From: Leucobacter sp. G161
Lineage (GTDB): Bacteria > Actinomycetota > Actinomycetes > Actinomycetales > Microbacteriaceae
Direction of reading: 5' to 3'
Assembly: GCF_001482305.1 (NCBI RefSeq)
Contig: NZ_LOHP01000017.1
Location: 1-64,000 of the forward strand
Length of the DNA stretch: 64,000 bases
Made by a program: the position numbers and the translations under genes. Below the pieces are notes generated by a model. The model made no database searches. It was not told where the DNA came from and worked only from the letters and a program-made list of their open reading frames with translations. This document shows, in pieces, positions 1-64,000 of the stretch (position 1 is its first letter; every line of letters begins with the position of its first letter).

Positions 1-1186
1 GGTAGGCCTGAGCGTAGGTGTTGTCTTCCTGCGCGGTCGGCGTGCGCATGTCGTGCACCCTGGCGCTCATGTCCTCGTCGTGAAAGCTTAGGGTGTTCTC
101 GGCCATCTCGGGGTTGAGCTTCTCCATCGCCTCGCGCGCGCCCTTGACCGGCGTCACATACTGCACGTACTCGGCGACCTGGGCGGCGACCTCGGGGTCG
201 TAGTAGTAATCGACGAGCACGTGGGCCTGCTCGTAGGCTGCGGTGGGATCGGGGAGGCAGAAGGAATCAATGAACATCGTGGCCCCGGCATCTGGGACGA
301 CGAACTTCCAGACCTCCTCGCCTTCCTCCTCGTTAATCATCGCGACGTCACCAGACCAGGCCATCCCAGCGAGTACCGCGCCGCTCTGCAGATCCTGCGT
401 GTACGAGTTACCTTTCACCGTGTAGACGTTCCCGTTCTTGATCTGTTCCTCGACGACCGCGAGCGCGGCAAAGAACTCGTCCTCGCCCCACTCCTCGCCG
501 GTGATATCGACCCCCTGCTCGAGCATTACCAGGCCAAGGGTGTCGTCTTGCTCACTCAGCAGGCTGACCTTGCCCTTGAGCTCGTCGCTCCAAAGATCGC
601 TCACCGAACGCACCCCCTTCGGGTAGAGCTGCGTGTTGTACACGAGCCCGGTCATGCCGGATTGGTAAGGGACCGACCATTCACGGTCAGGGTCGAATGA
701 CGAGTGCCGCACGAGGTCGATCATGTTCGCGCTGACATTCGGCATGAGCGTGTGATCAAAAGCCATGAGCTGCTCTTGCTCGAGGAGGCGGAGCAGCGAG
801 GAATCGGTGAGGGTGAAGAGGTCGTAGCCGGTGTCGGTACCCAGCTTGAGCTGGTCCTTCACCTTTGCCATGAACATCTTGTTGTCGTCGATGTCCTCGA
901 AGTACTCAACCTTGATGTTTGAGTCGGCCATGAACTCGCTCAGGCTAGTGAACTCCTGGGTCTCCTCGTCGAAATCGAGGTAGTACGTCCAACTCGCCCA
1001 GCGAAGCGTTCCCGCTGAGCCGTCGCCGTGTGCTGGACCTCCTCCGGCACACGCCGCGAGCGAGCTTGCGCCGAGGGCGGCGGCCCCGAGGCCGAGACCC
1101 TGTAAGAGGCGACGCCGGGAGAGCTGGCTGCTGCGAGCCCGCTGCACGAGTGCGGCGATAATGGGGTCACGAGGGACGTTGCGCAT
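1..1186 (-). CDS. ABC transporter substrate-binding protein, spermidine/putrescine (PotD-like), partial
   Basis: The gene runs off the left edge, so its C-terminus is missing. The start is ATG 1186-1184, preceded by an AAAGGAG ribosome site. The N-terminus has a twin-arginine-like stretch (SRRRLLQG), a hydrophobic segment and a lipobox-like LAAC, so it is probably an exported lipoprotein. The mature part (RWASWTYYLDFDEET, YFEDIDDNKMFMAKVKDQL) is closely similar to the product encoded at 10151-11372 in this window. PotD-family proteins bind polyamines for an ABC importer. The remaining transporter genes would lie to the left. The family call is solid; the substrate is inferred. Confidence 0.85.
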   Translation of the reverse strand, partial: MRNVPRDPIIAALVQRARSSQLSRRRLLQGLGLGAAALGASSLAACAGGGPAHGDGSAGTLRWASWTYYLDFDEETQEFTSLSEFMADSNIKVEYFEDIDDNKMFMAKVKDQLKLGTDTGYDLFTLTDSSLLRLLEQEQLMAFDHTLMPNVSANMIDLVRHSSFDPDREWSVPYQSGMTGLVYNTQLYPKGVRSVSDLWSDELKGKVSLLSEQDDTLGLVMLEQGVDITGEEWGEDEFFAALAVVEEQIKNGNVYTVKGNSYTQDLQSGAVLAGMAWSGDVAMINEEEGEEVWKFVVPDAGATMFIDSFCLPDPTAAYEQAHVLVDYYYDPEVAAQVAEYVQYVTPVKGAREAMEKLNPEMAENTLSFHDEDMSARVHDMRTPTAQEDNTYAQAY

Positions 1187-1236
1187 GGCTTTCTCCTTTG
1201 AAATGCATGTGAACGACTGGCCCCCATCATTTCAGA

Positions 1237-2070
1237 TCATTGGAGCGTGCGGTAGGCCTCCGCAATGATGCCCGCGAGTTCTGCGGTGATGGCTGGGGTG
1301 CCGGCGATGAGGAGCTCCTCGCCTGGTGCGTTCTCGCCGAGGCCGCGTACCACCGCGCCGGACTCGCGCGCGATGAGCGCCGCCGCCGCGTAATCCCAGG
1401 GCTGCAGGCCGCGCTCATAGTAGGCGTCGAGACGCCCCGCAGCGAGCATGCACAGATCCACCGCCGCCGAACCCATACGGCGGATGTCCCGCACGCGCGG
1501 GAGTACCTGCCGGAGAACCTCAACCTGTTCCGTGCGGCGCTCGACCGTGTACCCGAAACCTGTGGCGAGGAGCGTGGAGAGCAGCTCCGTCTCGGCCGGG
1601 CCCGAGAGCCGGGCCCCGTCGAGGTAGGCGCCGCCGCCGTGCCACGCGGTGAAGAGTTCGCCCGTCGTCGGTACGTAGACCGCGCCGGCGATCGCGCGGC
1701 GACCGTCAGACATCGTGCCCGGTGCGCCGTCCGTCACGGTGGCCGCGACGCTCACCGCGTAGGCAGGAAGGTTGTAGAGATAGTTCACGGTGCCGTCGAT
1801 GGGGTCGAGCACCCAGGTCACCCCGCTCGTGCCAGCAACACTTGCGCCTTCCTCCCCAAGGATCGCATCCTCGGGTCGGAGGCTCCGCAGCCCCTCGGTG
1901 AGGAGCCGTTCGGCTTCGCGATCGGCCTCGGTCACCACATCGGTCAGGCTCGACTTCGTCGCGGCCACGTCCACCCCGGCTGCGCGCTTCTCGTGGATCA
2001 TCTGGCCAACTGACCGGGCGAGTGACCCCGCGATGTCGACAAGGGCGGAGGCAGTAACCGATTCAGTCAT
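1237..2070 (-). CDS. Inositol monophosphatase family protein
   Basis: This 277-residue protein has the metal-binding motifs of the FIG/IMPase superfamily: GEEG near residue 72, DPIDGTVNY near residue 91 and PWDYAAAALI near residue 225. The family removes phosphate from inositol phosphates, histidinol phosphate, fructose bisphosphate or PAP, and the exact substrate cannot be read from sequence. A second family member at 30284-31111 looks more like the histidinol-phosphatase type, so this one may be the general SuhB-like enzyme. A TAGGCT hexamer ends 7 nt before the ATG, so the mRNA may be leaderless or nearly so. Confidence 0.85.
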   Translation of the reverse strand: MTESVTASALVDIAGSLARSVGQMIHEKRAAGVDVAATKSSLTDVVTEADREAERLLTEGLRSLRPEDAILGEEGASVAGTSGVTWVLDPIDGTVNYLYNLPAYAVSVAATVTDGAPGTMSDGRRAIAGAVYVPTTGELFTAWHGGGAYLDGARLSGPAETELLSTLLATGFGYTVERRTEQVEVLRQVLPRVRDIRRMGSAAVDLCMLAAGRLDAYYERGLQPWDYAAAALIARESGAVVRGLGENAPGEELLIAGTPAITAELAGIIAEAYRTLQ

Positions 2071-2113
2071 GCTTCCGAGCCTACCCGCCGAACTGCGAGG
2101 TCACCCTGACGCG

Positions 2114-3322
2114 CTACGTGCGATCGGAGCCCTCCAACGCGTACGCGGTCTCACCGTGTGCCGCGGCATCGATCCCGCTGTCCTCGACAGACTGTGGCAC
2201 ACGCAACCCCGTGGTGAGCTTCACGCCCAAGGCAATGACGAGCGAAACGACGAACGAGTACAGCACGACGCCGACGACTGAGATCACCTGCACGAGGAGC
2301 AGCCCGGAATCCCCACCCGTGAACAGTCCATCGGAAAGGGCGAAGAAGCCGAGATAGACGGTGCCGAGGACACCGGCGACGAGATGCAAGCCAACGACGT
2401 CGAGTGAATCGTCAAAGCCGAGGCGGAACTTCCACTCGATCGCGACCGCACAGGCCGCCCCTGCGAGAGCGCCGAGGAGCAGCGCGAACGCGGGGGAGAG
2501 GTTGGCTGCTGCCGGCGTGATCGCGACGAGCCCCGCGACCGCACCCGACGCGGCACCCACGACGCCCGGCTTGCGGCCACGGAGCGTGTCCACGGCAAGC
2601 CACCCCATAATTGCTGCGGCCGGAGCGCCGAGCGTGTTGATGAGGATGAGGCCGGCGGTCCCCGCCTCCGTGGCCAGCCCAGCGTTGAACCCGATCCAGC
2701 CAAACCAGAGGAGTGCGGCGCCGATGGTTACGAGCGGGATCGAGTGTGGTCTGTGTGCTCCGGGGGCGAAATCGCGACGCTTGCCGACCACGAGGGCGAG
2801 GGCGAGCGCTGCGGCGCCCGCATTGATGTGGATCGCGGTGCCGCCGGCAAGGTCAATCACGTCGGGCGTGCCGAGCCAGACGCCCAGCTTGGAGATCCAG
2901 CCGCCGCCCCAGACCCACGCGGCAACAGGGAAGTAGACGAGGGACGCCCAGATCCCTGCGAAGAGCACCCAGGAGCCGAGTCCGACTCTGTCAGCGATCG
3001 CGCCCGAGATGAGGGCCGTCGTGATCATTGCGAAGACAGCGCCAAATCCAACACCGATGAACTCGCTGGGATCTGTGTGAGCGAGCCCGAAGTCGCGGAG
3101 AGGGCTGCCTGCGAACCAGCCATCGCCCTCCCCAAATACGCTCATCGAATACCCGAAGAGGATCCACAGCACTCCGACCATACCCATCGCGCTTACGCTG
3201 AAGAGCATCATGTTGACGACCGAGCGAACGCGGACGAGGCCGCCGTAGAACAGCGCCAGTCCCGGGGTCATGATGAGCACGAGGGCCGTGCTCGTCAGCG
3301 TCCAAACGTCTGTTGCTTCCAT
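2114..3322 (-). CDS. amt: Ammonium transporter (Amt family)
   Basis: This 402-residue membrane channel moves ammonia/ammonium into the cell. It begins with a periplasmic segment and a first helix ending in the GLALFYGGLVR signature. Later segments include TAIHINAGAAALALALVVGKR and GFDDSLDVVGLHLVAGVLGT, which carry the family's conserved pore histidines. I chose ATG 3322 because GAAGGGA lies just upstream and it gives the usual N-terminus; an in-frame start at 3439 would add 39 low-complexity residues. No glnK/PII gene lies next to it. Two GAAAC boxes 6 nt apart lie upstream on the coding strand and may bind a nitrogen regulator, which is speculative. Confidence 0.93.
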   Translation of the reverse strand: MEATDVWTLTSTALVLIMTPGLALFYGGLVRVRSVVNMMLFSVSAMGMVGVLWILFGYSMSVFGEGDGWFAGSPLRDFGLAHTDPSEFIGVGFGAVFAMITTALISGAIADRVGLGSWVLFAGIWASLVYFPVAAWVWGGGWISKLGVWLGTPDVIDLAGGTAIHINAGAAALALALVVGKRRDFAPGAHRPHSIPLVTIGAALLWFGWIGFNAGLATEAGTAGLILINTLGAPAAAIMGWLAVDTLRGRKPGVVGAASGAVAGLVAITPAAANLSPAFALLLGALAGAACAVAIEWKFRLGFDDSLDVVGLHLVAGVLGTVYLGFFALSDGLFTGGDSGLLLVQVISVVGVVLYSFVVSLVIALGVKLTTGLRVPQSVEDSGIDAAAHGETAYALEGSDRT

Positions 3323-3601
3323 GTGAGTCCCTTCGTTCTCGCCCGTTTCGGGCGGTCCGGCTCCACCGTGAGCTCGGGTGTTCACAGTCTGCGGGCGGGC
3401 CGTTTCATCGCCGTTTCCCTCCCGAGACACGTGCGTCACATCTCTGTTTCCTGGACGTTTCAGCGATCACGAATGAGGTGCGTGACGATTGGGGTCACGA
3501 ACGGTGCTAAGGTAGTGAGGTTGCCGTTAGATCGGCCGCGGATACAGAGAGCCCAAGCATCCCGCTGAAGGCGCCGCGCAACTGGAGAAAGGGGATCACC
3601 T

Positions 3602-3871
3602 ATGTCATTGCCCACAGATGTCAAGAAGGCGATCATCGAAGAGTACGCAACCACCCCCGGTGATACCGGATCCCCTGAGGTTCAGGTGGCTATGCTCTCG
3701 CGTCGTATCAAGGATCTGACCGAGCACCTCAAGGAGCACAAGCACGACCACCACTCGCGTCGTGGCCTGCTGCTTCTCGTCGGCCAGCGCCGTCGTCTCC
3801 TGGCTTACCTCCAGAAGACCGACATCGCCCGTTACCGTACGCTCATCGAGCGTCTCGGCCTCCGCCGCTAA
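3602..3871 (+). CDS. rpsO: 30S ribosomal protein S15
   Basis: This 89-residue protein matches S15 along its whole length ([43 protein letters not shown]). It binds 16S rRNA early in assembly of the small-subunit platform. The ATG is preceded by a strong GGAGAAAGGGG ribosome site, and a rho-independent terminator follows at 3937-3966, so it is probably a single-gene transcript. In many bacteria rpsO is directly followed by pnp, which here lies near 53 kb. rpsO leaders are often autoregulated by S15; I did not identify such a fold. Confidence 0.98.
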
Positions 3872-3936
3872 GGCACCGGCCGAAAAGTTTCGGTCGAGTG
3901 CGTGTCAGCTTGAACGCTGATCGCCCGTGACTCTGG

Positions 3937-3966
3937 GAAGCCCCTCTCCTTCGGGAGAGGGGCTTC
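3937..3966 (+). terminator. Intrinsic terminator of rpsO
   Basis: A perfect 13-bp stem (3937-3949 with 3954-3966) closes on a TTCG tetraloop and is followed by TGTCTGTTTT. Confidence 0.9.
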
Positions 3967-4021
3967 TGTCTGTTTTGGGGAAGTGCACGCGGGGACGGAT
4001 GGAGCTGCCGGGTGTGCGCGG

Positions 4022-4105
4022 GCCCGCTCTCGTGCAGGGCGGGCCCGTGCGCGGCCTCGCTCCTGCTCCTGCTCCTGCGCGGGCTCCTGCGCAGGCTCCT
4101 GCGAT
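4022..4105. repeat. Short GCTCCTGC-type degenerate tandem repeat
   Basis: The stretch repeats CTCCTG/GCTCCTGCGC several times in a row, in the non-coding space between rpsO and the SRPBCC gene. It has no recognised function and could be replication slippage. Confidence 0.5.
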
Positions 4106-4112
4106 CCTCACT

Positions 4113-4174
4113 ACCCCGTGTTTTCCTGTATGAGCCTCATGCGCCCTGCAATAGGCTCATCGAGGAAAAATAGG
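4113..4174 (+). repeat. ~63-bp interspersed palindromic repeat, copy 1
   Basis: It begins CCCCGTGTTTTCCTGTATGA and ends GGAAAAATAGG, so its ends are inverted repeats of each other. An inner ATGAGCCT/AGGCTCAT pair extends the symmetry. The left half aligns with copies at 6493 and 7753, in the same orientation. It marks the left edge of the SRPBCC-DUF4166 block. Confidence 0.6.
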
Positions 4175-4268
4175 CTCAGGTGAGACGCGGGTCAGGTGAG
4201 CTGCGGGTCAGGTGAGATGTGGCTCAGGTGAGACTCGGCTCAGGTGAGCTGTGGCTCAGGTGAGCTGC
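4173..4268. repeat. Six tandem 16-bp repeats (GGCTCAGGTGAGCTGC consensus)
   Basis: Six head-to-tail units of exactly 16 bp start at 4173, 4189, 4205, 4221, 4237 and 4253. The GTCAGGTGAG/CTCAGGTGAG core is kept in all six, with variation mainly in the last four bases. The array ends about 45 bp before the -10 box of the SRPBCC gene. It could be an operator array or a variable-number repeat. It is not CRISPR-like because there are no spacers. Confidence 0.85.
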
Positions 4269-4314
4269 GCACCCCCGCAACCTGGGCCACGCATCGCTTG
4301 CTCACACTTCCGGG

Positions 4315-4320
4315 TACGCT
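4315..4320 (+). promoter_or_regulatory. -10 box TACGCT of a probable leaderless promoter
   Basis: TACGCT ends 6 nt before ATG 4327, so transcription should begin at or next to the start codon. No clear -35 box is seen. Confidence 0.5.
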
Positions 4321-4326
4321 GTGACC

Positions 4327-5040
4327 ATGGCCCGCGCACAGCACCGCACCCGAGACTGCGCGCTGTACGTTGAGACATTCATCGACGCCCCGCTCGAGCG
4401 GGTCTGGGAGCTCACACAGGATCCCACGCAGCACGCACGCTGGGACGCCCGGTTCAGTGCAATCCAGCCGACGCGGTCCCGCGGCGACGGAGCACAGGAG
4501 TTCCGCTACGAACTGGGGCTGGGGATCCACACGATCAGGGGGACCGGTGTCTCTCTCGGCGAGAAACGGGCGGCCGGTGGATCCCGAACCTCAGCATTGC
4601 TGTTCACCACCAAGGACCCGCTCTCACCGCTCGGCACCGGCCGCGGATATTGGCGATACATCCCTGAGGGCGACGGGGTGCGATTTATCACCGGCTATGA
4701 CTACGCGCCCGGGTGGGGCTGGGTCGGCAGGATCGCCGATCCACTCGTCACGCGCCGTCTTGTGTGGTGGCTCACCGCCTGGAGCTTCGATCGGTTGCGG
4801 ATCTGGGCGGAAGACGGCATTGAACCCGAGCTCGTCGGATGGTGGCGAGGCTGGTTCGGCGGTGTGCGGGCGCGTGCGGGAGCTTGCCGTTCGTGGCCGG
4901 GTGCGCGTGGCGCGGTCCGCGAGGGGGCAGACCGCAGAACGAGCGGGGGATCGACAACCATCATGGATGCCGCACCCGCTTCGCTCGCGAGGCTGCGATT
5001 CGAGCCATCAGATGACACGTCAGAAGGCCAACAACCGTGA
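4327..5040 (+). CDS. SRPBCC family (START/polyketide cyclase-like) protein
   Basis: This protein of about 237 residues begins with the fold's typical opening (TFIDAPLERVWELTQDPTQHARWD). It is followed by a ligand-pocket-like middle and a region with WYY/WW-rich patches near residues 110-180 (GYWRYIP, WWLTAWSFDRLRIW). SRPBCC proteins bind hydrophobic ligands, and no catalytic role can be assigned. I prefer ATG 4327 to GTG 4321 because of the -10 spacing. The C-terminal 50 residues are low-complexity. The stop overlaps the GTG of the next gene (GTGA), so translation of the three genes from here to 6412 is probably coupled. Confidence 0.75.
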   Translation: MARAQHRTRDCALYVETFIDAPLERVWELTQDPTQHARWDARFSAIQPTRSRGDGAQEFRYELGLGIHTIRGTGVSLGEKRAAGGSRTSALLFTTKDPLSPLGTGRGYWRYIPEGDGVRFITGYDYAPGWGWVGRIADPLVTRRLVWWLTAWSFDRLRIWAEDGIEPELVGWWRGWFGGVRARAGACRSWPGARGAVREGADRRTSGGSTTIMDAAPASLARLRFEPSDDTSEGQQP

Positions 5041-5744
5041 CCCTTCCCGCCCTTCCGATCCCTCCCGCCGAGAGCATTTTCGCTCGCGCCCTCGGCGATG
5101 AGTTTGAGCGCCTGCACCCACAGATGCAGCGGCGATTCGGGGTGAGCGTAGAGGTGGGATACGCCTGTGTTGGTACCGGGGTGATGCGGGAGATCCACCC
5201 GGGCCCGTGGTGGGTGAGACCGTTCCTGCTGCTGGGGGCAACCCGCAACATCATGTTCCCGGAGAGCGGCAGGGGGCTCCCGTTCCAGATCGATAACTAC
5301 GCCTATGTTGACGGCCTCGGCCGCGAGACGGTGACGTTTGTGCGCACCATGGAGCTCGGCCAGGGGAGGCGCCGGCGATTTGACGCAACGATGATTTACA
5401 GTGAGGCCGCCGAGCGCATCATCGACTATCTCGGCACGCATCAGCACTTGGCGGTAGACCTGGATCTCTCCGTGACCGAAGACGGCGGGCTGCGGCTGGT
5501 CTCTGGAGCGCAGCGCTTCTACGAAGGGTGGATCGCGTTCCGTTTCCCAGGGTTCTTGACGGGGCGGGCGTACCTGACCGAGTACTTCGACGATCTGAAG
5601 CAGTGCTTTGTGATCGATCTTGAGGTGCGTCACGCACGCCTCGGCGTACTGTTTGGCTACCGCGGCGAATTTGTGTGTTCCTTTCCCGAGGCCAGTCAGG
5701 TTCCGGGGGCTCTCAAGCCATACCGCGAGGAGGTGCGCGAGTGA
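5037..5744 (+). CDS. DUF4166 domain-containing protein (first of a tandem pair)
   Basis: This 235-residue protein opens with SIFARALGDEFERLHPQMQRRF, the usual start of DUF4166 proteins. It keeps FQIDNYAYVDGLGRETVTFVR in the middle and YFDDLKQCFVIDLEVRHARLG near the end. The domain's function is not established; it often occurs near or fused to NAD-dependent or lipid-binding domains. GTG 5037 overlaps the previous stop. There is no signal peptide and no clear membrane span. The next gene looks like a diverged duplicate. Confidence 0.75.
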   Translation: MTLPALPIPPAESIFARALGDEFERLHPQMQRRFGVSVEVGYACVGTGVMREIHPGPWWVRPFLLLGATRNIMFPESGRGLPFQIDNYAYVDGLGRETVTFVRTMELGQGRRRRFDATMIYSEAAERIIDYLGTHQHLAVDLDLSVTEDGGLRLVSGAQRFYEGWIAFRFPGFLTGRAYLTEYFDDLKQCFVIDLEVRHARLGVLFGYRGEFVCSFPEASQVPGALKPYREEVRE

Positions 5745-6412
5745 GCGCTGTGTCAGGACCGCGGCCTGAGCCGGGTGCCGCTGTCCCGGGTGGGTCAGTG
5801 TTTCTCCAAGCGCTCGGTGCTGAGGCCGCGCGGCTGCACCCTGAGGTGCGGCGATACGCGGCAGGATCGGGTGTTGTTGGAGGGGCGGTCGCCGTGACCG
5901 GCGAGTTCGAGGTTGCCGGAAGCCGGTGGCGAAAGCTGAATCTCTTCGCGAGACCGCTTGTTGGTCCGCACCTGTTTGTGACTGCGTTCGAGCTCGACGT
6001 GCCATTTCAGGTCGTGAATACGGTCGTCTGGGATAACGGTGGCGGGCTCGGCTTGGGGGCGGAGCGTGTCTTCCGGTTCAGCTCGGGGGACCAGCGATTT
6101 GTTGATGTGCTCCGTCCTGGCGAAACTCCCGGAACCCTACGCAACCTCCTCGGAAGCGCGCGTCGAGTCGAGCTTGAACTGCGCTGTTCAGTGACTGATG
6201 CGGGCCATCTGCGGCTTGTGTCTGAGCGGGCGTGGCTGCGGCTCGGGCGGCTGCGCGTGCGGCTTCCAGCGCTGTTGTCTGTGCGGGCGGAGGTCGTGGA
6301 TGGGTACGACGACGTGGCTGGGCGGAACATCGTCGACGCGAGCGTGCGTAGCCCGCTGCTGGGAACGGTGTTGGAGTACCGGGGAGCGTTTCGGCACGAG
6401 CCGGCATCGTAG
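5741..6412 (+). CDS. DUF4166 domain-containing protein (second of a tandem pair)
   Basis: This 223-residue protein starts at GTG 5741, overlapping the previous stop by four bases. It repeats the DUF4166 plan: SVFLQALGAEAARLHPEVRRY at the start, PFQVVNTVVWDNGGGLGLGAERVF in the middle and SPLLGTVLEYRGAF at the end. Identity with its neighbour is modest, so the duplication is probably old. With the SRPBCC protein it forms a three-gene translationally coupled unit of unknown role. Confidence 0.7.
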   Translation: MSAVSGPRPEPGAAVPGGSVFLQALGAEAARLHPEVRRYAAGSGVVGGAVAVTGEFEVAGSRWRKLNLFARPLVGPHLFVTAFELDVPFQVVNTVVWDNGGGLGLGAERVFRFSSGDQRFVDVLRPGETPGTLRNLLGSARRVELELRCSVTDAGHLRLVSERAWLRLGRLRVRLPALLSVRAEVVDGYDDVAGRNIVDASVRSPLLGTVLEYRGAFRHEPAS

Positions 6413-6492
6413 GGGAGGCGCTGGCCCTCCCTGGTGCGGCTGCCGGACCAGGTACGGCTGCCGGCCGCCGGCTGCCGGCCCACTTTCCCACA

Positions 6493-6557
6493 CCCCCGTA
6501 TTTTCTAGTCTGAGCCTTGTGCGACCCGAAAACGACGCGGACCAAATAACTAGGGGC
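6493..6557 (+). repeat. ~63-bp interspersed palindromic repeat, copy 2
   Basis: It begins CCCCCGTATTTTCTAGTCTGA, continues GCCTTGTGCG as in copy 1, and ends CCAAATAACTAGGGGC. It lies between the DUF4166 pair and the nuclease-like gene. A short GC-rich run with three CGGCTGCCGG units lies just before it (about 6437-6479). Confidence 0.6.
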
Positions 6558-6672
6558 GGTTGAGGCGCACAAGCGTGCTCCCCAGCAGGATCGACAGCTC
6601 GTCAGACCGCGGATCCTCCACGAACTACTCCCCATCGGTGAAAAGCGGGCGCGGCCGCATCACGCTGCTGGC

Positions 6673-7680
6673 ATGACTATCGACATCAGCACAGGACACA
6701 TTGTAGAACGGATCCGCCAAGCGAGTGCAGCTATCCGACTGCGCCGCGAGATCGTCGGGCTAGGCGAACTCAGCGATAGTGAACTCGCGACCAGAGTTCT
6801 ATCGCACCGCCTCATGAGGCTCGCCCGCGGCGCGTACATCGATCACCTAGAGTGGCTCAAACTCTTCCCTGAACAGCGGCTTCTCGCAGTAACGCTCGCC
6901 TATGCGAAGCTCTACAAACGGCGGGGCTGGATCTTTGCTCGAGAATCCGCGGCAGCGCTTTGGGGGCTCCCGCTTTTCGGGCTAGACGGGTTGCGCGCGC
7001 ACGTGAGTGTTCCACCGGAATCTCCCGGGCGGTCGACTCGTCCCGTTGCTCGCCACGTCGAGACGCTGGATCCTGAGGAGCTTGTGGAGATCGCCGGTGT
7101 GCGCTTCACGAGCCTCGAACGAACAGTGGTCGACCTGGCGCACTCCGCGGCGCCTGAGCTCGCGATCGGGGCGCTTGACGCGGCTGTGCGGGCAATGTTT
7201 CGCATGGACCGGGGCGCTGAAATCGCGGAGCTGGAAGGCTGGCGCGAGGCGACGCTCGCTCGGCTTGCGGGGAGCTGGCGACCCGGAGTTCGGAGCGCGC
7301 GGCAGGTGTTGCGCCTCGCGGACGGACGTGCTGAGTCAGTGCTCGAAAGCGTGAGTCGGCTGCAGCTTGCCCGGCTTCGAGTGCGGCACGAGGTACAGGT
7401 TCCGGTGTTTGTGGGGGAGGAGCGCATCTACTGGGTGGACTTTGAATTCCTCGGGCAGCAGGCCTACGGTGAGGTCGACGGAAGCGTGAAATATCTTGAT
7501 CCTGCGGCTCGACACGGTCGGAGCGCCGACGAGGTTGTTCTTGCTGAGAAGCGGCGAGAAGACGATATTCGCGGGGCGACCGGGAAGCGGATGGTGCGTT
7601 GGGACGCGCGCCATGTGCGCTCCGCTCGGGATCTGGGGGCGAGGCTTGGCGACTTCGGGATCCGAATCCCGCCCGGGTGA
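6673..7680 (+). CDS. AbiEi-like N-terminal domain fused to a restriction-endonuclease-like C-terminal domain
   Basis: The N-terminal ~90 residues (ELSDSELATRVLSHRLMRLARGAYI) resemble the winged-helix antitoxin domain of AbiEi/type IV toxin-antitoxin proteins. The C-terminus (from about residue 220) carries SVLESVSRLQLARL, YWVDFEFLG and YGEVDGSVKY. This acidic spacing matches a PD-(D/E)xK nuclease fold of the DUF559/Vsr type. Such fusions are common orphan genes in actinobacteria. No AbiEii-like nucleotidyltransferase toxin is adjacent. The gene stands alone between repeat copies 2 and 3. Its role in defence or DNA repair is inferred only. Confidence 0.6.
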   Translation: MTIDISTGHIVERIRQASAAIRLRREIVGLGELSDSELATRVLSHRLMRLARGAYIDHLEWLKLFPEQRLLAVTLAYAKLYKRRGWIFARESAAALWGLPLFGLDGLRAHVSVPPESPGRSTRPVARHVETLDPEELVEIAGVRFTSLERTVVDLAHSAAPELAIGALDAAVRAMFRMDRGAEIAELEGWREATLARLAGSWRPGVRSARQVLRLADGRAESVLESVSRLQLARLRVRHEVQVPVFVGEERIYWVDFEFLGQQAYGEVDGSVKYLDPAARHGRSADEVVLAEKRREDDIRGATGKRMVRWDARHVRSARDLGARLGDFGIRIPPG

Positions 7681-7752
7681 CCAGCAGCGGTTCGCCCGGG
7701 TTCGGATCGGGGCGTGCACCGCAGGGACCGAGCGAGGCAACGTCCTAACCGA

Positions 7753-7815
7753 CCCCAGTTTTCCTATATGACCTGTGTGCGTGCCTAACTGCGGTCGGAA
7801 CAAATAAAACGGGGC
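7753..7815 (+). repeat. ~63-bp interspersed palindromic repeat, copy 3
   Basis: It begins CCCCAGTTTTCCTATATGA, continues with TGTGTGCG, and ends GGAACAAATAAAACGGGGC. The CCCCnnTTTTCC end pairs with the AAAACGGGG end. It has the same orientation and nearly the same length as copies 1 and 2. Confidence 0.6.
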
Positions 7816-7856
7816 AGTGGGGAGGGCAGTGGGGAGGGGATTGGGCCCGCAAACGC

Positions 7857-7890
7857 ATGTGGCCCCCTCGCCGAAGCGAGGGGGCCACAT
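7857..7890 (-). terminator. Terminator hairpin downstream of the aminotransferase gene
   Basis: A perfect 14-bp stem (7857-7870 with 7877-7890) encloses a 6-nt loop, 18 bp beyond the stop of the minus-strand aminotransferase gene. It has no strong T-run. Confidence 0.8.
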
Positions 7891-7908
7891 GACTGGAGTC
7901 TTAGATCA

Positions 7909-9303
7909 TTAGATCTTCGACGAAGCGTCCTTCAGAACGCTGCGGAGGATTCCGCCGATCTCAGCGAACTCTGCCGGACCAATGGTCAGCGGCGGAGCGA
8001 GCTGGATGACGGGGTCTCCACGGTCGTCAGCACGGCAGTAGAGGCCGGCGTCCCACAGAGCGGGCGACAGGTAGTCGCGCAGCAGGCGGTTCGACTCTGC
8101 CTCGTTGAAGGTCTCCTTGGTCGCCTTGTCCTTGACAAGCTCGATACCGAAGAAATAGCCCTCGCCACGCACGTCACCGACGATGTCGATGTCGAGCAGC
8201 TTCTCGAGCTCGGCACGGAACAGCGGGCTGTTCTCGCGCACGCGGCCGTTGAGGTCCTCTTCCTCGAAAATATCGAGGTTCTCGAGAGCCGCAGCAGCTG
8301 CCGCCGGGTGACCAGCGAAGGTGAAGCCGTGGTAGAAGGTGTTCTCTTCCGAGTTGAAGGGCTCCGACACCTTGTCCGAGACGATCATGGCACCGAGCGG
8401 GACGTAGCCCGAGGTGATGCCCTTCGCCGAGGTGATGATGTCGGGCTCGTAGCCGAGTGCCTTCGAAGCGAAGAAGTCGCCGACGCGGCCGTACGCACAG
8501 ATGACCTCATCCGAGACGAGGAGCACGTCGTACTGGTCGCAGATCTCGCGAACGCGCTTGAAGTAACCGGGGGGAGGCGGGAAGCAGCCACCCGAGTTCT
8601 GCACGGGCTCAAGGAAGACGGCTGCAACGGTGTCCTCGCCCTCGAAGAGGATGGCCTCTTCGATGCGGTTCGCTGCCCACTGGCCGAATGCCTCGATGTC
8701 GTTGGACGGAGCGCCCATTTCCTCAGCACGGTAGAAGTTCGTGTTCGGCACGCGGTGACCACCGGGGGTCAGCGGCTCGTAGTACTTCTTCATGTCGGGG
8801 ATGCCGGTGATCGCAAGAGCTCCCTGCGGGGTGCCGTGGTAGGCGACCGAACGCGAGATGACCTTGTGCTTCATCGGCTTGCCCTTGATCTTCCAGAAGT
8901 GCTTCGCCAGCTTGAAGGCTGACTCAACAGCTTCGCCACCACCGGTGGCGAAGAAGACCTTGTTCATCTCGCCGGGAGCGTACGACGAGAGACGCTCCGA
9001 CAGCTCGATGGCGGCGGGGTGAGCGTACGACCAGAGCGGCATGAAGTCGAGCTGCTTCATCTGCTTCGCAGCTGCGTCGACGATGCGCTGGCGGCCGTGG
9101 CCGGCGTTGACAACGAACAGGCCCGCGAGCCCGTCAATGTACTCCTTGCCAGCGGCGTCGTAAATGTGGTGGCCTTCGGCGCGCGTGATGACGGGAATAC
9201 CGTCGTTGAGCACCTTGCGGTTGGTGAAGTGCGGCCACATGTGGCGCTTGGCCGAAGCCTGGAGCGCGGCAGTGTCGACCGCAGCAGTCGGATCGAAAGA
9301 CAT
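7909..9303 (-). CDS. Class III (PLP) aminotransferase, probably putrescine/polyamine or GABA type
   Basis: This 464-residue enzyme has the class III aminotransferase layout: FFATGGGEAVESAFKLAKHF for cofactor phosphate binding, LVSDEVICAYGR with the cofactor-binding Asp, and TSAKGITSGYVPLGA with the Schiff-base lysine. It probably moves an amino group from a diamine or omega-amino acid to pyruvate or 2-oxoglutarate. The polyamine assignment comes from context: an Lrp-type regulator lies 2 bp upstream on the same strand and a PotABCD-like transporter is divergent. Annotation as ordinary aspartate aminotransferase would mislead. The substrate is unproven. Confidence 0.85.
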   Translation of the reverse strand: MSFDPTAAVDTAALQASAKRHMWPHFTNRKVLNDGIPVITRAEGHHIYDAAGKEYIDGLAGLFVVNAGHGRQRIVDAAAKQMKQLDFMPLWSYAHPAAIELSERLSSYAPGEMNKVFFATGGGEAVESAFKLAKHFWKIKGKPMKHKVISRSVAYHGTPQGALAITGIPDMKKYYEPLTPGGHRVPNTNFYRAEEMGAPSNDIEAFGQWAANRIEEAILFEGEDTVAAVFLEPVQNSGGCFPPPPGYFKRVREICDQYDVLLVSDEVICAYGRVGDFFASKALGYEPDIITSAKGITSGYVPLGAMIVSDKVSEPFNSEENTFYHGFTFAGHPAAAAAALENLDIFEEEDLNGRVRENSPLFRAELEKLLDIDIVGDVRGEGYFFGIELVKDKATKETFNEAESNRLLRDYLSPALWDAGLYCRADDRGDPVIQLAPPLTIGPAEFAEIGGILRSVLKDASSKI

Positions 9304-9305
9304 GG

Positions 9306-9773
9306 TTATCTTGTTCCCCAGTCGTATTTTTGTTTGTTGAGTTGGAGGTAGACGAACGTCTCAGTACCTGAGACGCCATCGATGTCCCTGACTTTTTCAT
9401 TCAGGAGCTCGATGAGCCCGTCGTCGTCCTCACAGACAACCTCGGCGAGGATGTCGAAGGAGCCAGCGCTCAAAACGACGTAGCTCACTTCGGGCAGTTC
9501 AGCGAGGCGGTCGGCGACGACCCGGGTATCGCCGGAAACGCGGATGCCGAGCATTGCTTGTCGGTGGAAGCCGAGTCGCATCGGGTCTGTCACGGCAACA
9601 ATCTGCATGACCCCGGCATCTGTGAGCTTTTGTACCCGCTGCCTGACGGCGGCCTCGCTGAGTCCGACCGCCTTCCCGATCTCAGCGTACGAGCGACGAC
9701 CGTCGAGCTGAAGTTGCTCAATGATCGCCTTCGGCGTTGAGTCGAGGGCAGAGGGGGTTCGTTTGCTGCTCAC
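9306..9773 (-). CDS. Lrp/AsnC family transcriptional regulator
   Basis: This 155-residue protein has an N-terminal helix-turn-helix (GRRSYAEIGKAVGLSEAAVRQRVQKL) and a C-terminal RAM ligand-sensing domain (GIRVSGDTRVVADRLAELPEVSYVV). I chose GTG 9773 because it gives the family's usual length; reading upstream adds about 100 unlikely residues. Only 2 bp separate its stop from the aminotransferase ATG, so the two form an operon. It likely responds to an amino acid or polyamine and controls the divergent transport genes. Confidence 0.9.
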   Translation of the reverse strand: MSSKRTPSALDSTPKAIIEQLQLDGRRSYAEIGKAVGLSEAAVRQRVQKLTDAGVMQIVAVTDPMRLGFHRQAMLGIRVSGDTRVVADRLAELPEVSYVVLSAGSFDILAEVVCEDDDGLIELLNEKVRDIDGVSGTETFVYLQLNKQKYDWGTR

Positions 9774-10150
9774 GCTTCTGATTCTGACAGTTCGGGCTGG
9801 AAATAGCAAAGGATTCCGTTGTTTCAGTGTCGATTTTCTGTGTATATGCCCTGCCCTGCCAGGTTGCTCGGCCCCGTTCCGGGCCTGGACGACGTGCGGC
9901 TTCGGTCGGGTGAGACACCGCGCTCGAGGCATGGTCGCGCTGTCGAAAAGCTCTGCAACCTGCAGTGAACGCAGGGATTCTCGGCAGTATTTATAACAAA
10001 CTGCAACCAATGCGTGAATAACCTGCGAGATTCGTCCTATCGGTTTGGCCTCGTCGTGGGTGGTGTGCAATATTCGTGGAACGACCAAAGGCGCGCGTGG
10101 TTGGCGCTACCCTGGGTTTGATTGCTGAGTCAAAGTCAAAGGAGACTTCC
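9774..10150. other. Divergent control region between the Lrp-type regulator and the polyamine transporter
   Basis: The 377-bp gap has no convincing gene. It contains AT-richer patches near 9785-9850 and 9985-10030 that suit promoters and Lrp-type binding. No clear palindrome was recognised. AAAGGAG just before 10151 serves the binding-protein gene. Confidence 0.5.
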
Positions 10151-11372
10151 ATGGCACGCCGTATCCCCGAAGATCCCATCGTTCAGAACATCGTGAACAT
10201 GGTGCGCAGCGCGCAGTTCGACCGCCGTCAGATGCTCAAGGGCGCCGCAGTCGGCGCAGCGGGCCTGGGCGCGTTCACACTCGCGTCATGCGCCCCGGGC
10301 GGTGGCGGCACTGGCGGTGGCGGTGATGGCAAGAAGCTTGTGTGGGGTAACTGGACCTACTACCTCGACTTCAACGAGGAGACCGGTTCGTACGATTCCC
10401 TCGACCTCTTCACGGAAGAGAGCGGCATCGCCGTCGAGTACATCGAGGACATTGACGACAACAACACGTTCTACGGGAAGATCAAGGATCAGCTCGAACT
10501 GGGCCAGCACACCGGCTACGACGTCATTACGTTCACCGACTGGATGAACGGGCGCATCATTCAGGCGGAGCAGGTTCAGGCGTTTGACTACGCGAACCTC
10601 CCAAACGTGACCGCGAATCTCGTCGACACGCAGTGGGACGCTCTCGACGCAGATAAGGGGCGCAAATTCTCGATTCCCTGGCAGCTGCCGGCATCCTGCC
10701 TCATGTGGGACACGGAGGCCGTGCCTGGCGGCATTAAGACGCTTGACGATTTCATGCAGCCGTCACTCAAGGGCAAGGTGGGCGTGCTCACCGAGATGCG
10801 CGACACGATGGGCATGATTCTCGCCGGTCTCGGCTACGACCCCGCGGGGCAGTGGGGCGACAAGGAGTGGGGAGAGGCTATCGAATGGCTCGATGACGGC
10901 ATTCAGAGCGGCCAGATCAAAAACGTCAAGGGAAATTTCGTACACGCAAGATCTCGAGCGGGGTGACACGCTCGCGGCGATGGTGTGGACCGGTGACGTC
11001 GTGATGATGAACGCCGAGTCGCCCGATGGCCCGCGGTGGACCATCGAGGTGCCCGAGTCCGGGGGCATGATCGCCGCCGACTCGTTCACCGTGCCCAATG
11101 GCACGTCGGCCGCGCAGAAGAAGCTCGTCGAAGAGATGATCGACTTCTACTACGACCCCGAGGTCATGGCGGCAGTGGCCGACTACGTCACGTTTGTTCC
11201 GCCGGTCAAGGGCACCCAGGAGGCAATGCAGAAGCTCAACCCTGAGAACGCCGACAACCCGCTCATCTTCCCGTCCGAGGAGGACTGGACTCGCTTGCAC
11301 AGCTTCCGGTCGCTCACCCCGGAAGAGGATAAGCAGTATTCGGCCGAGTTCCAGAAGGTGTTGGGGCTGTAA
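10151..11372 (+). pseudogene. PotD-like spermidine/putrescine-binding protein, interrupted by a one-base frameshift
   Basis: The reading frame from ATG 10151 encodes a Tat-like signal (DRRQMLKG), a lipobox (LASC) and a PotD-like domain up to KNVKGN. It then runs into a stop at 10966. The downstream part continues in the +1 frame (YTQDLERGDTLAAMVWTGDV) to the TAA at 11370-11372. Deleting one T from the TTT at 10936-10938 restores KGNSYTQDL. That is exactly what the paralogue at 1-1186 encodes at this place. Everything else is intact and the ATPase and permeases follow directly. A sequencing or assembly error in the T-run is as likely as a real mutation. Confidence 0.85.
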
Positions 11373-11375
11373 CGC

Positions 11376-12557
11376 ATGAACACCACGAACTCATTTGCAG
11401 AGGCCGGCGCGGATCTTGAACTCGTTGGCATCCAGAAGCGATTTCCCGGGTTCACCGCGATCGAGAACCTCGACCTCACCATTCCGGCCGGATCCTTCTT
11501 TGCGTTGCTCGGGCCCTCGGGCTGCGGCAAGACCACCACGCTGCGGCTCGTCGCGGGTCTCGAAGAGCCGACGGAGGGACAGATCCGCATCGGCGGCACC
11601 GATGTGACCGCGCTGAAACCGCACAAGCGGCCTGTGAACACGGTGTTCCAGTCCTACGCGCTGTTCCCGCACATGTCGATTCTCGAGAACGTCGCGTTTG
11701 GGTTGCGCCGCCGGAAGCTTGGCGATCCGGTCGGCAAGGCGCACGAGGCGTTGCGGCTCGTTGAACTCGATCATGTTGCGGATCGCAAGCCCGCCCAGCT
11801 CTCGGGCGGGCAGCAGCAGCGGGTTGCGCTCGCGCGTGCGGTCGTGCACCGACCGGCACTGCTCCTCCTCGACGAGCCGCTCGGCGCGCTCGACCTGAAA
11901 CTGCGTCGCCAGATGCAGCAGGAACTCAAGGAGATCCAGCAAGAGGTGGGGCTCACGTTCCTCCACGTCACCCATGACCAGGAGGAGGCCATGACCATGG
12001 CTGACACTGTCGCGGTGATGAATAAGGGGCGGATCGAGCAGATGGGCGCCCCAGAAGCGCTCTACGAACTGCCGAAGACCGTGTTTGTTGCGAACTTTCT
12101 CGGCCAGTCGAACCTGTTCCTCGTGCAGGTCACGGGGGAGAGCGACCAGGCCATTCACACCTCGCTCAACGGCGACAGGATCACCGTGCCGCTGGCGCGC
12201 ACCGAGCGGACGTCTGGGACGATCACGGTGGGCGTGCGGCCCGAGAAGATCCGGTTGCACAGCGGCGCACCGGCGGAAGAGCCCGGCGTGAATGTGATTG
12301 GCCCGGGGCGCATCACCGACGTCTCGTTCAGCGGCGTGAGTACCCAGTACACGGTTGAAGCGCCAGAGTTCGGCTCCGTGCAGGTGTTCGCGCAGAACGT
12401 TGACGCTGGGCCCGCCGCGCGGCTCGGCGACGAGGTGTGGCTGAGCTGGCTCGTGGAGCACACCTTTGGCCTGGCAGATGACGCGACCGGCACCGGTTCG
12501 ATCACCGCGGAGTTCTCGACGCAGGCGATCGCCGCGCAGGCAGCCAGAGCCGAGTAG
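11376..12557 (+). CDS. potA: ABC transporter ATP-binding protein, polyamine type (PotA-like)
   Basis: This 393-residue ATPase has Walker A GPSGCGKTT at residues 46-54, an LSGGQQQR signature near 147, Walker B LLLLDEPLGALD, and a C-terminal TOBE-type domain (TVGVRPEKIRL). It powers import through the two permeases that follow. Its start lies 3 bp after the stop of the binding-protein gene, so translation is probably coupled. Family membership in the spermidine/putrescine (POPT) class is clear; the exact polyamine is not. Confidence 0.92.
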   Translation: MNTTNSFAEAGADLELVGIQKRFPGFTAIENLDLTIPAGSFFALLGPSGCGKTTTLRLVAGLEEPTEGQIRIGGTDVTALKPHKRPVNTVFQSYALFPHMSILENVAFGLRRRKLGDPVGKAHEALRLVELDHVADRKPAQLSGGQQQRVALARAVVHRPALLLLDEPLGALDLKLRRQMQQELKEIQQEVGLTFLHVTHDQEEAMTMADTVAVMNKGRIEQMGAPEALYELPKTVFVANFLGQSNLFLVQVTGESDQAIHTSLNGDRITVPLARTERTSGTITVGVRPEKIRLHSGAPAEEPGVNVIGPGRITDVSFSGVSTQYTVEAPEFGSVQVFAQNVDAGPAARLGDEVWLSWLVEHTFGLADDATGTGSITAEFSTQAIAAQAARAE

Positions 12558-12569
12558 GGGGATACCGCC

Positions 12570-13430
12570 ATGGCGTTTACGGCATTCTCCGGAAACACGA
12601 AAGCGGTTGAACAGCACCCGCGCAAGCAGGGGTGGATCGTCCTCCTCCTGCTCGCGCCAGGCATCGCCTACATGCTGCTGTTTTTCGTCGCTCCCTTCAT
12701 CCAGCTTGCGATCACCGCGCTGCAAGCCCCGGCCGACACCGGTGGCATTGGCCAGTACGTTCCTGCGCTCGAGTTCCGCAACTACTGGGTCGCACTCTCG
12801 GAATACTGGCCGCACCTGCTGCGCTCGTTCATCTACGCACTGACTGCGACGATTATCGGGCTCATCATCAGCTACCCGCTGGCGTATCTCATCGGCGTGA
12901 AGGTTCGGTCGAAGCCGATGCTGCAGGGCGTCCTGCTGATTCTCGTCGTCGCTCCGTTCTTCATCAGCATGCTGCTGCGGACGCTCGCGTGGAAGTCGAT
13001 TCTGCCGAGCGAACTCATAGGTACGCACTTCTCCGTGATCTTCGGTCTCGTGTACAACTTCATTCCGTTCATGGTGCTGCCGATGTTCTCGTCGCTGCAG
13101 GCGCTCGACCTGCGGTTGTTGGAGGCCGGGTCCGACCTGTATGCGTCGCCTGTTACGACGTTCCGCAGGGTAACGCTGCCGCTGTCGATGCCTGGCATCG
13201 TCTCGGGTACCCTGCTGAGCTTCATTCCGATGTCCGGCGACTACGTTGTCGCGTCGCGGGAGTTCTTGGGTGGAACCAGTACGGCGATGATCGGAAACGT
13301 CATCGAATCCAACTTCCTGCAAACCCAGAATTATCCGATGGCGGCGGCGCTGTCGATTGTGCTGATGATTATCATCCTCATCATGATCGCGACGTATGTC
13401 CGTAAGAGCGGGGCGGAGGATCTGCTGTGA
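12570..13430 (+). CDS. potB: ABC transporter permease, polyamine type (PotB-like)
   Basis: This 286-residue integral membrane protein has about six helices. The EAA coupling loop is visible as LEAGSDLYASPVTTFRRVTLPLSMPGI. An AGGGGG site precedes ATG 12570. Its end overlaps the GTG of the second permease by four bases. It forms the membrane channel with PotC and docks on the ATPase. Confidence 0.9.
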   Translation: MAFTAFSGNTKAVEQHPRKQGWIVLLLLAPGIAYMLLFFVAPFIQLAITALQAPADTGGIGQYVPALEFRNYWVALSEYWPHLLRSFIYALTATIIGLIISYPLAYLIGVKVRSKPMLQGVLLILVVAPFFISMLLRTLAWKSILPSELIGTHFSVIFGLVYNFIPFMVLPMFSSLQALDLRLLEAGSDLYASPVTTFRRVTLPLSMPGIVSGTLLSFIPMSGDYVVASREFLGGTSTAMIGNVIESNFLQTQNYPMAAALSIVLMIIILIMIATYVRKSGAEDLL

Positions 13431-14230
13431 AACGTTTCAGTCTGGGCAAGGCCTTTGTTCCCGTCGTCGGGGCGATCGGGCTCATCTATCTCCTGCTGCC
13501 GATTGCGCACGTCATCCTCTTCTCGTTTAATGAGAAGCGCGGCCGTAACAACATCGTCTGGAACGGCTTCACGCTCGCGAACTGGCAGAATCCGTGTGGG
13601 GCACCTCAGGTGTGCACGGCGTTCACGAACTCGATCATGGTCGGTGTCGTCTCAACGGTCATCGCGACCGTGCTCGGCACGATGATCGCGATCGCGCTCG
13701 TGCGGTACCGCTTCAAGTTCCGCTCGACAATCAGCCTGCTGCTGTTCACTCCGATGGCGACCCCCGAGGTGGTGCTCGGCGCTGGCCTCGCGGTGCAGTT
13801 CCTGCTCGCTGGTGTGGAGAAGGGCCTTGGCACGGTGATCCTCGCCCACGTGATGTTCTGCATCTCGTACGTGGTGGTCGCGGTGAAGGCTCGCGTGGCC
13901 TCGCTGAACCCCGCGATTGAGGAAGCTGGCCGTGACCTCTACGCATCGCCTGGACAGGTGTTTTGGCGGATTACCCTGCCGATGCTCATGCCAGGCATCA
14001 TCGGGGCTGCGCTGCTTAGTTTCGCACTGTCGTTCGACGACTTCATTATTACGAACTTCAACTCCGGTACGGCAACGACGTTCCCGAAGTTCATCTACGT
14101 GTCGGCGCTCAAGGGCGTGCCAGCGCAGGCGAATGTGCTCGCATCGATCGTGTTCGTCGGGGCGCTCTTGTTCGTGATTATCGTGCAGTCGGTGAATATC
14201 AGTCGACAGAAAAAGTTGGCAAGTCGCTAA
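13427..14230 (+). CDS. potC: ABC transporter permease, polyamine type (PotC-like)
   Basis: This 267-residue permease has the EAA loop IEEAGRDLYASPGQVFWRITLPMLMPGI and about six transmembrane helices. GTG 13427 overlaps the stop of potB. It is the last gene of the transporter operon, followed 34 bp later by a strong terminator. Confidence 0.92.
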   Translation: MKRFSLGKAFVPVVGAIGLIYLLLPIAHVILFSFNEKRGRNNIVWNGFTLANWQNPCGAPQVCTAFTNSIMVGVVSTVIATVLGTMIAIALVRYRFKFRSTISLLLFTPMATPEVVLGAGLAVQFLLAGVEKGLGTVILAHVMFCISYVVVAVKARVASLNPAIEEAGRDLYASPGQVFWRITLPMLMPGIIGAALLSFALSFDDFIITNFNSGTATTFPKFIYVSALKGVPAQANVLASIVFVGALLFVIIVQSVNISRQKKLASR

Positions 14231-14264
14231 CGAAATCCTCAGCTGTTGTTGAGCGTTGCGCGCG

Positions 14265-14312
14265 AAAGCCCGCCCATGAACCGAAGATAATTCGGTTTGT
14301 TGGGCGGGCTTT
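14265..14312 (+). terminator. Terminator of the polyamine transporter operon
   Basis: AAAGCCCGCCCA (14265-14276) pairs with TGGGCGGGCTTT (14301-14312). A small inner hairpin ACCGAA/TTCGGT sits in the loop. Confidence 0.85.
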
Positions 14313-14425
14313 TGCGTGTGCTCCCCGTTGGGTGCAAGATGATCTCCGGCGGGACACGATCCCGCTCGAATATTGTCGCATCGGAGCGAACAGGCCTATG
14401 CGACTCTCGGCCTTGAGGAGAGCAG

Positions 14426-15850
14426 ATGACAAAGACGTTCACGCCCGCCGCGAAACGCGGTGGGTCGCTCAAACGCAACCTCGGGCTCTGGGCCATCGTC
14501 GGCCTGGGCCTCGGGTCCATGACTCCCACGGTGGTCTTCGACACGTTCGGCCTCGTCGCACGTGACACGAACAACGTGGTCCCGCTGGCCTACCTCGTCG
14601 CACTCATCGTGATGATGTTCACTGCCGTGAGCTACGGCAAGATGGCGGGCGCGATCCCGAGCGCGGGCTCCGCATACACCTACGTTCGCGAGTCGATCCA
14701 CCCGAACGTCGGCTTCATGGTGGGCTGGACCTCACTCATCGACTACCTGCTGCTTCCCATGGTGAACTGCCTCATCATTCGGAGTTACCTCGAGGCTGTG
14801 TTCCCCGGCACCCCGGGGTGGATCTGGGTAGTGCTCTACTGTCTCCTCGTTACGAGCGTCATCTACTTCACGATGCGCGGCACCTCGAACCTGAATATGA
14901 TCCTGCTCGTGTTCTCGATCGTCGTCATGGTTGTCTTTGTTGTCATGGTCTGGGCACAGCTCCAGGATGGCGAGGGTGCTGGCTCGATCGCTTCTACCCA
15001 GCCGTTCTTCCACGAGGGCGTACAGATGAGCGCGGTGCTCACTGGCGCGACCATTGTCTGCTTCTCGTTCATCGGGTTCGACGCGGTCACGATGTACGTC
15101 GAGGAAGCGAAGAGCCCGAAGATCGTGCCGCGCGCGATCCTCCTCACCGTCGTGCTCGGCGGAGCGATCTTCCTCGTCGCGGGCTACTTCACACAGCTCC
15201 GCTTCCAGGAGTGGGAAGTCTTCGCACCGGGCGGCGACATGCAGTTCGTTGAGGATTCAACCCTGCCGCTCATCGGCCAGTTCGTCGGTGGGCCCGTGTT
15301 GCAGGCCGTACTCACCGCGGCCGGGTTCGCGGCGACGCTCGCATCGGGCCTCGCGTCGCACGCGTCGGTCTCCCGCATGCTGCTCGTCATGGGCCGCAAC
15401 AACGTGCTGCCGAAGAAGTTCTTCGGCTACGTGAACCCGAAGACGCACACCCCGACCTTCAACATTGTGCTCACTGGCGTCGTGAGCCTGTTGGCGATGG
15501 CGTTCACCCTCGAGATTATTTCCGCATTCATCAACTTTGGTGCGCTCATTGCGTTCACCGCAGTGAACGTGTCGGTGATCGCGTGGTTCGCCATTAAGCA
15601 GGGTCGTCGCCGCACTCCGAAGGACATCTTCAATTACATTGTGATGCCCGGCATTGGCATGGTCCTCACGGGTGTGCTCTGGGCCAACCTGCACTTTGGA
15701 GCGCTCGTCGGCGGCGTCGCGTGGGCCGCGCTCGGACTGATCTATCTGTTGTTCCTCACGAAGGGCTTCCGTAAGAAGGTTGCGGGCTTCGATGAGATCC
15801 AGCCGGTCACCGGGTACAACAAGCTGCCTGCGGGCCACGAGACCGACTGA
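14426..15850 (+). CDS. APC family permease, probably putrescine or amino acid uptake
   Basis: This 474-residue protein has about 12 helices of the amino acid-polyamine-organocation family. Conserved segments are GLGSMTPTVVFDTFGLVARDT in helix 1, AGSAYTYVRESIHP, and FIGFDAVTMYVEEAKSPKI in the sixth-helix loop region. The pattern recalls PuuP-like putrescine importers, and it sits beside the polyamine locus. GAGGAG precedes ATG 14426. It follows the operon terminator, so it has its own promoter. The substrate is inferred from context. Confidence 0.85.
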   Translation: MTKTFTPAAKRGGSLKRNLGLWAIVGLGLGSMTPTVVFDTFGLVARDTNNVVPLAYLVALIVMMFTAVSYGKMAGAIPSAGSAYTYVRESIHPNVGFMVGWTSLIDYLLLPMVNCLIIRSYLEAVFPGTPGWIWVVLYCLLVTSVIYFTMRGTSNLNMILLVFSIVVMVVFVVMVWAQLQDGEGAGSIASTQPFFHEGVQMSAVLTGATIVCFSFIGFDAVTMYVEEAKSPKIVPRAILLTVVLGGAIFLVAGYFTQLRFQEWEVFAPGGDMQFVEDSTLPLIGQFVGGPVLQAVLTAAGFAATLASGLASHASVSRMLLVMGRNNVLPKKFFGYVNPKTHTPTFNIVLTGVVSLLAMAFTLEIISAFINFGALIAFTAVNVSVIAWFAIKQGRRRTPKDIFNYIVMPGIGMVLTGVLWANLHFGALVGGVAWAALGLIYLLFLTKGFRKKVAGFDEIQPVTGYNKLPAGHETD

Positions 15851-15864
15851 CCCGCAGCGTCTCG

Positions 15865-16497
15865 CTAGGAGCGGGGAGTGGCTTCGGCCGCTTCCCGCTC
15901 TCGCGTTTCGCGAGCCAGTTTGCGGGCCTCCGGGTCGAAGAGCGGCAGTGTGATGCCGCAGAGCGGGCCGATGAGGATCGCGAATGCGACGGTGCCGAGC
16001 CCGACATTCCCGCCGAGCAGCCAGCCGAACGCGAGCACGGGGAGTTCGACCGCCGTGCGACCGATCCAGATTGGCGTTCCGAATCGGTTGTGGATCCCGG
16101 TCATCAGCCCGTCGCGCGGGCCGGGCCCGAGGTGGGCGCCGATGTAGATGCCGCTCGCAACCGCGAGCAGCAGCATGCCTGTCGTGAAGAACACGACCCG
16201 CAGCCAGAGTGACTCTGGGGTCGGCAACAGCCACAACCCGAGATCGATGCCAGGGCCGACGAGCAGGATGTTGAGTACGGTGCCGAGGCCGGGGCGCTGT
16301 CGAAGGGGGATCCACAGCAGGAGCACGGCGAGCCCGATGACGTTGGTGAGCAGACCGATGCTCAGCGGGGTGTGCTGCGCGATGCCCTGTGCGAATACCG
16401 TCCAAGAGTCCACGCCGACGGCCGCGCGAATCATGAAGGCGTCGGCGATCCCGTAGAGGAGGAGGCCAGGGATCAGTCGCGCGAGTCGGAACAGCAT
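15865..16497 (-). CDS. yczE: YczE-like membrane protein
   Basis: This 210-residue protein has about five hydrophobic segments and the YczE/YitT-like segment GIYIGAHLGPGPRDGLMTGI with HNRFGTPIWIGRTAVEL after it. The biochemical role is not established. It is divergent from a MocR-type regulator, the arrangement known for yczR-yczE pairs, in which the regulator is thought to control the membrane protein. Comparative work has linked such regulons to vitamin B6-dependent sensing. The tail is charged and probably cytoplasmic. Confidence 0.75.
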   Translation of the reverse strand: MLFRLARLIPGLLLYGIADAFMIRAAVGVDSWTVFAQGIAQHTPLSIGLLTNVIGLAVLLLWIPLRQRPGLGTVLNILLVGPGIDLGLWLLPTPESLWLRVVFFTTGMLLLAVASGIYIGAHLGPGPRDGLMTGIHNRFGTPIWIGRTAVELPVLAFGWLLGGNVGLGTVAFAILIGPLCGITLPLFDPEARKLARETREREAAEATPRS

Positions 16498-16506
16498 GGT
16501 TTCAGT

Positions 16507-16554
16507 CCACTCTGTTTTGGCCTGGTGTTCAAGATGCCACTTTGCATAGAGTGG
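16507..16554. promoter_or_regulatory. Probable YczR operator: two direct CCACT boxes and one inverted AGTGG
   Basis: CCACT occurs at 16507-16511 and 16537-16541, 30 bp apart, and AGTGG at 16550-16554, in the 61-bp gap between divergent genes. MocR-type regulators commonly bind paired direct repeats with an inverted half-site. The last two half-sites overlap the regulator's own -10 box, which suggests autoregulation. Confidence 0.55.
16547..16552 (+). promoter_or_regulatory. -10 box TAGAGT, leaderless promoter of the MocR regulator
   Basis: TAGAGT ends 6 nt before ATG 16559, and no ribosome site is present upstream. Confidence 0.55.
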
Positions 16555-16558
16555 CCTT

Positions 16559-17992
16559 ATGATTGCGCAACGGCTTACCGCACGGAGACTCGTCCAGCTC
16601 CTGGGAGACTGGCGCGGGGACGGACACAGCTACCTCGAACTCAGCGACTCGGTCGCGCTCCTGGCGCGGGACGGCACGGTTCCCGTTGGAAGCGCGCTGC
16701 CGGCTGAGCGCCCGCTCGCGGAGGCGCTCGGAGTGAGTCGCACGACCGTGAGCGCGAGCTACCAGCGGCTGCGGGAGCGCGGTATCGTGCACTCCCGGCA
16801 GGGATCCGGCACGGTGATCCGCGCGCAACGCGGGACCGTGGTTGACGGTGACCAGCACGGTGACGGGGAGATTGATCTCACGACCGCCTGCCCGGCGCCC
16901 TGGGGCGGATTGGCGGCGCTCAGCGCACGCGCCTTCGCCGAGCACGCTGATGTCTTTCAACAGATTGGCTTTGACACCCTCGGCCGGTCCGACCTGCGGC
17001 GCGCAATTGCCGATCGCTACACCGCGAGAGGGCTACCGACGACGGCAGAGCAAATCATGGTGACCCTGGGGGCGCAGCACGCGAACTTCCTCGTCGCCCG
17101 AACGCTCTTGCGCCGCGGTGATCGCAGCCTCATCGAATCACCGAGCTACCCCAACGCGCGGGAGGCGCTCGCGGCGACGGGGGCGCTCGTCGCCGAGCTC
17201 CCCGTGGCCTCCGACGGCTACAACGCGGCGAGCATCATCGACATCGCCTCGCGGACGTCGCCGCGGCTCGCTTACCTGATCCCTGACCATCACAATCCGA
17301 CCGGCCAGAGCATGCCGGAGGAGTTGCGCGCGGAGCTCATCGCGACGCTCACTGCGCAGGGAACCTATGTGCTTGTTGACGAGACGACCGCGGAACTCAC
17401 GCTCGGACCGCCCTGTCTCGTGCGTCCTTTCGCCGCGGCTGCCGAGCACTCGCACCAGCGCGATGCGATCATCACGGTCGGGTCGCTCGGTAAAACAGTG
17501 TGGGGCGGGCTGCGCGTCGGCTGGATCCGAGCGACCCCCGAGCTCATTGCTCGACTCGAAGTATCTCGGCGCATCGGTGATCTCGGCACGGGGTCGTGGG
17601 AACAGGTCATGGCGCTGCTGGCGCTCGAACAGTATGACGAGATTCTCGGAGAACGCGCCGTGGAACATGCTGCCCAGTACCGGGTGCTGGCCGAGCAGGT
17701 TGCCGCGCACTTCCCTGAGTGGACAATGCCACGCGTTGCTGGGGGAGTGAGTACGTGGGTGGATCTCGGCGGGCACTATTCGAGTCGGCTCGCGCGCGCT
17801 GGATCCCGCGCAGGTGTGCGGATCGCGCCGGGGCCTCGATTTGGGAGCCCCGGGGTGTTTGAGCGATTCATCCGCTTCCCGTTTTCTGCGCCGGCGGGGG
17901 ATCTCCGGGACGCCGTGCAGCGGCTGCGCTCGGCCAGGGACGCAGACCTGGGGGAGCCGCACGCCTCGCTCGGGGCGCAGCTCGTGATCTGA
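16559..17992 (+). CDS. yczR: MocR-type transcriptional regulator (GntR HTH + class I aminotransferase domain), YczR-like
   Basis: This 477-residue protein has an N-terminal winged helix (LPAERPLAEALGVSRTTVSASYQRLRERG, residues ~44-72). A PLP-fold domain follows, with PDHHNPTGQSMP and the cofactor lysine in TVGSLGKTVWGGLRVG. Such proteins sense pyridoxal phosphate or an amine adduct and regulate a divergent neighbour, here the yczE-like gene. The assignment to the YczR group rests mainly on that neighbour. Confidence 0.82.
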   Translation: MIAQRLTARRLVQLLGDWRGDGHSYLELSDSVALLARDGTVPVGSALPAERPLAEALGVSRTTVSASYQRLRERGIVHSRQGSGTVIRAQRGTVVDGDQHGDGEIDLTTACPAPWGGLAALSARAFAEHADVFQQIGFDTLGRSDLRRAIADRYTARGLPTTAEQIMVTLGAQHANFLVARTLLRRGDRSLIESPSYPNAREALAATGALVAELPVASDGYNAASIIDIASRTSPRLAYLIPDHHNPTGQSMPEELRAELIATLTAQGTYVLVDETTAELTLGPPCLVRPFAAAAEHSHQRDAIITVGSLGKTVWGGLRVGWIRATPELIARLEVSRRIGDLGTGSWEQVMALLALEQYDEILGERAVEHAAQYRVLAEQVAAHFPEWTMPRVAGGVSTWVDLGGHYSSRLARAGSRAGVRIAPGPRFGSPGVFERFIRFPFSAPAGDLRDAVQRLRSARDADLGEPHASLGAQLVI

Positions 17993-18055
17993 GCCGGGGG
18001 AGAACCCGGGCCGCGTGCAGCGCCGATCCTCACAGGTGAGTAAACTTGAGGGATC

Positions 18056-19159
18056 ATGCTCGAACAGGACTTCTCCGCCCGGATCCGCTCGCTCCGCGCC
18101 ACCTACGCCGATATCGCGGAGGTCACCGACCTCCCGAAGCTCGATCGCGAGATCGCCGAGCTTGAGGAGCAGGCAGCAGCGCCCGATCTGTGGGACGACC
18201 CGGAGGCCGCACAGAAGGTGACGAGTGGGCTCTCCCACCGCCAGGCGCGCGTGCGGAAGGTGCGCGGCGTCGAGGCGCGCATCGACGATGTCGAGGTCCT
18301 CGGCGATCTCGCTGAAGAGGCGGGCGACGCTGACACGCAGGCCGAAGCCGATGCGGAACTCGCGTCGATCGAAGCCTACGTGCAGGACCTCGAGGTGCAG
18401 ACGCTGCTCTCGGGCGAATACGACTCGGAGTCGGCGGTCATCACGATTCGCTCGGGCGCCGGCGGCGACGATGCGACCGACTTCGCGGAGATGCTGCTGC
18501 GCATGTACCTGCGCTGGGCTGAGGACCACGAGTACCCGACGAAGGTGCTCGATACCTCGTACGCCGAGGGTGCCGGCATCAAGTCGGCAACGTTCGAGGT
18601 CGATGCTCCCTACGCGTTTGGCACGCTCTCGGTCGAGGCCGGTACGCACCGGCTCGCCCGCATCAGCCCGTTCGGTTCCGCGGACAAGCGCCAGACGAGC
18701 TTCGCAGCGGTCGAGGTGATCCCGCTGCTTGCCGCGGCAACCGAGGTCGAGATCCCCGAGAACGACATTCGCGTCGATGTCTACCGGTCGAGCGGGCCTG
18801 GCGGCCAGTCGGTGAACACGACGGACTCCGCGGTGCGCATTACCCACCTTCCCACCGGGATCGTCATCTCGATGCAGAACGAGAAGAGTCAGATCCAGAA
18901 CCGCGCGGCCGCGATGCGTCTGCTGCAGACCCGGCTGCTCGTGCTCCAGAAAGAGCAGGAAGCCGCGAAGAAGAAGGAACTGGCTGGCAACATCACCGCG
19001 AGCTGGGGTGACCAGATTCGCTCGTACTTCCTGTACGGTCAGCAGCTCGTGAAGGATCTGCGCACGGGACACGAATCCTCGCAGCCCGATGCGGTCTTCG
19101 ACGGCGACCTCGACGGATTCATTGCGGCGGGTATCCGCTGGCGTTCACTGAACCGGTAA
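18056..19159 (+). CDS. prfB: Peptide chain release factor 2
   Basis: This 367-residue factor hydrolyses peptidyl-tRNA at UGA and UAA stops. The stop-recognition tripeptide SPF lies in [15 protein letters not shown] and the catalytic GGQ in [17 protein letters not shown]. The frame is open from ATG 18056, with no in-frame TGA and no CTTTGA slippery site, so the programmed +1 frameshift of E. coli prfB is absent. TAAACT at 18041-18046 is a likely -10 box. ftsE, ftsX and smpB follow in the usual actinobacterial order. Confidence 0.97.
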
Positions 19160-19277
19160 CAGCGGGCGGGCCTTCCCACAGGGAGCCCTGAGCTGGCGCA
19201 AAGCGTGCCGGGAATGCTCGAGACTCGCGCGCGCCTCAGCGGTTATTCACCCAACGGCGCGTAGTCTCTGTGGCGTT

Positions 19278-20366
19278 ATGATCCTCTTTGAAAACGTCAC
19301 CAAGAAGTACCGCGGCACGCAAAAGCCCGCGCTCGAAGGGATCGATCTTAAAATCGATCGCGGCGAGTTCGTCTTCATCGTGGGCGCGTCAGGCTCCGGC
19401 AAGTCCAGCTGCCTGCGACTGATCCTGCGTGAGGATCGACCGACCTCGGGTCAGGTGCATGTCGCGGGTCAAGATTTGAGCAAGATTTCCTCGCGTAAGG
19501 TTCCCTACTTCCGTCGCGGGCTCGGCAACGTCTTCCAAGACTTCCGGTTGCTCGCAAACAAAACAGTCTTCGACAACGTGGCGTTCACCCTGCAGGTGAT
19601 CGGGAAGTCACGCGGCTTCATCCAGGAAGCGGTGCCTGACACGCTTGAAATGGTCGGCCTCACCGGCAAAGCCAAGCGCTTCCCCCATGAGCTCTCGGGC
19701 GGCGAACAGCAGCGCGTCGCGATCGCGCGCGCGATCGTGAACAAGCCAGCCATCTTGCTCGCGGACGAGCCCACAGGCAACCTGGACCCGGCAACGAGCC
19801 TCGGGATCATGCAGCTACTCAAGTCCATTAACGCTGCTGGCACGACTGTGGTCATGGCCACCCACGAGGCGACCTTCGTGGACATCATGCAGCAGCGCGT
19901 CGTCGAGCTGTCGCAGGGCGTTGTCGTTCGCGACGACGTCGAAGGTGGCTATGGCCACACCGCGTCGATTCCGGTTGCCGAGCTCAGTGAGACCGGCGCA
20001 CGGGTGCTCCGCACCACCGAAGCGGTTGTCCGTGCGGCGCTCGCCCCGGATGTCGACCGAATGGAAACGCAAGACGCTGCGGATGCCGCAGTGGAGGCCG
20101 TTGCTGCGGAGCTCTTTGAACCCTTGCCATCCGCCGCGGCAGAGTCAGCGGCTGACGACATTGATGATCCACTCGCGACACGCCTCGAAGAGCCGAGCGA
20201 CTTGACCGTCCCGCCGCCACCAGACGAGGCGGTGCCGGGCAAACGCATTCCGTCGTTCCTTGAACCGGACGTGGAGAGTACCGTGCAGGTTGCAGAGTCG
20301 GGCGGCTTCGCTGAGCGCCTCGGCCTGAGTGACGAAGACCAGGGAAATGTGGGGCCGACCCGATGA
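19278..20366 (+). CDS. ftsE: Cell division ATP-binding protein FtsE with a long C-terminal extension
   Basis: FtsE with FtsX activates peptidoglycan hydrolases at the septum. Walker [10 protein letters not shown] lies at residues 36-44, the LSGGEQQR signature near 141 and Walker [14 protein letters not shown] after it. The ATPase core ends near residue 225, the normal full length. A further ~135 acidic, Ala/Glu/Pro-rich residues follow, ending [26 protein letters not shown] at 19262-19267 is the likely -10 box, giving a very short leader. It overlaps ftsX by four bases. Confidence 0.95.
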
Positions 20367-21277
20367 GATTCAGGCTCGTATTTGGCGAGGTGTGGAGCGG
20401 ACTTCGCCGCAACCTCTCCGTGGTGATCTCCGTCATTCTGGTGACCTTTGTGTCGCTCACCTTTGTCGGTGCGGCGATCCTCATGCAGCAGCAGGTCCAG
20501 CAGATGAAGTCGTTCTGGTACGACCGGGCCCAGGTCGCGGTGTACCTGTGCACGGAGCACGATCGCAGCGCCACGTGTGACGGCACAGATGCCGGTGAGG
20601 ATCAGATCGCCGCCGTCGAAGAAGCGCTGAACTCTGAGGTGCTCGCGCCGTACATCGACGACTACTTCTTCCTCGACCACGATCAGGCATACGAGGAGTT
20701 CACGCAGCAGTTCGAGGGCAATCCGATCCTCGACGTGACGAGCCCCGACCAGCTGAACCAGACCTACTGGGTGAAGCTCAAGGACGCCGCGAAGTCGCAG
20801 ATCATTCTCGAGACGTTCACGGGTATCCCCGGGGTGCAGAGCGTGAAGGACCAGCAGAGTTTGCTTGATCGCATCTTCCTGTTCCTCGGCGTCGCCAGCT
20901 ACACGGCGATCGGCATTGCGGGACTCATGTTGATTGCTGCGATGCTGCTCATCTCGACCACGATTCGACTGTCCGCGTTCTCGCGACGGCGGGAGATCGG
21001 CATCATGCGTCTCGTCGGCGCTTCAAACAGATTTATCCAGACACCGTTCATTCTCGAGGGGATCATCGCGGCCCTGATAGGTGCGGTCCTTGCCGGGGCA
21101 GCATCCGTTGCGATCGTGAAGTTCTTCGTGCAGGGCTTCCTCGTGCAGGAAGTGCCATTCACGAGTTACATCACGGTCGAGCAATCGCTCATCGTGCCAC
21201 CGATCCTCATCGCCCTGGGCGTGATCCTCTCCGCGATCGCGGCGAAGATCGCCATCACGAGATATCTGCGGGTGTAG
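20363..21277 (+). CDS. ftsX: Cell division protein FtsX (permease-like)
   Basis: This 304-residue membrane protein has a first helix near residues 20-43 and a large extracellular loop of about 140 residues (including a cysteine pair in [13 protein letters not shown]). Three C-terminal helices follow, with the conserved [22 protein letters not shown] segment. The extracellular loop contacts hydrolase partners such as RipC-type proteins. ATG 20363 overlaps the ftsE stop (ATGA). Confidence 0.96.
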
Positions 21278-21391
21278 CGCTCACGCGGTTGTCGTGCCCT
21301 GCGAATCACCGCAGTTCGCACGACGCCGCGCCGCTCCGCTAGGCTGGATCCTTGCGCGCACCCGCGTGCCAGACCACGGGAGGAAGTGAAC

Positions 21392-21868
21392 ATGCCTAAG
21401 GAGACCGGTGAGAAGCTCATCGCCTCAAACAAAAAGGCGCGCCACGACTACCTCATCTTCGATACGTATGAAGCCGGGCTGGTACTGACGGGGAGCGAGG
21501 TGAAGTCGCTCCGGATGGGGCGGGCCTCGCTCGTTGACGGCTACGTGTTCATTGATCGTGGCGAGGCCTGGCTCGACGCCGCCTACATTCCGGAGTATCT
21601 CAACGGCTCGTGGACGAACCATTCACCGCGCCGCAAGCGTAAGCTCCTGCTGCATCGTAAGCAGATTGACAAGCTGCACGACAAGACCCGTGAGGGCGGC
21701 ATGACAATTGTGCCGTTGCGGCTCTACTTCCTCGATGGTCGAGCGAAGGTCGAGATCGCGCTCGCCAAGGGCAAAAAGGAATTCGATAAGCGTCAAACGC
21801 TTCGCGAACACCAGGACAAGCGTGAGGCGGAGCGCGCAATGCGGCAGCGCAACCGCACCGGCGAATAG
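21392..21868 (+). CDS. smpB: SsrA-binding protein
   Basis: This 158-residue protein binds tmRNA and delivers it to stalled ribosomes. It has [26 protein letters not shown] near the start and a basic tail ([20 protein letters not shown]). I chose ATG 21392 over GTG 21386 because GGAGGA then sits 7 nt upstream. Its RNA partner ssrA is 2.2 kb downstream. Confidence 0.97.
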
Positions 21869-21876
21869 GACTCGAC

Positions 21877-22830
21877 ATGGTTGACCGGCTGCGTCGCGTC
21901 GCGGTTGTCATCTTGGACGGTGCGAAGCCCCTCGACGTCGGGATCCCCGCCCAGGTCTTCACCACGCGGCCGCGCATGCCCTACGACCTGCGGGTATGCG
22001 GTGTCACGCCCGGGCTCGTCAGCGGCGGCGACGGGCTGTCGTATGCGGTCGAGCACGGACTCGAAGCGCTCGAGGATGCCGAGCTGATTTTTATTCCCGG
22101 GTATCGGCACCCTGACCGCGACGAACCGCCGGCGGCGCTCGTGAGCGCGCTCATCGCAGCGCACCAGCGCGGCGCGCGCATCGCGGCGATCTCGACTGGG
22201 GCCTTCGCGCTTGCGGCGACCGGGTTGCTCGACGGCAAACGCGCGACCACGCACTGGCACTATTCGAGGATCTTCGCGGAGCGCTTCCCGCAGATCCAGG
22301 TCAACGAGAGCGTCCTGTTTGTCGACGAAGGAGCCGTGCTCACCTCGGCGGGGGCCGCATCAGGGATTGACCTGTGCCTGCACATCTTGCGCGGGGATTT
22401 AGGGATGGCGACGGCGAACCATGCGGCGCGGCGCCTGGTCGCGGCGCCCTATCGGAGCGGGGGTCAGGCGCAGTTCGTGCGCAGGAGTGTGCCGCCGACG
22501 ATCGGGGAGCGCTTCTCAGCTACGCGGGAGTGGGCGCTCACTCACCTCGACGAGCAGCTCACGATTGAGTCGCTGTCCCGGCACGCGAACGTTTCCCCGC
22601 GCACCTTTTCGCGTCGGTTTCGTGAGGAAACCGGGTACACCCCCATGCAGTGGGTGATGCGTGCGCGTATCGATCTCGCCCGGGAGCTCCTGGAAAACAC
22701 AGACTTCGGGATCGATGAGATCGCGCTCTCAGTGGGACTCGGCTCGGGAGCGAACCTGCGGCAGTTCTTTCGGCGCGTGCTGGGTACGACGCCGAGTGAG
22801 TATCGGCGGACGTTTACGCAGGGCGAGTGA
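21877..22830 (+). CDS. GlxA family transcriptional regulator (DJ-1/PfpI-like + AraC HTH)
   Basis: This 317-residue protein has an N-terminal DJ-1/PfpI-type glutamine-amidotransferase-like domain (VAVVILDGAKPLDVGIPAQVF; IAAISTGAFALAATGLLDGKRATTHW). Its C-terminal AraC domain starts about residue 215 (LTIESLSRHANVSPRTFSRRF; FGIDEIALSVGLGSGANLRQFF). The catalytic cysteine of true amidases is replaced, since the nucleophile-elbow region reads AISTGAF, so it is a sensor rather than an enzyme. The ligand is unknown. It starts 9 bp after smpB. Confidence 0.88.
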   Translation: MVDRLRRVAVVILDGAKPLDVGIPAQVFTTRPRMPYDLRVCGVTPGLVSGGDGLSYAVEHGLEALEDAELIFIPGYRHPDRDEPPAALVSALIAAHQRGARIAAISTGAFALAATGLLDGKRATTHWHYSRIFAERFPQIQVNESVLFVDEGAVLTSAGAASGIDLCLHILRGDLGMATANHAARRLVAAPYRSGGQAQFVRRSVPPTIGERFSATREWALTHLDEQLTIESLSRHANVSPRTFSRRFREETGYTPMQWVMRARIDLARELLENTDFGIDEIALSVGLGSGANLRQFFRRVLGTTPSEYRRTFTQGE

Positions 22831-22889
22831 CTCCACTTTCGCCGTGGCGTGATGCTTGCGGTAGTGGGCGTTAATGCCACTTGAGGGTG

Positions 22890-22909
22890 ATTCTCTTTCT
22901 TATGAGAAT
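22890..22909. promoter_or_regulatory. Inverted repeat ATTCTC-N8-GAGAAT upstream of gapA
   Basis: A 6-bp inverted repeat with an 8-bp spacer in an AT-rich spot, 38 bp before the gapA ATG. It could be an operator; no regulator is suggested. Confidence 0.3.
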
Positions 22910-22947
22910 GGATGGAGTACCCCAAGACGCTCGAGAGAGATGGAAAA

Positions 22948-23946
22948 ATGACTGCTCGCATTGCAATCAACGGTTTCGGAAGGATCGGACGCGGCGTGCT
23001 CCGCGCCATCCTCGATCAGGGGAGCGACCTCGACATCGTTGCGGTGAACGATCTCGGGGATGGCGCTGCGCTCGCCCAGCTCTCCAACTTCGACTCGGTC
23101 TACGGACGGGCCAAGGAGCGGATGCGGTTTGAGGGCGACTTCCTCGTTGTCGGCGATCGCAAGATCAAGATTCTCGCGGAACGCGAACCGGCCCAGCTGC
23201 CGTGGGGCGAGCTTGGCGTCGATGTCGTGGTCGAGTCGACCGGTCGGTTCACGAAGGCGAAAGATGCCGCCCAGCATCTCGAGGCCGGCGCGAAGCGGGT
23301 GCTCGTGAGCGCGCCATCGAAGGGTGCCGATGTCACCCTGGCGTACGGTGTGAATACCGGGGCATATGACCCGGAGAACCACCGCATTATCTCGAGCGCG
23401 TCGTGCACGACAAACGCGCTTGCTCCCATTGCGCAGGTGCTCAACGACTTCGCCGGCATCGAGCAGGGCTTCATGATGACCGCGCATGCCTACACCGGTG
23501 ACCAGAGCCTCGTTGACGGGCCGCACAAGGATCCGCGCCGCGCCCGCGCCGCAGCCATCAACATCGTTCCGTCGTCGACCGGAGCGGCCAAGGCGATTGG
23601 GCTCGTGCTGCCCGAGCTCGATGGCAAGCTGCAGGGCGATGCGCTGCGTGTGCCCGTCCCCGTCGGGTCGATCGTTGAGCTCACTGTCATTGTCAAGCGG
23701 GAGGTGACCCGCGAGGAGCTCCTCGCCGCGTTCAAGGAGGCCGCTGAAGGTCGCCTGAAGGGCGTGCTGCTCTACTCCGAGGATCCCCTCGTCTCCAGCG
23801 ATATCGTTGCCGATCCGCACTCGTCGATCTTCGACTCGGGTCTTGCTCGTGTTGACGGGAAGCTTGTGAAGATTTCGGCCTGGTACGACAACGAGTGGGG
23901 CTTCTCTAACCGAGTCGCCGAGACGCTCGTCTTCCTGACGAAGTAG
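22948..23946 (+). CDS. gap: Glyceraldehyde-3-phosphate dehydrogenase, type I
   Basis: This 332-residue glycolytic enzyme oxidises glyceraldehyde 3-phosphate with phosphate and NAD(P). It has the Rossmann motif INGFGRIGRGVLRAIL, the active-site cysteine in SSASCTTNALAPIAQVL, and WYDNEWGFSNRVAE near the end. I chose ATG 22948 because it puts the Rossmann strand at the N-terminus; ATG 22912 would add 12 residues. It stands alone, without pgk-tpi, so it may be a second GAPDH, possibly with a gluconeogenic role. Confidence 0.93.
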   Translation: MTARIAINGFGRIGRGVLRAILDQGSDLDIVAVNDLGDGAALAQLSNFDSVYGRAKERMRFEGDFLVVGDRKIKILAEREPAQLPWGELGVDVVVESTGRFTKAKDAAQHLEAGAKRVLVSAPSKGADVTLAYGVNTGAYDPENHRIISSASCTTNALAPIAQVLNDFAGIEQGFMMTAHAYTGDQSLVDGPHKDPRRARAAAINIVPSSTGAAKAIGLVLPELDGKLQGDALRVPVPVGSIVELTVIVKREVTREELLAAFKEAAEGRLKGVLLYSEDPLVSSDIVADPHSSIFDSGLARVDGKLVKISAWYDNEWGFSNRVAETLVFLTK

Positions 23947-23971
23947 TTTCTCCGACTTCGCCACTGGCGGA

Positions 23972-24020
23972 CGGGCCCTCTGGGGTGCTGCGGTGCTTCC
24001 GTGGTAACCTAGAGGGCCCG
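23972..24020 (+). terminator. Hairpin downstream of gap
   Basis: CGGGCCCTCT (23972-23981) pairs with AGAGGGCCCG (24011-24020) across a 29-nt loop. It may end the gap transcript. There is no U-run, and it could instead be part of the ssrA leader. Confidence 0.45.
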
Positions 24021-24033
24021 GCTGGTCCGGGAA

Positions 24034-24054
24034 CCTTGAAAACTCAACAGTGTG
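24034..24054 (+). other. rRNA-leader-like element before ssrA
   Basis: The segment reads CTTGAAAACTCAACAGTGTG, resembling the leader and spacer sequences of actinobacterial rRNA operons. It lies 42 bp before the mature tmRNA end. The resemblance is from memory of such spacers, not from an alignment. Confidence 0.4.
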
Positions 24055-24095
24055 TGATGCGAATGTCCGCGGGTTGCCTGGCGATCCGCACAGAC

Positions 24096-24464
24096 GGGGC
24101 CGATCGGTTTCGACACGTCGATTTGAGACTGTGAGAAGCGGGCCGAGGACGCGGAGTTATCTCGTAAACGCCCTTCGCAAACCATAGGTGCCACTTCAAA
24201 GCGCACCGACTTCGCTCTCGCTGCCTAAGCACGAGACCGAGTCCGTCAGGCCGGGTGTGCCTCCGCCCCGGTTTCCTGGCGTCATTTAGGGGGCTTGCTG
24301 GTGTGTTGCGTGTCAGGGCACATCGGGACTTTCACTGGGACTGGGCCTGTCATCCTGGATGTTCGTTGCAAAGAATGGGGCCGAGTAGAACGTTTTAACG
24401 AACTACGCTCGTAGAAGGCATGGAATCGTCGAAGTGGACCGGGGTTCAATTCCCCGCGGCTCCA
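24096..24464 (+). ncRNA. ssrA: Transfer-messenger RNA
   Basis: The 5' end GGGGCCGATCGGTTTCGACA and the 3' TGGACCGGGGTTCAATTCCC then CGCGGCTCCA form the tRNA-like acceptor and T arm. The CCA end is not encoded. The tag frame starts at GCC 24190 and reads ATSKRTDFALAA before TAA 24226-24228. tmRNA frees stalled ribosomes and marks the truncated protein for proteolysis, with SmpB as partner. Confidence 0.97.
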
Positions 24465-24595
24465 CGGACATCAGCATCACGCACTGAGTTTTCTGCAGAA
24501 GGCCGCCCTGTGTGGGCGGCCTTTTTGCTTTCCGGCGCCGCCGCGCCGCGCAACCTGGGTTGACAAGGAATGCTTGCGCAACGTAGGTTGACAGC

Positions 24596-24841
24596 ATGAA
24601 CCTTGCAACACTCTCCGAACGGGCGACCGACGTGAGCGATCCGCGCGCGGGCTTGCGCGCCGTCGTCTCGCTCCGTGCACTCGCTGACTCCCTCGAACTC
24701 CGGCAGGTCGAGGCGGCACTCGCTGCCGGAATGAACTGGCAAGCGATTGCCGACGCGCTCGGCGTGAGCCGCCAGGCCGTGCACAAGAAATACGCGAAGC
24801 GGGTCGACCAGCGCCTGATCAACGGGAGGGCGCGCGCATGA
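24596..24841 (+). CDS. Small helix-turn-helix protein
   Basis: This 81-residue protein has a helix-turn-helix near residues 45-68 (MNWQAIADALGVSRQAVHKKYAKRV), preceded by a short helical segment. It overlaps the next gene by four bases (ATGA), so the two are translated together. Small HTH proteins of this type often precede Clp-N-domain genes in actinobacteria. It probably regulates or partners its neighbour. No enzymatic domain is present. Confidence 0.75.
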   Translation: MNLATLSERATDVSDPRAGLRAVVSLRALADSLELRQVEAALAAGMNWQAIADALGVSRQAVHKKYAKRVDQRLINGRARA

Positions 24842-25860
24842 GCAAGTTCACCGCGGCTGCCGCAACCATGCACACACTGTCGCTGGCAGGGATGGAGGAG
24901 GCTTCGAGGCTCGGGCTGCGCAACGCGGACCTTGAGCACCTGCTGCTCGCGCTGACGATGAGTGAGCACGACGCCGGCAAAGTGCTTCGGGGGTCGGGGG
25001 TTACGCTCGAGGCCACGCGAGCCGCAGTTGCCGAGCAGCACGCCGAGCAACTGCGGGCGCTCGGAGTGGATCATGAGCCGCCACCACCTGGACCCATCGT
25101 GTTTCATGAAACCGGCGGCTACGAGTGGACCGAGCGGGCGCTGGAGGTGTGGAAACGCGCGAGTAAGAATGGCCTCTCGGGAGACGCGTCGGCGGTGCTG
25201 CGGGCGCTCCTTGAGGAGCCGAGCGGGCTCATTAGTGCGGTGCTTGAGCGCCTCCAAGTCGGTCCGGAGGAGCTGCTCGCGAGGCTCGACTCCGCTGAAC
25301 GGATTCCCGCGTTTAAGGATGCCCCGAAGCAGACACCTGGGCGCTACAGCCGCTCGCTCGAATCGTTTGTGCCCGCCTCGGTTGAGTCGGTGTGGGCGCT
25401 GCTCGCGGATCCTGCGCGAATGCCCGAGTGGGATCCGCTGGTCGGAGCCGTCGACCTGCCCGCTGAGCTCGCGGGGCGAGGCCTCCGAGTGGGGGACACC
25501 TGGGAGGCCGACGCGGTGACGCACTTTCCCGACGGGAAGCCGAACAGGCAGCCGCCCGAGCGGCGGCGGACTCGGATCGAGCTCTTGGCGTTCGATGAGT
25601 TCGAGCTGGTCTCATGGCGTCTGAGTTTTCCAGATGCGCCGGCCCTGAACTCGCGCCGCATCACGGTGGCGCTCGAACCTGCCGCGGGCGGAACCCAGCT
25701 TGGCGTCATCTTCGAGTGGGTGCCAACCTCCGAACGGAGGCGGGTTCCGATCGTGCGTCAGCTGCAGCGGTTCCTGCTGGGGCCGGCAACACGCTTTGCC
25801 GTATGGATGCAGGCATCGCAGGTGAGTGGCGGGATCAGTCGGGTGTTTCGGTCGAGTTGA
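24838..25860 (+). CDS. Clp N-terminal (R) domain fused to an SRPBCC domain
   Basis: Residues ~1-145 hold a double Clp repeat domain (TMHTLSLAGMEEASRLGLRNADLEHLLLAL; WTERALEVWKRASKNGLSGDASAVLRALL). This is the substrate/adaptor-binding module of ClpA/ClpC. There is no ATPase domain. Residues ~170-340 are an SRPBCC ligand-binding domain (YSRSLESFVPASVESVWALLADPARMPEW). The fusion suggests a ligand-sensing adaptor or decoy for Clp, which is inference. It is coupled to the HTH gene before it. Confidence 0.75.
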   Translation: MSKFTAAAATMHTLSLAGMEEASRLGLRNADLEHLLLALTMSEHDAGKVLRGSGVTLEATRAAVAEQHAEQLRALGVDHEPPPPGPIVFHETGGYEWTERALEVWKRASKNGLSGDASAVLRALLEEPSGLISAVLERLQVGPEELLARLDSAERIPAFKDAPKQTPGRYSRSLESFVPASVESVWALLADPARMPEWDPLVGAVDLPAELAGRGLRVGDTWEADAVTHFPDGKPNRQPPERRRTRIELLAFDEFELVSWRLSFPDAPALNSRRITVALEPAAGGTQLGVIFEWVPTSERRRVPIVRQLQRFLLGPATRFAVWMQASQVSGGISRVFRSS

Positions 25861-25905
25861 GCGGGGCATTTCCTGTTGTGCGGGACCCGGGAGTTCTCAA
25901 TGCGT

Positions 25906-25934
25906 TTGCGCAATTGGGCAAGTGTTGCTATGGT
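25906..25934 (+). promoter_or_regulatory. Promoter of the magnesium operon
   Basis: TTGCGC (25906-25911) and TATGGT (25929-25934) are separated by 17 bp. Transcription would start near 25941, just before the M-box. Confidence 0.6.
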
Positions 25935-25947
25935 GGAGGGCGTAGCG

Positions 25948-26103
25948 CTTCGTTCGGCGAGGCTCCTGCGTGAACACAGTCCGCTCATCCCACGACGTCG
26001 AGAGACGCCCAGGCTGAGGACAGGCCCTCCCGGCTTAAGGGTCGGCCCCAAGCGGATTCCGGTACCCGGATACGTCACGCAGTGCCAAAGCTCTGACGTG
26101 GAG
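25948..26103 (+). ncRNA. M-box (ykoK) magnesium riboswitch
   Basis: Conserved M-box blocks occur in the right order: GGCGAGGCTCCTG at 25956, ACACAG, GACGTCGAGAGACGCC, GAGGACAGG and CAGTGCCAAAGCTCT at 26080-26094. A closing helix can form between about 25948-25953 and 26096-26103. The element senses intracellular Mg2+ and lies upstream of an mgtA-type ATPase, its classic target. Confidence 0.9.
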
Positions 26104-26112
26104 GTGTGGCGA

Positions 26113-26159
26113 GAACCAGAGGGTTCCGGCCTGCTCGTGCTGGCGGGCGCTGCGGAACC
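26113..26159 (+). promoter_or_regulatory. Mutually exclusive hairpins between the M-box and the leader ORF
   Basis: GGTTC (26122-26126) can pair with GAACC just upstream (26113-26117). Alternatively GGTTCCG (26122-26128) can pair with CGGAACC downstream (26153-26159). The second stem ends 2 nt before the leader ORF's GGAGG. This looks like an expression platform that could change access to the ribosome site. Confidence 0.5.
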
Positions 26160-26173
26160 GAGGAGGTGGCACC

Positions 26174-26242
26174 GTGGACGACGACAGTCGATCATTCACC
26201 CCGCGCGGCCCCCGGGCACGAGCAGCAGCCGGTCAGAGCTGA
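26174..26242 (+). CDS. Putative 22-residue leader peptide of the Mg2+ transporter
   Basis: GTG 26174 follows GGAGG (26162-26166) with an ideal 7-nt gap. The ORF begins with Asp-Asp-Asp, continues SRSFTPRGPR, and ends at TGA 26240-26242. An acidic run followed by prolines is the composition of MgtL-type leaders, whose translation destabilises ribosomes at low Mg2+. It sits between the M-box and mgtA, 131 bp before the mgtA start. No homology was tested, so this is a sequence-pattern argument. Confidence 0.5.
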   Translation: MDDDSRSFTPRGPRARAAAGQS

Positions 26243-26373
26243 AGCTGTACAGCACCCCAGGGAGCGTCGCGCGGTGAGCCGAGGAATTCTCGCGCACCAC
26301 TCCGCTTGATGCCGCCCGCGCAGCCCGCTGCGATCTGACACGGCGCGCGTCCGCACCCGAAGGACCGCCTGTC

Positions 26374-29082
26374 ATGCACACGACCGCCACGACAACCCCA
26401 GCAACCCCACCGACACCCCAAACGCCCAGGAAGCAGCGCAAGTCAGCGGCCCGCCTTCCGGCGGTTGACACCCAGCTGCTCGAACGGGCAGCCACTGCGC
26501 TGCCGGAGAGCGCCCTCGGCCTCGTCGATGCGCACCGCAACGGGCTCACCGCCACCGAGGCGCAGGCCCGGCTCGAGCAGTGGGGCCCGAACCTCGTGCG
26601 CCACCAGCGCCCGCCCCGGCCGATCGTGCAGTACCTGCGCACGCTCCGCAACCCGTTCATTCTGATCCTCATCGGACTCGTCGCGGTGATGTTCGTCACG
26701 GACGTGCTGCTCGCCGGCCCCGAGGAAGGCGCGGACTGGTTTGGCGTGCTCACGATTAGCGCGATGGTGCTCGTGAGCTCGGTCATGCGGTTTTGGCAGG
26801 AGTTTCGCTCGAGCCGCGCGGCTGAGCGGCTCGCGGCGCTCGTGCGCACGACCTCCGCGGTCACTCGCCAGATCGATGGGGTACCGGTAACGGGCGAACG
26901 CCCGAACGAGGAGATCGTGCCGGGCGACATTGTCGAGCTCGCGGCCGGCGATATGCTGCCCGCCGATGTCAGGCTTCTGCGGAGCACCGACCTGCAGGTG
27001 CACCAGGCCATGCCCACGGGCGAGGCAATGCCGGTCGAGAAGCGGGTGACACCGCTCGAGGCGACGAAGGATCCGCTCGAGGCCGAGAACCTCGGATTCA
27101 TGGGCACCTCAGTCGTGTCTGGATCGGGCACCGCCCTCGTGCTGCAGACCGGTGACCGGACGGCCTTCGGTAACCTTGCAGCGTCGATCCAGGGTGCGCG
27201 ACCGCTCACCGCTTTCGACACCGGCATCCAGAAGGTCACCTGGACGCTGATCCGCTTCATGGCGGTCGTCGTTCCCGCAGTGTTCATCATTAACGGGATC
27301 ACGAAGGACTGGGGGAGCGCCTTCTTGTTTGCGGTTGTCACCGCGGTCGGCCTCACCCCTGAAATGCTGCCGCTCGTCGTCACCGCGAACCTCGCCAAGG
27401 GCGCGCAGATGATGTCCCGCTCACGCGTGATCGTGAAGCGGCTTGCCGCGATCCAAGACCTCGGCGGCATGGAGGTGCTCGCGACGGACAAGACGGGCAC
27501 GCTGACGGAGGATCGGATCGTGCTCGAGCGCCACCTCGACACCGCAGGTCACTCGAGTGACCGCACCCTCGGCTGGGCGACCGTGAACTCGCACTTCCAG
27601 ACCGGGCTGCGCAACCTCCTGGACGAGGCCGTGCTCAGCGCGGCGGGGGACGATCTCGACCGCTCGGTGAGCCGCTTTGAACTCATTGACGAGATGCCAT
27701 TCGACTTCGCGAGGCGCCGGATGTCGGTGGTCGTTGCAGAAGACGAGCAGCTGCACGTCATCGTCACGAAGGGTGCCGCGGAGGAGATCCTGCGCATTTC
27801 CGAGTGGGAGATGGTCGGCACCGAGCAGCGTCGCCTCACCGCAGACCGACGGGCCGAGATCGAGGCGATCGTTGCCGAGCACAACGCGCTCGGGGTGCGC
27901 GCGCTCGGGCTCGCGATCCGCGACATTCCGGTCGCAGGACCCCGCAGCCGTGACATCGAGTATGCGGTCGACGACGAGGTGCAGATGACGATGGTCGGGA
28001 TCCTCACCTTCTTCGACCCGCCGAAGGCCTCCGCGAAGCCCGCGCTGCGTTCGCTCGCATCACACGGCATCGACGTGAAGGTCATCACGGGGGACAACCC
28101 ACTCGTCCCGGCGACGGTGTGCCGCGAGGTCGGGATCGATGCCACCAACATCGTGCTGGGCGAAGAAACCGAGGCCCTGTCGCTGGCGGAGCTCGCCGAG
28201 CTCGCCGAGCGCACCCACGTGTTTGCGAAGACGAACCCCTCGCAGAAGGCGAGGATCATCGAAGCAATGCGCGAGGGCGGGCGCACCGTCGGCTATCTCG
28301 GCGACGGCATCAACGATGCTCCAGCGCTGCGCACCGCCGACGTCGGTATCTCGGTGGATACGGCCGTGGACATCGCGAAGGAGTCCGCCGACATCATCCT
28401 GCTCGACAAGGACCTCACGGTGCTCGAGAACGGGGTGATGGAGGGACGGCGCACCTTCGTGAACACGATGAAGTACATCAAGATGACGGCGTCGTCGAAC
28501 TTCGGCAACGTCTTCTCGGTGCTCGTCGCGAGCGCGCTACTGCCGTTCCTGCCGATGATCCCCATCGTCGTGCTCATCCAGAACCTGGCCTACGACCTGT
28601 CGATGCTCACACTCCCGTGGGACAAGGTCGATAAGGAGCAGATCCGTGAGCCCAGGAAGTGGGAGTCGAAGACGCTCGCGCAGTTCATGCTGCGCATCGG
28701 CCCGCTCTCTTCGATCTTCGACATCACGACCTTTGCGCTCATGTGGTTCGTGTTCTCCGCGAACTCGGTGGACCAGGCGGCGCTGTTCCAGTCGGGCTGG
28801 TTCATCGAGTCGATCATCTCGCAGACGCTCATCGTGCACCTGCTGCGCACGCGGAAGCTCCCGTTCCTCCAGTCGCGGGCGAGCGCGCCACTCCTCATCG
28901 CGACTGGGATCGTCTGCGTGTTCGGGTTGATCCTCCCGTTCACGGGTTTCGGTGCTGCCGTTGGGCTCGTCCCGTTGCCGTGGAGCTACTTCCCCTGGCT
29001 CATCGGCACGCTCGCGACGTACTGCGTCGTCGTGCAGCTCGCGAAGCGCAGCTACGTGCGCCGCGTCGGCAGCTGGATCTAA
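26374..29082 (+). CDS. mgtA: Magnesium-translocating P-type ATPase (MgtA-like)
   Basis: This 902-residue type IIIB P-type ATPase imports Mg2+. The phosphorylation motif DKTGTLTEDRI lies near residue 371 and the hinge motif GDGINDAPALR near 643. A DMLPADVRLL segment sits in the actuator domain, and a TM4-like segment reads AVGLTPEMLPLVV. The first ~25 residues are Thr/Pro-rich (TTATTTPATPPTPQTP) and likely disordered. GAAGGA precedes ATG 26374. The M-box riboswitch upstream and mgtC downstream give a self-contained magnesium-starvation operon. Confidence 0.95.
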   Translation: MHTTATTTPATPPTPQTPRKQRKSAARLPAVDTQLLERAATALPESALGLVDAHRNGLTATEAQARLEQWGPNLVRHQRPPRPIVQYLRTLRNPFILILIGLVAVMFVTDVLLAGPEEGADWFGVLTISAMVLVSSVMRFWQEFRSSRAAERLAALVRTTSAVTRQIDGVPVTGERPNEEIVPGDIVELAAGDMLPADVRLLRSTDLQVHQAMPTGEAMPVEKRVTPLEATKDPLEAENLGFMGTSVVSGSGTALVLQTGDRTAFGNLAASIQGARPLTAFDTGIQKVTWTLIRFMAVVVPAVFIINGITKDWGSAFLFAVVTAVGLTPEMLPLVVTANLAKGAQMMSRSRVIVKRLAAIQDLGGMEVLATDKTGTLTEDRIVLERHLDTAGHSSDRTLGWATVNSHFQTGLRNLLDEAVLSAAGDDLDRSVSRFELIDEMPFDFARRRMSVVVAEDEQLHVIVTKGAAEEILRISEWEMVGTEQRRLTADRRAEIEAIVAEHNALGVRALGLAIRDIPVAGPRSRDIEYAVDDEVQMTMVGILTFFDPPKASAKPALRSLASHGIDVKVITGDNPLVPATVCREVGIDATNIVLGEETEALSLAELAELAERTHVFAKTNPSQKARIIEAMREGGRTVGYLGDGINDAPALRTADVGISVDTAVDIAKESADIILLDKDLTVLENGVMEGRRTFVNTMKYIKMTASSNFGNVFSVLVASALLPFLPMIPIVVLIQNLAYDLSMLTLPWDKVDKEQIREPRKWESKTLAQFMLRIGPLSSIFDITTFALMWFVFSANSVDQAALFQSGWFIESIISQTLIVHLLRTRKLPFLQSRASAPLLIATGIVCVFGLILPFTGFGAAVGLVPLPWSYFPWLIGTLATYCVVVQLAKRSYVRRVGSWI

Positions 29083-29096
29083 CGTCCGTCTCACCG

Positions 29097-29133
29097 CTGC
29101 GGCGGGTGCGAGGTTCGCCTCGCGCCCGCCGCT
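29097..29133 (+). terminator. Long GC hairpin between mgtA and mgtC
   Basis: A GCGGCGGGTGCGAGG/CCTCGCGCCCGCCGC stem with a TTCG tetraloop lies in the 90-bp gap. It lacks a U-run, so it may be a partial terminator or an RNA processing site setting the mgtA:mgtC ratio. Confidence 0.5.
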
Positions 29134-29172
29134 TGCGTGAGCCGGTATCTCAAGTGTGAAAGGTATATGATC

Positions 29173-29883
29173 ATGGAATTTTTCGACCTCGCCCTCCGCA
29201 TCGTCGCGGGTCTCGGCCTCGGCGCCGCGATCGGGTTTGAGCGGCAACTTCGCTCCCGCACGGCCGGCGTGCGCACAAACGCGCTCGTGAGCCTCGGCGC
29301 GTCTCTGTTCGTCATCATGGGGGCATTCAGCTTCACCGAGTCTGGTGCGGATCCCACCCGAGTGGCAGCGCAGATCGTCTCCGGCATCGGTTTCCTCGGG
29401 GCCGGCGTCATCATGAAGCAGGGTGCGTCCATCTCCGGACTGAACACCGCGGCGACGCTGTGGGCATCGGCGGCGGTCGGCGCGCTCGCGGGCGGCGGTA
29501 TGCTGCTCGTTGCCGTCGGCGGCACGATCGCGATCGTACTCTCCAACATTCTGCTGCGGCCACTCGGACGCTTCCTTGACCGGGCCGGGGGATCCGCAAC
29601 GAAGGAACCCGTCGCAACCGAGTACGAGTTCGTCGTGCGATCGTCCGCCGCTGCGGAGGTGGCTGTTCGCGCTCAGGTGGTGACTGCGTTGCAGAATCCG
29701 GAGTTCACCGTGCACTCGCTCGAGGCGAACGACGTCGCCGATGGGATCGTCGAGTTCACCGCGACCGTCGTGTCGCTCGAACGCAACGATGCGGCGCTCG
29801 AGGCCGCGATCGCCGACGTCATCCCCGTTCCCGAGGTCACCAGCGTGCGCTGGACGGCGCAGGAGTTGCGGGGTGAGGACTAA
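29173..29883 (+). CDS. mgtC: MgtC/SapB family membrane protein
   Basis: The 236-residue protein has five N-terminal hydrophobic segments. Family motifs are GAAIGFERQLRSRTAGVRTNALVSLGA and GIGFLGAGVIMKQG, and a soluble C-terminal domain starts about residue 150. MgtC proteins support growth in low Mg2+ and may restrain ATP synthase. I chose ATG 29173 because GAAAGG is 9 nt upstream; GTG 29137 and ATG 29167 are alternatives. The stop overlaps the convergent DUF3054 gene by four bases. Confidence 0.9.
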   Translation: MEFFDLALRIVAGLGLGAAIGFERQLRSRTAGVRTNALVSLGASLFVIMGAFSFTESGADPTRVAAQIVSGIGFLGAGVIMKQGASISGLNTAATLWASAAVGALAGGGMLLVAVGGTIAIVLSNILLRPLGRFLDRAGGSATKEPVATEYEFVVRSSAAAEVAVRAQVVTALQNPEFTVHSLEANDVADGIVEFTATVVSLERNDAALEAAIADVIPVPEVTSVRWTAQELRGED

Positions 29884-30287
29884 CGGGCGCGGCGGGCGCT
29901 CAGCACCCGCATGAGCGCGGCGATGAGGCGCCATCCGACGAGCATCGCGCAGAGCGTGAGCGTCGCGACGATCACGAAGGGGAGCGCCGTGCCCTGACCG
30001 ACGAGCGCGCGCAGCAGCAGACCGAGGCCGGCGGAACCGATCCAGACGGGAAGTCCGGTGCGCCACACCGCGACCGGGCGCCGCCACGCGAGGGTCACCA
30101 GCCATGCGATCACGAGGCCTGCCAGGAACGGCCACGCCGTCTCGAAGAGCCCGGCAAGGGTGGCCTCGCGGTCGTGGCTGCCACGGCCGAGGGCAGCGAA
30201 CGCTACGACGAAGGCGGCGTCGAGGAGGAATGCTCCGATGGCGATACCCGCTGAAGCCCGCTCGGTGGGGGTCTGCGTGGCGCTCAC
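29880..30287 (-). CDS. DUF3054 family membrane protein
   Basis: This 135-residue protein has four predicted helices and the DUF3054 pattern (DAAFVVAFAALGRGSHD, RTGLPVWIGSAGLGLLLRALVG). Its function is unknown. GTG 30287 overlaps the hisN stop (GTGA), so it is the second gene of a hisN operon. Confidence 0.8.
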   Translation of the reverse strand: MSATQTPTERASAGIAIGAFLLDAAFVVAFAALGRGSHDREATLAGLFETAWPFLAGLVIAWLVTLAWRRPVAVWRTGLPVWIGSAGLGLLLRALVGQGTALPFVIVATLTLCAMLVGWRLIAALMRVLSARRAR

Positions 30288-31111
30288 TGCGCGCTCGAAT
30301 CGGTGTGGTGGGCTGCGACGACGGAGATGACCGCGTCGTGCAGTGCGCCGTTGGTGGCAAGTGCGCTGCCATTCCAGGCGCTCTCGTTGCCGTCAATATC
30401 GGTGAAGCGGCCACCGGCCTCGGTGACGATCGGTACAAGCGCCGCAAGGTCGTATGCCTTCACATCGAACTCGGCGACGATGTCGACGAGGCCCTCGGCG
30501 AGCAGCATGTACGACCACATGTCGCCGTACGCGCGGTCACGCCAGACCTGCTCCTCGAGTGAGAGCAGCGAGGCGAGGTATCCAGCCTCACGCCACTGGT
30601 TGATGGACTGGAAGCTCAGCGAGGCGTGTTCGAGATCGCTCACCCCCGACACGTGCAGGCGGCGCGGAGCGGCGCCTGCGTCCTGTCCCCACGCGCCCTG
30701 GCCGAGCTCGGCCCACCAGCGGGCACCAAACGCGGGTGCCGAGACGACGCCGACGGTCTGTACGCCGTCGACCTCGAGTGCGATCAGTGTGGCCCAGTTC
30801 GGGACGCCGCGGAGAAAGTTTGAGGTGCCATCGATCGGGTCGAGGATCCAGCGACGCGAGCCGCGATCCGCACGCCCCGACTCCTCGCCAAAGAAACTGT
30901 CTGCCGGCCGCTGCTCTTCGATGCGCTGCCGGAGCGCGTCCTCGACGGCCTGGTCGGCATCGGTGACGAACGTGCGGTCGGGCTTGGTATCGATTCGCAG
31001 GTCTGCCGAACGAAAGCGGGGCAGGGAGATGGAATCTGCGAGATCCGCGAGCTCAAGCGCGAACGCGAGATCAGCGGAGTGAGTGGAAGTTGCGGCGGGC
31101 TGCTCAGACAT
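30284..31111 (-). CDS. hisN: Histidinol-phosphatase, inositol monophosphatase family (HisN-type)
   Basis: This 275-residue protein has the FIG-superfamily motifs FFGEESG, WILDPIDGTSNFLRG and VKAYDLAALVPIVTEAGG. The sequence following DPIDGT and the SFQSINQWREAGY segment resemble actinobacterial HisN, which removes phosphate from histidinol phosphate in histidine synthesis. I chose ATG 31111 (GGAG upstream), which removes seven doubtful residues of a longer frame. No other his gene is nearby. Confidence 0.82.
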   Translation of the reverse strand: MSEQPAATSTHSADLAFALELADLADSISLPRFRSADLRIDTKPDRTFVTDADQAVEDALRQRIEEQRPADSFFGEESGRADRGSRRWILDPIDGTSNFLRGVPNWATLIALEVDGVQTVGVVSAPAFGARWWAELGQGAWGQDAGAAPRRLHVSGVSDLEHASLSFQSINQWREAGYLASLLSLEEQVWRDRAYGDMWSYMLLAEGLVDIVAEFDVKAYDLAALVPIVTEAGGRFTDIDGNESAWNGSALATNGALHDAVISVVAAHHTDSSAQ

Positions 31112-31260
31112 GGTGGCTCCGTGAGTGTTCAACGAACAGGGCGGTTAACGCGGGCCTGCGCGAAGCGCGCCGGGTACCAAAATCAGCGTAGCAGAGGGGA
31201 ACTCCGGTTCCTGGCCCCGTTCACGTCGTCTGCCCGGGAACGCACGATACTAGCGATGGT

Positions 31261-31315
31261 GATGATTTGAGGGCCAATCTGGGCGCCCTCAGGGACGCGA
31301 ACCGCGGACCCGCTG
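31261..31315 (-). repeat. Degenerate duplicate of the tRNA-Lys 3' half and its terminator arm
   Basis: By hand alignment, about 47 of 55 bases match 34146-34199, which covers one arm of the tRNA-Lys terminator and the tRNA from its 3' end to the anticodon stem. The same orientation and a 2.9-kb separation suggest an attachment-site remnant of an element inserted at tRNA-Lys. Confidence 0.6.
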
Positions 31316-31496
31316 TGCGAGGGTGGTGTTTGATGACAGCGCTCTTGAACGCTTCGGCCGCGTGGGACGTGCGTGGGGCCGGCATGCGGCTGGCGTTGTC
31401 GCTCGCTGCGGCCGGGGCCACCGTTTCATAGATGCCGGGAAACCTCGACCCGCAATGCCAGGTCTGGTGTAGTCCTCCCAATGGCTACGTGTTGCC

Positions 31497-31569
31497 GTGC
31501 GGGTCGTCCAGGTCTCGAGCCCGCAACCTCGGGTTGTGGAGACAGGTGCTCTACCTGATAGCTACCTCC
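31497..31569 (-). pseudogene. tRNA-like relic, tRNA-Trp type
   Basis: On the minus strand GTAGCTATCAGGTAGAGC resembles a D-arm, CACCTGTCTCCACAAC an anticodon arm around CCA, and TTGCGGGCTCGAGACC a T-arm. The D-loop is shortened, the anticodon stem is broken and the acceptor stem does not pair, so it should not be functional. It may be another old attachment site. Confidence 0.4.
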
Positions 31570-31860
31570 ACGAGTGCCCGCACTGGTGTGCTGGCTGTTG
31601 GGGTTACGGCCAGTTTGTGTGTGACGAATCTTGCTCCTGCCGCATCACCACGCCGTAATCCTGGACACGTCGTGCTCCGACGCCATTGACTGTGCCGGAT
31701 ACTCCCAGCTCAGCCCGCCGCCTGCTATGCCGCCCACCCTCGACAAGCTCCTCTTCTGGCTGCTTCAGGACACTCACAAATAATGTGACAGCTGCACGAA
31801 GGGGTGCACGGCGGTCTGTCCTGTGAACTCGGCTGTTGCCGCAGATGCGAGCCACGCTAA

Positions 31861-31899
31861 CCTCGCAGTGACATGGCCCGAAGGTGTGTCACTGCGAGG
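31861..31899. repeat. 12-bp perfect inverted repeat
   Basis: CCTCGCAGTGAC (31861-31872) and GTCACTGCGAGG (31888-31899) flank a 15-nt loop. It could be a terminator-like hairpin or a transposon-end relic. Confidence 0.6.
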
Positions 31900-32006
31900 G
31901 TTCCGAGAAGACCGGGGGAGACGAGCGCACGATCGGGGTGTGCGCGGAGTTCTCACGCGGCACGTGCGCCCGACAGCCCCGTGTCAGCCGGAAGTTGCCG
32001 AGCGGT

Positions 32007-32498
32007 TCATTTGGGTAGTTCTGCGGTGGGCTCCTCGGATCGCACGACGACCTCGTGGTGGATCGGTGTGTTGATCGATCGAGCGATGAAGCAGAAGGCA
32101 CCAACCTTGTTATGCAGCTCAGCCGCTACTTCTGGGTCGCTTGTGGCAGTGATCGTCACGCTCGGGTGGAGAGTGACGCTCTCGAACTGCCCGCCACCGC
32201 TGGCGTCCTCGACCATGATGCCAGCAGGGCGGTCCTCGTAAGCAGTCACGACTACGCCTGCCGTCGCTGCGAGATGGAGATACCAGAGCATATGGCATTG
32301 CGAGATCGACGCAAGAAACAGCTGCTCGGGGTTCCAGCGGCTGGGATCTCCTCGGAAGGCTGGGTCAGATGAACCGAGAATGGGTACAGTTCCGGCGGCG
32401 TGCACCTCGTGGTCACGGGAGAACCCTCGATATGAACTGGTGCCGGTGCCAGTGTTGCCGGTCCAGGTAACGCTGATCTCGTAGCTGTGTCTGGTCAT
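32007..32498 (-). CDS. OsmC family protein
   Basis: This 163-residue protein has the OsmC/Ohr fold signature: PEQLFLASISQCHMLWYLHLAA with the N-terminal redox cysteine, and VGAFCFIARSIN with the second. OsmC proteins reduce organic hydroperoxides or act in related thiol chemistry. Its ATG 32498 overlaps the stop of the upstream GntR regulator by one base (TAATG), so expression is coupled. The size and internal sequence suit the YhfA/OsmC-like branch rather than classic Ohr. Confidence 0.85.
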   Translation of the reverse strand: MTRHSYEISVTWTGNTGTGTSSYRGFSRDHEVHAAGTVPILGSSDPAFRGDPSRWNPEQLFLASISQCHMLWYLHLAATAGVVVTAYEDRPAGIMVEDASGGGQFESVTLHPSVTITATSDPEVAAELHNKVGAFCFIARSINTPIHHEVVVRSEEPTAELPK

Positions 32499-33142
32499 TA
32501 TGTGCTCCTCAACTTGGTTCGGGTTTCATTCACAGCGTCTCGGGTTCCAAGCGCATGTGCTTCTACGGCGGCCCGCGCGGCGGGGGCGTCCCCATTGCGA
32601 AGTGCGCTCAGGATTGCCGTGTGTTCGGCATGCACTGTTTGGGCGCGCTCGGGGGCTTGCAGGCTGTGTCTCGTGCTGATGATGATCTGGTCCCACCACC
32701 GCTCCAAAGCGGCGCTGACGACCGTGTTATCGGCGATGGCGGCCACGGCTTCGTGTAACGCGCGGTTCGCTTCGACGGCGCGGGTGAGTTCACCCGAGAC
32801 TGTCAGCTCGTGGGTTTCGGCCGCCAACGTCTCCAGCGATGCGAGGCGAGCCGGCGCGACTTCTCCGCTGGCGACGCGTTGTGCTGCCAGGAACGCGGCC
32901 CAGCCCTCGAGCCCGGCACGCGCAACGTACACCTGCGTCAACTCGTTCGTGCTCAGCATCCGCAATCGGACGCCACGTCCTTGAGCATTCACGAGGCCGT
33001 CGCTCTCCAAGCGCTGTAGCGCCTCTCGCACGGGGGTGCGACTCACTCCTAGCTGCTCGGCGAGCTGCGATTCGGCGATGCGATCGTCTTCGCGGAGGCC
33101 ACCCCTCATTACCATCGCACGTAGCGAATCATAAACCGTCAT
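32498..33142 (-). CDS. GntR family regulator, FadR/FCD subgroup
   Basis: This 214-residue protein has an N-terminal winged helix (IAESQLAEQLGVSRTPVREALQRLESDGLV) and an all-helical FCD effector domain with metal-binding-type histidines (ANRALHEAVAAIADN, VHAEHTAILSAL). ATG 33142 gives the normal length. The frame stays open 102 codons further upstream, but that stretch covers two palindromic operator-like sites and is probably non-coding. It is translationally coupled to the OsmC gene. Confidence 0.85.
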   Translation of the reverse strand: MTVYDSLRAMVMRGGLREDDRIAESQLAEQLGVSRTPVREALQRLESDGLVNAQGRGVRLRMLSTNELTQVYVARAGLEGWAAFLAAQRVASGEVAPARLASLETLAAETHELTVSGELTRAVEANRALHEAVAAIADNTVVSAALERWWDQIIISTRHSLQAPERAQTVHAEHTAILSALRNGDAPAARAAVEAHALGTRDAVNETRTKLRST

Positions 33143-33151
33143 GCGGAAATT

Positions 33152-33182
33152 ATTGCATACAATAACTTTTATTGCATCCAAT
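33152..33182. promoter_or_regulatory. Two ATTGnnnnCAAT palindromes, probable GntR operator
   Basis: ATTGCATACAAT (33152-33163) and ATTGCATCCAAT (33171-33182) are near-identical palindromes, 19 bp from start to start. They lie 10 bp upstream of the GntR gene's start codon. FCD-type GntR proteins bind such TTG-N4-CAA sites, so autoregulation is likely. Confidence 0.65.
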
Positions 33183-33437
33183 GTTGCGGGAGGGCGATGA
33201 GTGTCCTGATGCCGTGTCGGTGACATCGGGGCTGCAGCGCTGATGAGGCTCCGGAGCGTGTCCGTCGAGTCAGCGCTTTGCGATTCGCTTGGATGACCCT
33301 GATCCAAGCTCGCGATGAGGTCCTCCGTGTTATCGGCGTATACGCTGTCAGTCACCGCCATCCTCGTGAGCGTCTGGTGGCCCATTGCGCCATTCTCGGG
33401 CGCCTCGAAGCTCCAGCGAGGTGTGGCGTCACTTGGT

Positions 33438-33486
33438 GTTGCCTCCATGGGGCCTGTCGTGTTCGGGCGGGCGCCATGGAGGCAAC
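33438..33486. repeat. 13-bp perfect inverted repeat
   Basis: GTTGCCTCCATGG (33438-33450) pairs with CCATGGAGGCAAC (33474-33486) around a 23-nt spacer. It may be a terminator for the small gene at 33512 or a mobile-element relic. Confidence 0.6.
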
Positions 33487-33511
33487 AGCAAGAGGTGTAG
33501 GGAGGCGGTAT

Positions 33512-33679
33512 CTACAGGTTGTAAGGCGCGGTGTTCTTGTCGTCTTTCTCGGGGTGGCGGATCAACCCTGGATCAGACTGTCCCTTGCGGGGATCCTCGT
33601 CACCGTCGAACTCTTCGTCAGCACCATCCATCACTGGCTCGTCTATGGTCTCTTCTTCGGTGTTCTTCTTGTCGTTCAT
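33512..33679 (-). CDS. Small acidic hypothetical protein
   Basis: A 55-residue, highly charged protein starting MNDKKNTEEETIDEPVMDG, with DEDPRKGQSDPGLIRHPEKD near its end. GGAGGG precedes ATG 33679. No domain is recognised and it is probably disordered. The good ribosome site and biased composition argue that it is real, but this is not certain. Confidence 0.5.
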   Translation of the reverse strand: MNDKKNTEEETIDEPVMDGADEEFDGDEDPRKGQSDPGLIRHPEKDDKNTAPYNL

Positions 33680-34132
33680 GACGCCCTCCGTGCTTGTCGT
33701 TGGGCCACCACCATACGTCCCGAACATGAAGGCGTCCGGTCCGTCAGGTAATCAGCGGGCGCGAAGTGCGGGAGTTCGCCACATGTCGTCGCTGGGAGCG
33801 TCAGTTCGCCACTCACTCTTCGGCCTTCCCCGAGTGAGCACTGTTGCGAATTTATCCTGAGAGTTCGTGCCGAGCTCGGTCGCGGCCGACTCCACTGTGT
33901 CCACAGGCTGCTCCATGGGCCTCCGCGCCGCGACGGTCAGTGAGGCGGAGACTCTCCTGCCGACGCCGCCACGTATTCACGCCATCGGCATTGGGTCCGA
34001 AGAAGCGCGACTGCGCTGCGGGGACGTTGTCGGCGTTGCTCGGCAGTGCCCCGACGACGCCGTCATTCTTGGTTTGCGCCGATTCAACGTGGAGCACAGG
34101 TGGAGGCTCTGCCGACGCGAGAAAAGCAAAAA
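33680..34132. other. Apparently gene-free stretch before tRNA-Lys
   Basis: No frame in this ~450 bp has clear coding character. It lies inside the tRNA-Lys-flanked segment and is probably decayed sequence. Confidence 0.4.
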
Positions 34133-34159
34133 GGCCCGAGATCATGATGATCTCGGGCC
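34133..34159 (-). terminator. Intrinsic terminator of tRNA-Lys
   Basis: A 12-bp stem (34133-34144 with 34148-34159), followed on the minus strand by CCTTTTTGCTTTTC. Confidence 0.9.
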
Positions 34160-34165
34160 AATCTG

Positions 34166-34238
<73 letters not shown>

Positions 34239-34304
34239 ATGTTGCGCTCGGCAACAGGGACTACGTTAGCACGGGAGAAAAGCACCGTCCAAATCAGGCC
34301 CGCG

Positions 34305-35615
34305 TTATTTGGTATCGCGGGCGTGTTGCGTGATGTCCGTGCCCTTTCTACGGCGGCGTGCGCCCGGCATGAGTACGGCCGCAGCGACCGCTACCGCAAG
34401 CAGGGAAGCGACCATGACCGACAGTCGTGCGGTGTCGACATCGCTTGGATCGGTGAAACTCAATTCGGAGACGAGCATGGCAACGGTGAACCCGACGCCG
34501 GCGAGCGCGCCCACGCCGATGATCTCGCTCCAGCGCACATTTGCTCCCAGCGTGGCGCGCGTAAAGCGAGTGAGTAGCCACGTGGTCAGCGTAATCCCGA
34601 GCGGCTTGCCGATCACGAGGCCGAGCATGATGCCGATCGCAACGGTGTCGAACGGGAAGCGCGAGGCGCCGCCCAGTGGTACGCCCGCCGCGAAGAGAGC
34701 AAAGACGGGCACCGCAATGTAGGCAGACAGTGGCTGGAATCGCGTGTTCAGGGTTTCGGCGACCTCACCGCCCGACTTGCCGCGGACGGGCACGAGGAAC
34801 GCGAGGACCACGCCCGCGATGGTGGCGTGGATCCCCGAATTGTAGAACAGCGCCCAGGTGATGATGCCGAGGGGGAGCAGGATGATCCACGCGCCCCACT
34901 TCGACTGCGCAAACCATTCGCCACGCCAGCGTACGAGAGCCGCGAACGCAAGAGCGGGGGCAATCGCGATGAGCAGGGGCATGAGGTTGACGCCGTCGGT
35001 ATAGAAGACCGCGATGATCGCGATGGCGATGAAGTCATCGACGACGGCGAGCGTGAGGAGGAACATGCGCAGCGCGGGGTTGATGCCGGGGGCGATGAGG
35101 CCGAGCACGGCGACTGCGAACGCGATGTCTGTGGCCGTGGGGATCGCCCAGCCGTGCGCGGTGGAGGTTCCTGCGTTGACGGCAAGATAGATGCCGGCGG
35201 GGATCAACACACCTCCTATTGCTGCCGCGACCGGCACGATTGCGGTGCGGGGGGAGCGGAGATCGCCCTCGACGAACTCACGTTTGAGTTCGAGGCCCAC
35301 CATGAAGAAGAAAATGGCAAGCAGGCCGTCTGACGCCCAGTGGCCGACGCTGAGCTTGAGTCCGAGTGCTTCGGGGCCGAACTCGAAGTTTCGGAGGTCC
35401 AAGAACCAGTCGGCGATGGGGGAGTTGGCCGCGATAAATCCGACGAGCGCAGCGACCATGATGATGAGCCCGCCGAAGAACTCGCGACGGAGCAGGCGGT
35501 TGACGCGGGCGATCTCGCGTTTGCTGTAGTACGAGAAGAGCCGCCTGCGCTGCGGCCGTTGGCTCTTGGCGTCTGGCGAGTGCGGGATCGGTGGCGTGGG
35601 GATGGGGCTCGTCAT
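34305..35615 (-). CDS. nhaA: Na+/H+ antiporter NhaA
   Basis: This 436-residue membrane protein exchanges sodium for protons. It carries the NhaA landmarks LAIFFFMVGLELKREFVEGDL, WAIPTATDIAFAVAVLGL and LTLAVVDDFIAIAIIAVFY, with the paired aspartates of the ion site. GAGGAG lies upstream of ATG 35615. The first 35 residues are Pro/Ser-rich and cytoplasmic. It probably forms a single-gene unit. Confidence 0.95.
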   Translation of the reverse strand: MTSPIPTPPIPHSPDAKSQRPQRRRLFSYYSKREIARVNRLLRREFFGGLIIMVAALVGFIAANSPIADWFLDLRNFEFGPEALGLKLSVGHWASDGLLAIFFFMVGLELKREFVEGDLRSPRTAIVPVAAAIGGVLIPAGIYLAVNAGTSTAHGWAIPTATDIAFAVAVLGLIAPGINPALRMFLLTLAVVDDFIAIAIIAVFYTDGVNLMPLLIAIAPALAFAALVRWRGEWFAQSKWGAWIILLPLGIITWALFYNSGIHATIAGVVLAFLVPVRGKSGGEVAETLNTRFQPLSAYIAVPVFALFAAGVPLGGASRFPFDTVAIGIMLGLVIGKPLGITLTTWLLTRFTRATLGANVRWSEIIGVGALAGVGFTVAMLVSELSFTDPSDVDTARLSVMVASLLAVAVAAAVLMPGARRRRKGTDITQHARDTK

Positions 35616-35730
35616 CGGAGGCTCCTCGGTGCGGGGTGGTCAAAGCGAATTGTCGACCAGACTTCCCGACGCACCTAACTGAAGCAAGCTATCGCACCCT
35701 TGCCATCTCGGGCAAGGGGCGGTGCTTGGA

Positions 35731-35943
35731 TCAGAGCTCCTCGAACTCCTCGTCGCGATCCTGCATGGCGACGCTCGAGATCGCGAGTACGAGGCCCGCG
35801 ATCCACACGCCCCAGACGATGAACCTGCGCCAGTCGCGAGGCATGTTGCTCGTGCGGCGTGCGGTTGAGACGACGCCTGCAGCAGCGCCGAGGACACCGA
35901 TGTTCGTGAGGTACTTGCCAACCTCAAAACCTTGTCGAGCCAT
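35731..35943 (-). CDS. Small membrane protein, hypothetical
   Basis: A 70-residue protein with two hydrophobic stretches (TNIGVLGAAAGVVS and FIVWGVWIAGLVLAISSVAM) and an acidic tail (DRDEEFEEL). GGAGGTGT precedes ATG 35943. No known family was recognised. Confidence 0.6.
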   Translation of the reverse strand: MARQGFEVGKYLTNIGVLGAAAGVVSTARRTSNMPRDWRRFIVWGVWIAGLVLAISSVAMQDRDEEFEEL

Positions 35944-36113
35944 GTGACACCTCCGGGCGAGAACTGCTGAATCTATGCGGACACCCAGGGGCGTCCGACA
36001 CCAGCCTAATGGGTGGAGTGTTCCCGACGGGCGGCGCGGCTCCGTCTAGGCTACGCTGGGGGTATCGCGCATGGACGCGCTCAATCGGTTGAACCACGGA
36101 GGAAATCAGGGAC

Positions 36114-36353
36114 ATGGCAAAGCAGGGCGAGGGTTTGTTCGAAGAGAGCTCACAGGGCTCAGTCAGCGCTATCACGGCGGTCGTGTTTATCTTCTCGTTT
36201 GCGCTCGCAATGGGCGGCATCGTGCTCGCTACGTACGGCTTTAACCCCTCGCTCGGGATGAGTAAGGAGCTGTTCGTCTTCGCCGGCGGGCTCCTGCTCT
36301 CGACGATTGGCTTCATCCTGCCGTTTGCGGTCCTCCCGAAGCTCGGGAAGTAG
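36114..36353 (+). CDS. Small membrane protein, hypothetical
   Basis: A 79-residue protein with two clear helices (AVVFIFSFALAMGGIVLATYG and LFVFAGGLLLSTIGFILPFAV). GGAGG lies upstream of ATG 36114 and a strong terminator follows. No family was recognised. Confidence 0.65.
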   Translation: MAKQGEGLFEESSQGSVSAITAVVFIFSFALAMGGIVLATYGFNPSLGMSKELFVFAGGLLLSTIGFILPFAVLPKLGK

Positions 36354-36370
36354 CCGCTCACACGCACGTC

Positions 36371-36409
36371 GCAAGGGGCGCCCTGGTCACTGACCAGGGC
36401 GCCCCTTGC
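36371..36409 (+). terminator. Long perfect palindromic terminator
   Basis: A 19-bp inverted repeat (36371-36389 with 36391-36409), followed by GTTAT. It separates the small membrane protein gene from ilvD. Confidence 0.8.
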
Positions 36410-36443
36410 GTTATACGTCCCGCAGAAGGAATCTGCCAGGGCA

Positions 36444-36449
36444 TAAGAT
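36444..36449 (+). promoter_or_regulatory. -10 box TAAGAT, leaderless promoter of ilvD
   Basis: TAAGAT ends 6 nt before ATG 36456. There is no Shine-Dalgarno site. Confidence 0.6.
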
Positions 36450-36455
36450 GAAGTC

Positions 36456-38159
36456 ATGGCAGAGATGGCAGATATCGATATGAAGCCGCGGAGTCGCGAC
36501 GTTACTGACGGCATTGAGAAGGCAGCTGCGCGCGGCATGCTTCGCGCTGTCGGCATGGGAGATGAAGACTGGGACAAGCCCCAGATCGGCATCGCGAGCT
36601 CGTGGAACGAGATTACCCCGTGCAACCTCAGCCTTGACCGGCTGGCGCAGGGCGCCAAGGAGGGCGTGCACTCGGGCGGCGGGTACCCGCTGCAGTTCGG
36701 CACCGTCTCGGTCTCCGATGGCATCTCCATGGGGCACGAGGGCATGCACTTCTCGCTGGTGTCCCGCGAGGTCATTGCTGACTCGGTCGAGACCGTGATG
36801 ATGGCTGAGCGCCTCGACGGGTCAGTGCTGCTTGCCGGCTGCGATAAGTCGCTGCCCGGCATGCTCATGGCTGCTGCGCGCCTCGATCTCGCTTCGGTGT
36901 TCCTCTACGCGGGCTCGGTTGCTCCTGGCTGGGTGAAGCTCACCGACGGCACCGAGAAGGAAGTCACCATCATCGACGCCTTTGAGGCGGTCGGCGCGTG
37001 CAAGGCTGGCACGATGAGCGAGGAAGATCTGAAGCGCATCGAGTGCGCGATCGTTCCAGGCGAGGGTGCCTGCGGTGGCATGTACACCGCGAATACCATG
37101 GCATCGATCGCTGAGGCCCTCGGCATGAGCCTCCCCGGCTCGGCCGCACCCCCCTCGTATGATCGCCGCCGTGACTACTTCGCGCACCGTTCAGGCGAGG
37201 CCGTCGTGAACATGATTGCGAAGGGCATCACCGCCCGCGACATCCTCACCCGGAAGGCATTCGAGAACGCGATCACGCTGCTCATGGCCTACGGCGGATC
37301 GACGAACGCGGTGCTCCACCTGCTCGCCATCGCTCGCGAGGCAGAGGTGGATCTCACACTCGAGGACTTCAACCGGATCGGCGCAAAGGTGCCCCACCTC
37401 GCCGATATGAAGCCCTTCGGCCAGTACGTGATGGCAGACATCGATCGCCAGGGCGGCGTGCCCGTCGTACTCAAGGCGCTGCTCGACGCAGGGCTCCTGC
37501 ATGGTGACGCGCTGACGGTCACCGGCAAGACGATGGCTGAAAACCTCGCCGAGCTCAACCCGGATCCCGTTGACGGCAAGGTGATCCACCACCTCGACGA
37601 TCCGATCCACGCGACCGGTGGCATCACGATCCTCCACGGCACGCTCGCGCCCGAGGGCGCCGTCGTGAAGACGGCGGGCTTCGACGCAGAGGTCTTTGAA
37701 GGCCCCGCGCGAGTCTTCCAGCGTGAGCGCGCAGCCATGGACGCGCTCACCGAGGGCAAGATTGGCAAGGGCGATATTGTCGTCATTCGCTACGAGGGAC
37801 CCAAGGGTGGACCGGGTATGCGCGAGATGCTCGCGATCACTGGTGCCATCAAGGGTGCGGGGCTCGGGAAAGATGTACTACTATTGACTGACGGCAGATT
37901 CTCAGGCGGCACAACCGGCCTGTGTATCGGCCACATCGCGCCTGAGGCCTCGGATGGAGGCCCAGTAGCGCTCGTGCACGACGGTGACCTGATACGGGTT
38001 GATATCGCGGCACAAACGCTCGATCTGCTGGTAGATCCCGCTGAGCTTGAGGCCCGACGTGCGAACTGGGCCCCGCTTCCACCGCGGTACACGCGCGGCG
38101 TGCTGGCGAAGTACGCGAAGCTCGTGCATTCGGCATCTGAGGGTGCCATCACCGGCTAG
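36456..38159 (+). CDS. ilvD: Dihydroxy-acid dehydratase
   Basis: This 567-residue Fe-S enzyme dehydrates dihydroxy acids to 2-oxo acids in valine and isoleucine synthesis. The cluster cysteines lie in [21 protein letters not shown] and [16 protein letters not shown]. The start ATG 36456 has no ribosome site but follows a -10 box by 6 nt, so the mRNA is probably leaderless. It comes first in the ilvD-B-N-C order, 71 bp before ilvB. Confidence 0.96.
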
Positions 38160-38230
38160 TTCCTCCGTTTCGCGTACATGCCGATCCGCCCGTGATCCGC
38201 GATTCATCCATAACCGTAAGAAAGCAAAAC

Positions 38231-40033
38231 ATGACCTTGGAGTCGAACGCTATTCCACGTCAATCAGCTGACCCGCGCGTCCGCGGCGAACGCATGACCG
38301 GCGCGATGGCTGTGGTTCGCAGCCTTGACGCGCTTGGGGTCTCCGATGTCTTCGGGCTCCCGGGCGGCGCCGTGCTTCCCCTGTACGACACGCTCATGGG
38401 CGATCACGACCTGCGGCACGTACTCGTACGTCACGAACAGGGCGCCGGGCACGCGGCCGAGGGCTACGCGGCGGCGACCGGGAAGGTCGGGGTCGCCATC
38501 GCGACCTCCGGCCCCGGGGCTACCAACCTCGTCACTGCGATCGCTGACGCATACATGGACTCGGTGCCGCTTCTCGCGATCACCGGCCAGGTGTTCTCGC
38601 ATCTCATGGGAACGGACGCCTTCCAGGAGGCGGACATCATGGGGATCACGATGCCGATCACCAAGCACTCGTTCCTCGTGAAGACCGCCGCCGAGGTTCC
38701 GGGCGCGATTGCAGCCGCGTATCACCTCGCATCGACTGGTCGTCCGGGCCCCGTGCTCGTCGACATTACGAAGGATGCGCAGGAGGGCGAGCTCGACTTC
38801 GTGTGGGATCCGCGCGTCGACCTGCCGGGCTACCGTCCGATTACCAAGGCGAACAGCAAGCAGATCCAGGCCGCCGCAGAGCTCATCGCTGAGGCCGAAC
38901 GCCCCGTCTTCTATGTCGGCGGCGGCGTGGGTCGCGCGAAGGCTTCGGAGGAGCTGTTGCAGCTCGCCGAGCTTGTCGGCGCCCCCGTGGTGACGACGCT
39001 CATGGCCCGAGGTGTGTTCCCCGACTCGCACCCACAGCACCTCGGCATGCCCGGCATGCATGGCACGGTTCCCGCCGTGCTTGCGCTGCAGGAATCAGAT
39101 CTGCTCATCACGCTGGGCGCACGGTTCGACGACCGTGTGACCGGTCGCGCCGTGCAGTTCGCTCCCGAAGCCAAGGTCATCCACGCTGATATTGATCCGG
39201 CCGAAATCGGCAAGATCCGGGCAGCGGACGTGCCGATCGTTGGCGACGCAGCAGAGGTCATCTCCGATCTCATTGCCGCCGTCTCGACTGCGAAGCTCAG
39301 CCGTGAGTTCGCTGACACCAGCGTCTGGTGGACGCACCTGCGCGAACTGCAGGCAAAGTTCCCGCTCGGCTACTCCGAAACCACCGATGGGCTGCTGTCT
39401 CCACAGTTTGTGATTCAGCGCATCGGTGAGCTCACCGGCCCCGAGGGCATCTACGCTGCTGGCGTTGGTCAGCACCAGATGTGGGCTGCACAGTTCATTA
39501 AGTACGAGCGCCCGAACTCGTGGCTGAACTCCGGCGGTGCCGGCACCATGGGGTACGCGGTTCCCGCAGCGATGGGAGCAAAGGTTGCGGAGCCTGAGCG
39601 TGCCGTCTGGGCGATCGACGGTGATGGTTGCTTCCAGATGACCAATCAGGAGCTTGCGACCTGCGTGGTGAACAATATTCCCATCAAGGTCGCCGTGATC
39701 AACAACTCCTCGCTCGGCATGGTGCGGCAGTGGCAGACCCTCATCTACAACGGCCGCTACTCAAACACCGAGTTGAACACCGGTCACGGCTCGCAGCGCA
39801 TCCCCGACTTCGTGAAGCTCGGAGACGCGTACGGCTGCCTCTCGATCCGCGTGGAGACTGAGGACCAAGTCGACGATGCCATCAAGCTCGCACTCGAGAC
39901 GAACGATCGCCCAGTGGTCATCGACTTCGTAGTGAGTGCAGACGCCATGGTGTGGCCGATGGTGCGCCAGGGAACATCGAATAGTGACATCCAGTATGTC
40001 CTTGAGCAAGCCCCCGAGTGGGAGGAAGAGTAA
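38231..40033 (+). CDS. ilvB: Acetolactate synthase large subunit
   Basis: This 600-residue TPP enzyme condenses pyruvate to acetolactate or acetohydroxybutyrate. It has [12 protein letters not shown], the TPP-activating Glu in [13 protein letters not shown], and the TPP-binding [14 protein letters not shown]...[11 protein letters not shown] block. I chose ATG 38231; an in-frame GTG at 38192 would add 13 residues. It lies 2 bp upstream of ilvN. Confidence 0.96.
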
Positions 40034-40035
40034 TC

Positions 40036-40545
40036 ATGGCTCGTCACGTACTCAGCCTCCTCGTCGAGGACAAGCCGGGCCTGTTGTCTCGCGTTTCAGG
40101 GCTCTTCTCTCGACGCGGCTTCAACATCGAATCGCTCGCGGTCGGCCCGACGGAAATGGAAGGTCTTTCGCGGATCACCGTCGTCGTTGACGAAGACGAG
40201 GTGCTCCTCGAACAGGTGACCAAGCAGCTGAACAAGCTCGTGAACGTCATCAAAATCGTCGAACTCGATACCAGCAACTCGGTGCAGCGCGAACACGTGC
40301 TCATCAAGGTACGCGCCGACAATCAGACGCGTTCGCACGTCCTCGAAGCCGTGAGCCTGTTCCGGGCCCGCGTCGTCGACGTGGTCCCTGAAGCCCTCAC
40401 GATTGAGGTCACGGGAGATTCAGGCAAGATCGAAGCGTTCTTGCGCGTGCTCGAGCCTTACGGGATCAAAGAAATCGCACAGTCCGGTCTCATCGCGATG
40501 GGCCGCGGATCGAAGTCGATTTCTGAACGCGTATTCAAGGTGTAA
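40036..40545 (+). CDS. ilvN: Acetolactate synthase small (regulatory) subunit
   Basis: This 169-residue subunit has an N-terminal ACT domain (HVLSLLVEDKPGLLSRVSGLFSRRGFNIESL) that binds valine, and a C-terminal ACT-like domain. It activates the large subunit and confers feedback inhibition. ATG 40036 starts 2 bp after the ilvB stop. Confidence 0.97.
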   Translation: MARHVLSLLVEDKPGLLSRVSGLFSRRGFNIESLAVGPTEMEGLSRITVVVDEDEVLLEQVTKQLNKLVNVIKIVELDTSNSVQREHVLIKVRADNQTRSHVLEAVSLFRARVVDVVPEALTIEVTGDSGKIEAFLRVLEPYGIKEIAQSGLIAMGRGSKSISERVFKV

Positions 40546-40591
40546 CCCCGCGGCTTGGGCAGGGTGCCTGAGCGCCTCGCGGACACAATAG

Positions 40592-41650
<1,059 letters not shown>

Positions 41651-41668
41651 CCACGTCTGATCGTCACA

Positions 41669-41702
41669 CGAGAGGCCCCCGGGATGTCCCGGGGGCCTCT
41701 CG
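41669..41702 (+). terminator. Terminator of the ilv cluster
   Basis: CGAGAGGCCCCCGGG (41669-41683) pairs with CCCGGGGGCCTCTCG (41688-41702). Confidence 0.85.
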
Positions 41703-41779
41703 TCGTTCGCGCCACTGACCAGAGTGAGAGCAGCGGCGCATGGCGCCCATGGCAGGCACCGGAGCGGACGAAACGCCCA

Positions 41780-41827
41780 AACGGGAGGGGGTGCATCTGG
41801 AGCAATCCAGATGCACCCCCTCCCGTT
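41780..41827 (-). terminator. Terminator of the amino acid transporter operon
   Basis: A perfect 22-bp stem (41780-41801 with 41806-41827) with a GCAA tetraloop, just beyond the minus-strand ATPase gene. Confidence 0.9.
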
Positions 41828-41849
41828 GCGAGATGGCGTGCTGCCCGCT

Positions 41850-42593
41850 CTACAGGCGGCCAGCCTCGAGTACCTGCTTGAGGAACGCCTGGGTGCGCTC
41901 CTCCTTGGGGTTCTCGAAAATCTGGGAGGGGGGACCCTCCTCAAGAATTCTGCCCTGTTCGAGGAAGACGACCTTGTCGGCAACCTCACGCGCGAACGTC
42001 ATCTCATGCGTGGCGAGCAGCATGGTGAGCCCGTCCTCTGCGAGCGCACGCACAATGTTCAGCACTTCGGAGACGAGCTCGGGATCGAGGGCAGACGTGA
42101 TCTCGTCAAGGAGCAACACCTCGGTCTTCATCGCCATCGCGCGCACGATGGCGACGCGCTGCTGCTGACCTCCCGAGAGCTGATCTGGGTAGTAGTCAGC
42201 GCGGTGATCGAGGTTCACGCGCGTGAGGAGTTCACGGGCCTCAGCAAGCGCATCGCTCTTCTTGACCCCGAGGAGTTTCATTGGGGCGAGGGCGATGTTC
42301 TCGGCCACCGTCATGTGCGGGAAGAGGTTGAACGACTGAAACACCATGCCGACCCGGCGGCGGAGCCGGTCAGCGTCGATGCCGGGGCCGGACACCACAT
42401 CGCCGTCAACGATGATCTTCCCCTCCTGAATGTCCTCGAGGGCGTTCACGCAGCGCAGCAGCGTTGACTTTCCTGAGCCAGAGGCCCCGATGAGACAGAC
42501 AACCTCGTGCTTCTCGGCCTCAAAGTTGATGCCCTTGAGTACCTCGTTGTCGCCATACCGCTTGTGGACGTTGTCGAACTGGATAAAGCTCAT
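41850..42593 (-). CDS. Polar amino acid ABC transporter, ATP-binding protein
   Basis: This 247-residue GlnQ/HisP-type ATPase has Walker [10 protein letters not shown] near residue 35, LSGGQQQR near 140 and [15 protein letters not shown] as Walker B. It powers import through the permease encoded just upstream. Its ATG overlaps the permease stop by one base. A strong terminator follows. Confidence 0.93.
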
Positions 42594-43708
42594 TAGGAAC
42601 CCCCTCGCATCTTCTTACCGCGTTCGAGCCACCAGTCGACGAGTCGCGTCTGCGGGATGGTCACGATGACGAAGAGGATCGCCACGATCGTTACGGCCGA
42701 CAGGTTGTACTGCGTCGCCGAGACGTACTTTGCCTGGTTGAACGCGTCCATCGCACCGATCACGTTTACGAGCGCGGTGTCTTTCTGCAGCCCGATGAAC
42801 ATCGTGAGCAGCGGCGGAATGACGTTGCGCACGGCCTGGGGGAGCACCACCAGGCGCATCGTCTGCGCGAAGGAGAACCCGAGTGAGCGGGAGGCCGAGA
42901 ACTGCGAGGCATGGATGGACTCGATACCGGCACGGTACGTCTCCGCGACGTATGCGCTGTAGGTGAGCGCGAGCGCGATGATTGCGAACCAGGTCGGGGA
43001 GAGGTCCTTGAGAATCGGAATCCCCGCGAGTGGAAGCCCGAACCCAATGAGGTAGATCACGATGATCGCGGGGACCGCCCGCATCACATCGATGTACAAG
43101 ATCGCGAGCCAGCGGATCGGCGCACCCGCACGGCCGGGAAGCATCCTGGCGATCGCAAGCGCGAGCCCGAAGATCAAGACGATGATCTCGGCCACGATTG
43201 CAATGAAGATGTTCAGGCCAAATGCCTTGGTAACCATCCAGGAGGTGCTCGCGAGGATGTCCCAGCGCAAGAACGTCTGCTGGACACTTGCGTCATTGCT
43301 CACGAGTAACAGGATGAACCCGGTAAGCACGGCAACTGCGACGAGGAGACCGAGGGCTGTGAGTGACAGCTCTCGCGACTTGCTTGCGTTGCTGCGCGCC
43401 CTGAGTACTGCATCCTCGCGCACGAGCTTTGCTGAGCGCAGCGACTCACGGAAGCCTTTGATGGCAATGAATACGGGAATCGCGGTGAGGGCGAGCCCTG
43501 CGGTCACGAAGATCCACCCGACGGTGCGGGCGGTGGTGCCTGGCTCAGCTGCGGTGAGGCCCGTTGCCGCGAGCACGCCTACGCCGACGAGCACGGCAAC
43601 GCTGAGCGCCACAGCGATTGTGGCGAGCCCCCGCGACCGGGGCGGCGGGCTGAGCCGCAGCCCCGGCATGGTTTCCAGGGTCGTTGTATTGAGAGGTTGT
43701 GAAGACAC
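42593..43708 (-). CDS. Polar amino acid ABC transporter, permease with extra N-terminal membrane segments
   Basis: The C-terminal ~220 residues are a HisM/GlnP-type permease with coupling loop [31 protein letters not shown]. About 130 extra N-terminal residues carry two more predicted helices ([39 protein letters not shown]) and a basic linker. That makes it 371 residues, longer than the usual ~220. It is in an operon with the binding protein and the ATPase. Confidence 0.88.
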
Positions 43709-43717
43709 GGTTCGGAG

Positions 43718-44596
43718 CTACTTCCAGACGGGGATCTGGTTGGGGTCCGCGCCGAAGAGCGGTGTCAGCCATTCAGCCGAGAGCGCATCGAGCGTACCGT
43801 CTTCGCGCATGTCAGCAATGGCGGCGCTGACCGCGGCAGAGTTCTTGCCGCCCTTCTCCGTGATGACGCCGTAGCTCTGGTCGACCGAGAACTGACCGGT
43901 GACCACGAGTTCACCGCCTGAGGCAGCGGTGTTCGAGAGCGCGAGCGTGGTGTCGGTGATGACAGCATCGATCTGACCCGCGCGCAGGGCAGTGAACATC
44001 TCGACCTCTGCCTGGAACTGCTGCACGCCGCCGGCGGGCTTCAGGGTCTCGGTGGTGTACTGCGCGCCCATGTTGCCCTGGAGGACGCCGACCTTCTTGT
44101 CGCGGATATTTGCTTCAGTGACATCGTCCCCCTCGCGGATTGCGACGCCCAGGTTCGACTCGAAGTACGGCTCGGAGAAGTCGAAGACTTCCTTTCGTTC
44201 GTCAGTGATGGTGATTGCGGCCATACCCAGGTCGTAGGTGGTGTTGCTCGCCGAGATCAGCTGGTCCCAGGACTGGTTCTGTAGCTTGAGCGTGGAGAGG
44301 CCTGCGCGGTGCGCGATGTTCGCGGTCATGCAGTACTCGAAGCCGCTGTCGATGGTCTCGGGGCTCGTGCCGTTCCACCAGCCGTTGCTCGGGAGAACCG
44401 TCGCGACGGTGAGCGTGTCTGCGGTGAGCGTGTCGAGTTCGATACTGCCGGCCGTGCCGGTCAGCTCGCACTGTCCGAAGCTACCGGTTGCGGATTCGCC
44501 GTCGCCGGAGGTGGGTGCCTCAGCTGAACAGGATGCGAGGCCAAGGCCGAGCAGGGCTGCTGCAGAGACTGCTACCAGGGTGCGTGTGGGGGTCAT
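43718..44596 (-). CDS. Polar amino acid ABC transporter, substrate-binding lipoprotein
   Basis: This 292-residue family 3 binding protein has a lipoprotein signal ending LASC at residues 20-23. The mature domain shows LDTLTADTLTVATVLP, TYDLGMAAITITDERKEVFDFSEPYF and GVLQGNMGAQY. I chose ATG 44596 because GAAGGAG lies upstream and the signal peptide then begins properly. The neighbouring PuuD-like hydrolase suggests a glutamine- or gamma-glutamyl-type ligand, which is inference. Confidence 0.9.
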   Translation of the reverse strand: MTPTRTLVAVSAAALLGLGLASCSAEAPTSGDGESATGSFGQCELTGTAGSIELDTLTADTLTVATVLPSNGWWNGTSPETIDSGFEYCMTANIAHRAGLSTLKLQNQSWDQLISASNTTYDLGMAAITITDERKEVFDFSEPYFESNLGVAIREGDDVTEANIRDKKVGVLQGNMGAQYTTETLKPAGGVQQFQAEVEMFTALRAGQIDAVITDTTLALSNTAASGGELVVTGQFSVDQSYGVITEKGGKNSAAVSAAIADMREDGTLDALSAEWLTPLFGADPNQIPVWK

Positions 44597-44621
44597 GTTC
44601 TTCTCCTTCGTAACGGGCGAC

Positions 44622-45416
44622 TCAACCATTGAGTCGGTTCTCATGGATCTTGCGGGCCTCAGCGATGAGAGCTTGCGCAAGAAGATCTAGGTGTTCGCGG
44701 TTGCCGCCTTCATCCTCGGGGTGCCACTGCACGCCGACGAGCCAACGGTCGTCAGCTGCCTCGACGGCCTCGATGATTCCGTCGGGCGCGGCAGCGGTGA
44801 CGCGAAGCCCCGGCGCGATCTGGTCAACGGCTTGATGATGCGCGGATCGCACGTCGACGGTCTCTGCTGGGTAGATGCTGCCGAGCCGGCTGCTGGCCTG
44901 GATGAGCACCGGGTGATCGCAGAAGTCGGTGGCTCCCGCGATCGTGTGAATCGTGCCCTTGCCGAGGTCGGTGATAAGGGTTCCGCCGAAAGCGACGTTC
45001 ATGATTTGTGCGCCTCGGCAAATCCCCAGCACGGGAAGCCCGCGGTCGGACGCAGTGCGAATGAGGTCGATTTCGAACGCATCGGCCACCGGGCTCGACG
45101 CCTCTGCCTTCGCGATCTCGGCCGCATCATCGGTGTAGCGGCGAGGGTCGACGTCCATCCCGCCGAGCATGAGTACGCCGTCGACTTTGGTGAGCGAACG
45201 ATCGACGCTCGAATCCGGGTTCGAAGAGTCGACGAAGACTACCTGTACGTCCGCGGCGGCCGCGACGATTGCGCGACCAGCGAGGGAAGCGAGGCTGTGC
45301 AACTCGTCTGAGTGGTTTTCGGACACGTTGTCGGCGTCCATGACATACGACGCAAGAATGCGTACGGGCCGTTTGGCGGTGTTCACGTCAGTCGGCAACG
45401 CGACCTCCATCTTCAT
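44622..45416 (-). CDS. puuD: Class I glutamine amidotransferase-like hydrolase (PuuD type)
   Basis: This ~264-residue protein has the class I amidotransferase triad. The nucleophile Cys is in LGICRGAQIMNV, and the His/Glu pair is in VGVQWHPEDEGG. The LMLGGMDVDPRRYTD segment is typical of gamma-glutamyl-GABA hydrolases. It would split gamma-glutamyl amides. The start is uncertain between ATG 45416 and 45410. It heads the transporter operon and faces a LacI regulator across a palindrome. Confidence 0.82.
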   Translation of the reverse strand: MKMEVALPTDVNTAKRPVRILASYVMDADNVSENHSDELHSLASLAGRAIVAAAADVQVVFVDSSNPDSSVDRSLTKVDGVLMLGGMDVDPRRYTDDAAEIAKAEASSPVADAFEIDLIRTASDRGLPVLGICRGAQIMNVAFGGTLITDLGKGTIHTIAGATDFCDHPVLIQASSRLGSIYPAETVDVRSAHHQAVDQIAPGLRVTAAAPDGIIEAVEAADDRWLVGVQWHPEDEGGNREHLDLLAQALIAEARKIHENRLNG

Positions 45417-45518
45417 TGGTGTGTGAGTACAGCGCGTGCGGGGCACACGGATCAACAACGGCTTGGCTGTGCTTTGCGTCGGCGGGACAACTGTGACCTC
45501 TGGGCCTTAGCTGGCAAA

Positions 45519-45536
45519 ACCTAAACCGGTTTAGGT
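45519..45536. promoter_or_regulatory. 18-bp perfect palindromic LacI-type operator
   Basis: ACCTAAACCGGTTTAGGT has the central CG and symmetry typical of LacI-family sites. It lies between the divergent LacI gene and the PuuD/ABC operon and probably controls both. Confidence 0.85.
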
Positions 45537-45641
45537 GATCGTTGTTAGTATGAGACTGGATCGCAGCAATTGTCAACTTTGGGGCGAAATCCTTGCCGAT
45601 CGTGATCCGAGTCCGACGGCGCACAGCAGAAGAGGTTAGGC

Positions 45642-46643
45642 ATGGCCGAGAGGCGAAAAGTCACAATTCGGCAGGTCGCTGATGCTGCGGGAGTGTCTCC
45701 CGCAACGGTCTCCCTCGTGTTCAACGGAAAGGGAGAAGTTGCCCAGGCGACACGCCGACGCGTCCTGGAGATCGGCACGCAGCTCGGGTATCGACCAGGG
45801 TCGATGAGTAAGGTGTTTCGCTCGGGCCGTGCATACATCATTGGTGTCGTCGTTGGACACAGCGGAACCCCGATCTGGGAACTCACGTACCTGCCCTACT
45901 ACCGCGGAATCATTGCCGGAGCCGCAATGGAAGCACTGGAATTCGGGTACTCGATTACTGCGATGCCGGTGAAACCATCGGGTGATTTGGGGGGCCCAAT
46001 TCGCCCCGACGGAATCATCGTGGTTGATCCCGGCCCAGACGACCCACTCATCAAATCTGCGATTGACGATGGCATGGCTGTGGTGTCGGCTGGCGGGCAC
46101 TCGAGCAGCGTTGAATCACCGAGACTCCGGTCAGTGCGCTACGACCTCGACCACGGCGTGCCGGCTGCCCTCGAAGCACTTCAAGACGTTGGGGCCTCGC
46201 GCCCAGCATTCTTTCGCGGCTCTGTGATCGACGAATACACGCTCGAATCACAGCGCGTATATCTCGCATGGTGCGCGACAGAGGGCATCGAGCCGCTTGT
46301 CTTTATCATCGCCCCTGGGCAGACACCCATCGAGGGCGCGAGGGAGCTGCTCTCCGGCGTACGAGGCGAGTTTGATGCCGTCTACTGCATCAACGAATCG
46401 TATGCCAGCGCGATTACGACAGCGGCAGCAGAGCGCGGCATTCCGGTGCCGGAAACGCTCGCGATATCGGTTGCTGGTGAGGCGCACTCAGCAACCGTGG
46501 ACCCGCGCCTCGTCTACCTGAATCTCGATCCGATCACGCTCGGTGCACAGTGCGCGAAGCTGCTGATCGACATTCTCGAGGGCGGCGACCCTGATGACGC
46601 GCAGCTCCCGATGGGCCTCGACCGCCCTGGCCAGCTTCCCTAG
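45642..46643 (+). CDS. LacI family transcriptional regulator
   Basis: This 333-residue protein has the LacI HTH and hinge at its start (TIRQVADAAGVSPATVSLVFNG, RRRVLEIGTQLGYRPGS). A periplasmic-binding-protein-like effector domain follows. It is divergent from the PuuD/amino acid transporter operon and likely represses it through the palindrome at 45519-45536. The effector could be a gamma-glutamyl compound, an amino acid or a sugar. AGAGG precedes ATG 45642. The stop overlaps hrpB by four bases. Confidence 0.92.
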   Translation: MAERRKVTIRQVADAAGVSPATVSLVFNGKGEVAQATRRRVLEIGTQLGYRPGSMSKVFRSGRAYIIGVVVGHSGTPIWELTYLPYYRGIIAGAAMEALEFGYSITAMPVKPSGDLGGPIRPDGIIVVDPGPDDPLIKSAIDDGMAVVSAGGHSSSVESPRLRSVRYDLDHGVPAALEALQDVGASRPAFFRGSVIDEYTLESQRVYLAWCATEGIEPLVFIIAPGQTPIEGARELLSGVRGEFDAVYCINESYASAITTAAAERGIPVPETLAISVAGEAHSATVDPRLVYLNLDPITLGAQCAKLLIDILEGGDPDDAQLPMGLDRPGQLP

Positions 46644-49237
46644 AGCCTTGGCGTGCTCGCGCGCTTCGTGCGCGCGGTTGCTTCGGCGGTCCATGGGTCT
46701 TCGGGCCACGGATGCTTGGGATATCGGCCGCGCATCTCGCGTCTGACATCCTGATACGGCCCGTTCCAGAACGATGCAAGGTCGTCGGTTACCGCGAGCG
46801 GCTTGCGCGCGGGGGAGAGCAGATGGAACAGGACCGGGACGCGGCCCTCGACAAGGCGCGGCGTCTCTGACAGGCCGAAGATCTCCTGGAGTTTCACGGC
46901 AACGACAGGGCGGCCCTCGGCGCCAGTGACGGCGCGGTAATCGATGCTCACGTGCGAGCCCGATGGCACAGCCAACCGTTCCGGCGCGAGCGCATCGAGC
47001 CTGCTCGCCTCAGGCCAGGGGAGTAGCCGACGCAGTGCGCTAGCGAGGTCTAGCTGGTGCAGTGGGGCACCCGGCCGAAGACGCTCGAGGTCGCTACCGA
47101 GCCAGTTCTCGATCGATGAGAGCAGCGCAGGATCGTCAACGGCAGGCCACGGTGCACCGAGCTCGCGGTGGATCAGCGAGAGCCGGTTGCGCAGCGTCGC
47201 CGCGCCCTCGCTCCAACGCAGTGCTTCGATGCCGACCGAACGCAGGTGAGCGGCGTAGGCCGGGCCGGTATCCTCGGGTAGCGGCTGCACCGGGCTGGAC
47301 TTCAGCTCGATGGCGCCGAGGCGTTCGGCCTCGCGCACCCGCACGCGTCCGTCCGTCACCGTTGCGGTGCGCTCGCTCACGAGGAGAGCAGCCCCGATCC
47401 GCAGCGCATCGGATTCGCTGATGGCCGCGGCGAGTCGAACAACCGCGCCGGTGCCGTCGGCGGCCCGCCCGTCAGCGCGCTGCACCTCGCGGACCGCGAG
47501 CCATTCAGCGCTGAGGAGGGGACTGCCCTCAGGCAGCGCCGCCCTGGTGCCGCTCGCCAGCAGGTAGCTGCGGGAATGCTCGCCGGTGCGGCGCGCGAGC
47601 CACTCGGGTCGAGCGAGGGCCACGATCCGACCCGCTGAGAGCGCACGGTCCGATGGGGCACTGTCCGTCGGGCGCCCGCCGGCGTCGCTGCCTGCGAGAC
47701 GAGCGAGACGCTTCACATCCCGGCGCCAGCGATCAGCTCCCGGGGCGCGCCCCGTGCGAAGCTCACGCAGCAGCCGTGCGAGGTCAGCGTCGGGAGCGCG
47801 AAAGTCTCCGCTGAATGCGGCGACGACCTCTGCTGCTGGGAGGGCGTCGCCCAGCTCATCCGCGCCGGCGAGCAGGGCTCGCGCCTCTCGCACCCCGACT
47901 GGGAGCCGAGCAACGCGATTGCCGAGTGCGGTCGGCCTGCCAGCGGCGTCCGTGAGTTCGAGCGTCGCGAGGGTCTCGGCCGCCTGGGCGATAGCCGATG
48001 CCGGGGGAGCGGTGGGCAATCTCAGGCCGACCGCGCCCGGGGTGCCCCACGCGGCGAGCAGGAGCGCAGTATCGGTCAGGTCGGCCGAGAGGATCTCGGG
48101 CGTGACAGCCGGTGGCATTCGCGCAAAGTCAGTCTCCGAGTAGGCGCGCACGGCCCGGCCGGCGCCCTCGCGTGCCGCACGACCCGCTCGCTGCTCAGCG
48201 CTCGCCCGAGCTGCGCTCACCGTGACGAGCCCCGTCATGTCCCGTGCTCGGTCGCGTCGTACTTCGCGAGACAGGCCGGCATCGATGACGAGCCGCACTC
48301 CCGGCACCGTGAGCGAGCTCTCGGCGAGTGAAGTGCTGACAATGATGCGCGCTGGTTCCCCCGGACCGCGGCCGGAAACGGCACGATCCTGTTCGCGCGC
48401 GGGAAGCCTGCCGTGAAGCGGCAGCACCTCGGTGCTACCCGAATCAGCGCCGCGGGAAATGATCTCGCGCGTGAGCCGCACAACCTCATCGACCTCCCTG
48501 GCTCCGGGAAGAAACACGAGGGCGTCGACTCCGGCGCGGTGCTGCTCAGCAGCGGCCACCGAGGCTACGTGCGCGAGAAACCCGCGCGTGACACCGCGAT
48601 CGTCGAGCCGCGCGATGGCCGGCGCCGCGTAGCTGACCTCGAGCGGGTGGAGCGCAGCCGGGATGTTGACGACGACCCCGCCAAGCAGTTCGGCTGTCGC
48701 TGCGGCATCGAGCGTGGCAGACATGGCGATGACCACGAGATCAGGGCGCAGTTCCCGGACCTCAGCAAGGAGACCGAGGAGCACATCTCCGTCGACTGAC
48801 CGCTCGTGCACCTCGTCAAGTACGACCGCGCCCACGCCATCAAGTCCGGGGTCGCCCAGCAGCCTGCGCAGCAGTACCCCGGGCGTGAGCACCTCAACGC
48901 GGGTGTCCCTGCCGACGACGCGCTCACCGCGCACGGTGAACCCGACGGGACCGCCGAGCGCGCTACCGTCGAGCTGCGCGAGTCTCCTGGCCGCCGCGCG
49001 CACCGCGACTCTGCGTGGTTGGGAGACCAGGGTCTGCTGCGGTGATCCGCCGCCGGCGTCGTCGCGTTCTGCGAGCACGTTGGCAACCAAGGCTGGCACA
49101 AATGTCGTCTTGCCCGACCCGGGGGGAGCCGTCACCACGACCGCACCGGTGCGGATGGCGCGTTCGAGCTCGGCACCGGCGCCCGACACGGGAAGCCCAG
49201 CGCCAATGGTGGCGAGGTCGAAGCGGTGCGTGGTCAC
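46640..49237 (-). CDS. hrpB: ATP-dependent helicase HrpB
   Basis: This 865-residue DEAH-box-type helicase has Walker A PPGSGKTTFVPALV near residue 38, DEVHERSVDGDVLLGLL, SATLDAAATAELL and QRAGRAAREGAGRAVRAYS (motif VI). The HrpB C-terminal domain is present. The biological role of HrpB is poorly known; the related HrpA rescues ribosomes. GTG 49237 follows TAGGAT by 6 nt, so the mRNA may be leaderless. Confidence 0.93.
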   Translation of the reverse strand: MTTHRFDLATIGAGLPVSGAGAELERAIRTGAVVVTAPPGSGKTTFVPALVANVLAERDDAGGGSPQQTLVSQPRRVAVRAAARRLAQLDGSALGGPVGFTVRGERVVGRDTRVEVLTPGVLLRRLLGDPGLDGVGAVVLDEVHERSVDGDVLLGLLAEVRELRPDLVVIAMSATLDAAATAELLGGVVVNIPAALHPLEVSYAAPAIARLDDRGVTRGFLAHVASVAAAEQHRAGVDALVFLPGAREVDEVVRLTREIISRGADSGSTEVLPLHGRLPAREQDRAVSGRGPGEPARIIVSTSLAESSLTVPGVRLVIDAGLSREVRRDRARDMTGLVTVSAARASAEQRAGRAAREGAGRAVRAYSETDFARMPPAVTPEILSADLTDTALLLAAWGTPGAVGLRLPTAPPASAIAQAAETLATLELTDAAGRPTALGNRVARLPVGVREARALLAGADELGDALPAAEVVAAFSGDFRAPDADLARLLRELRTGRAPGADRWRRDVKRLARLAGSDAGGRPTDSAPSDRALSAGRIVALARPEWLARRTGEHSRSYLLASGTRAALPEGSPLLSAEWLAVREVQRADGRAADGTGAVVRLAAAISESDALRIGAALLVSERTATVTDGRVRVREAERLGAIELKSSPVQPLPEDTGPAYAAHLRSVGIEALRWSEGAATLRNRLSLIHRELGAPWPAVDDPALLSSIENWLGSDLERLRPGAPLHQLDLASALRRLLPWPEASRLDALAPERLAVPSGSHVSIDYRAVTGAEGRPVVAVKLQEIFGLSETPRLVEGRVPVLFHLLSPARKPLAVTDDLASFWNGPYQDVRREMRGRYPKHPWPEDPWTAEATARTKRASTPRL

Positions 49238-49243
49238 CAGCCC

Positions 49244-49249
49244 ATCCTA
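49244..49249 (-). promoter_or_regulatory. -10 box TAGGAT, leaderless promoter of hrpB
   Basis: On the minus strand TAGGAT ends 6 nt before GTG 49237. Confidence 0.5.
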
Positions 49250-49280
49250 CGAGGAGTGAAGAAACGGGTGGTGGCTGAAG

Positions 49281-50219
49281 CTAAGCCGTGGCCGGTGCGT
49301 CAGCAATCTCGATGGGAGCATCACCCGGGTTCGCCCACTCAGGTGCCGGGAGCGTAACGTCGGTCGCGCCGCCCTGGATCTGCTTGAGCGCCGCCTCGAT
49401 CGCGTCAGCGTTCTCGGGCACGTTCAGACCACATGCCCTGAGCTCGCTTGCGAACTTCAGCGTCAGGCGGGTCTTGTCTGCTTCGATCGCTTCAGCGGTG
49501 GTGCCGGTGAACTTTTCGCTGCCGGTCTGAATGTCCGAGACCTTTTCGCAGACGTGATAGACGCTGCCGCCAGCGACCCAGACAACCTCGTCGGCGCCGA
49601 GCAGCTGGATCACGGTCGACTGGTCAGCGTTGTACTTCTCGACTGACGCCGGGTTGAAGTCTGCGCCGAGGGCAGCTGCGGCGAGCGCGAGCACGATGCC
49701 GATGGCGCCGGCGATGCCCTTCTGCTTGCCGTCCATGTCCTTGTTCGTGAAGATCAGGAGGATCAGCGGGAGGAACGCGATGATCGCGATGATCGCGCCG
49801 AGCTGGTTCTGCACGAAGAAGCGGAACTTGTCTGCCTGCTTGGCCGGGTCGAGGCGGTTCGCCTTCTTCCAGAGGAACGAGCCGGTGATGGCGAGCGCAG
49901 CGATGACGACGAGTCCGATGATGAGCGTCACGAACGCCCACTGCGGGAACACTGCGGTCGCGTCCTGCGGTACGAGCAGGCCCGTCTCCTGGTTGCGAAC
50001 GAGGACGCCGTCTTCGCCGACGAATTCGCGCTGGCGGAGCAGCCAGAAAATGGCGACCGCCTCGAGCGCGATCGCCAGGACCCACAGGGCGAGCGCGATC
50101 CAGCGGAACTGGGTCGCCTTTGACTTCGCTGCTGCCGTCGGCGTCCAGGAGGCCCCGTTCGAAGCGGCGTCTGGAGCAGCGGCTGAGCGATCAGCCTGGT
50201 TCTTACTGGAATCAACCAC
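49281..50219 (-). CDS. Hypothetical membrane protein
   Basis: This 312-residue protein starts at GTG 50219 after GAGGA. A polar N-terminus is followed by about four hydrophobic segments between residues 38 and 185 (WIALALWVLAIALEAVAIFWLL, AFVTLIIGLVVIAALAITGSF, GAIIAIIAFLPLILLIF). A soluble C-terminal ~120 residues follows, with one Cys pair (VYHVCEKV, ELRACGL). I recognise no family. It is divergent from the small membrane gene pair at 50302. Confidence 0.65.
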   Translation of the reverse strand: MVDSSKNQADRSAAAPDAASNGASWTPTAAAKSKATQFRWIALALWVLAIALEAVAIFWLLRQREFVGEDGVLVRNQETGLLVPQDATAVFPQWAFVTLIIGLVVIAALAITGSFLWKKANRLDPAKQADKFRFFVQNQLGAIIAIIAFLPLILLIFTNKDMDGKQKGIAGAIGIVLALAAAALGADFNPASVEKYNADQSTVIQLLGADEVVWVAGGSVYHVCEKVSDIQTGSEKFTGTTAEAIEADKTRLTLKFASELRACGLNVPENADAIEAALKQIQGGATDVTLPAPEWANPGDAPIEIADAPATA

Positions 50220-50301
50220 GGTTCTATATTCCTCTGTAGGGATTGCTATGAAGACGCACTAAGTGTAGCCCGGGGTCGACCCACTTCCCAGAAGTGGCTG
50301 C

Positions 50302-50802
50302 ATGAATCTCGATAACATTGTGAACATGCGAACCGGAAGTGGCGAGGAGCGCGAGAGCGCCCTGCAGAGCGGGTGGACCGTTGAGGCGAACCCAAAGATC
50401 GTTGAACCGGTGGCCCCGGAACCCGTCATCGAAGTGGTAGACGACACGACCGATGCCGCCGGTGCCGATGCGGACACCGGGCGCCCCGCACAGATGAGCA
50501 GCCTCACCGTCGTGCTCCTGGGGCTCTCGGGCGGGCTGTTCCTGCTCTACGCCTGGGTCTGGATGAGCTGGGCGCAGTACTACGCAGACGTCAACGCGGC
50601 GGTTTTTGCCGGCAGGGGATCGATCGGCGGCATGCTGCAGCAGATCGTGTTCTGGATCGCGCCGCTCGCACCGATCTTCTGGTTCCTCTCTGCCCTGGCA
50701 CTCACCCGAAATCGCACCCGTCGACTGGTGTGCGCGCTCGTGCTGGGTCTCATCGTGACGTTCCCCCTGCCCATGGTCTTTCTGAGCGGAGCAGCACTGT
50801 GA
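50302..50802 (+). CDS. Hypothetical membrane protein
   Basis: This 166-residue protein has an acidic, probably cytoplasmic N-terminus of about 68 residues (PVAPEPVIEVVDDTTDAAG). Three hydrophobic segments follow (SLTVVLLGLSGGLFLLYAWVW, IVFWIAPLAPIFWFLSALAL, LVCALVLGLIVTFPLPMVFL). It overlaps the next gene by four bases. No function is recognised. ATG 50326 is an alternative start. Confidence 0.65.
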   Translation: MNLDNIVNMRTGSGEERESALQSGWTVEANPKIVEPVAPEPVIEVVDDTTDAAGADADTGRPAQMSSLTVVLLGLSGGLFLLYAWVWMSWAQYYADVNAAVFAGRGSIGGMLQQIVFWIAPLAPIFWFLSALALTRNRTRRLVCALVLGLIVTFPLPMVFLSGAAL

Positions 50803-51095
50803 ACGCCAAACTTATTTCCGCGTGGATCGCGGGCGTCGCGATTCTCGCACTGTATGCGTACGCGGTTGCCGCAGGGATCGGCAATCTGATGGGAATGTCC
50901 GCTTTCCTTGGTGAGGCACTCGGGCCGTTGCCCTGGACGCTGTTGGGCCTCGCGATCGCCGTGCCCGTCATCGCGTTGTTGACGTCGCTCTTCGTTGCTC
51001 GCGGCAAGAGCGCGTGGGTGCGTGTGCTCCTGCTCGCCACTGGGCTCTGCGTGAGCGCGGCCGTGCAGCTTGAGATTATGCATCTCATTTCGTAA
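50799..51095 (+). CDS. Small hypothetical membrane protein
   Basis: A 98-residue protein with three hydrophobic segments (AWIAGVAILALYAYAVAAGIG, LGLAIAVPVIALLTSLFVA, VLLLATGLCVSAAVQLEIM). GTG 50799 overlaps the previous stop (GTGA), so the pair is co-translated. No family was recognised. Confidence 0.65.
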   Translation: MNAKLISAWIAGVAILALYAYAVAAGIGNLMGMSAFLGEALGPLPWTLLGLAIAVPVIALLTSLFVARGKSAWVRVLLLATGLCVSAAVQLEIMHLIS

Positions 51096-51221
51096 CGAGA
51101 TCACTTCGAAACCTCTCGTATGCTGCCGTGTGCAAAGAGAAGGTTCTCATGGCAGTTAGACTGGGGATCTGCGCCCCGTGCGCAGCAACTGTGATGCTTC
51201 TCTACGTCGAAGGAACCACTC

Positions 51222-52811
51222 GTGACAAAGCCGGTCGTGCTGATCGCCGAAGAACTTTCGTCCGCCACTATCGCCGCACTCGGGCCAGATTTCGACGTTC
51301 GTAACGTCGACGGCACCGACCGCGCAGCGCTCCGATCGGCGCTTGAAACCGCCGACGCTGTGCTCGTGCGATCGGCCACGCAGCTCGACAGCGAGGCGAT
51401 CGCCTGGTCGCCAAAGCTGAAGGTGATCGCCCGTGCCGGCGTCGGACTCGACAACGTCGACATCAAGGCGGCCACCCAGGCCGGCGTGATGGTCGTCAAT
51501 GCGCCCACCTCGAACATCATCAGCGCCGCGGAGCTGACTGTCGCCCACATTCTTGGCCTCGCGCGCCACCTGCCTCGCGCGCACGGTTCGCTCTCGGCGG
51601 GGGAGTGGAAGCGCTCCTCCTACACCGGCACCGAGCTGTACGAGAAGACCATCGGCATCATCGGCCTCGGTCGCATTGGTGCGCTCGTCGCCGAGCGGCT
51701 GCGCCCCTTTGGTGTTGATCTCATCGCGTTCGATCCCTACGTGACCGCCCCGCGGGCCCAGCAGCTGGGTGTGCAGCTCGTGACCCTCGACGAGCTCATC
51801 GAGCGCGCCGACTTCCTCACGATCCACATGCCTCGTACGCCTGAGACGCTTGGCATGATCGGAGCCGAGCAGCTCAAGGCGATGAAGCCGACCTCGTACG
51901 TCGTGAACGTCGCCCGTGGCGGCCTCATCGACGAAGCCGCCCTCGCTGAGGCGCTCACCGCCGGAGAAATCGCCGGAGCCGCGCTCGACGTCTTTGTGCA
52001 GGAACCACCCGCCGATAACTCGCTCACGGGGCTGCCGAACGTGAACGTCACCCCGCACCTTGGCGCTTCGACTGCCGAGGCGCAGGAGAAGGCTGGCGTT
52101 GCAGTTGCGAAGTCGGTGCGGCTTGCCCTCGCGGGTGACCTCGTGCCCGACGCTGTCAACGTCGCAGGGGCGGGAATCGACGAGTACGTTCGTCCCGGCC
52201 TCCCGCTCACCGAAAAGCTCGGTCAGGTGTTTGCGGGGCTCGCAAACGGGCCACTTGCCTCCATCGATATCGAGGTGCATGGCGACCTTGCCGAGCACCG
52301 GGTCGAGGCGTTGCGGCTTGCTGCACTCAAGGGCATCTTCTCGAAGATCGTCAGCGAGCCTGTCTCGTATGTGAACGCACCGCTCCTCGCTGAGCAGCGT
52401 AACGTCGAGGTGCGGTTCTCCGCCGACGCTGTCGCTGAGAGCTTCCGAAACATCATCACGCTGCGTGGCTCGCTCACCGACGGCACCCAGCTCTCGGTGT
52501 CGGGCACCCTCACCGGCCCCAAGCAGATCGAGAAGCTCATTGAGGTGAACGGCTACGACGTCGAGCTGCCCCTCACCGAGCACCTTCTCGTGCTGAGCTA
52601 CACGGACCGCCCCGGCATTGTCGCGGCGTTCGGTGGGCTGCTCGGCGATGCTGGCATCAACATCGCGAGCATGCAGATTGCGCGTGACGAGAAGCGTGGG
52701 ATGGCGCTGTCGGTGCTCACCATCGATTCGCCGCTGCCTGAGTCGCTCGTCGAGACACTCGCTGAATCCATCGGCGCAGAGTCGATTCACGCGATCGCGG
52801 TTGAGGTCTAA
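51222..52811 (+). CDS. serA: D-3-phosphoglycerate dehydrogenase (long form with ACT domain)
   Basis: This 529-residue enzyme makes the first committed step of serine synthesis. The Rossmann motif is GLGRIGALVAERL near residue 150. The active-site region includes NVARGGLIDEAAL and TPHLGASTAEAQEKAG. The C-terminus holds the intervening domain and an ACT domain (LSYTDRPGIVAAFGGLLGDAGINIASMQ) that senses serine. GTG 51222 follows AAGGA. TAGACT at 51157-51162 is a possible -10 box. Confidence 0.97.
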   Translation: MTKPVVLIAEELSSATIAALGPDFDVRNVDGTDRAALRSALETADAVLVRSATQLDSEAIAWSPKLKVIARAGVGLDNVDIKAATQAGVMVVNAPTSNIISAAELTVAHILGLARHLPRAHGSLSAGEWKRSSYTGTELYEKTIGIIGLGRIGALVAERLRPFGVDLIAFDPYVTAPRAQQLGVQLVTLDELIERADFLTIHMPRTPETLGMIGAEQLKAMKPTSYVVNVARGGLIDEAALAEALTAGEIAGAALDVFVQEPPADNSLTGLPNVNVTPHLGASTAEAQEKAGVAVAKSVRLALAGDLVPDAVNVAGAGIDEYVRPGLPLTEKLGQVFAGLANGPLASIDIEVHGDLAEHRVEALRLAALKGIFSKIVSEPVSYVNAPLLAEQRNVEVRFSADAVAESFRNIITLRGSLTDGTQLSVSGTLTGPKQIEKLIEVNGYDVELPLTEHLLVLSYTDRPGIVAAFGGLLGDAGINIASMQIARDEKRGMALSVLTIDSPLPESLVETLAESIGAESIHAIAVEV

Positions 52812-52833
52812 CCCGCAGCACCGCTGAGTTCCC

Positions 52834-52901
52834 GCATCGGCCCCCGACAGACACGCGAGAGACGTTCACCCGTCTCCCGCGCGTTTCTCGGGGGCCGATG
52901 C
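52834..52901 (+). terminator. Terminator between serA and pnp
   Basis: GCATCGGCCCCCGA (52834-52847) pairs with TCGGGGGCCGATGC (52888-52901), with an inner GAGACG/CGTCTC extension. Confidence 0.8.
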
Positions 52902-53101
52902 TATCCTGATCCTGTGGGCGTTTTGCCCGCATCAAAGATGAACCGAGCCCGTCGGTGGGTGGGCTGGTCTTCGGTGGTGGATCCCTCTGAACTTCGCAAG
53001 CCAGGGTGATCGTCTACTGAACATCAGCTCCGGGCCGCACTGCGCCAGCGCGATAGCGCTTCCGGACTGCCCCCGCGCGCTCACGTATGTAAGGAGTTCC
53101 C
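52902..53101 (+). other. Leader region of pnp
   Basis: The 200 bp before pnp contain several small hairpins (GGGC/GCCC at about 52917, and GCGC pairs near 53050-53062) and TATCCT at 52902-52907 as a possible -10 box. PNPase commonly controls its own leader; no specific fold was established here. Confidence 0.4.
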
Positions 53102-55351
53102 GTGGAGGGTCCTGAAATCAAGTTCGCCGAGGCCGTACTCGACAACGGCAAGTTCGGTAAGCGCACCATTCGTTTTGAGGCTGGCCGCCTCGCGCAGCAG
53201 GCACAGGGTGCCGTTGCTGCGTACCTCGATGAGGAGACGATGCTCCTCTCGGCCACGAGCGCATCGAAGCAGCCGAAGGATCACTTCGACTTCTTCCCGC
53301 TCACCGTTGACGTTGAAGAGCGTTCGTACGCAGCCGGCAAGATCCCCGGCTCGTTCTTCCGCCGTGAGGGCCGCCCCTCGACCGAGGCAATCCTCGTCTG
53401 CCGTCTCATCGACCGCCCGCTGCGCCCGTCGTTCGTCGACGGCCTCCGCAACGAGGTGCAGATCGTCGTGACCGTGCTGTCGATCGCACCGGGTGAGTTC
53501 TACGATGCGCTCGCGATCAACGCGGCATCGATGTCGACTCAGATCTCGGGCCTGCCGTTCTCCGGTCCGATCGGTGGCGTGCGCCTCGCACTCATCGGCG
53601 ATCAGTGGGTTGCGTTCCCGACCGTTGAGCAGCTGAAGGACGCAGTCTTCGACCTCATGGTCGCCGGCCGCGTCGTGACGAAGTCTGACGGAACCGAGGA
53701 CGTCGCCATCATGATGGTGGAGGCTGAGGCTACCGAGGATTCGTGGAACCTCATCAAGGCTGGCGCTACGCGCCCCGACGAGGCAATTGTTGCGCAGGGT
53801 CTCGACGCTGCGAAGCCGTTCCTGAAGCAGCTCGTGAAGGCTCAGGAAGAGCTCGCGAAGCAGTCGGCCAAGGAGGTGCAGGAGTACCCCGTATTCCTGC
53901 CGTTCGCCGACGAGGTCTACGCAGCAGTTGAGGCACTCGCCGAGACCGAGCTCGCAAAGATCTACCAGATCGCCGACAAGGTCGAGCGCCAGAACGCAGA
54001 CGACGCCCTCAAGGCGAGCGTCAAGGAAGCTGTTGCCGCGAAGGTCGCAGCAGGCGAGCTGCCGGCTGAGGCCGATGGCCAGGTTTCCGGCGCGTACAAG
54101 GCCGTCACCAAGAAGGTCGTCCGCGGCCGGATCCTCACCGAGGGCGCCCGTATCGATGGCCGCGGTCTCCGCGACATCCGTGCGCTCGACGCAGAGGTGC
54201 AGGTCATCCCGCGCGTGCACGGCTCGGCGATCTTCCAGCGCGGCGAGACCCAGATCATGGGTGTCACCACGCTGAACATGCTGAAGATGGAGCAGCAGAT
54301 CGACTCGCTGTCACCCGTGACCAGCAAGCGCTACATGCACCACTACAACTTCCCGCCCTACTCGACCGGTGAGACCGGCCGTGTTGGCAGCCCGAAGCGT
54401 CGCGAGATCGGGCACGGCTTCCTCGCCGAACGCGCCCTCGTGCCGGTGCTCCCTGCTCGTGATGAGTTCCCCTACGCGATCCGCCAGGTCTCGGAGGCAC
54501 TCAGCTCGAACGGTTCGACCTCGATGGGCTCGGTCTGCGCTTCGACGCTGTCGCTGCTCAACGCGGGCGTGCCGCTCCGCGCAGCCGTCGCAGGCATCGC
54601 AATGGGCCTCGTCTCCGACACCGTGAACGGCGAGACGCAGTACGCGACCCTCACCGACATTCTCGGTGCTGAGGACGCACTCGGCGACATGGACTTCAAG
54701 GTCGCAGGTACCTCGGACTTCATCACCGCGCTGCAGCTCGACACCAAGCTCGGCGGCATCCCCACCGACGTTCTCGTTGGCGCACTCGCGCAGGCGAAGG
54801 AGGCTCGCACCGCGATCCTCGACGTCATGGATCAGGCAATCGACACGCCCGACGAGATGGCGCCGACCGCGCCCCGCGTCATCAGCGTGCAGATCCCGGT
54901 TGACAAGATCGGTGAGCTCATCGGGCCCAAGGGCAAGACGATCAACGGTATCCAGGACGAGACCGGCGCCGACATCTCCATCGATGACGACGGCACCGTC
55001 TACATCGGTGCGGTTGACGGCCCGTCGGCCGAGGCTGCCCGCCTGCAGGTCAACGCGATCGCGAACCCGCAGAACCCCGAGGTCGGCGAGCAGTACCTCG
55101 GTACTGTCGTGAAGAACGCCGCATTCGGTGCCTTCATCTCGCTGCTGCCCGGCAAGGACGGCCTGCTGCACATCTCCGAGGTGCGCAAGCTCGTCGGCGG
55201 CAAGCGCATCGATTCGGTTGACGAGGTGCTCTCGGTTGGTCAGAAGATCCTCGTGAAGATCACGAAGACCGATGACCGCGGCAAGCTCTCGCTCGAGCCC
55301 GTGCTTGAGGAAGCTGCAGCTGAGACTCCGGCCGAGGCTGACGCAGAGTAA
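53102..55351 (+). CDS. pnp: Polyribonucleotide nucleotidyltransferase (PNPase)
   Basis: This 749-residue exoribonuclease degrades RNA 3'-5' by phosphorolysis. It has two RNase PH-type domains separated by a helical linker (residues ~240-340). A KH domain ([19 protein letters not shown]) and an S1 domain ([19 protein letters not shown]) end the protein. GTG 53102 follows AAGGAG. It is not next to rpsO, unlike in many bacteria. Confidence 0.98.
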
Positions 55352-55360
55352 TCATCCAAG

Positions 55361-55406
55361 AGAAAGCGCCCGTCGCTTCCCGAAAGGGGAGCGGCGGGCG
55401 CTTTCT
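55361..55406 (+). terminator. Terminator of pnp
   Basis: AGAAAGCGCCCG pairs with CGGGCGCTTTCT, with an inner CGCTTCCC/GGGGAGCG and a GAAA loop. Confidence 0.9.
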
Positions 55407-55443
55407 GGTATCTGAGCTGCTGTGTAGGTCGCGGGGAGGCGGT

Positions 55444-55698
55444 CTACTTGTCGCGGCTGGGGATCAGACCGAAGGCAACCCAGAAGCCGATTGCGTCGAC
55501 AATGATGCCGCCGCCGAAGAGCCAGAATGCCCAGTCGGGCACGCTGAACGCGAGCGCCATCATGTAGAAACCGCCGAAGACGAGCACCATCGCGAGGATG
55601 ATGAGCGCGATCTCCGAAGCGGCCATGCGTGGCGTCGGGCTCGGCTCAAAGAGCCGCTCGGGGGTTGCAGTCTCGGTGGTTGATTCGCCGAGAGACAT
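55444..55698 (-). CDS. Small hypothetical membrane protein
   Basis: An 84-residue protein with a polar N-terminus (TTETATPERLFEPSPTPR) and two hydrophobic segments (IALIILAMVLVFGGFYMMALA, WLFGGGIIVDAIGFWVAFGL). GAGG lies 6 nt before ATG 55698. It is divergent from the MarR gene. No family was recognised. Confidence 0.65.
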   Translation of the reverse strand: MSLGESTTETATPERLFEPSPTPRMAASEIALIILAMVLVFGGFYMMALAFSVPDWAFWLFGGGIIVDAIGFWVAFGLIPSRDK

Positions 55699-55767
55699 AA
55701 CTTACCTCGCTAATGTTTAGGGCACGAATGGATCACGTACAAAGTAAGTATAGGTGAAGCTAGGAAA

Positions 55768-56256
55768 ATGCGCGAGAATGAAGGGGTGAATGACGTGGAT
55801 CCGCTGCTACTCGAACGCCAAGTGTGTTTTGCGCTCTCTGTCGCGTCCCGAAGCGTGATTGGTGCATACAAGCCCGTACTCGACCCGCTCGGCATCACCC
55901 ACCCCCAATACCTGGTGATGCTTGCGCTGTGGGAACACCATCAGCTCTCGCTCAACGAGCTCGCTCAATTACTGAGTCAGGAGCCTTCAACGCTGTCGCC
56001 GCTCGTGAAGCGGCTCGAGCGGGAAGGATTCGTGGCCCGCGTTCGGAGCGCGAGCGACGAACGACGCCTGGAGATTACGCTCACCGAAGCTGGTGAGGCG
56101 CTCCGCGACCGGGCGATTGCAGTGCCGGGGGAGATGGCGCGACGTCTCGGGATGAGCGTCGAGGAGCTCACGGGAATCCACCAGTCGATGCTGCGGCTCG
56201 TGGACGCCGCGAAGCGGGCCGGTGACGCGGACAGCGAACCGGACGGTGCCCGCTAG
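55768..56256 (+). CDS. MarR family regulator, OhrR-like
   Basis: This 162-residue winged-helix protein (LSLNELAQLLSQEPSTLSPLVKRLEREGFVAR) opens with LLLERQVCFALSVASRSV. The lone N-terminal cysteine is where OhrR proteins sense organic peroxides. The true start may be GTG 55786 or GTG 55795, which would move the Cys nearer the usual position ~15. No ohr gene is adjacent; the OsmC gene at 32 kb is the only peroxide candidate in the window. Confidence 0.85.
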   Translation: MRENEGVNDVDPLLLERQVCFALSVASRSVIGAYKPVLDPLGITHPQYLVMLALWEHHQLSLNELAQLLSQEPSTLSPLVKRLEREGFVARVRSASDERRLEITLTEAGEALRDRAIAVPGEMARRLGMSVEELTGIHQSMLRLVDAAKRAGDADSEPDGAR

Positions 56257-56320
56257 CTGCGGCACGCTGTGTCAACGCTCGGACGTGCAGCCATAGACGT
56301 GCATTCTCTGGCGGGCGGGC

Positions 56321-56326
56321 TAGTCT
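56321..56326 (+). promoter_or_regulatory. -10 box TAGTCT, leaderless promoter of the M16 peptidase gene
   Basis: TAGTCT ends 6 nt before ATG 56333. The purine run between is too close to serve as a ribosome site. Confidence 0.6.
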
Positions 56327-56332
56327 GGAGGG

Positions 56333-57691
56333 ATGCGCGAACCCATTCTGTTTCCTCTCGATCTGCCTGAACTCTCCGTTGAGCTAGGTGGCGGGACCAT
56401 CCGTCGAACGATCCACCCGAGTGGGCTTCGGATCCTCACTGAGCACATGCCGGCAGCCCGATCCGCCACGGTGGGATTCTGGGTTGGCGTCGGCTCCCGC
56501 GATGAGCAAGCGGAGCGCGCTGATGAGCCCGGGAGCCTGGGCTCGACCCACTTCCTCGAGCACCTGTTATTCAAGGGAACACCGTCCAACGACGCCTACG
56601 AGATCGCGACCGCATTCGACCGGATCGGCGCAGAACACAACGCGCTCACCGCAAAGGAATACACCTGCTATTACGCGAAGGTGCGCGACGCGGACTTCGA
56701 GCAAGCAGTGGGATCGCTCGCGGACATGGTCACAAACTCGGTGCTCGATCCCGCAGAATTCGAGACCGAGCGTGGCGTCATCCTTGAAGAGCTCGCGATG
56801 GCAGCTGACGACCTCGGCGATGTCGCGAGCGAGCGGTTCTTCGAGGAGGTGCTCAGCGGGCATCCCCTCGGGCGACCGATCGGTGGCACGCCAGAGGCGA
56901 TCCGCGCTGCGAACCGTGACGCCGTGGATCATCACTACCGCGCCCGGTACGATCCCTCCACGCTCGTCGTGACCGCCGCGGGAGCGGTGGATCACGACCG
57001 GCTCGTCGAGCTCGTGCTCGCAGCGCTCAACGCGTCGCACGAAGCGCGTTGGCACACCGACGAGGCCCGGACCCCGGTGCGGCGCGAGCGGGCGCCCCAG
57101 GCGGCACAGACGGCGTTTGCGGGCGAGGCGAAGACCGTAAAGGTCGAGCGCCCGAGCGAACAGATCAATCTACTCATGGGTGCTCCTGGCTTTGTGGCAG
57201 GGGATCCCCGCCGCTTTGCCTTCGGGATGATGAACTCGGTGCTCGGGGGAGGGATGTCGAGCCGTCTCTTCCAGGAGATCCGCGAGAAGCGCGGCCTCGC
57301 CTACACGACGTACTCATTTGGGGCCAGCTACTCTGACGCTGGTCTGTTCGGTATTTATGCCGGCAGCGCCCCTGAGAAGACCGCACAGGTCATCGACCTC
57401 AGCCGCCAGGAGCTGGCGAGAATCGCTGCCGAGGGCATCACCGAGGAGGAATTCGAGCGCTCGCTCGGCCAGATCGCAGGTTCATCCGCGCTCGCGCTCG
57501 AAGACACCGAGACCCGCATGGGCCGGCTGGCGCGCGCTGAGCTGGGCGCGGGGGAGCTCTACGATCTCGATACCTCGCTTGAACGGTTCGCAGCGGTCAC
57601 CGCAGACGAGATCAAGTCAGTGGCGAGCCACTTCGCTGAAGCGCCGCTCACGATCGTCGCGGTCGGGGACACTGCGAAGACGAGCCTGTAA
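56333..57691 (+). CDS. M16 family zinc metallopeptidase
   Basis: This 452-residue protein has the inverted zinc motif HxxEH in STHFLEHLLFKG (near residue 66). The distal Glu lies in ERGVILEELAM, and the C-terminal substrate-binding half has GGGMSSRLFQEIREKRGLAYT. M16 peptidases cut small peptides. This gene normally follows pnp in actinobacteria, as here after two inserted genes. Confidence 0.95.
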   Translation: MREPILFPLDLPELSVELGGGTIRRTIHPSGLRILTEHMPAARSATVGFWVGVGSRDEQAERADEPGSLGSTHFLEHLLFKGTPSNDAYEIATAFDRIGAEHNALTAKEYTCYYAKVRDADFEQAVGSLADMVTNSVLDPAEFETERGVILEELAMAADDLGDVASERFFEEVLSGHPLGRPIGGTPEAIRAANRDAVDHHYRARYDPSTLVVTAAGAVDHDRLVELVLAALNASHEARWHTDEARTPVRRERAPQAAQTAFAGEAKTVKVERPSEQINLLMGAPGFVAGDPRRFAFGMMNSVLGGGMSSRLFQEIREKRGLAYTTYSFGASYSDAGLFGIYAGSAPEKTAQVIDLSRQELARIAAEGITEEEFERSLGQIAGSSALALEDTETRMGRLARAELGAGELYDLDTSLERFAAVTADEIKSVASHFAEAPLTIVAVGDTAKTSL

Positions 57692-57695
57692 CCGG

Positions 57696-57739
57696 CTGCG
57701 GCGTAGCGGCGAGCCCGAAGGCTCGCCGCTACGCCGCAG
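57696..57739. terminator. Bidirectional terminator hairpin
   Basis: A perfect 20-bp stem (57696-57715 with 57720-57739) with a CGAA loop, between convergent genes. Confidence 0.85.
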
Positions 57740-57771
57740 GTGTGAGGATCCCTCACCGCATCGGTGCCAGC

Positions 57772-59292
57772 CTATTCGCCGCGGAGCCGGCGGAGGCCTG
57801 CCCGCCAATACCGCTGGATCGTCGGTACCCGCTTGCCCGAGTACTTGCCAAGGATCGACGGGATGAGCTGTTTCGTTCCCTCGGTGAGCGCGTAGTGCTC
57901 CTCCTGCGAGCGGCGACGAGTAATCAGCATGCCGATATCGACTCCCGTCGACACGATCTCGCCGGGTCCGCTGCTGCGGAACCAGAACGCCTCGTCGGGT
58001 TCGGTGATCTCCTGCCAGTCGATGTCTGGCGAGAGGAACTCGAGCGAGCCGCCCGCGCCGATCCGATAGCGGCCCGTGCGCGGCGCAATCGTGGTGCGCT
58101 CGGTGACGGGGCGCTGGTGCTGAATAACGAGTGTGCTCCATGTCTGGCCAGCGACTGCCGCGCTGCTCTCCGCATGAATGGCGTCGAGGTCGAGCGTGAA
58201 ATCCGCCCCCGAGTACTCGAGTACGTGGAACGCGAACAGCGGAAGCGCTGGATGCGTCTCGGGTGATCCCGGCGCGGTCGAGAGTCCTTGCAGGTTCGAG
58301 TGCGACGAGGATCCGCTGATGCGGGGGTTCAGTTCGCCGAGGTAGACCTCGCCGGTGTCCGTGTCGAGGAGCGTGCTGACCTCAAGAATGCCGCGGTAAC
58401 CCTCCTGCCCCAGGCGGTCACAGAAGCGCTGTACGACGCTCGAGACGAGGGCCCTTGTCTCATCGCTGACGAGCGAGGGGTACATCTCGCTGCCGGCCCA
58501 GCCGCCCTTGTAGCGCGTGAGCTCGGGATGCCCCGTGATCTCACGGAGCACTGGCCCGACGACCGTTCCAGCGCTAGTGATAATCGCCTCGGTTGCCAGT
58601 GGCTGATGGTTGATGTAGCGCATCACCTTGATGGTCGGAGCGGCTGATCCGGTTCCCGAAATCTCGCTGGCGATCCTGTCGAAGTCAGCGCGCGAGGACA
58701 CGAAGTATGTGGTGCGGCCCGAGTCGCCATACGGCAGCTGGATGACGAGGTTCTCGCCGAGCCCCTCAGCTTCTGCCTGTGCACGAAGGTCGTCCCATCC
58801 GGTCACCGTGGTGAGGATGTTCGGCACGCTGAACGTGCCGGCCTCGTTGCCGAGCTGCGTCGTGACGATCTTTGAATCGAGGTGCTGGCGGAGCTTGAGC
58901 GAGGGCATGATGAGCTCGTAGCCGAGTTCGGCGCAGAGCCGCTCGGATTCTGCATCGAACATCGCGATCGCGATCTGCGGAGTGTAGCCAGCGGGGGTGT
59001 GCTTGCGGATGTGTGCCTGCACCTGCTCGTTCTTCAGCAGCCAGTTCACGACGTTCACGTTGCCCCGCGGTTCGAGCCGCGGCACGTCGCTCGGGGAAAA
59101 GCACTTGGGGTTCGATCCATCCCAGCTATCGCTCAGCGTGATGTACCGGAATCCGGCCACCGCGCGATCAACCCCAAGGAGGTTTGTCGCGCTACGGCTG
59201 AGGTAGAAGATCGGTTGCGGAGACTCCGCGAGATACGTCTTGATCTCGTCGAGAGTGCGGAGCGTCGCCTTGGGGCGCTGGGCAGCAGTCAT
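57772..59292 (-). CDS. ATP-grasp domain protein (biotin carboxylase-like), function unknown
   Basis: This ~506-residue protein has an N-terminal Rossmann-like part and a central ATP-grasp fold. The nucleotide-binding segment is NLVIQLPYGDSGRTTYFV, and the Mg-site segment is GEVYLGELNPRISGSSSHSN. It resembles carboxylate-amine ligases or biotin carboxylases, but no partner (carboxyltransferase, biotin carrier) is nearby. I chose ATG 59292, which lies 7 nt after TAGCCT on the coding strand and is probably leaderless. Confidence 0.75.
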   Translation of the reverse strand: MTAAQRPKATLRTLDEIKTYLAESPQPIFYLSRSATNLLGVDRAVAGFRYITLSDSWDGSNPKCFSPSDVPRLEPRGNVNVVNWLLKNEQVQAHIRKHTPAGYTPQIAIAMFDAESERLCAELGYELIMPSLKLRQHLDSKIVTTQLGNEAGTFSVPNILTTVTGWDDLRAQAEAEGLGENLVIQLPYGDSGRTTYFVSSRADFDRIASEISGTGSAAPTIKVMRYINHQPLATEAIITSAGTVVGPVLREITGHPELTRYKGGWAGSEMYPSLVSDETRALVSSVVQRFCDRLGQEGYRGILEVSTLLDTDTGEVYLGELNPRISGSSSHSNLQGLSTAPGSPETHPALPLFAFHVLEYSGADFTLDLDAIHAESSAAVAGQTWSTLVIQHQRPVTERTTIAPRTGRYRIGAGGSLEFLSPDIDWQEITEPDEAFWFRSSGPGEIVSTGVDIGMLITRRRSQEEHYALTEGTKQLIPSILGKYSGKRVPTIQRYWRAGLRRLRGE

Positions 59293-59321
59293 ACCTTCGA
59301 GGCTACCGCAGACAGCGTCGG

Positions 59322-59327
59322 TAGACT
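59322..59327 (+). promoter_or_regulatory. -10 box TAGACT, leaderless promoter of dapB
   Basis: TAGACT ends 6 nt before ATG 59334, and there is no ribosome site. Confidence 0.6.
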
Positions 59328-59333
59328 CGGAAC

Positions 59334-60089
59334 ATGAGTGCAAGCAGCATACGCGTGGCGGTAGCCGGTTCGACAGGGCGACTCGGGGCGCTGATATGCG
59401 AGGTGATCGAGGAATACGACGGCTTTACGCTTGCGGCAAGGCTGACCAGTCGCAGCCAGCCGGAGGATGGCGCTGACGCCGACATCCTTGTCGACGTGAC
59501 CACGCCGGACGCGTCACCAGCCATCGTTGAGCGCGCGATTCGTCGCGGGCAGCGGGTCCTCGTCGGCACGAGCGGCTGGTCGGCGGATCGGCTTGCCGGC
59601 CTCCAGCAGACTGTCGACTCGGTCGCGGGTTCCGCAGTCATCGTCGTACCAAACTTCTCACTCGGGTCGGTGCTCGGCACCGCCCTTGCCCAGATAGCGG
59701 CGCCTTACTTTTCCTCGATCGAGGTGGTCGAGACGCACCATCCCGCGAAGGTCGACTCGCCCTCGGGCACAGCCGTCCGCACAGCGGAACTCGTTGCCGC
59801 TGCTCGCGAGGCTGCTGGAGCAGCGCCCGTCGCCTCGCCCTTCGCAGAGCAGCCGGCGCGCGGCGAGCTCATTGCCGGGATCCCCGTACACAGTCTGCGA
59901 CTCAGCGGAACTGTCGCGCTGCAGGAGGTGCGCTTTGGCGGGCCGGGGGAGATGCTGAGCATTCATCACGACACGTACTCGAACGAGGCGTACGTTGCGG
60001 GTATCCGGGCGGGCCTCGACGCGCTTCGGACTGCGAGTGGCCTCACCGTGGGTCTCGACCGCGTGCTGGGCGTCGGGACACTCGCGTGA
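59334..60089 (+). CDS. dapB: 4-hydroxy-tetrahydrodipicolinate reductase
   Basis: This 251-residue enzyme reduces the DapA product with NAD(P)H in the lysine/diaminopimelate pathway. It has the Rossmann motif VAVAGSTGRLGALICEVIEE and the catalytic ETHHPAKVDSPSGTA signature. It is translationally coupled to the next gene (GTGA). dapA begins 3.7 kb downstream. Confidence 0.96.
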   Translation: MSASSIRVAVAGSTGRLGALICEVIEEYDGFTLAARLTSRSQPEDGADADILVDVTTPDASPAIVERAIRRGQRVLVGTSGWSADRLAGLQQTVDSVAGSAVIVVPNFSLGSVLGTALAQIAAPYFSSIEVVETHHPAKVDSPSGTAVRTAELVAAAREAAGAAPVASPFAEQPARGELIAGIPVHSLRLSGTVALQEVRFGGPGEMLSIHHDTYSNEAYVAGIRAGLDALRTASGLTVGLDRVLGVGTLA

Positions 60090-60538
60090 GCGCGCGCGTC
60101 AGGGCGATCATCGGGGTTGCCTTCATGAGCTTGCTGCTCGTGCTGTACTTCCTGTTTGCCGGGGTGCGCGCAGTCGCGCTGCTCAGCTCGACCGAACCCA
60201 TCGCGATCGCGATGGGTGTTGCGCTCATCATTCTGCCGTTGCTCGGAGTGTGGGCGCTCGTGCGTGAAATCGTGTTCGGGTTCCGATCCACCCAGCTGGT
60301 CGACGAGCTCGGTGAGGCTGGCCTGCACCCTGAAGAGCTGGTCTCGAGTGAGATCCCGGATCGGAGCGTCCTCAGGGAGCAGGCCGATGCGGTGTTCCCG
60401 CGCTACAAGGCCGCCGCCGAGAGTGACTCAGGGAGCTGGCAGGCATTCATGCGCTTGGGGCTCGTCTACGACGCCGCAGGCGATCGAAAACGAGCAAGAA
60501 GTGCGATTCGGCAAGCAATTTCACTGAAGCGCAACTAA
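60086..60538 (+). CDS. Hypothetical membrane-anchored protein with a TPR-like tail
   Basis: A 150-residue protein with two N-terminal helices (AIIGVAFMSLLLVLYFLFAGV, IAIAMGVALIILPLLGVWALV) and a soluble tail. SWQAFMRLGLVYDAAGDRKRARSAIRQAI in the tail looks like a single tetratricopeptide repeat. GTG 60086 overlaps dapB. It is a frequent dapB neighbour in this family of bacteria, with unknown role. Confidence 0.7.
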   Translation: MSARVRAIIGVAFMSLLLVLYFLFAGVRAVALLSSTEPIAIAMGVALIILPLLGVWALVREIVFGFRSTQLVDELGEAGLHPEELVSSEIPDRSVLREQADAVFPRYKAAAESDSGSWQAFMRLGLVYDAAGDRKRARSAIRQAISLKRN

Positions 60539-60664
60539 TTTCGTGTTTATTCGATGAGTAATTAGGGCATATCGTTCGTCTCGGATTACAATCTTCCGCA
60601 GAACACGGTGGCCGCCCCACGAAGGTTTGGACCGCTGACATCCGATGGAGGACGATACAACGCG

Positions 60665-62263
60665 ATGATTAAATACGACCTCGGCGACGCCGATCCGGCA
60701 ACCCGAACGCTGGATTCCGTATCCGGAATCAGTAAGAAGGGCCTCGAGTCCGGCACCGTCGGAGTGATGGGAGCGCTTGTCATTGGCCTGTCTGTCTGTG
60801 CTCCCGCGTACACGCTCACCTCGGCTATCGGTCCCGCCGCCAGCGAGGTCGGCTACCAGACCCCCGCGATCTTCCTCATGGGCTTCCTGCCGATGCTGCT
60901 CGTCGCGATCGGCTATCGTGCGCTGAACGCTGCCATGCCCGACTCGGGCACCTCGTTCACGTGGGCAACCCGCGCCTTCGGCCCGTGGGTGGGCTGGATG
61001 GCGGGATGGGGCCTCATCGCCGCGACCGTGCTGGTGTTGTCGAACCTCGCCGGTATTGCCGTGGAGTTCCTCTTCCAATCGATTGCGATCCTCGCTGACA
61101 ACCCCGAGATCGCACTGTTGTCTGACAACAAGTTCATCAACATCCTCGTGTGCCTGGGCTTCATGGCGATCGCGACGTTCATTTCATACCGCGGTATGAC
61201 GTCGACGAAGATCTTCCAGTACATCACCGTCTTTTTCCAGGTCGCAGTCATGCTCTGGTTTGCCATCGCCATGTTCGTTGGCGCAGCTGACCCGGCCAAC
61301 ACCGAGGGCAAGATGCCCGAGCTGTCGTGGTTCAACCCGCTCGAGGTATCGAGCTTCAGCGCGTTCGCCGCAGGCATCGCAGTCTCGATCTTCGTCTACT
61401 GGGGCTGGGACACCGTGCTCACCATGGGCGAGGAAACGAAGAAGTCGAAGGGCCGCGTCTCCACCGAGAGCAAGGCCGCAATGATCCTCGTGCTGTTCCT
61501 CGTGGTCATGTATGTCGGCACCGCCGCAGCTACCGTCGCGTACGCAGGCATCGGCGATGGACCTACCGGACTCGGCAACTCCGATATCGCTGAAAACGTG
61601 TTCGCAGCACTCGCGCACCCGGTCATGGGGCCGTTCGCGATCTTCCTGTCGTTCGCGATCCTGGTGTCCGCGATGGCATCCATTAACTCGACCGCGATCT
61701 CGCCGGCCCGTACGCTGCTGGCCATGTCACACTACGGGGCGATCCCGGCATCGATCAAGAAGATCCACCCGAAGCACAAGTCGCCGTACGTCGCGCTGTT
61801 CCTCTCGTCGATTGTTGCATCGGTGTTCTACGCGATTATGCGCTTCATCAGCGAGGACGTGCTCTGGGACACCATCACCGCGCTCGGCATGATGGTGTGC
61901 TTCTACTACGGGATCACCGCACTCGCGAGCACCTGGTACTTCCGCAAGCAGGCGCCGCGAGAAGGAGTCGGTTCGCTGATCTCCAAGGTCATTCTGCCAG
62001 GCCTCGGCGGAGTGCTTTTGCTTGTCGTCTTCGTGCAGACGACGATCGACAGCCTCGACCCCGCGGCTGGCTCAGGAAGCAACATTGCCGGGATCGGTCT
62101 GGTCGGTCTCATCGGTATCGTTATGCTGGGGCTCGGCGTGGTGCTGATGCTCATCCAGTCGCGATTCTCGCCGCGCTTCTTCAAGGGGCAGGTGCTGAGC
62201 ACCACCGACGCTACGAACGACACGTCCGCACTCGAACTGTTTGACGACGGGCTCAAGGGCTAA
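60665..62263 (+). CDS. APC family amino acid permease
   Basis: This 532-residue protein has about 12 helices and the APC opening [28 protein letters not shown]. Conserved [21 protein letters not shown] and [20 protein letters not shown] segments follow. The substrate is unknown. I chose ATG 60665; the frame is open 19 codons further up. A very strong terminator follows. Confidence 0.88.
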
Positions 62264-62287
62264 CGTGCTGCCGCCCGGCACCGGGCC

Positions 62288-62341
62288 AACACGCTGACTG
62301 GGCCCCGCGAGCATACGCTCGCGGGGCCCAGTCAGCGTGTT
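62288..62341 (+). terminator. Terminator of the APC permease gene
   Basis: A perfect 25-bp stem (62288-62312 with 62317-62341) with an ATAC loop. Confidence 0.85.
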
Positions 62342-62391
62342 GGGGGCCTCGCTGTCAGCGAAGCGGCTGCGTGGCTGCGCCGCACTGGCGG

Positions 62392-62397
62392 TACGAT
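62392..62397 (+). promoter_or_regulatory. -10 box TACGAT, leaderless promoter of thyA
   Basis: TACGAT ends 6 nt before ATG 62404. There is no ribosome site. Confidence 0.6.
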
Positions 62398-62403
62398 GAA
62401 CGC

Positions 62404-63213
62404 ATGACAGCATCGGCGATCCCCACCCCCTATGAGGACCTGCTTCGAGAGGTTCTTGAGCACGGAACACCAAAGTCAGATCGCACGGGAACCGGTACGA
62501 GAAGCCTGTTTGGCAAGCAGCTCCGGTTCGACCTTGCGGAGTCTTTCCCGCTCATCACGACGAAGCGCGTGCACTTCAAATCCATCGCGATTGAGCTGCT
62601 CTGGTTCCTCCGGGGTGAAAGCAACGTTGCGTACCTTCGGGACAACGGGGTCACAATCTGGGACGAGTGGGCTGACGAGCAGGGCGACCTCGGTCCCGTC
62701 TACGGCGTTCAGTGGCGCTCCTGGCCGACGCCTGAGGGCGGACACATCGATCAGATCACCGACGTCATCGAGCAGATCAAGACGAACCCTGACTCACGTC
62801 GGCTTATCGTGTCAGCTTGGAATGTCGCTGACATCCCGAACATGGCGCTTGCGCCCTGTCACGCCTTCTTCCAGTTCTACGTCGCAGACGGCAAGCTGTC
62901 CTGCCAGCTGTACCAGCGTTCGGCCGACCTGTTCCTCGGTGTCCCGTTTAACATTGCGTCGTACGCGCTCCTGACCCAAATGATCGCGAAGCAGACCGGC
63001 CTTGAGCCCGGGGAGTTCGTGTGGACGGGGGGAGACTGTCACATCTACGACAACCATGTTGAACAGGTCACCACGCAGCTGAGTCGTGAACCGTTCCCGT
63101 ACCCGACGCTGGAGCTGGCGGATCGCGAGTCGATTTTCGACTACGAGTACGAAGACTTCGAGGTCGTGGGCTACGAACACCACCCCGGTATCAAAGCGCC
63201 AGTGGCGGTGTAA
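62404..63213 (+). CDS. thyA: Thymidylate synthase
   Basis: This 269-residue enzyme makes dTMP from dUMP, using methylene-tetrahydrofolate. The catalytic cysteine lies in [15 protein letters not shown], and [23 protein letters not shown] and [13 protein letters not shown] are conserved. It overlaps folA by one base (TAATG), which fits: folA regenerates tetrahydrofolate after ThyA. Confidence 0.98.
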
Positions 63214-63710
63214 TGGTGCTCGGGATGATCTGGGCGGAGGCCCGCGGGGGAGCGATCGGTCGAAACGGCGACATGCCGTGGCACCTGCCGGAGGACCTCG
63301 CGCACTTTAAGCGGTCGACGCTCGGCGCACCCGTCATCATGGGGCGTCGCACCTGGGAATCGCTTCCCGAACGGTTCCGGCCACTGCCGGGGCGTGCAAA
63401 CGTCGTCGTAACGCGAGACCCGGAGTACGCGGCCGCCGGCGCGACGACCGCCCTCTCGCTCGATGCAGCACTCGAGACGCTCGACGGTGTCGACGCCTGG
63501 ATTATGGGTGGCGGTGAGCTGTACCGCACGGCGATGCCCTACGCTTCGGACCTCCTGGTCACACGCATTGACATGGATGTCGCCGACGCCGACACTTTCG
63601 CGCCGGAGATCGGCCCTGAGTGGGTGCTCGTCGACCCGGGTGAGCCGCTCGTGGCGGCCAGCGGGCTCGGGTATCGGTTCGAACGGTATCACCGACGAGC
63701 GACCCCGTAG
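63213..63710 (+). CDS. folA: Dihydrofolate reductase
   Basis: This 165-residue enzyme reduces dihydrofolate. GAIGRNGDMPWHLPEDLAHFK holds the catalytic acid region, and VIMGRRTWESLP and IMGGGELYRTAM the NADPH-binding parts. It overlaps thyA. Confidence 0.97.
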   Translation: MVLGMIWAEARGGAIGRNGDMPWHLPEDLAHFKRSTLGAPVIMGRRTWESLPERFRPLPGRANVVVTRDPEYAAAGATTALSLDAALETLDGVDAWIMGGGELYRTAMPYASDLLVTRIDMDVADADTFAPEIGPEWVLVDPGEPLVAASGLGYRFERYHRRATP

Positions 63711-63755
63711 CTGACACTTTTCGACGCGCTGGCCTCGCGGGGGCGACTGATCCGG

Positions 63756-63761
63756 TAGCCT
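63756..63761 (+). promoter_or_regulatory. -10 box TAGCCT, leaderless promoter of dapA
   Basis: TAGCCT ends 6 nt before GTG 63768. Confidence 0.55.
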
Positions 63762-63767
63762 AGAGAG

Positions 63768-64000
63768 GTGGCAAACGTAGAGAATCCTTTCGGGCAGGTG
63801 CTCGTCGCTCTCATCACCCCCTTCGATTCCGAGGGTGAGGTTGATTGGGCTGCGACCGAACAGCACATCGAAGACTGCATCGTGAGTGGGGCCGACGGCA
63901 TCGTCGTCACTGGCACCACTGGCGAGACGTCGACCCTCACTGACCCTGAAAAGCTCAAACTTGTCGAGGTCGCCAAGTCTGTCAGTAGCGGCCGCGCAAA
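63768..64000 (+). CDS. dapA: 4-hydroxy-tetrahydrodipicolinate synthase, partial
   Basis: The first ~77 residues are present before the window ends: GQVLVALITPFDSEGEVDW and GADGIVVTGTTGETSTLTDPEK, the typical DapA N-terminus with the TGTTGE pyruvate-binding loop. DapA condenses pyruvate with aspartate semialdehyde. GTG 63768 starts 6 nt after a -10 box. Confidence 0.95.
   Translation, partial: MANVENPFGQVLVALITPFDSEGEVDWAATEQHIEDCIVSGADGIVVTGTTGETSTLTDPEKLKLVEVAKSVSSGRA

Follow-up and report, generated by a model that had tools for sequence, protein, structure and literature searches.

In B. subtilis, the ykoK M-box controls transcription by means of an intrinsic terminator, and the enterobacterial mgtA leader is not known to carry an RF00380 M-box. 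A study of 2026 described for M. tuberculosis an M-box that controls an upstream ORF (uORF), together with Rho termination (PMC12810186). In the parts of that report used here, the M-box of the pe20 leader gates the translation of a short ORF before Mg2+ uptake genes, as shown by reporter evidence. The main termination site is placed upstream of uORF2 (PMC12810186), and thus Rho may not depend on uORF2. The same parts of the report term the uORF peptide mycobacterium-specific and leave its role open (PMC12810186). In the open-licence PMC literature, we found no report of an M-box with a uORF in Microbacteriaceae, and no description of this ORF family outside mycobacteria.

The mgtA Leader of Leucobacter

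The window is the whole stretch of 64,000 nucleotides that was analysed, and its source genus is Leucobacter. Here mgtA is preceded by an M-box, a ribosome site and a short ORF, in the following order.

25906 to 25934, forward strand: likely promoter TTGCGC-17-TATGGT, assigned by eye, ending 7 nt 5' of the aptamer
25942 to 26110, forward strand: M-box (Mg2+) riboswitch aptamer (RF00380, E 9.9e-32)
26174 to 26242, forward strand: leader ORF with a GTG start and 22 codons, MDDDSRSFTPRGPRARAAAGQS, identified as an open reading frame and by conservation
26374 to 29082, forward strand: mgtA, Mg2+ P-type ATPase (TIGR01524, 1144.9 bits, cut-off 610.75)
29137 to 29883, forward strand: mgtC-like gene 3' of mgtA (best match NF011912 with 156.5 bits, below the curated cut-off of 255)

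The first-pass annotation had named an M-box and a 22-codon GTG ORF at this place. Both are borne out: the aptamer matches RF00380 over its full length (model positions 1–169 of 169), scoring 140.7 bits where the gathering score is 44, and the ORF runs from the GTG at 26174 to a stop ending at 26242, starting 63 nt past the aptamer. TTGCGC is found, by eye, at a similar position in 16 of 20 Leucobacter M-box leaders inspected, with the variants TTGACA in L004 and TTGTGC in L006 and none seen in L005 and L011. It also lies, again by eye, directly 5' of the ORF in two M-box-free leaders, L105 (Leucobacter sp. UT-8R-CII-1-4) and L113 (Leucobacter edaphi). A consensus scan of the leader gave no sigma-70 match, and no intrinsic terminator was found in it.

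Conservation of the Leader ORF

The first-pass annotation had tied its leader ORF to conservation in relatives, and this was found: of 103 M-box leaders, 52 carry a short SD-led ORF with Ser-Pro or Ser-Arg at codons 4–8, whereas shuffles yield 1.75 on average. A chance ORF without any role might be expected where the frame is short, starts with GTG and lies in GC-rich sequence with many open frames. However, it is contradicted by this excess, by the loci of the ORF-start scan described below and by the presence of the ORF in 9 of 9 Leucobacter mgtA orthologues, and we regard it as hardly credible. Judged by this sequence comparison, the leader ORF is not due to chance.

For the codon analyses, 72 ORFs behind M-boxes were chosen by hand from SD, start and likeness, and the M-box-free L105, L113 and L117 completed a set of 75. 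No ORF was picked in 31 of the 103 M-box leaders, among them every one of the 10 leaders with the second Leucobacter M-box type; this number is partly a matter of judgement because the ORFs were hand-picked, and the rule-based 52 of 103 is the objective count. L039, which lies under the family cut-off, was excluded from the counts. Row counts overstate the number of independent events, because many mycobacterial rows are mutually related.

The window ORF is led by SD2, is short and carries Ser-Arg within codons 4–8, as in the actinobacterial M-box uORF family; the pair is Ser5-Arg6, after a one-codon gap.

26186 to 26193, forward strand: AGTCGATC, core of the leader ORF (Ser AGT codon, Arg, Ser), marked by the codon usage of the motif Ser

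The motif Ser codon was AGT in 60 of 62 rows, and ten other rows had no Ser there. L065–L067, indexed one codon early, fall outside this count and have AGT as well. Among the 28 window ORFs chosen by a GC rule, AGT makes up 4.2% of Ser codons. The conserved start in Leucobacter is Met-x-Asp-x-x-Ser(AGT)-Arg, with Asp3 in 12 of 12 ORFs; the Asp-Asp-Asp start that had been proposed as a signal is found in just 2 of these 12 and was dropped. Asp, Glu and Pro together made up 32.3% of codons 2–9 in the 75 ORFs against 16.4% of the later codons of the same ORFs, which served as the reference. The early acidic and proline residues typical of MgtL are thus present by composition; early prolines are few in the Leucobacter ORFs.

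Close pairs of leaders differ little at the start of the ORF. Between L001 and L003, the SD and first 13 codons had 1 change in 53 positions, compared with 8 changes over the 49 positions that precede them, 14 over the 132 that follow and 5 over the 169 of the aptamer; between L007 and L009, the corresponding values were 1 in 53, 2 in 49, 15 in 166 and 2 in 169. A TAG in the −1 frame across codons 5–6 was ruled out as a conserved element, because it is not retained when the last base of codon 5 is C, A or G.

The conserved stretch could instead be an RNA element (a small hairpin GACGRC..GTCGATC with an AUAGUC core) whose reading as peptide is secondary. Codon choice is indeed constrained beyond the amino acid, and a 6-pair hairpin over codons 2–8 is predicted in the Leucobacter alignments; its pairs prove nothing, because they hardly vary. 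However, an alignment of 6 leaders showed that SD, start and frame are maintained, even across the gap of one whole codon seen in the lineage of the window, and a change of the ATG lowers uORF2 reporter activity in mycobacteria, according to the parts of PMC12810186 used here. We therefore consider this explanation rather unlikely.

ORFs with and without an M-box

All 9 Leucobacter mgtA orthologues have the ORF with Asp3, and 7 of the 9 have the M-box; the two M-box-free leaders form one clade. G045 and G047 (38–40% identity) were kept outside the MgtA orthologue count. The M-box-free leaders with the ORF belong to Leucobacter edaphi, Leucobacter sp. UT-8R-CII-1-4 and one Leifsonia. We also scanned the species-genome collection with an ORF-start pattern that does not include the M-box and obtained 14 loci, 10 of them with an M-box. 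L116 (M-box-free, 100-residue ORF), G036 and G037 (MGDPLS) and G164 were treated as chance matches; with the pattern reversed as a control, the G036/G037 scan had 2 matches and the G164 scan 1. Such ORFs stand before seven kinds of gene, in five family handles, and the ORF therefore goes with the leader. Because tiny genes of this kind stand behind the M-box in many actinobacteria and persist in a few relatives that lack it, they probably help to control the pump themselves.

The relevant parts of PMC12810186 suggest for Rv1805A a functional small protein acting in trans on a transporter. The conserved N-terminus agrees with this, as does the M. tuberculosis homologue Rv0115A, which is reported to lack an M-box (PMC12810186). 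However, the seven gene kinds are unrelated, and what is conserved lies mostly at the start and includes a rare codon, all of which makes a trans-acting protein improbable here. The occurrence before seven gene kinds and in three M-box-free leaders points to a cis-acting leader peptide.

Another explanation is that the ORF is a passive gate, in which ribosomes shield the RNA from Rho and neither peptide nor codons matter. It agrees with the riboswitch and Rho model in the parts of PMC12810186 used here, and with the varying C-terminal part and ORF length (most rows have 13 to 47 codons). However, conservation of the first codons exceeds what a gate would require, as the near-constant AGT illustrates, and the ORF is present in three M-box-free leaders. 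We find the passive gate doubtful, if slightly more likely than the RNA element.

Predicted Pairing between the Aptamer and the ORF

The alignment sets were chosen groups of 9, 27, 6, 7 and 7 leaders, with 25 for SD2 accessibility. The region between aptamer and ORF contains the following elements.

26100 to 26106, forward strand: SD1-like GGAGGTG (anti-anti-SD) in the aptamer's 3' end, kept in 9 Leucobacter leaders
26113 to 26126, forward strand: first hairpin GAACC/GGTTC, from the sequence, re-formed by eye in 9 leaders
26129 to 26137, forward strand: anti-SD segment GCCTGCTCG, able to pair either with SD1 or, allowing one mismatch, with SD2 (26159–26166), from alignment and fold
26133 to 26148, forward strand: second hairpin GCTCGT/GCGGGC, overlapping the anti-SD, from pairing against shuffles
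26160 to 26168, forward strand: SD2 GAGGAGGTG, serving the leader ORF and identical across 9 Leucobacter leaders

The first-pass annotation had noted that GGTTC (26122–26126) can pair with GAACC at 26113–26117 or within CGGAACC at 26153–26159, and that a GGAGG begins at 26162, two bases after the second stem. These observations were correct. However, the second stem (GGTTCCG with CGGAACC) shows no covariation beyond shuffles, 121 of 500 being as high, and was rejected as a conserved switch: 79.4% of its cells are paired against 77.0% in shuffles, and one pair is broken in 7 of 9 leaders. It does exceed its slid versions (24.6–52.7%), as expected for a stem drawn from one aligned sequence. By eye, each of the 9 aligned Leucobacter leaders can form the first hairpin, with altered sequences. 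In the register set by the automatic alignment, a one-base shift of the loop breaks 1 of the hairpin's 5 pairs in 6 of 9 leaders. The second hairpin has 94% of cells paired, with 13 of 500 shuffles as high.

SD1 is invariant in the 9 leaders except for one A/G column, and it pairs with 26129–26132 in the alignment fold, where 2 of 9 leaders have one A-U pair replaced by a compensatory G-C pair. The predicted probability that the window SD2 is unpaired is 0.19 with SD1 hidden and 0.69 with SD1 free. Among 25 chosen leaders, freeing SD1 raised predicted SD2 accessibility in 13, lowered it in 2 and left it unchanged in 10. The Leucobacter leader alignment gave no covariation for the anti-SD/SD2 pairing, and the fold of the aptamer-to-ORF region in Leucobacter was no better than shuffles (z 0.18). 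In these models, an SD1/anti-SD/SD2 switch fits better than the second stem, with significance lacking in some of the tests.

A Putative Helix between the ORF and the RNA behind It

Further pairing is predicted inside the ORF, followed by a stretch of biased composition.

26201 to 26210, forward strand: 5' strand of a helix within the leader ORF (codons 10–13), from alignment fold and pairing against shuffles
26265 to 26274, forward strand: 3' strand of the same helix, 3' of the ORF, from the same tests
26280 to 26437, forward strand: C-rich, G-poor stretch (C/G 1.48 to 2.40 in 78-nt windows), a candidate Rho loading region

In 6 Leucobacter leaders, 95% of the helix cells are paired, a level reached by 8 of 500 shuffles. 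Two pairs are changed on both sides, with 51 of 500 shuffles having as many, and the pair types were equalled in 415 of 500. Slid by −1, the helix has an equal covariation score, although just 31.7% of cells then pair. The alignment fold over the helix gave z −3.6 for the 6 Leucobacter mgtA leaders and z −5.2 for 7 rv1535-type leaders, with 0 of 150 shuffles as good in each. It was unsupported in the 7 mgtE-type leaders (z 1.04), and a contiguous-helix test pooled over 45 picked representative leaders gave a Fisher p of 0.087, with 5 below 0.05. A class-wide helix was ruled out, the long-duplex mean z being −0.31 over 75 ORFs (11 below −2). Thus the putative helix is retained for the Leucobacter mgtA (6) and rv1535-type (7) leaders only.

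Proposed Mechanism

We consider it probable that the M-box leader is a translational switch over a conserved leader ORF, whose translation decides mgtA expression. At high Mg2+, the aptamer would close over SD1 and the anti-SD would pair with SD2; the ORF would stay untranslated and transcription would end early, probably through Rho. At low Mg2+, SD1 would open and capture the anti-SD, leaving SD2 free for translation of the ORF. The ORF would act as a cis-acting leader peptide rather than a transporter subunit. The conserved ORF start and the putative helix between codons 10–13 and the RNA behind suggest that ribosome progress through the ORF may act as a further checkpoint, comparable to attenuation by MgtL. 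The parts of this leader, their conservation and the ORFs without an M-box are observations of this analysis; uORF translation, the SD/anti-SD effects and Rho termination have been demonstrated in mycobacteria, and by analogy we infer them for Leucobacter; we likewise infer MgtL-like sensing of Mg2+ by the ORF itself.

The first-pass annotation had suggested that the riboswitch gates a second sensor. This idea survives in part: the ORF is conserved and an M-box-gated uORF is known in M. tuberculosis, whereas the Asp-Asp-Asp signal and the second stem fell away. Two stacked elements gain support because the ORF occurs without an M-box (2 of 9 Leucobacter mgtA leaders and one Leifsonia leader) and because codons 2–9 are rich in Asp, Glu and Pro in the 75 ORFs. 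More tentatively, and short of an even chance, an Actinomycetes-wide leader-peptide family may serve as an additional sensor, based on the ribosome, that responds to low Mg2+ or to the resulting translation stress. It would usually be stacked behind an M-box but could work alone, as in Leucobacter edaphi and Leucobacter sp. UT-8R-CII-1-4, and would be a riboswitch-activated actinobacterial counterpart of MgtL. The M-box-free leaders offer a direct way to ask whether the ORF alone responds to Mg2+.

Comparison with Known Systems

The ykoK M-box of B. subtilis belongs to the same aptamer family, RF00380, and is an OFF-switch at high Mg2+, as given in the parts of PMC12810186 used here. In contrast to ykoK, no intrinsic terminator was found in the Leucobacter leader.

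With MgtL of Salmonella and E. coli mgtA, as described in the consulted parts of PMC6460261 and PMC11282234, our locus shares a short ORF before mgtA with acidic and proline residues in its first 9 codons and, in the mechanism proposed here, would also share leader RNA pairing tied to ORF translation and Rho-linked control. However, early prolines are scarce in the Leucobacter ORFs, which do have Asp3, and the likeness is one of composition only.

The M. tuberculosis pe20 and rv1535 leaders with uORF2 (Rv1805A) share the M-box, an SD1 at the aptamer end, SD2 and, as a candidate in Leucobacter, the anti-SD, and also a short ORF with a conserved start before Mg2+ uptake genes, as far as the parts of PMC12810186 used here describe them. 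In the same source, Rv1805A is characterised by a conserved Pro at position 7; the window ORF has Arg there and is therefore filed in the wider family, not as Rv1805A proper. Unlike the pe20 and rv1535 ORFs, the Leucobacter ORF precedes mgtA and has Asp at codon 3, with Arg and not Pro at codon 7. Similar ORFs also occur outside mycobacteria, which argues against a mycobacterium-specific peptide, and in the leaders of three relatives they stand without any M-box.

Organization of the mgtA Leader

The Leucobacter mgtA leader is a real, conserved two-part leader. The first-pass annotation had placed an M-box leader ahead of mgtA, and its coordinates were correct. The features are as follows.

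24096-24467: tmRNA gene (RF00023, 146.8 bits), some 1.5 kb 5′ of the M-box
25942-26110: full-length M-box aptamer (RF00380, 140.7 bits)
3′ end of the aptamer: SD1, a Shine-Dalgarno (SD)-like GGAGGTG
between SD1 and SD2: two short hairpins
26160-26168: SD2, the ribosome site of the leader ORF, GAGGAGGTG
26174-26242: leader ORF, GTG start, 22 codons
26201-26210 with 26265-26274: helix joining codons 10-13 to a segment 3′ of the ORF (six Leucobacter mgtA leaders)
from 26374: mgtA (TIGR01524)
3′ of mgtA: mgtC-like gene

A search of 25860-26400 revealed no intrinsic terminator. The promoter-like region 25906-25934 contains a TTGCGCAA element common to Leucobacter Mg2+ leaders, including L105 and L113, where it lies 5′ of the ORF. 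It is partly palindromic in several of them (ACTTGCGCAAGT), and could serve as a -35 region or as an operator.

Spread and Conservation of the Leader ORF

M-boxes were counted in overlapping samples of the genus (13 of 54 genomes), family (19 of 398, 18 above the cut-off), order (15 of 396) and class (26 of 394). The loci of those genomes and 17 further stretches gave 103 leaders whose M-box scored above the cut-off. A comparison of related genomes had been proposed at first pass, and it showed that the ORF start is conserved: a fixed rule (an SD closely followed by a start, a length of 12-60 codons, and Ser followed by Pro or Arg within codons 4-8) was satisfied in 52 of the 103 leaders, against a mean of 1.75 in dinucleotide shuffles (range 0-4, 20 rounds). 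By genome handles, these 52 represent 14 genera and five families. The peptide starts MSDGHSRS in Leucobacter, MIDDHSPS in genus g55 (identical in a Leifsonia), MSPGHSPR in g116 (identical in a Frankia), MTSGSSPQ in g115, and MSPGDSPY or MSSSDSPD in g102, which was assigned to Mycobacterium on a PPE gene 3′ of leader L052. From their likeness in start, place and codon choice, we infer that all these ORFs form one family.

Three g102 leaders (L090, L098, L104) retain the motif with CTG or ATT at the expected start position, which is not ATG, GTG or TTG and suggests a weak or lost start. In L075 and L065-L067, the ORFs are extended at the N-terminus ahead of a His-Ser-Cys/Arg motif and are possible variants of the same family.

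Among 28 proteins scanned, the genes after leaders with a picked ORF encoded MgtA, MgtC, MgtE, CorA, Nramp, ABC permease and PPE proteins, the downstream gene being taken as the first long ORF that a script located. No leader ORF was picked at the nine loci of g220, nor at the 10 loci of a second Leucobacter M-box type (L002, L013-L021; C74:52730-52896 in the Leucobacter sp. G161 genome). The second type precedes a small ORF and corA (CorA by Pfam in L002, by likeness in the others).

Leader ORF without the M-box

We scanned 84,980 species genomes for the start of the ORF by itself. An M-box was present at 10 of the 14 loci found, and none was detected at the other four even with E up to 1. 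Of these four, two lie before mgtA in Leucobacter and one is a leader in Leifsonia; the fourth is probably a chance match. The Leifsonia leader (L117, Leifsonia sp. TF02-11) has a pre-ORF region, leader ORF and permease gene like those of its M-box-bearing relatives. A stricter pattern, which overlooks variants including the window's own ORF, matched in seven of the 398 genomes of the family: at an M-box locus in five, before an M-box-free mgtA in one, and by presumed chance in one. M-box-free copies nonetheless look rare.

MgtA with at least 64% identity occurs in nine of 54 Leucobacter genomes, the window's genome included. In all nine, an ORF that follows an SD and encodes Asp at its third codon lies upstream, that of genome G017 (MDDPPNLL) being divergent, and seven have the M-box. 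The two leaders lacking it, from Leucobacter edaphi (L113) and strain UT-8R-CII-1-4 (L105), both have a TTGCGC promoter-like element about 50 nt 5′ of the ORF (by eye). They form a single clade (support 100/99) in a midpoint-rooted tree with weakly supported deeper forks. Loss of the M-box in this clade is the simpler reading, because both M-box-free rows fall together and the 14 other rows all carry it.

Apparent Codon Constraint and Predicted RNA Pairing

The motif Ser (26186-26188 in the window) was AGT in 60 of 62 leader ORFs. In ORFs chosen by a GC rule, the AGT share of Ser codons was 4.2% in 28 window ORFs, 6.1% at Leucobacter loci, 3.4% in other Microbacteriaceae and 4.6% in g102. Given this background of a few percent, there seems to be selection on nucleotides as well as amino acids. 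Across 75 leader ORFs, the rare AGT is nearly always used, and CAT or GAT often stands just before it. Candidate causes are slow decoding and RNA pairing, acting singly or together. A small hairpin is predicted across codons 2-8 in Leucobacter, and its pairs scarcely vary.

The helix between the ORF and the RNA behind it had 95% of cells paired and two pairs altered on both sides, and eight of 500 shuffles equalled it on paired cells and covariation score. Slid versions paired 26.8-53.3% of cells, although sliding by -1 gave an equal covariation score. Weaker measures were matched more often: 51 of the 500 shuffles had as many doubly changed pairs, and 415 had as many pair types. The alignment fold of this region beat all 150 column shuffles in two sets, the Leucobacter mgtA leaders (z -3.6) and seven leaders of the rv1535 type (z -5.2). 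It was not better than shuffles in seven mgtE-type leaders (z 1.04), and a class-wide excess of such pairing was looked for and not found.

The Leucobacter alignment shows SD1 paired with an anti-SD at 26129-26132, one A-U pair being changed to G-C in two sequences. When the window was folded from the aptamer end (SD1 hidden), the unpaired probability of SD2 was 0.19; starting 16 nt earlier (SD1 free), it was 0.69. In 25 chosen leaders, freeing SD1 raised SD2 accessibility in 13, lowered it in two and left 10 level. However, the Leucobacter alignment fold from aptamer to ORF was not better than shuffles (z 0.18) and anti-SD/SD2 pairing lacked covariation, both of which count against an SD switch. 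The alternative stem GGTTCCG/CGGAACC proposed at first pass had no support above shuffles.

Comparison with Known Leaders

The M-box plus upstream ORF layout is already known from mycobacteria. The SD1/anti-SD/SD2 scheme published there (PMC12810186) is the one that the putative Leucobacter switch would follow, and the conserved proline reported at position 7 of uORF2 agrees with that of the g102 ORFs. The paper calls the uORF2 peptide mycobacteria-specific, and the sequences of ORFs from outside g102 argue against this. What is added to the mycobacterial layout is the wider spread of the ORF, its presence in leaders that lack the riboswitch, and the pairing of the leader RNA described above.

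For MgtL, mgtL translation is reported to determine which stem-loop forms (PMC6460261), and the loss of ribosomes at its acidic start to put the Rho site out of reach (PMC11282234). A ribosome pausing or departing early in our ORF would treat the helix differently than one reaching the stop, which resembles MgtL as described there. Codons for acidic residues and proline account for 32.3% of codons 2-9 versus 16.4% of later codons in 75 leader ORFs, and Asp3 occurs in 12 of 12 Leucobacter ORFs. These features support the hypothesis that the leader ORF may work like MgtL; we do not claim that it belongs to the MgtL type.
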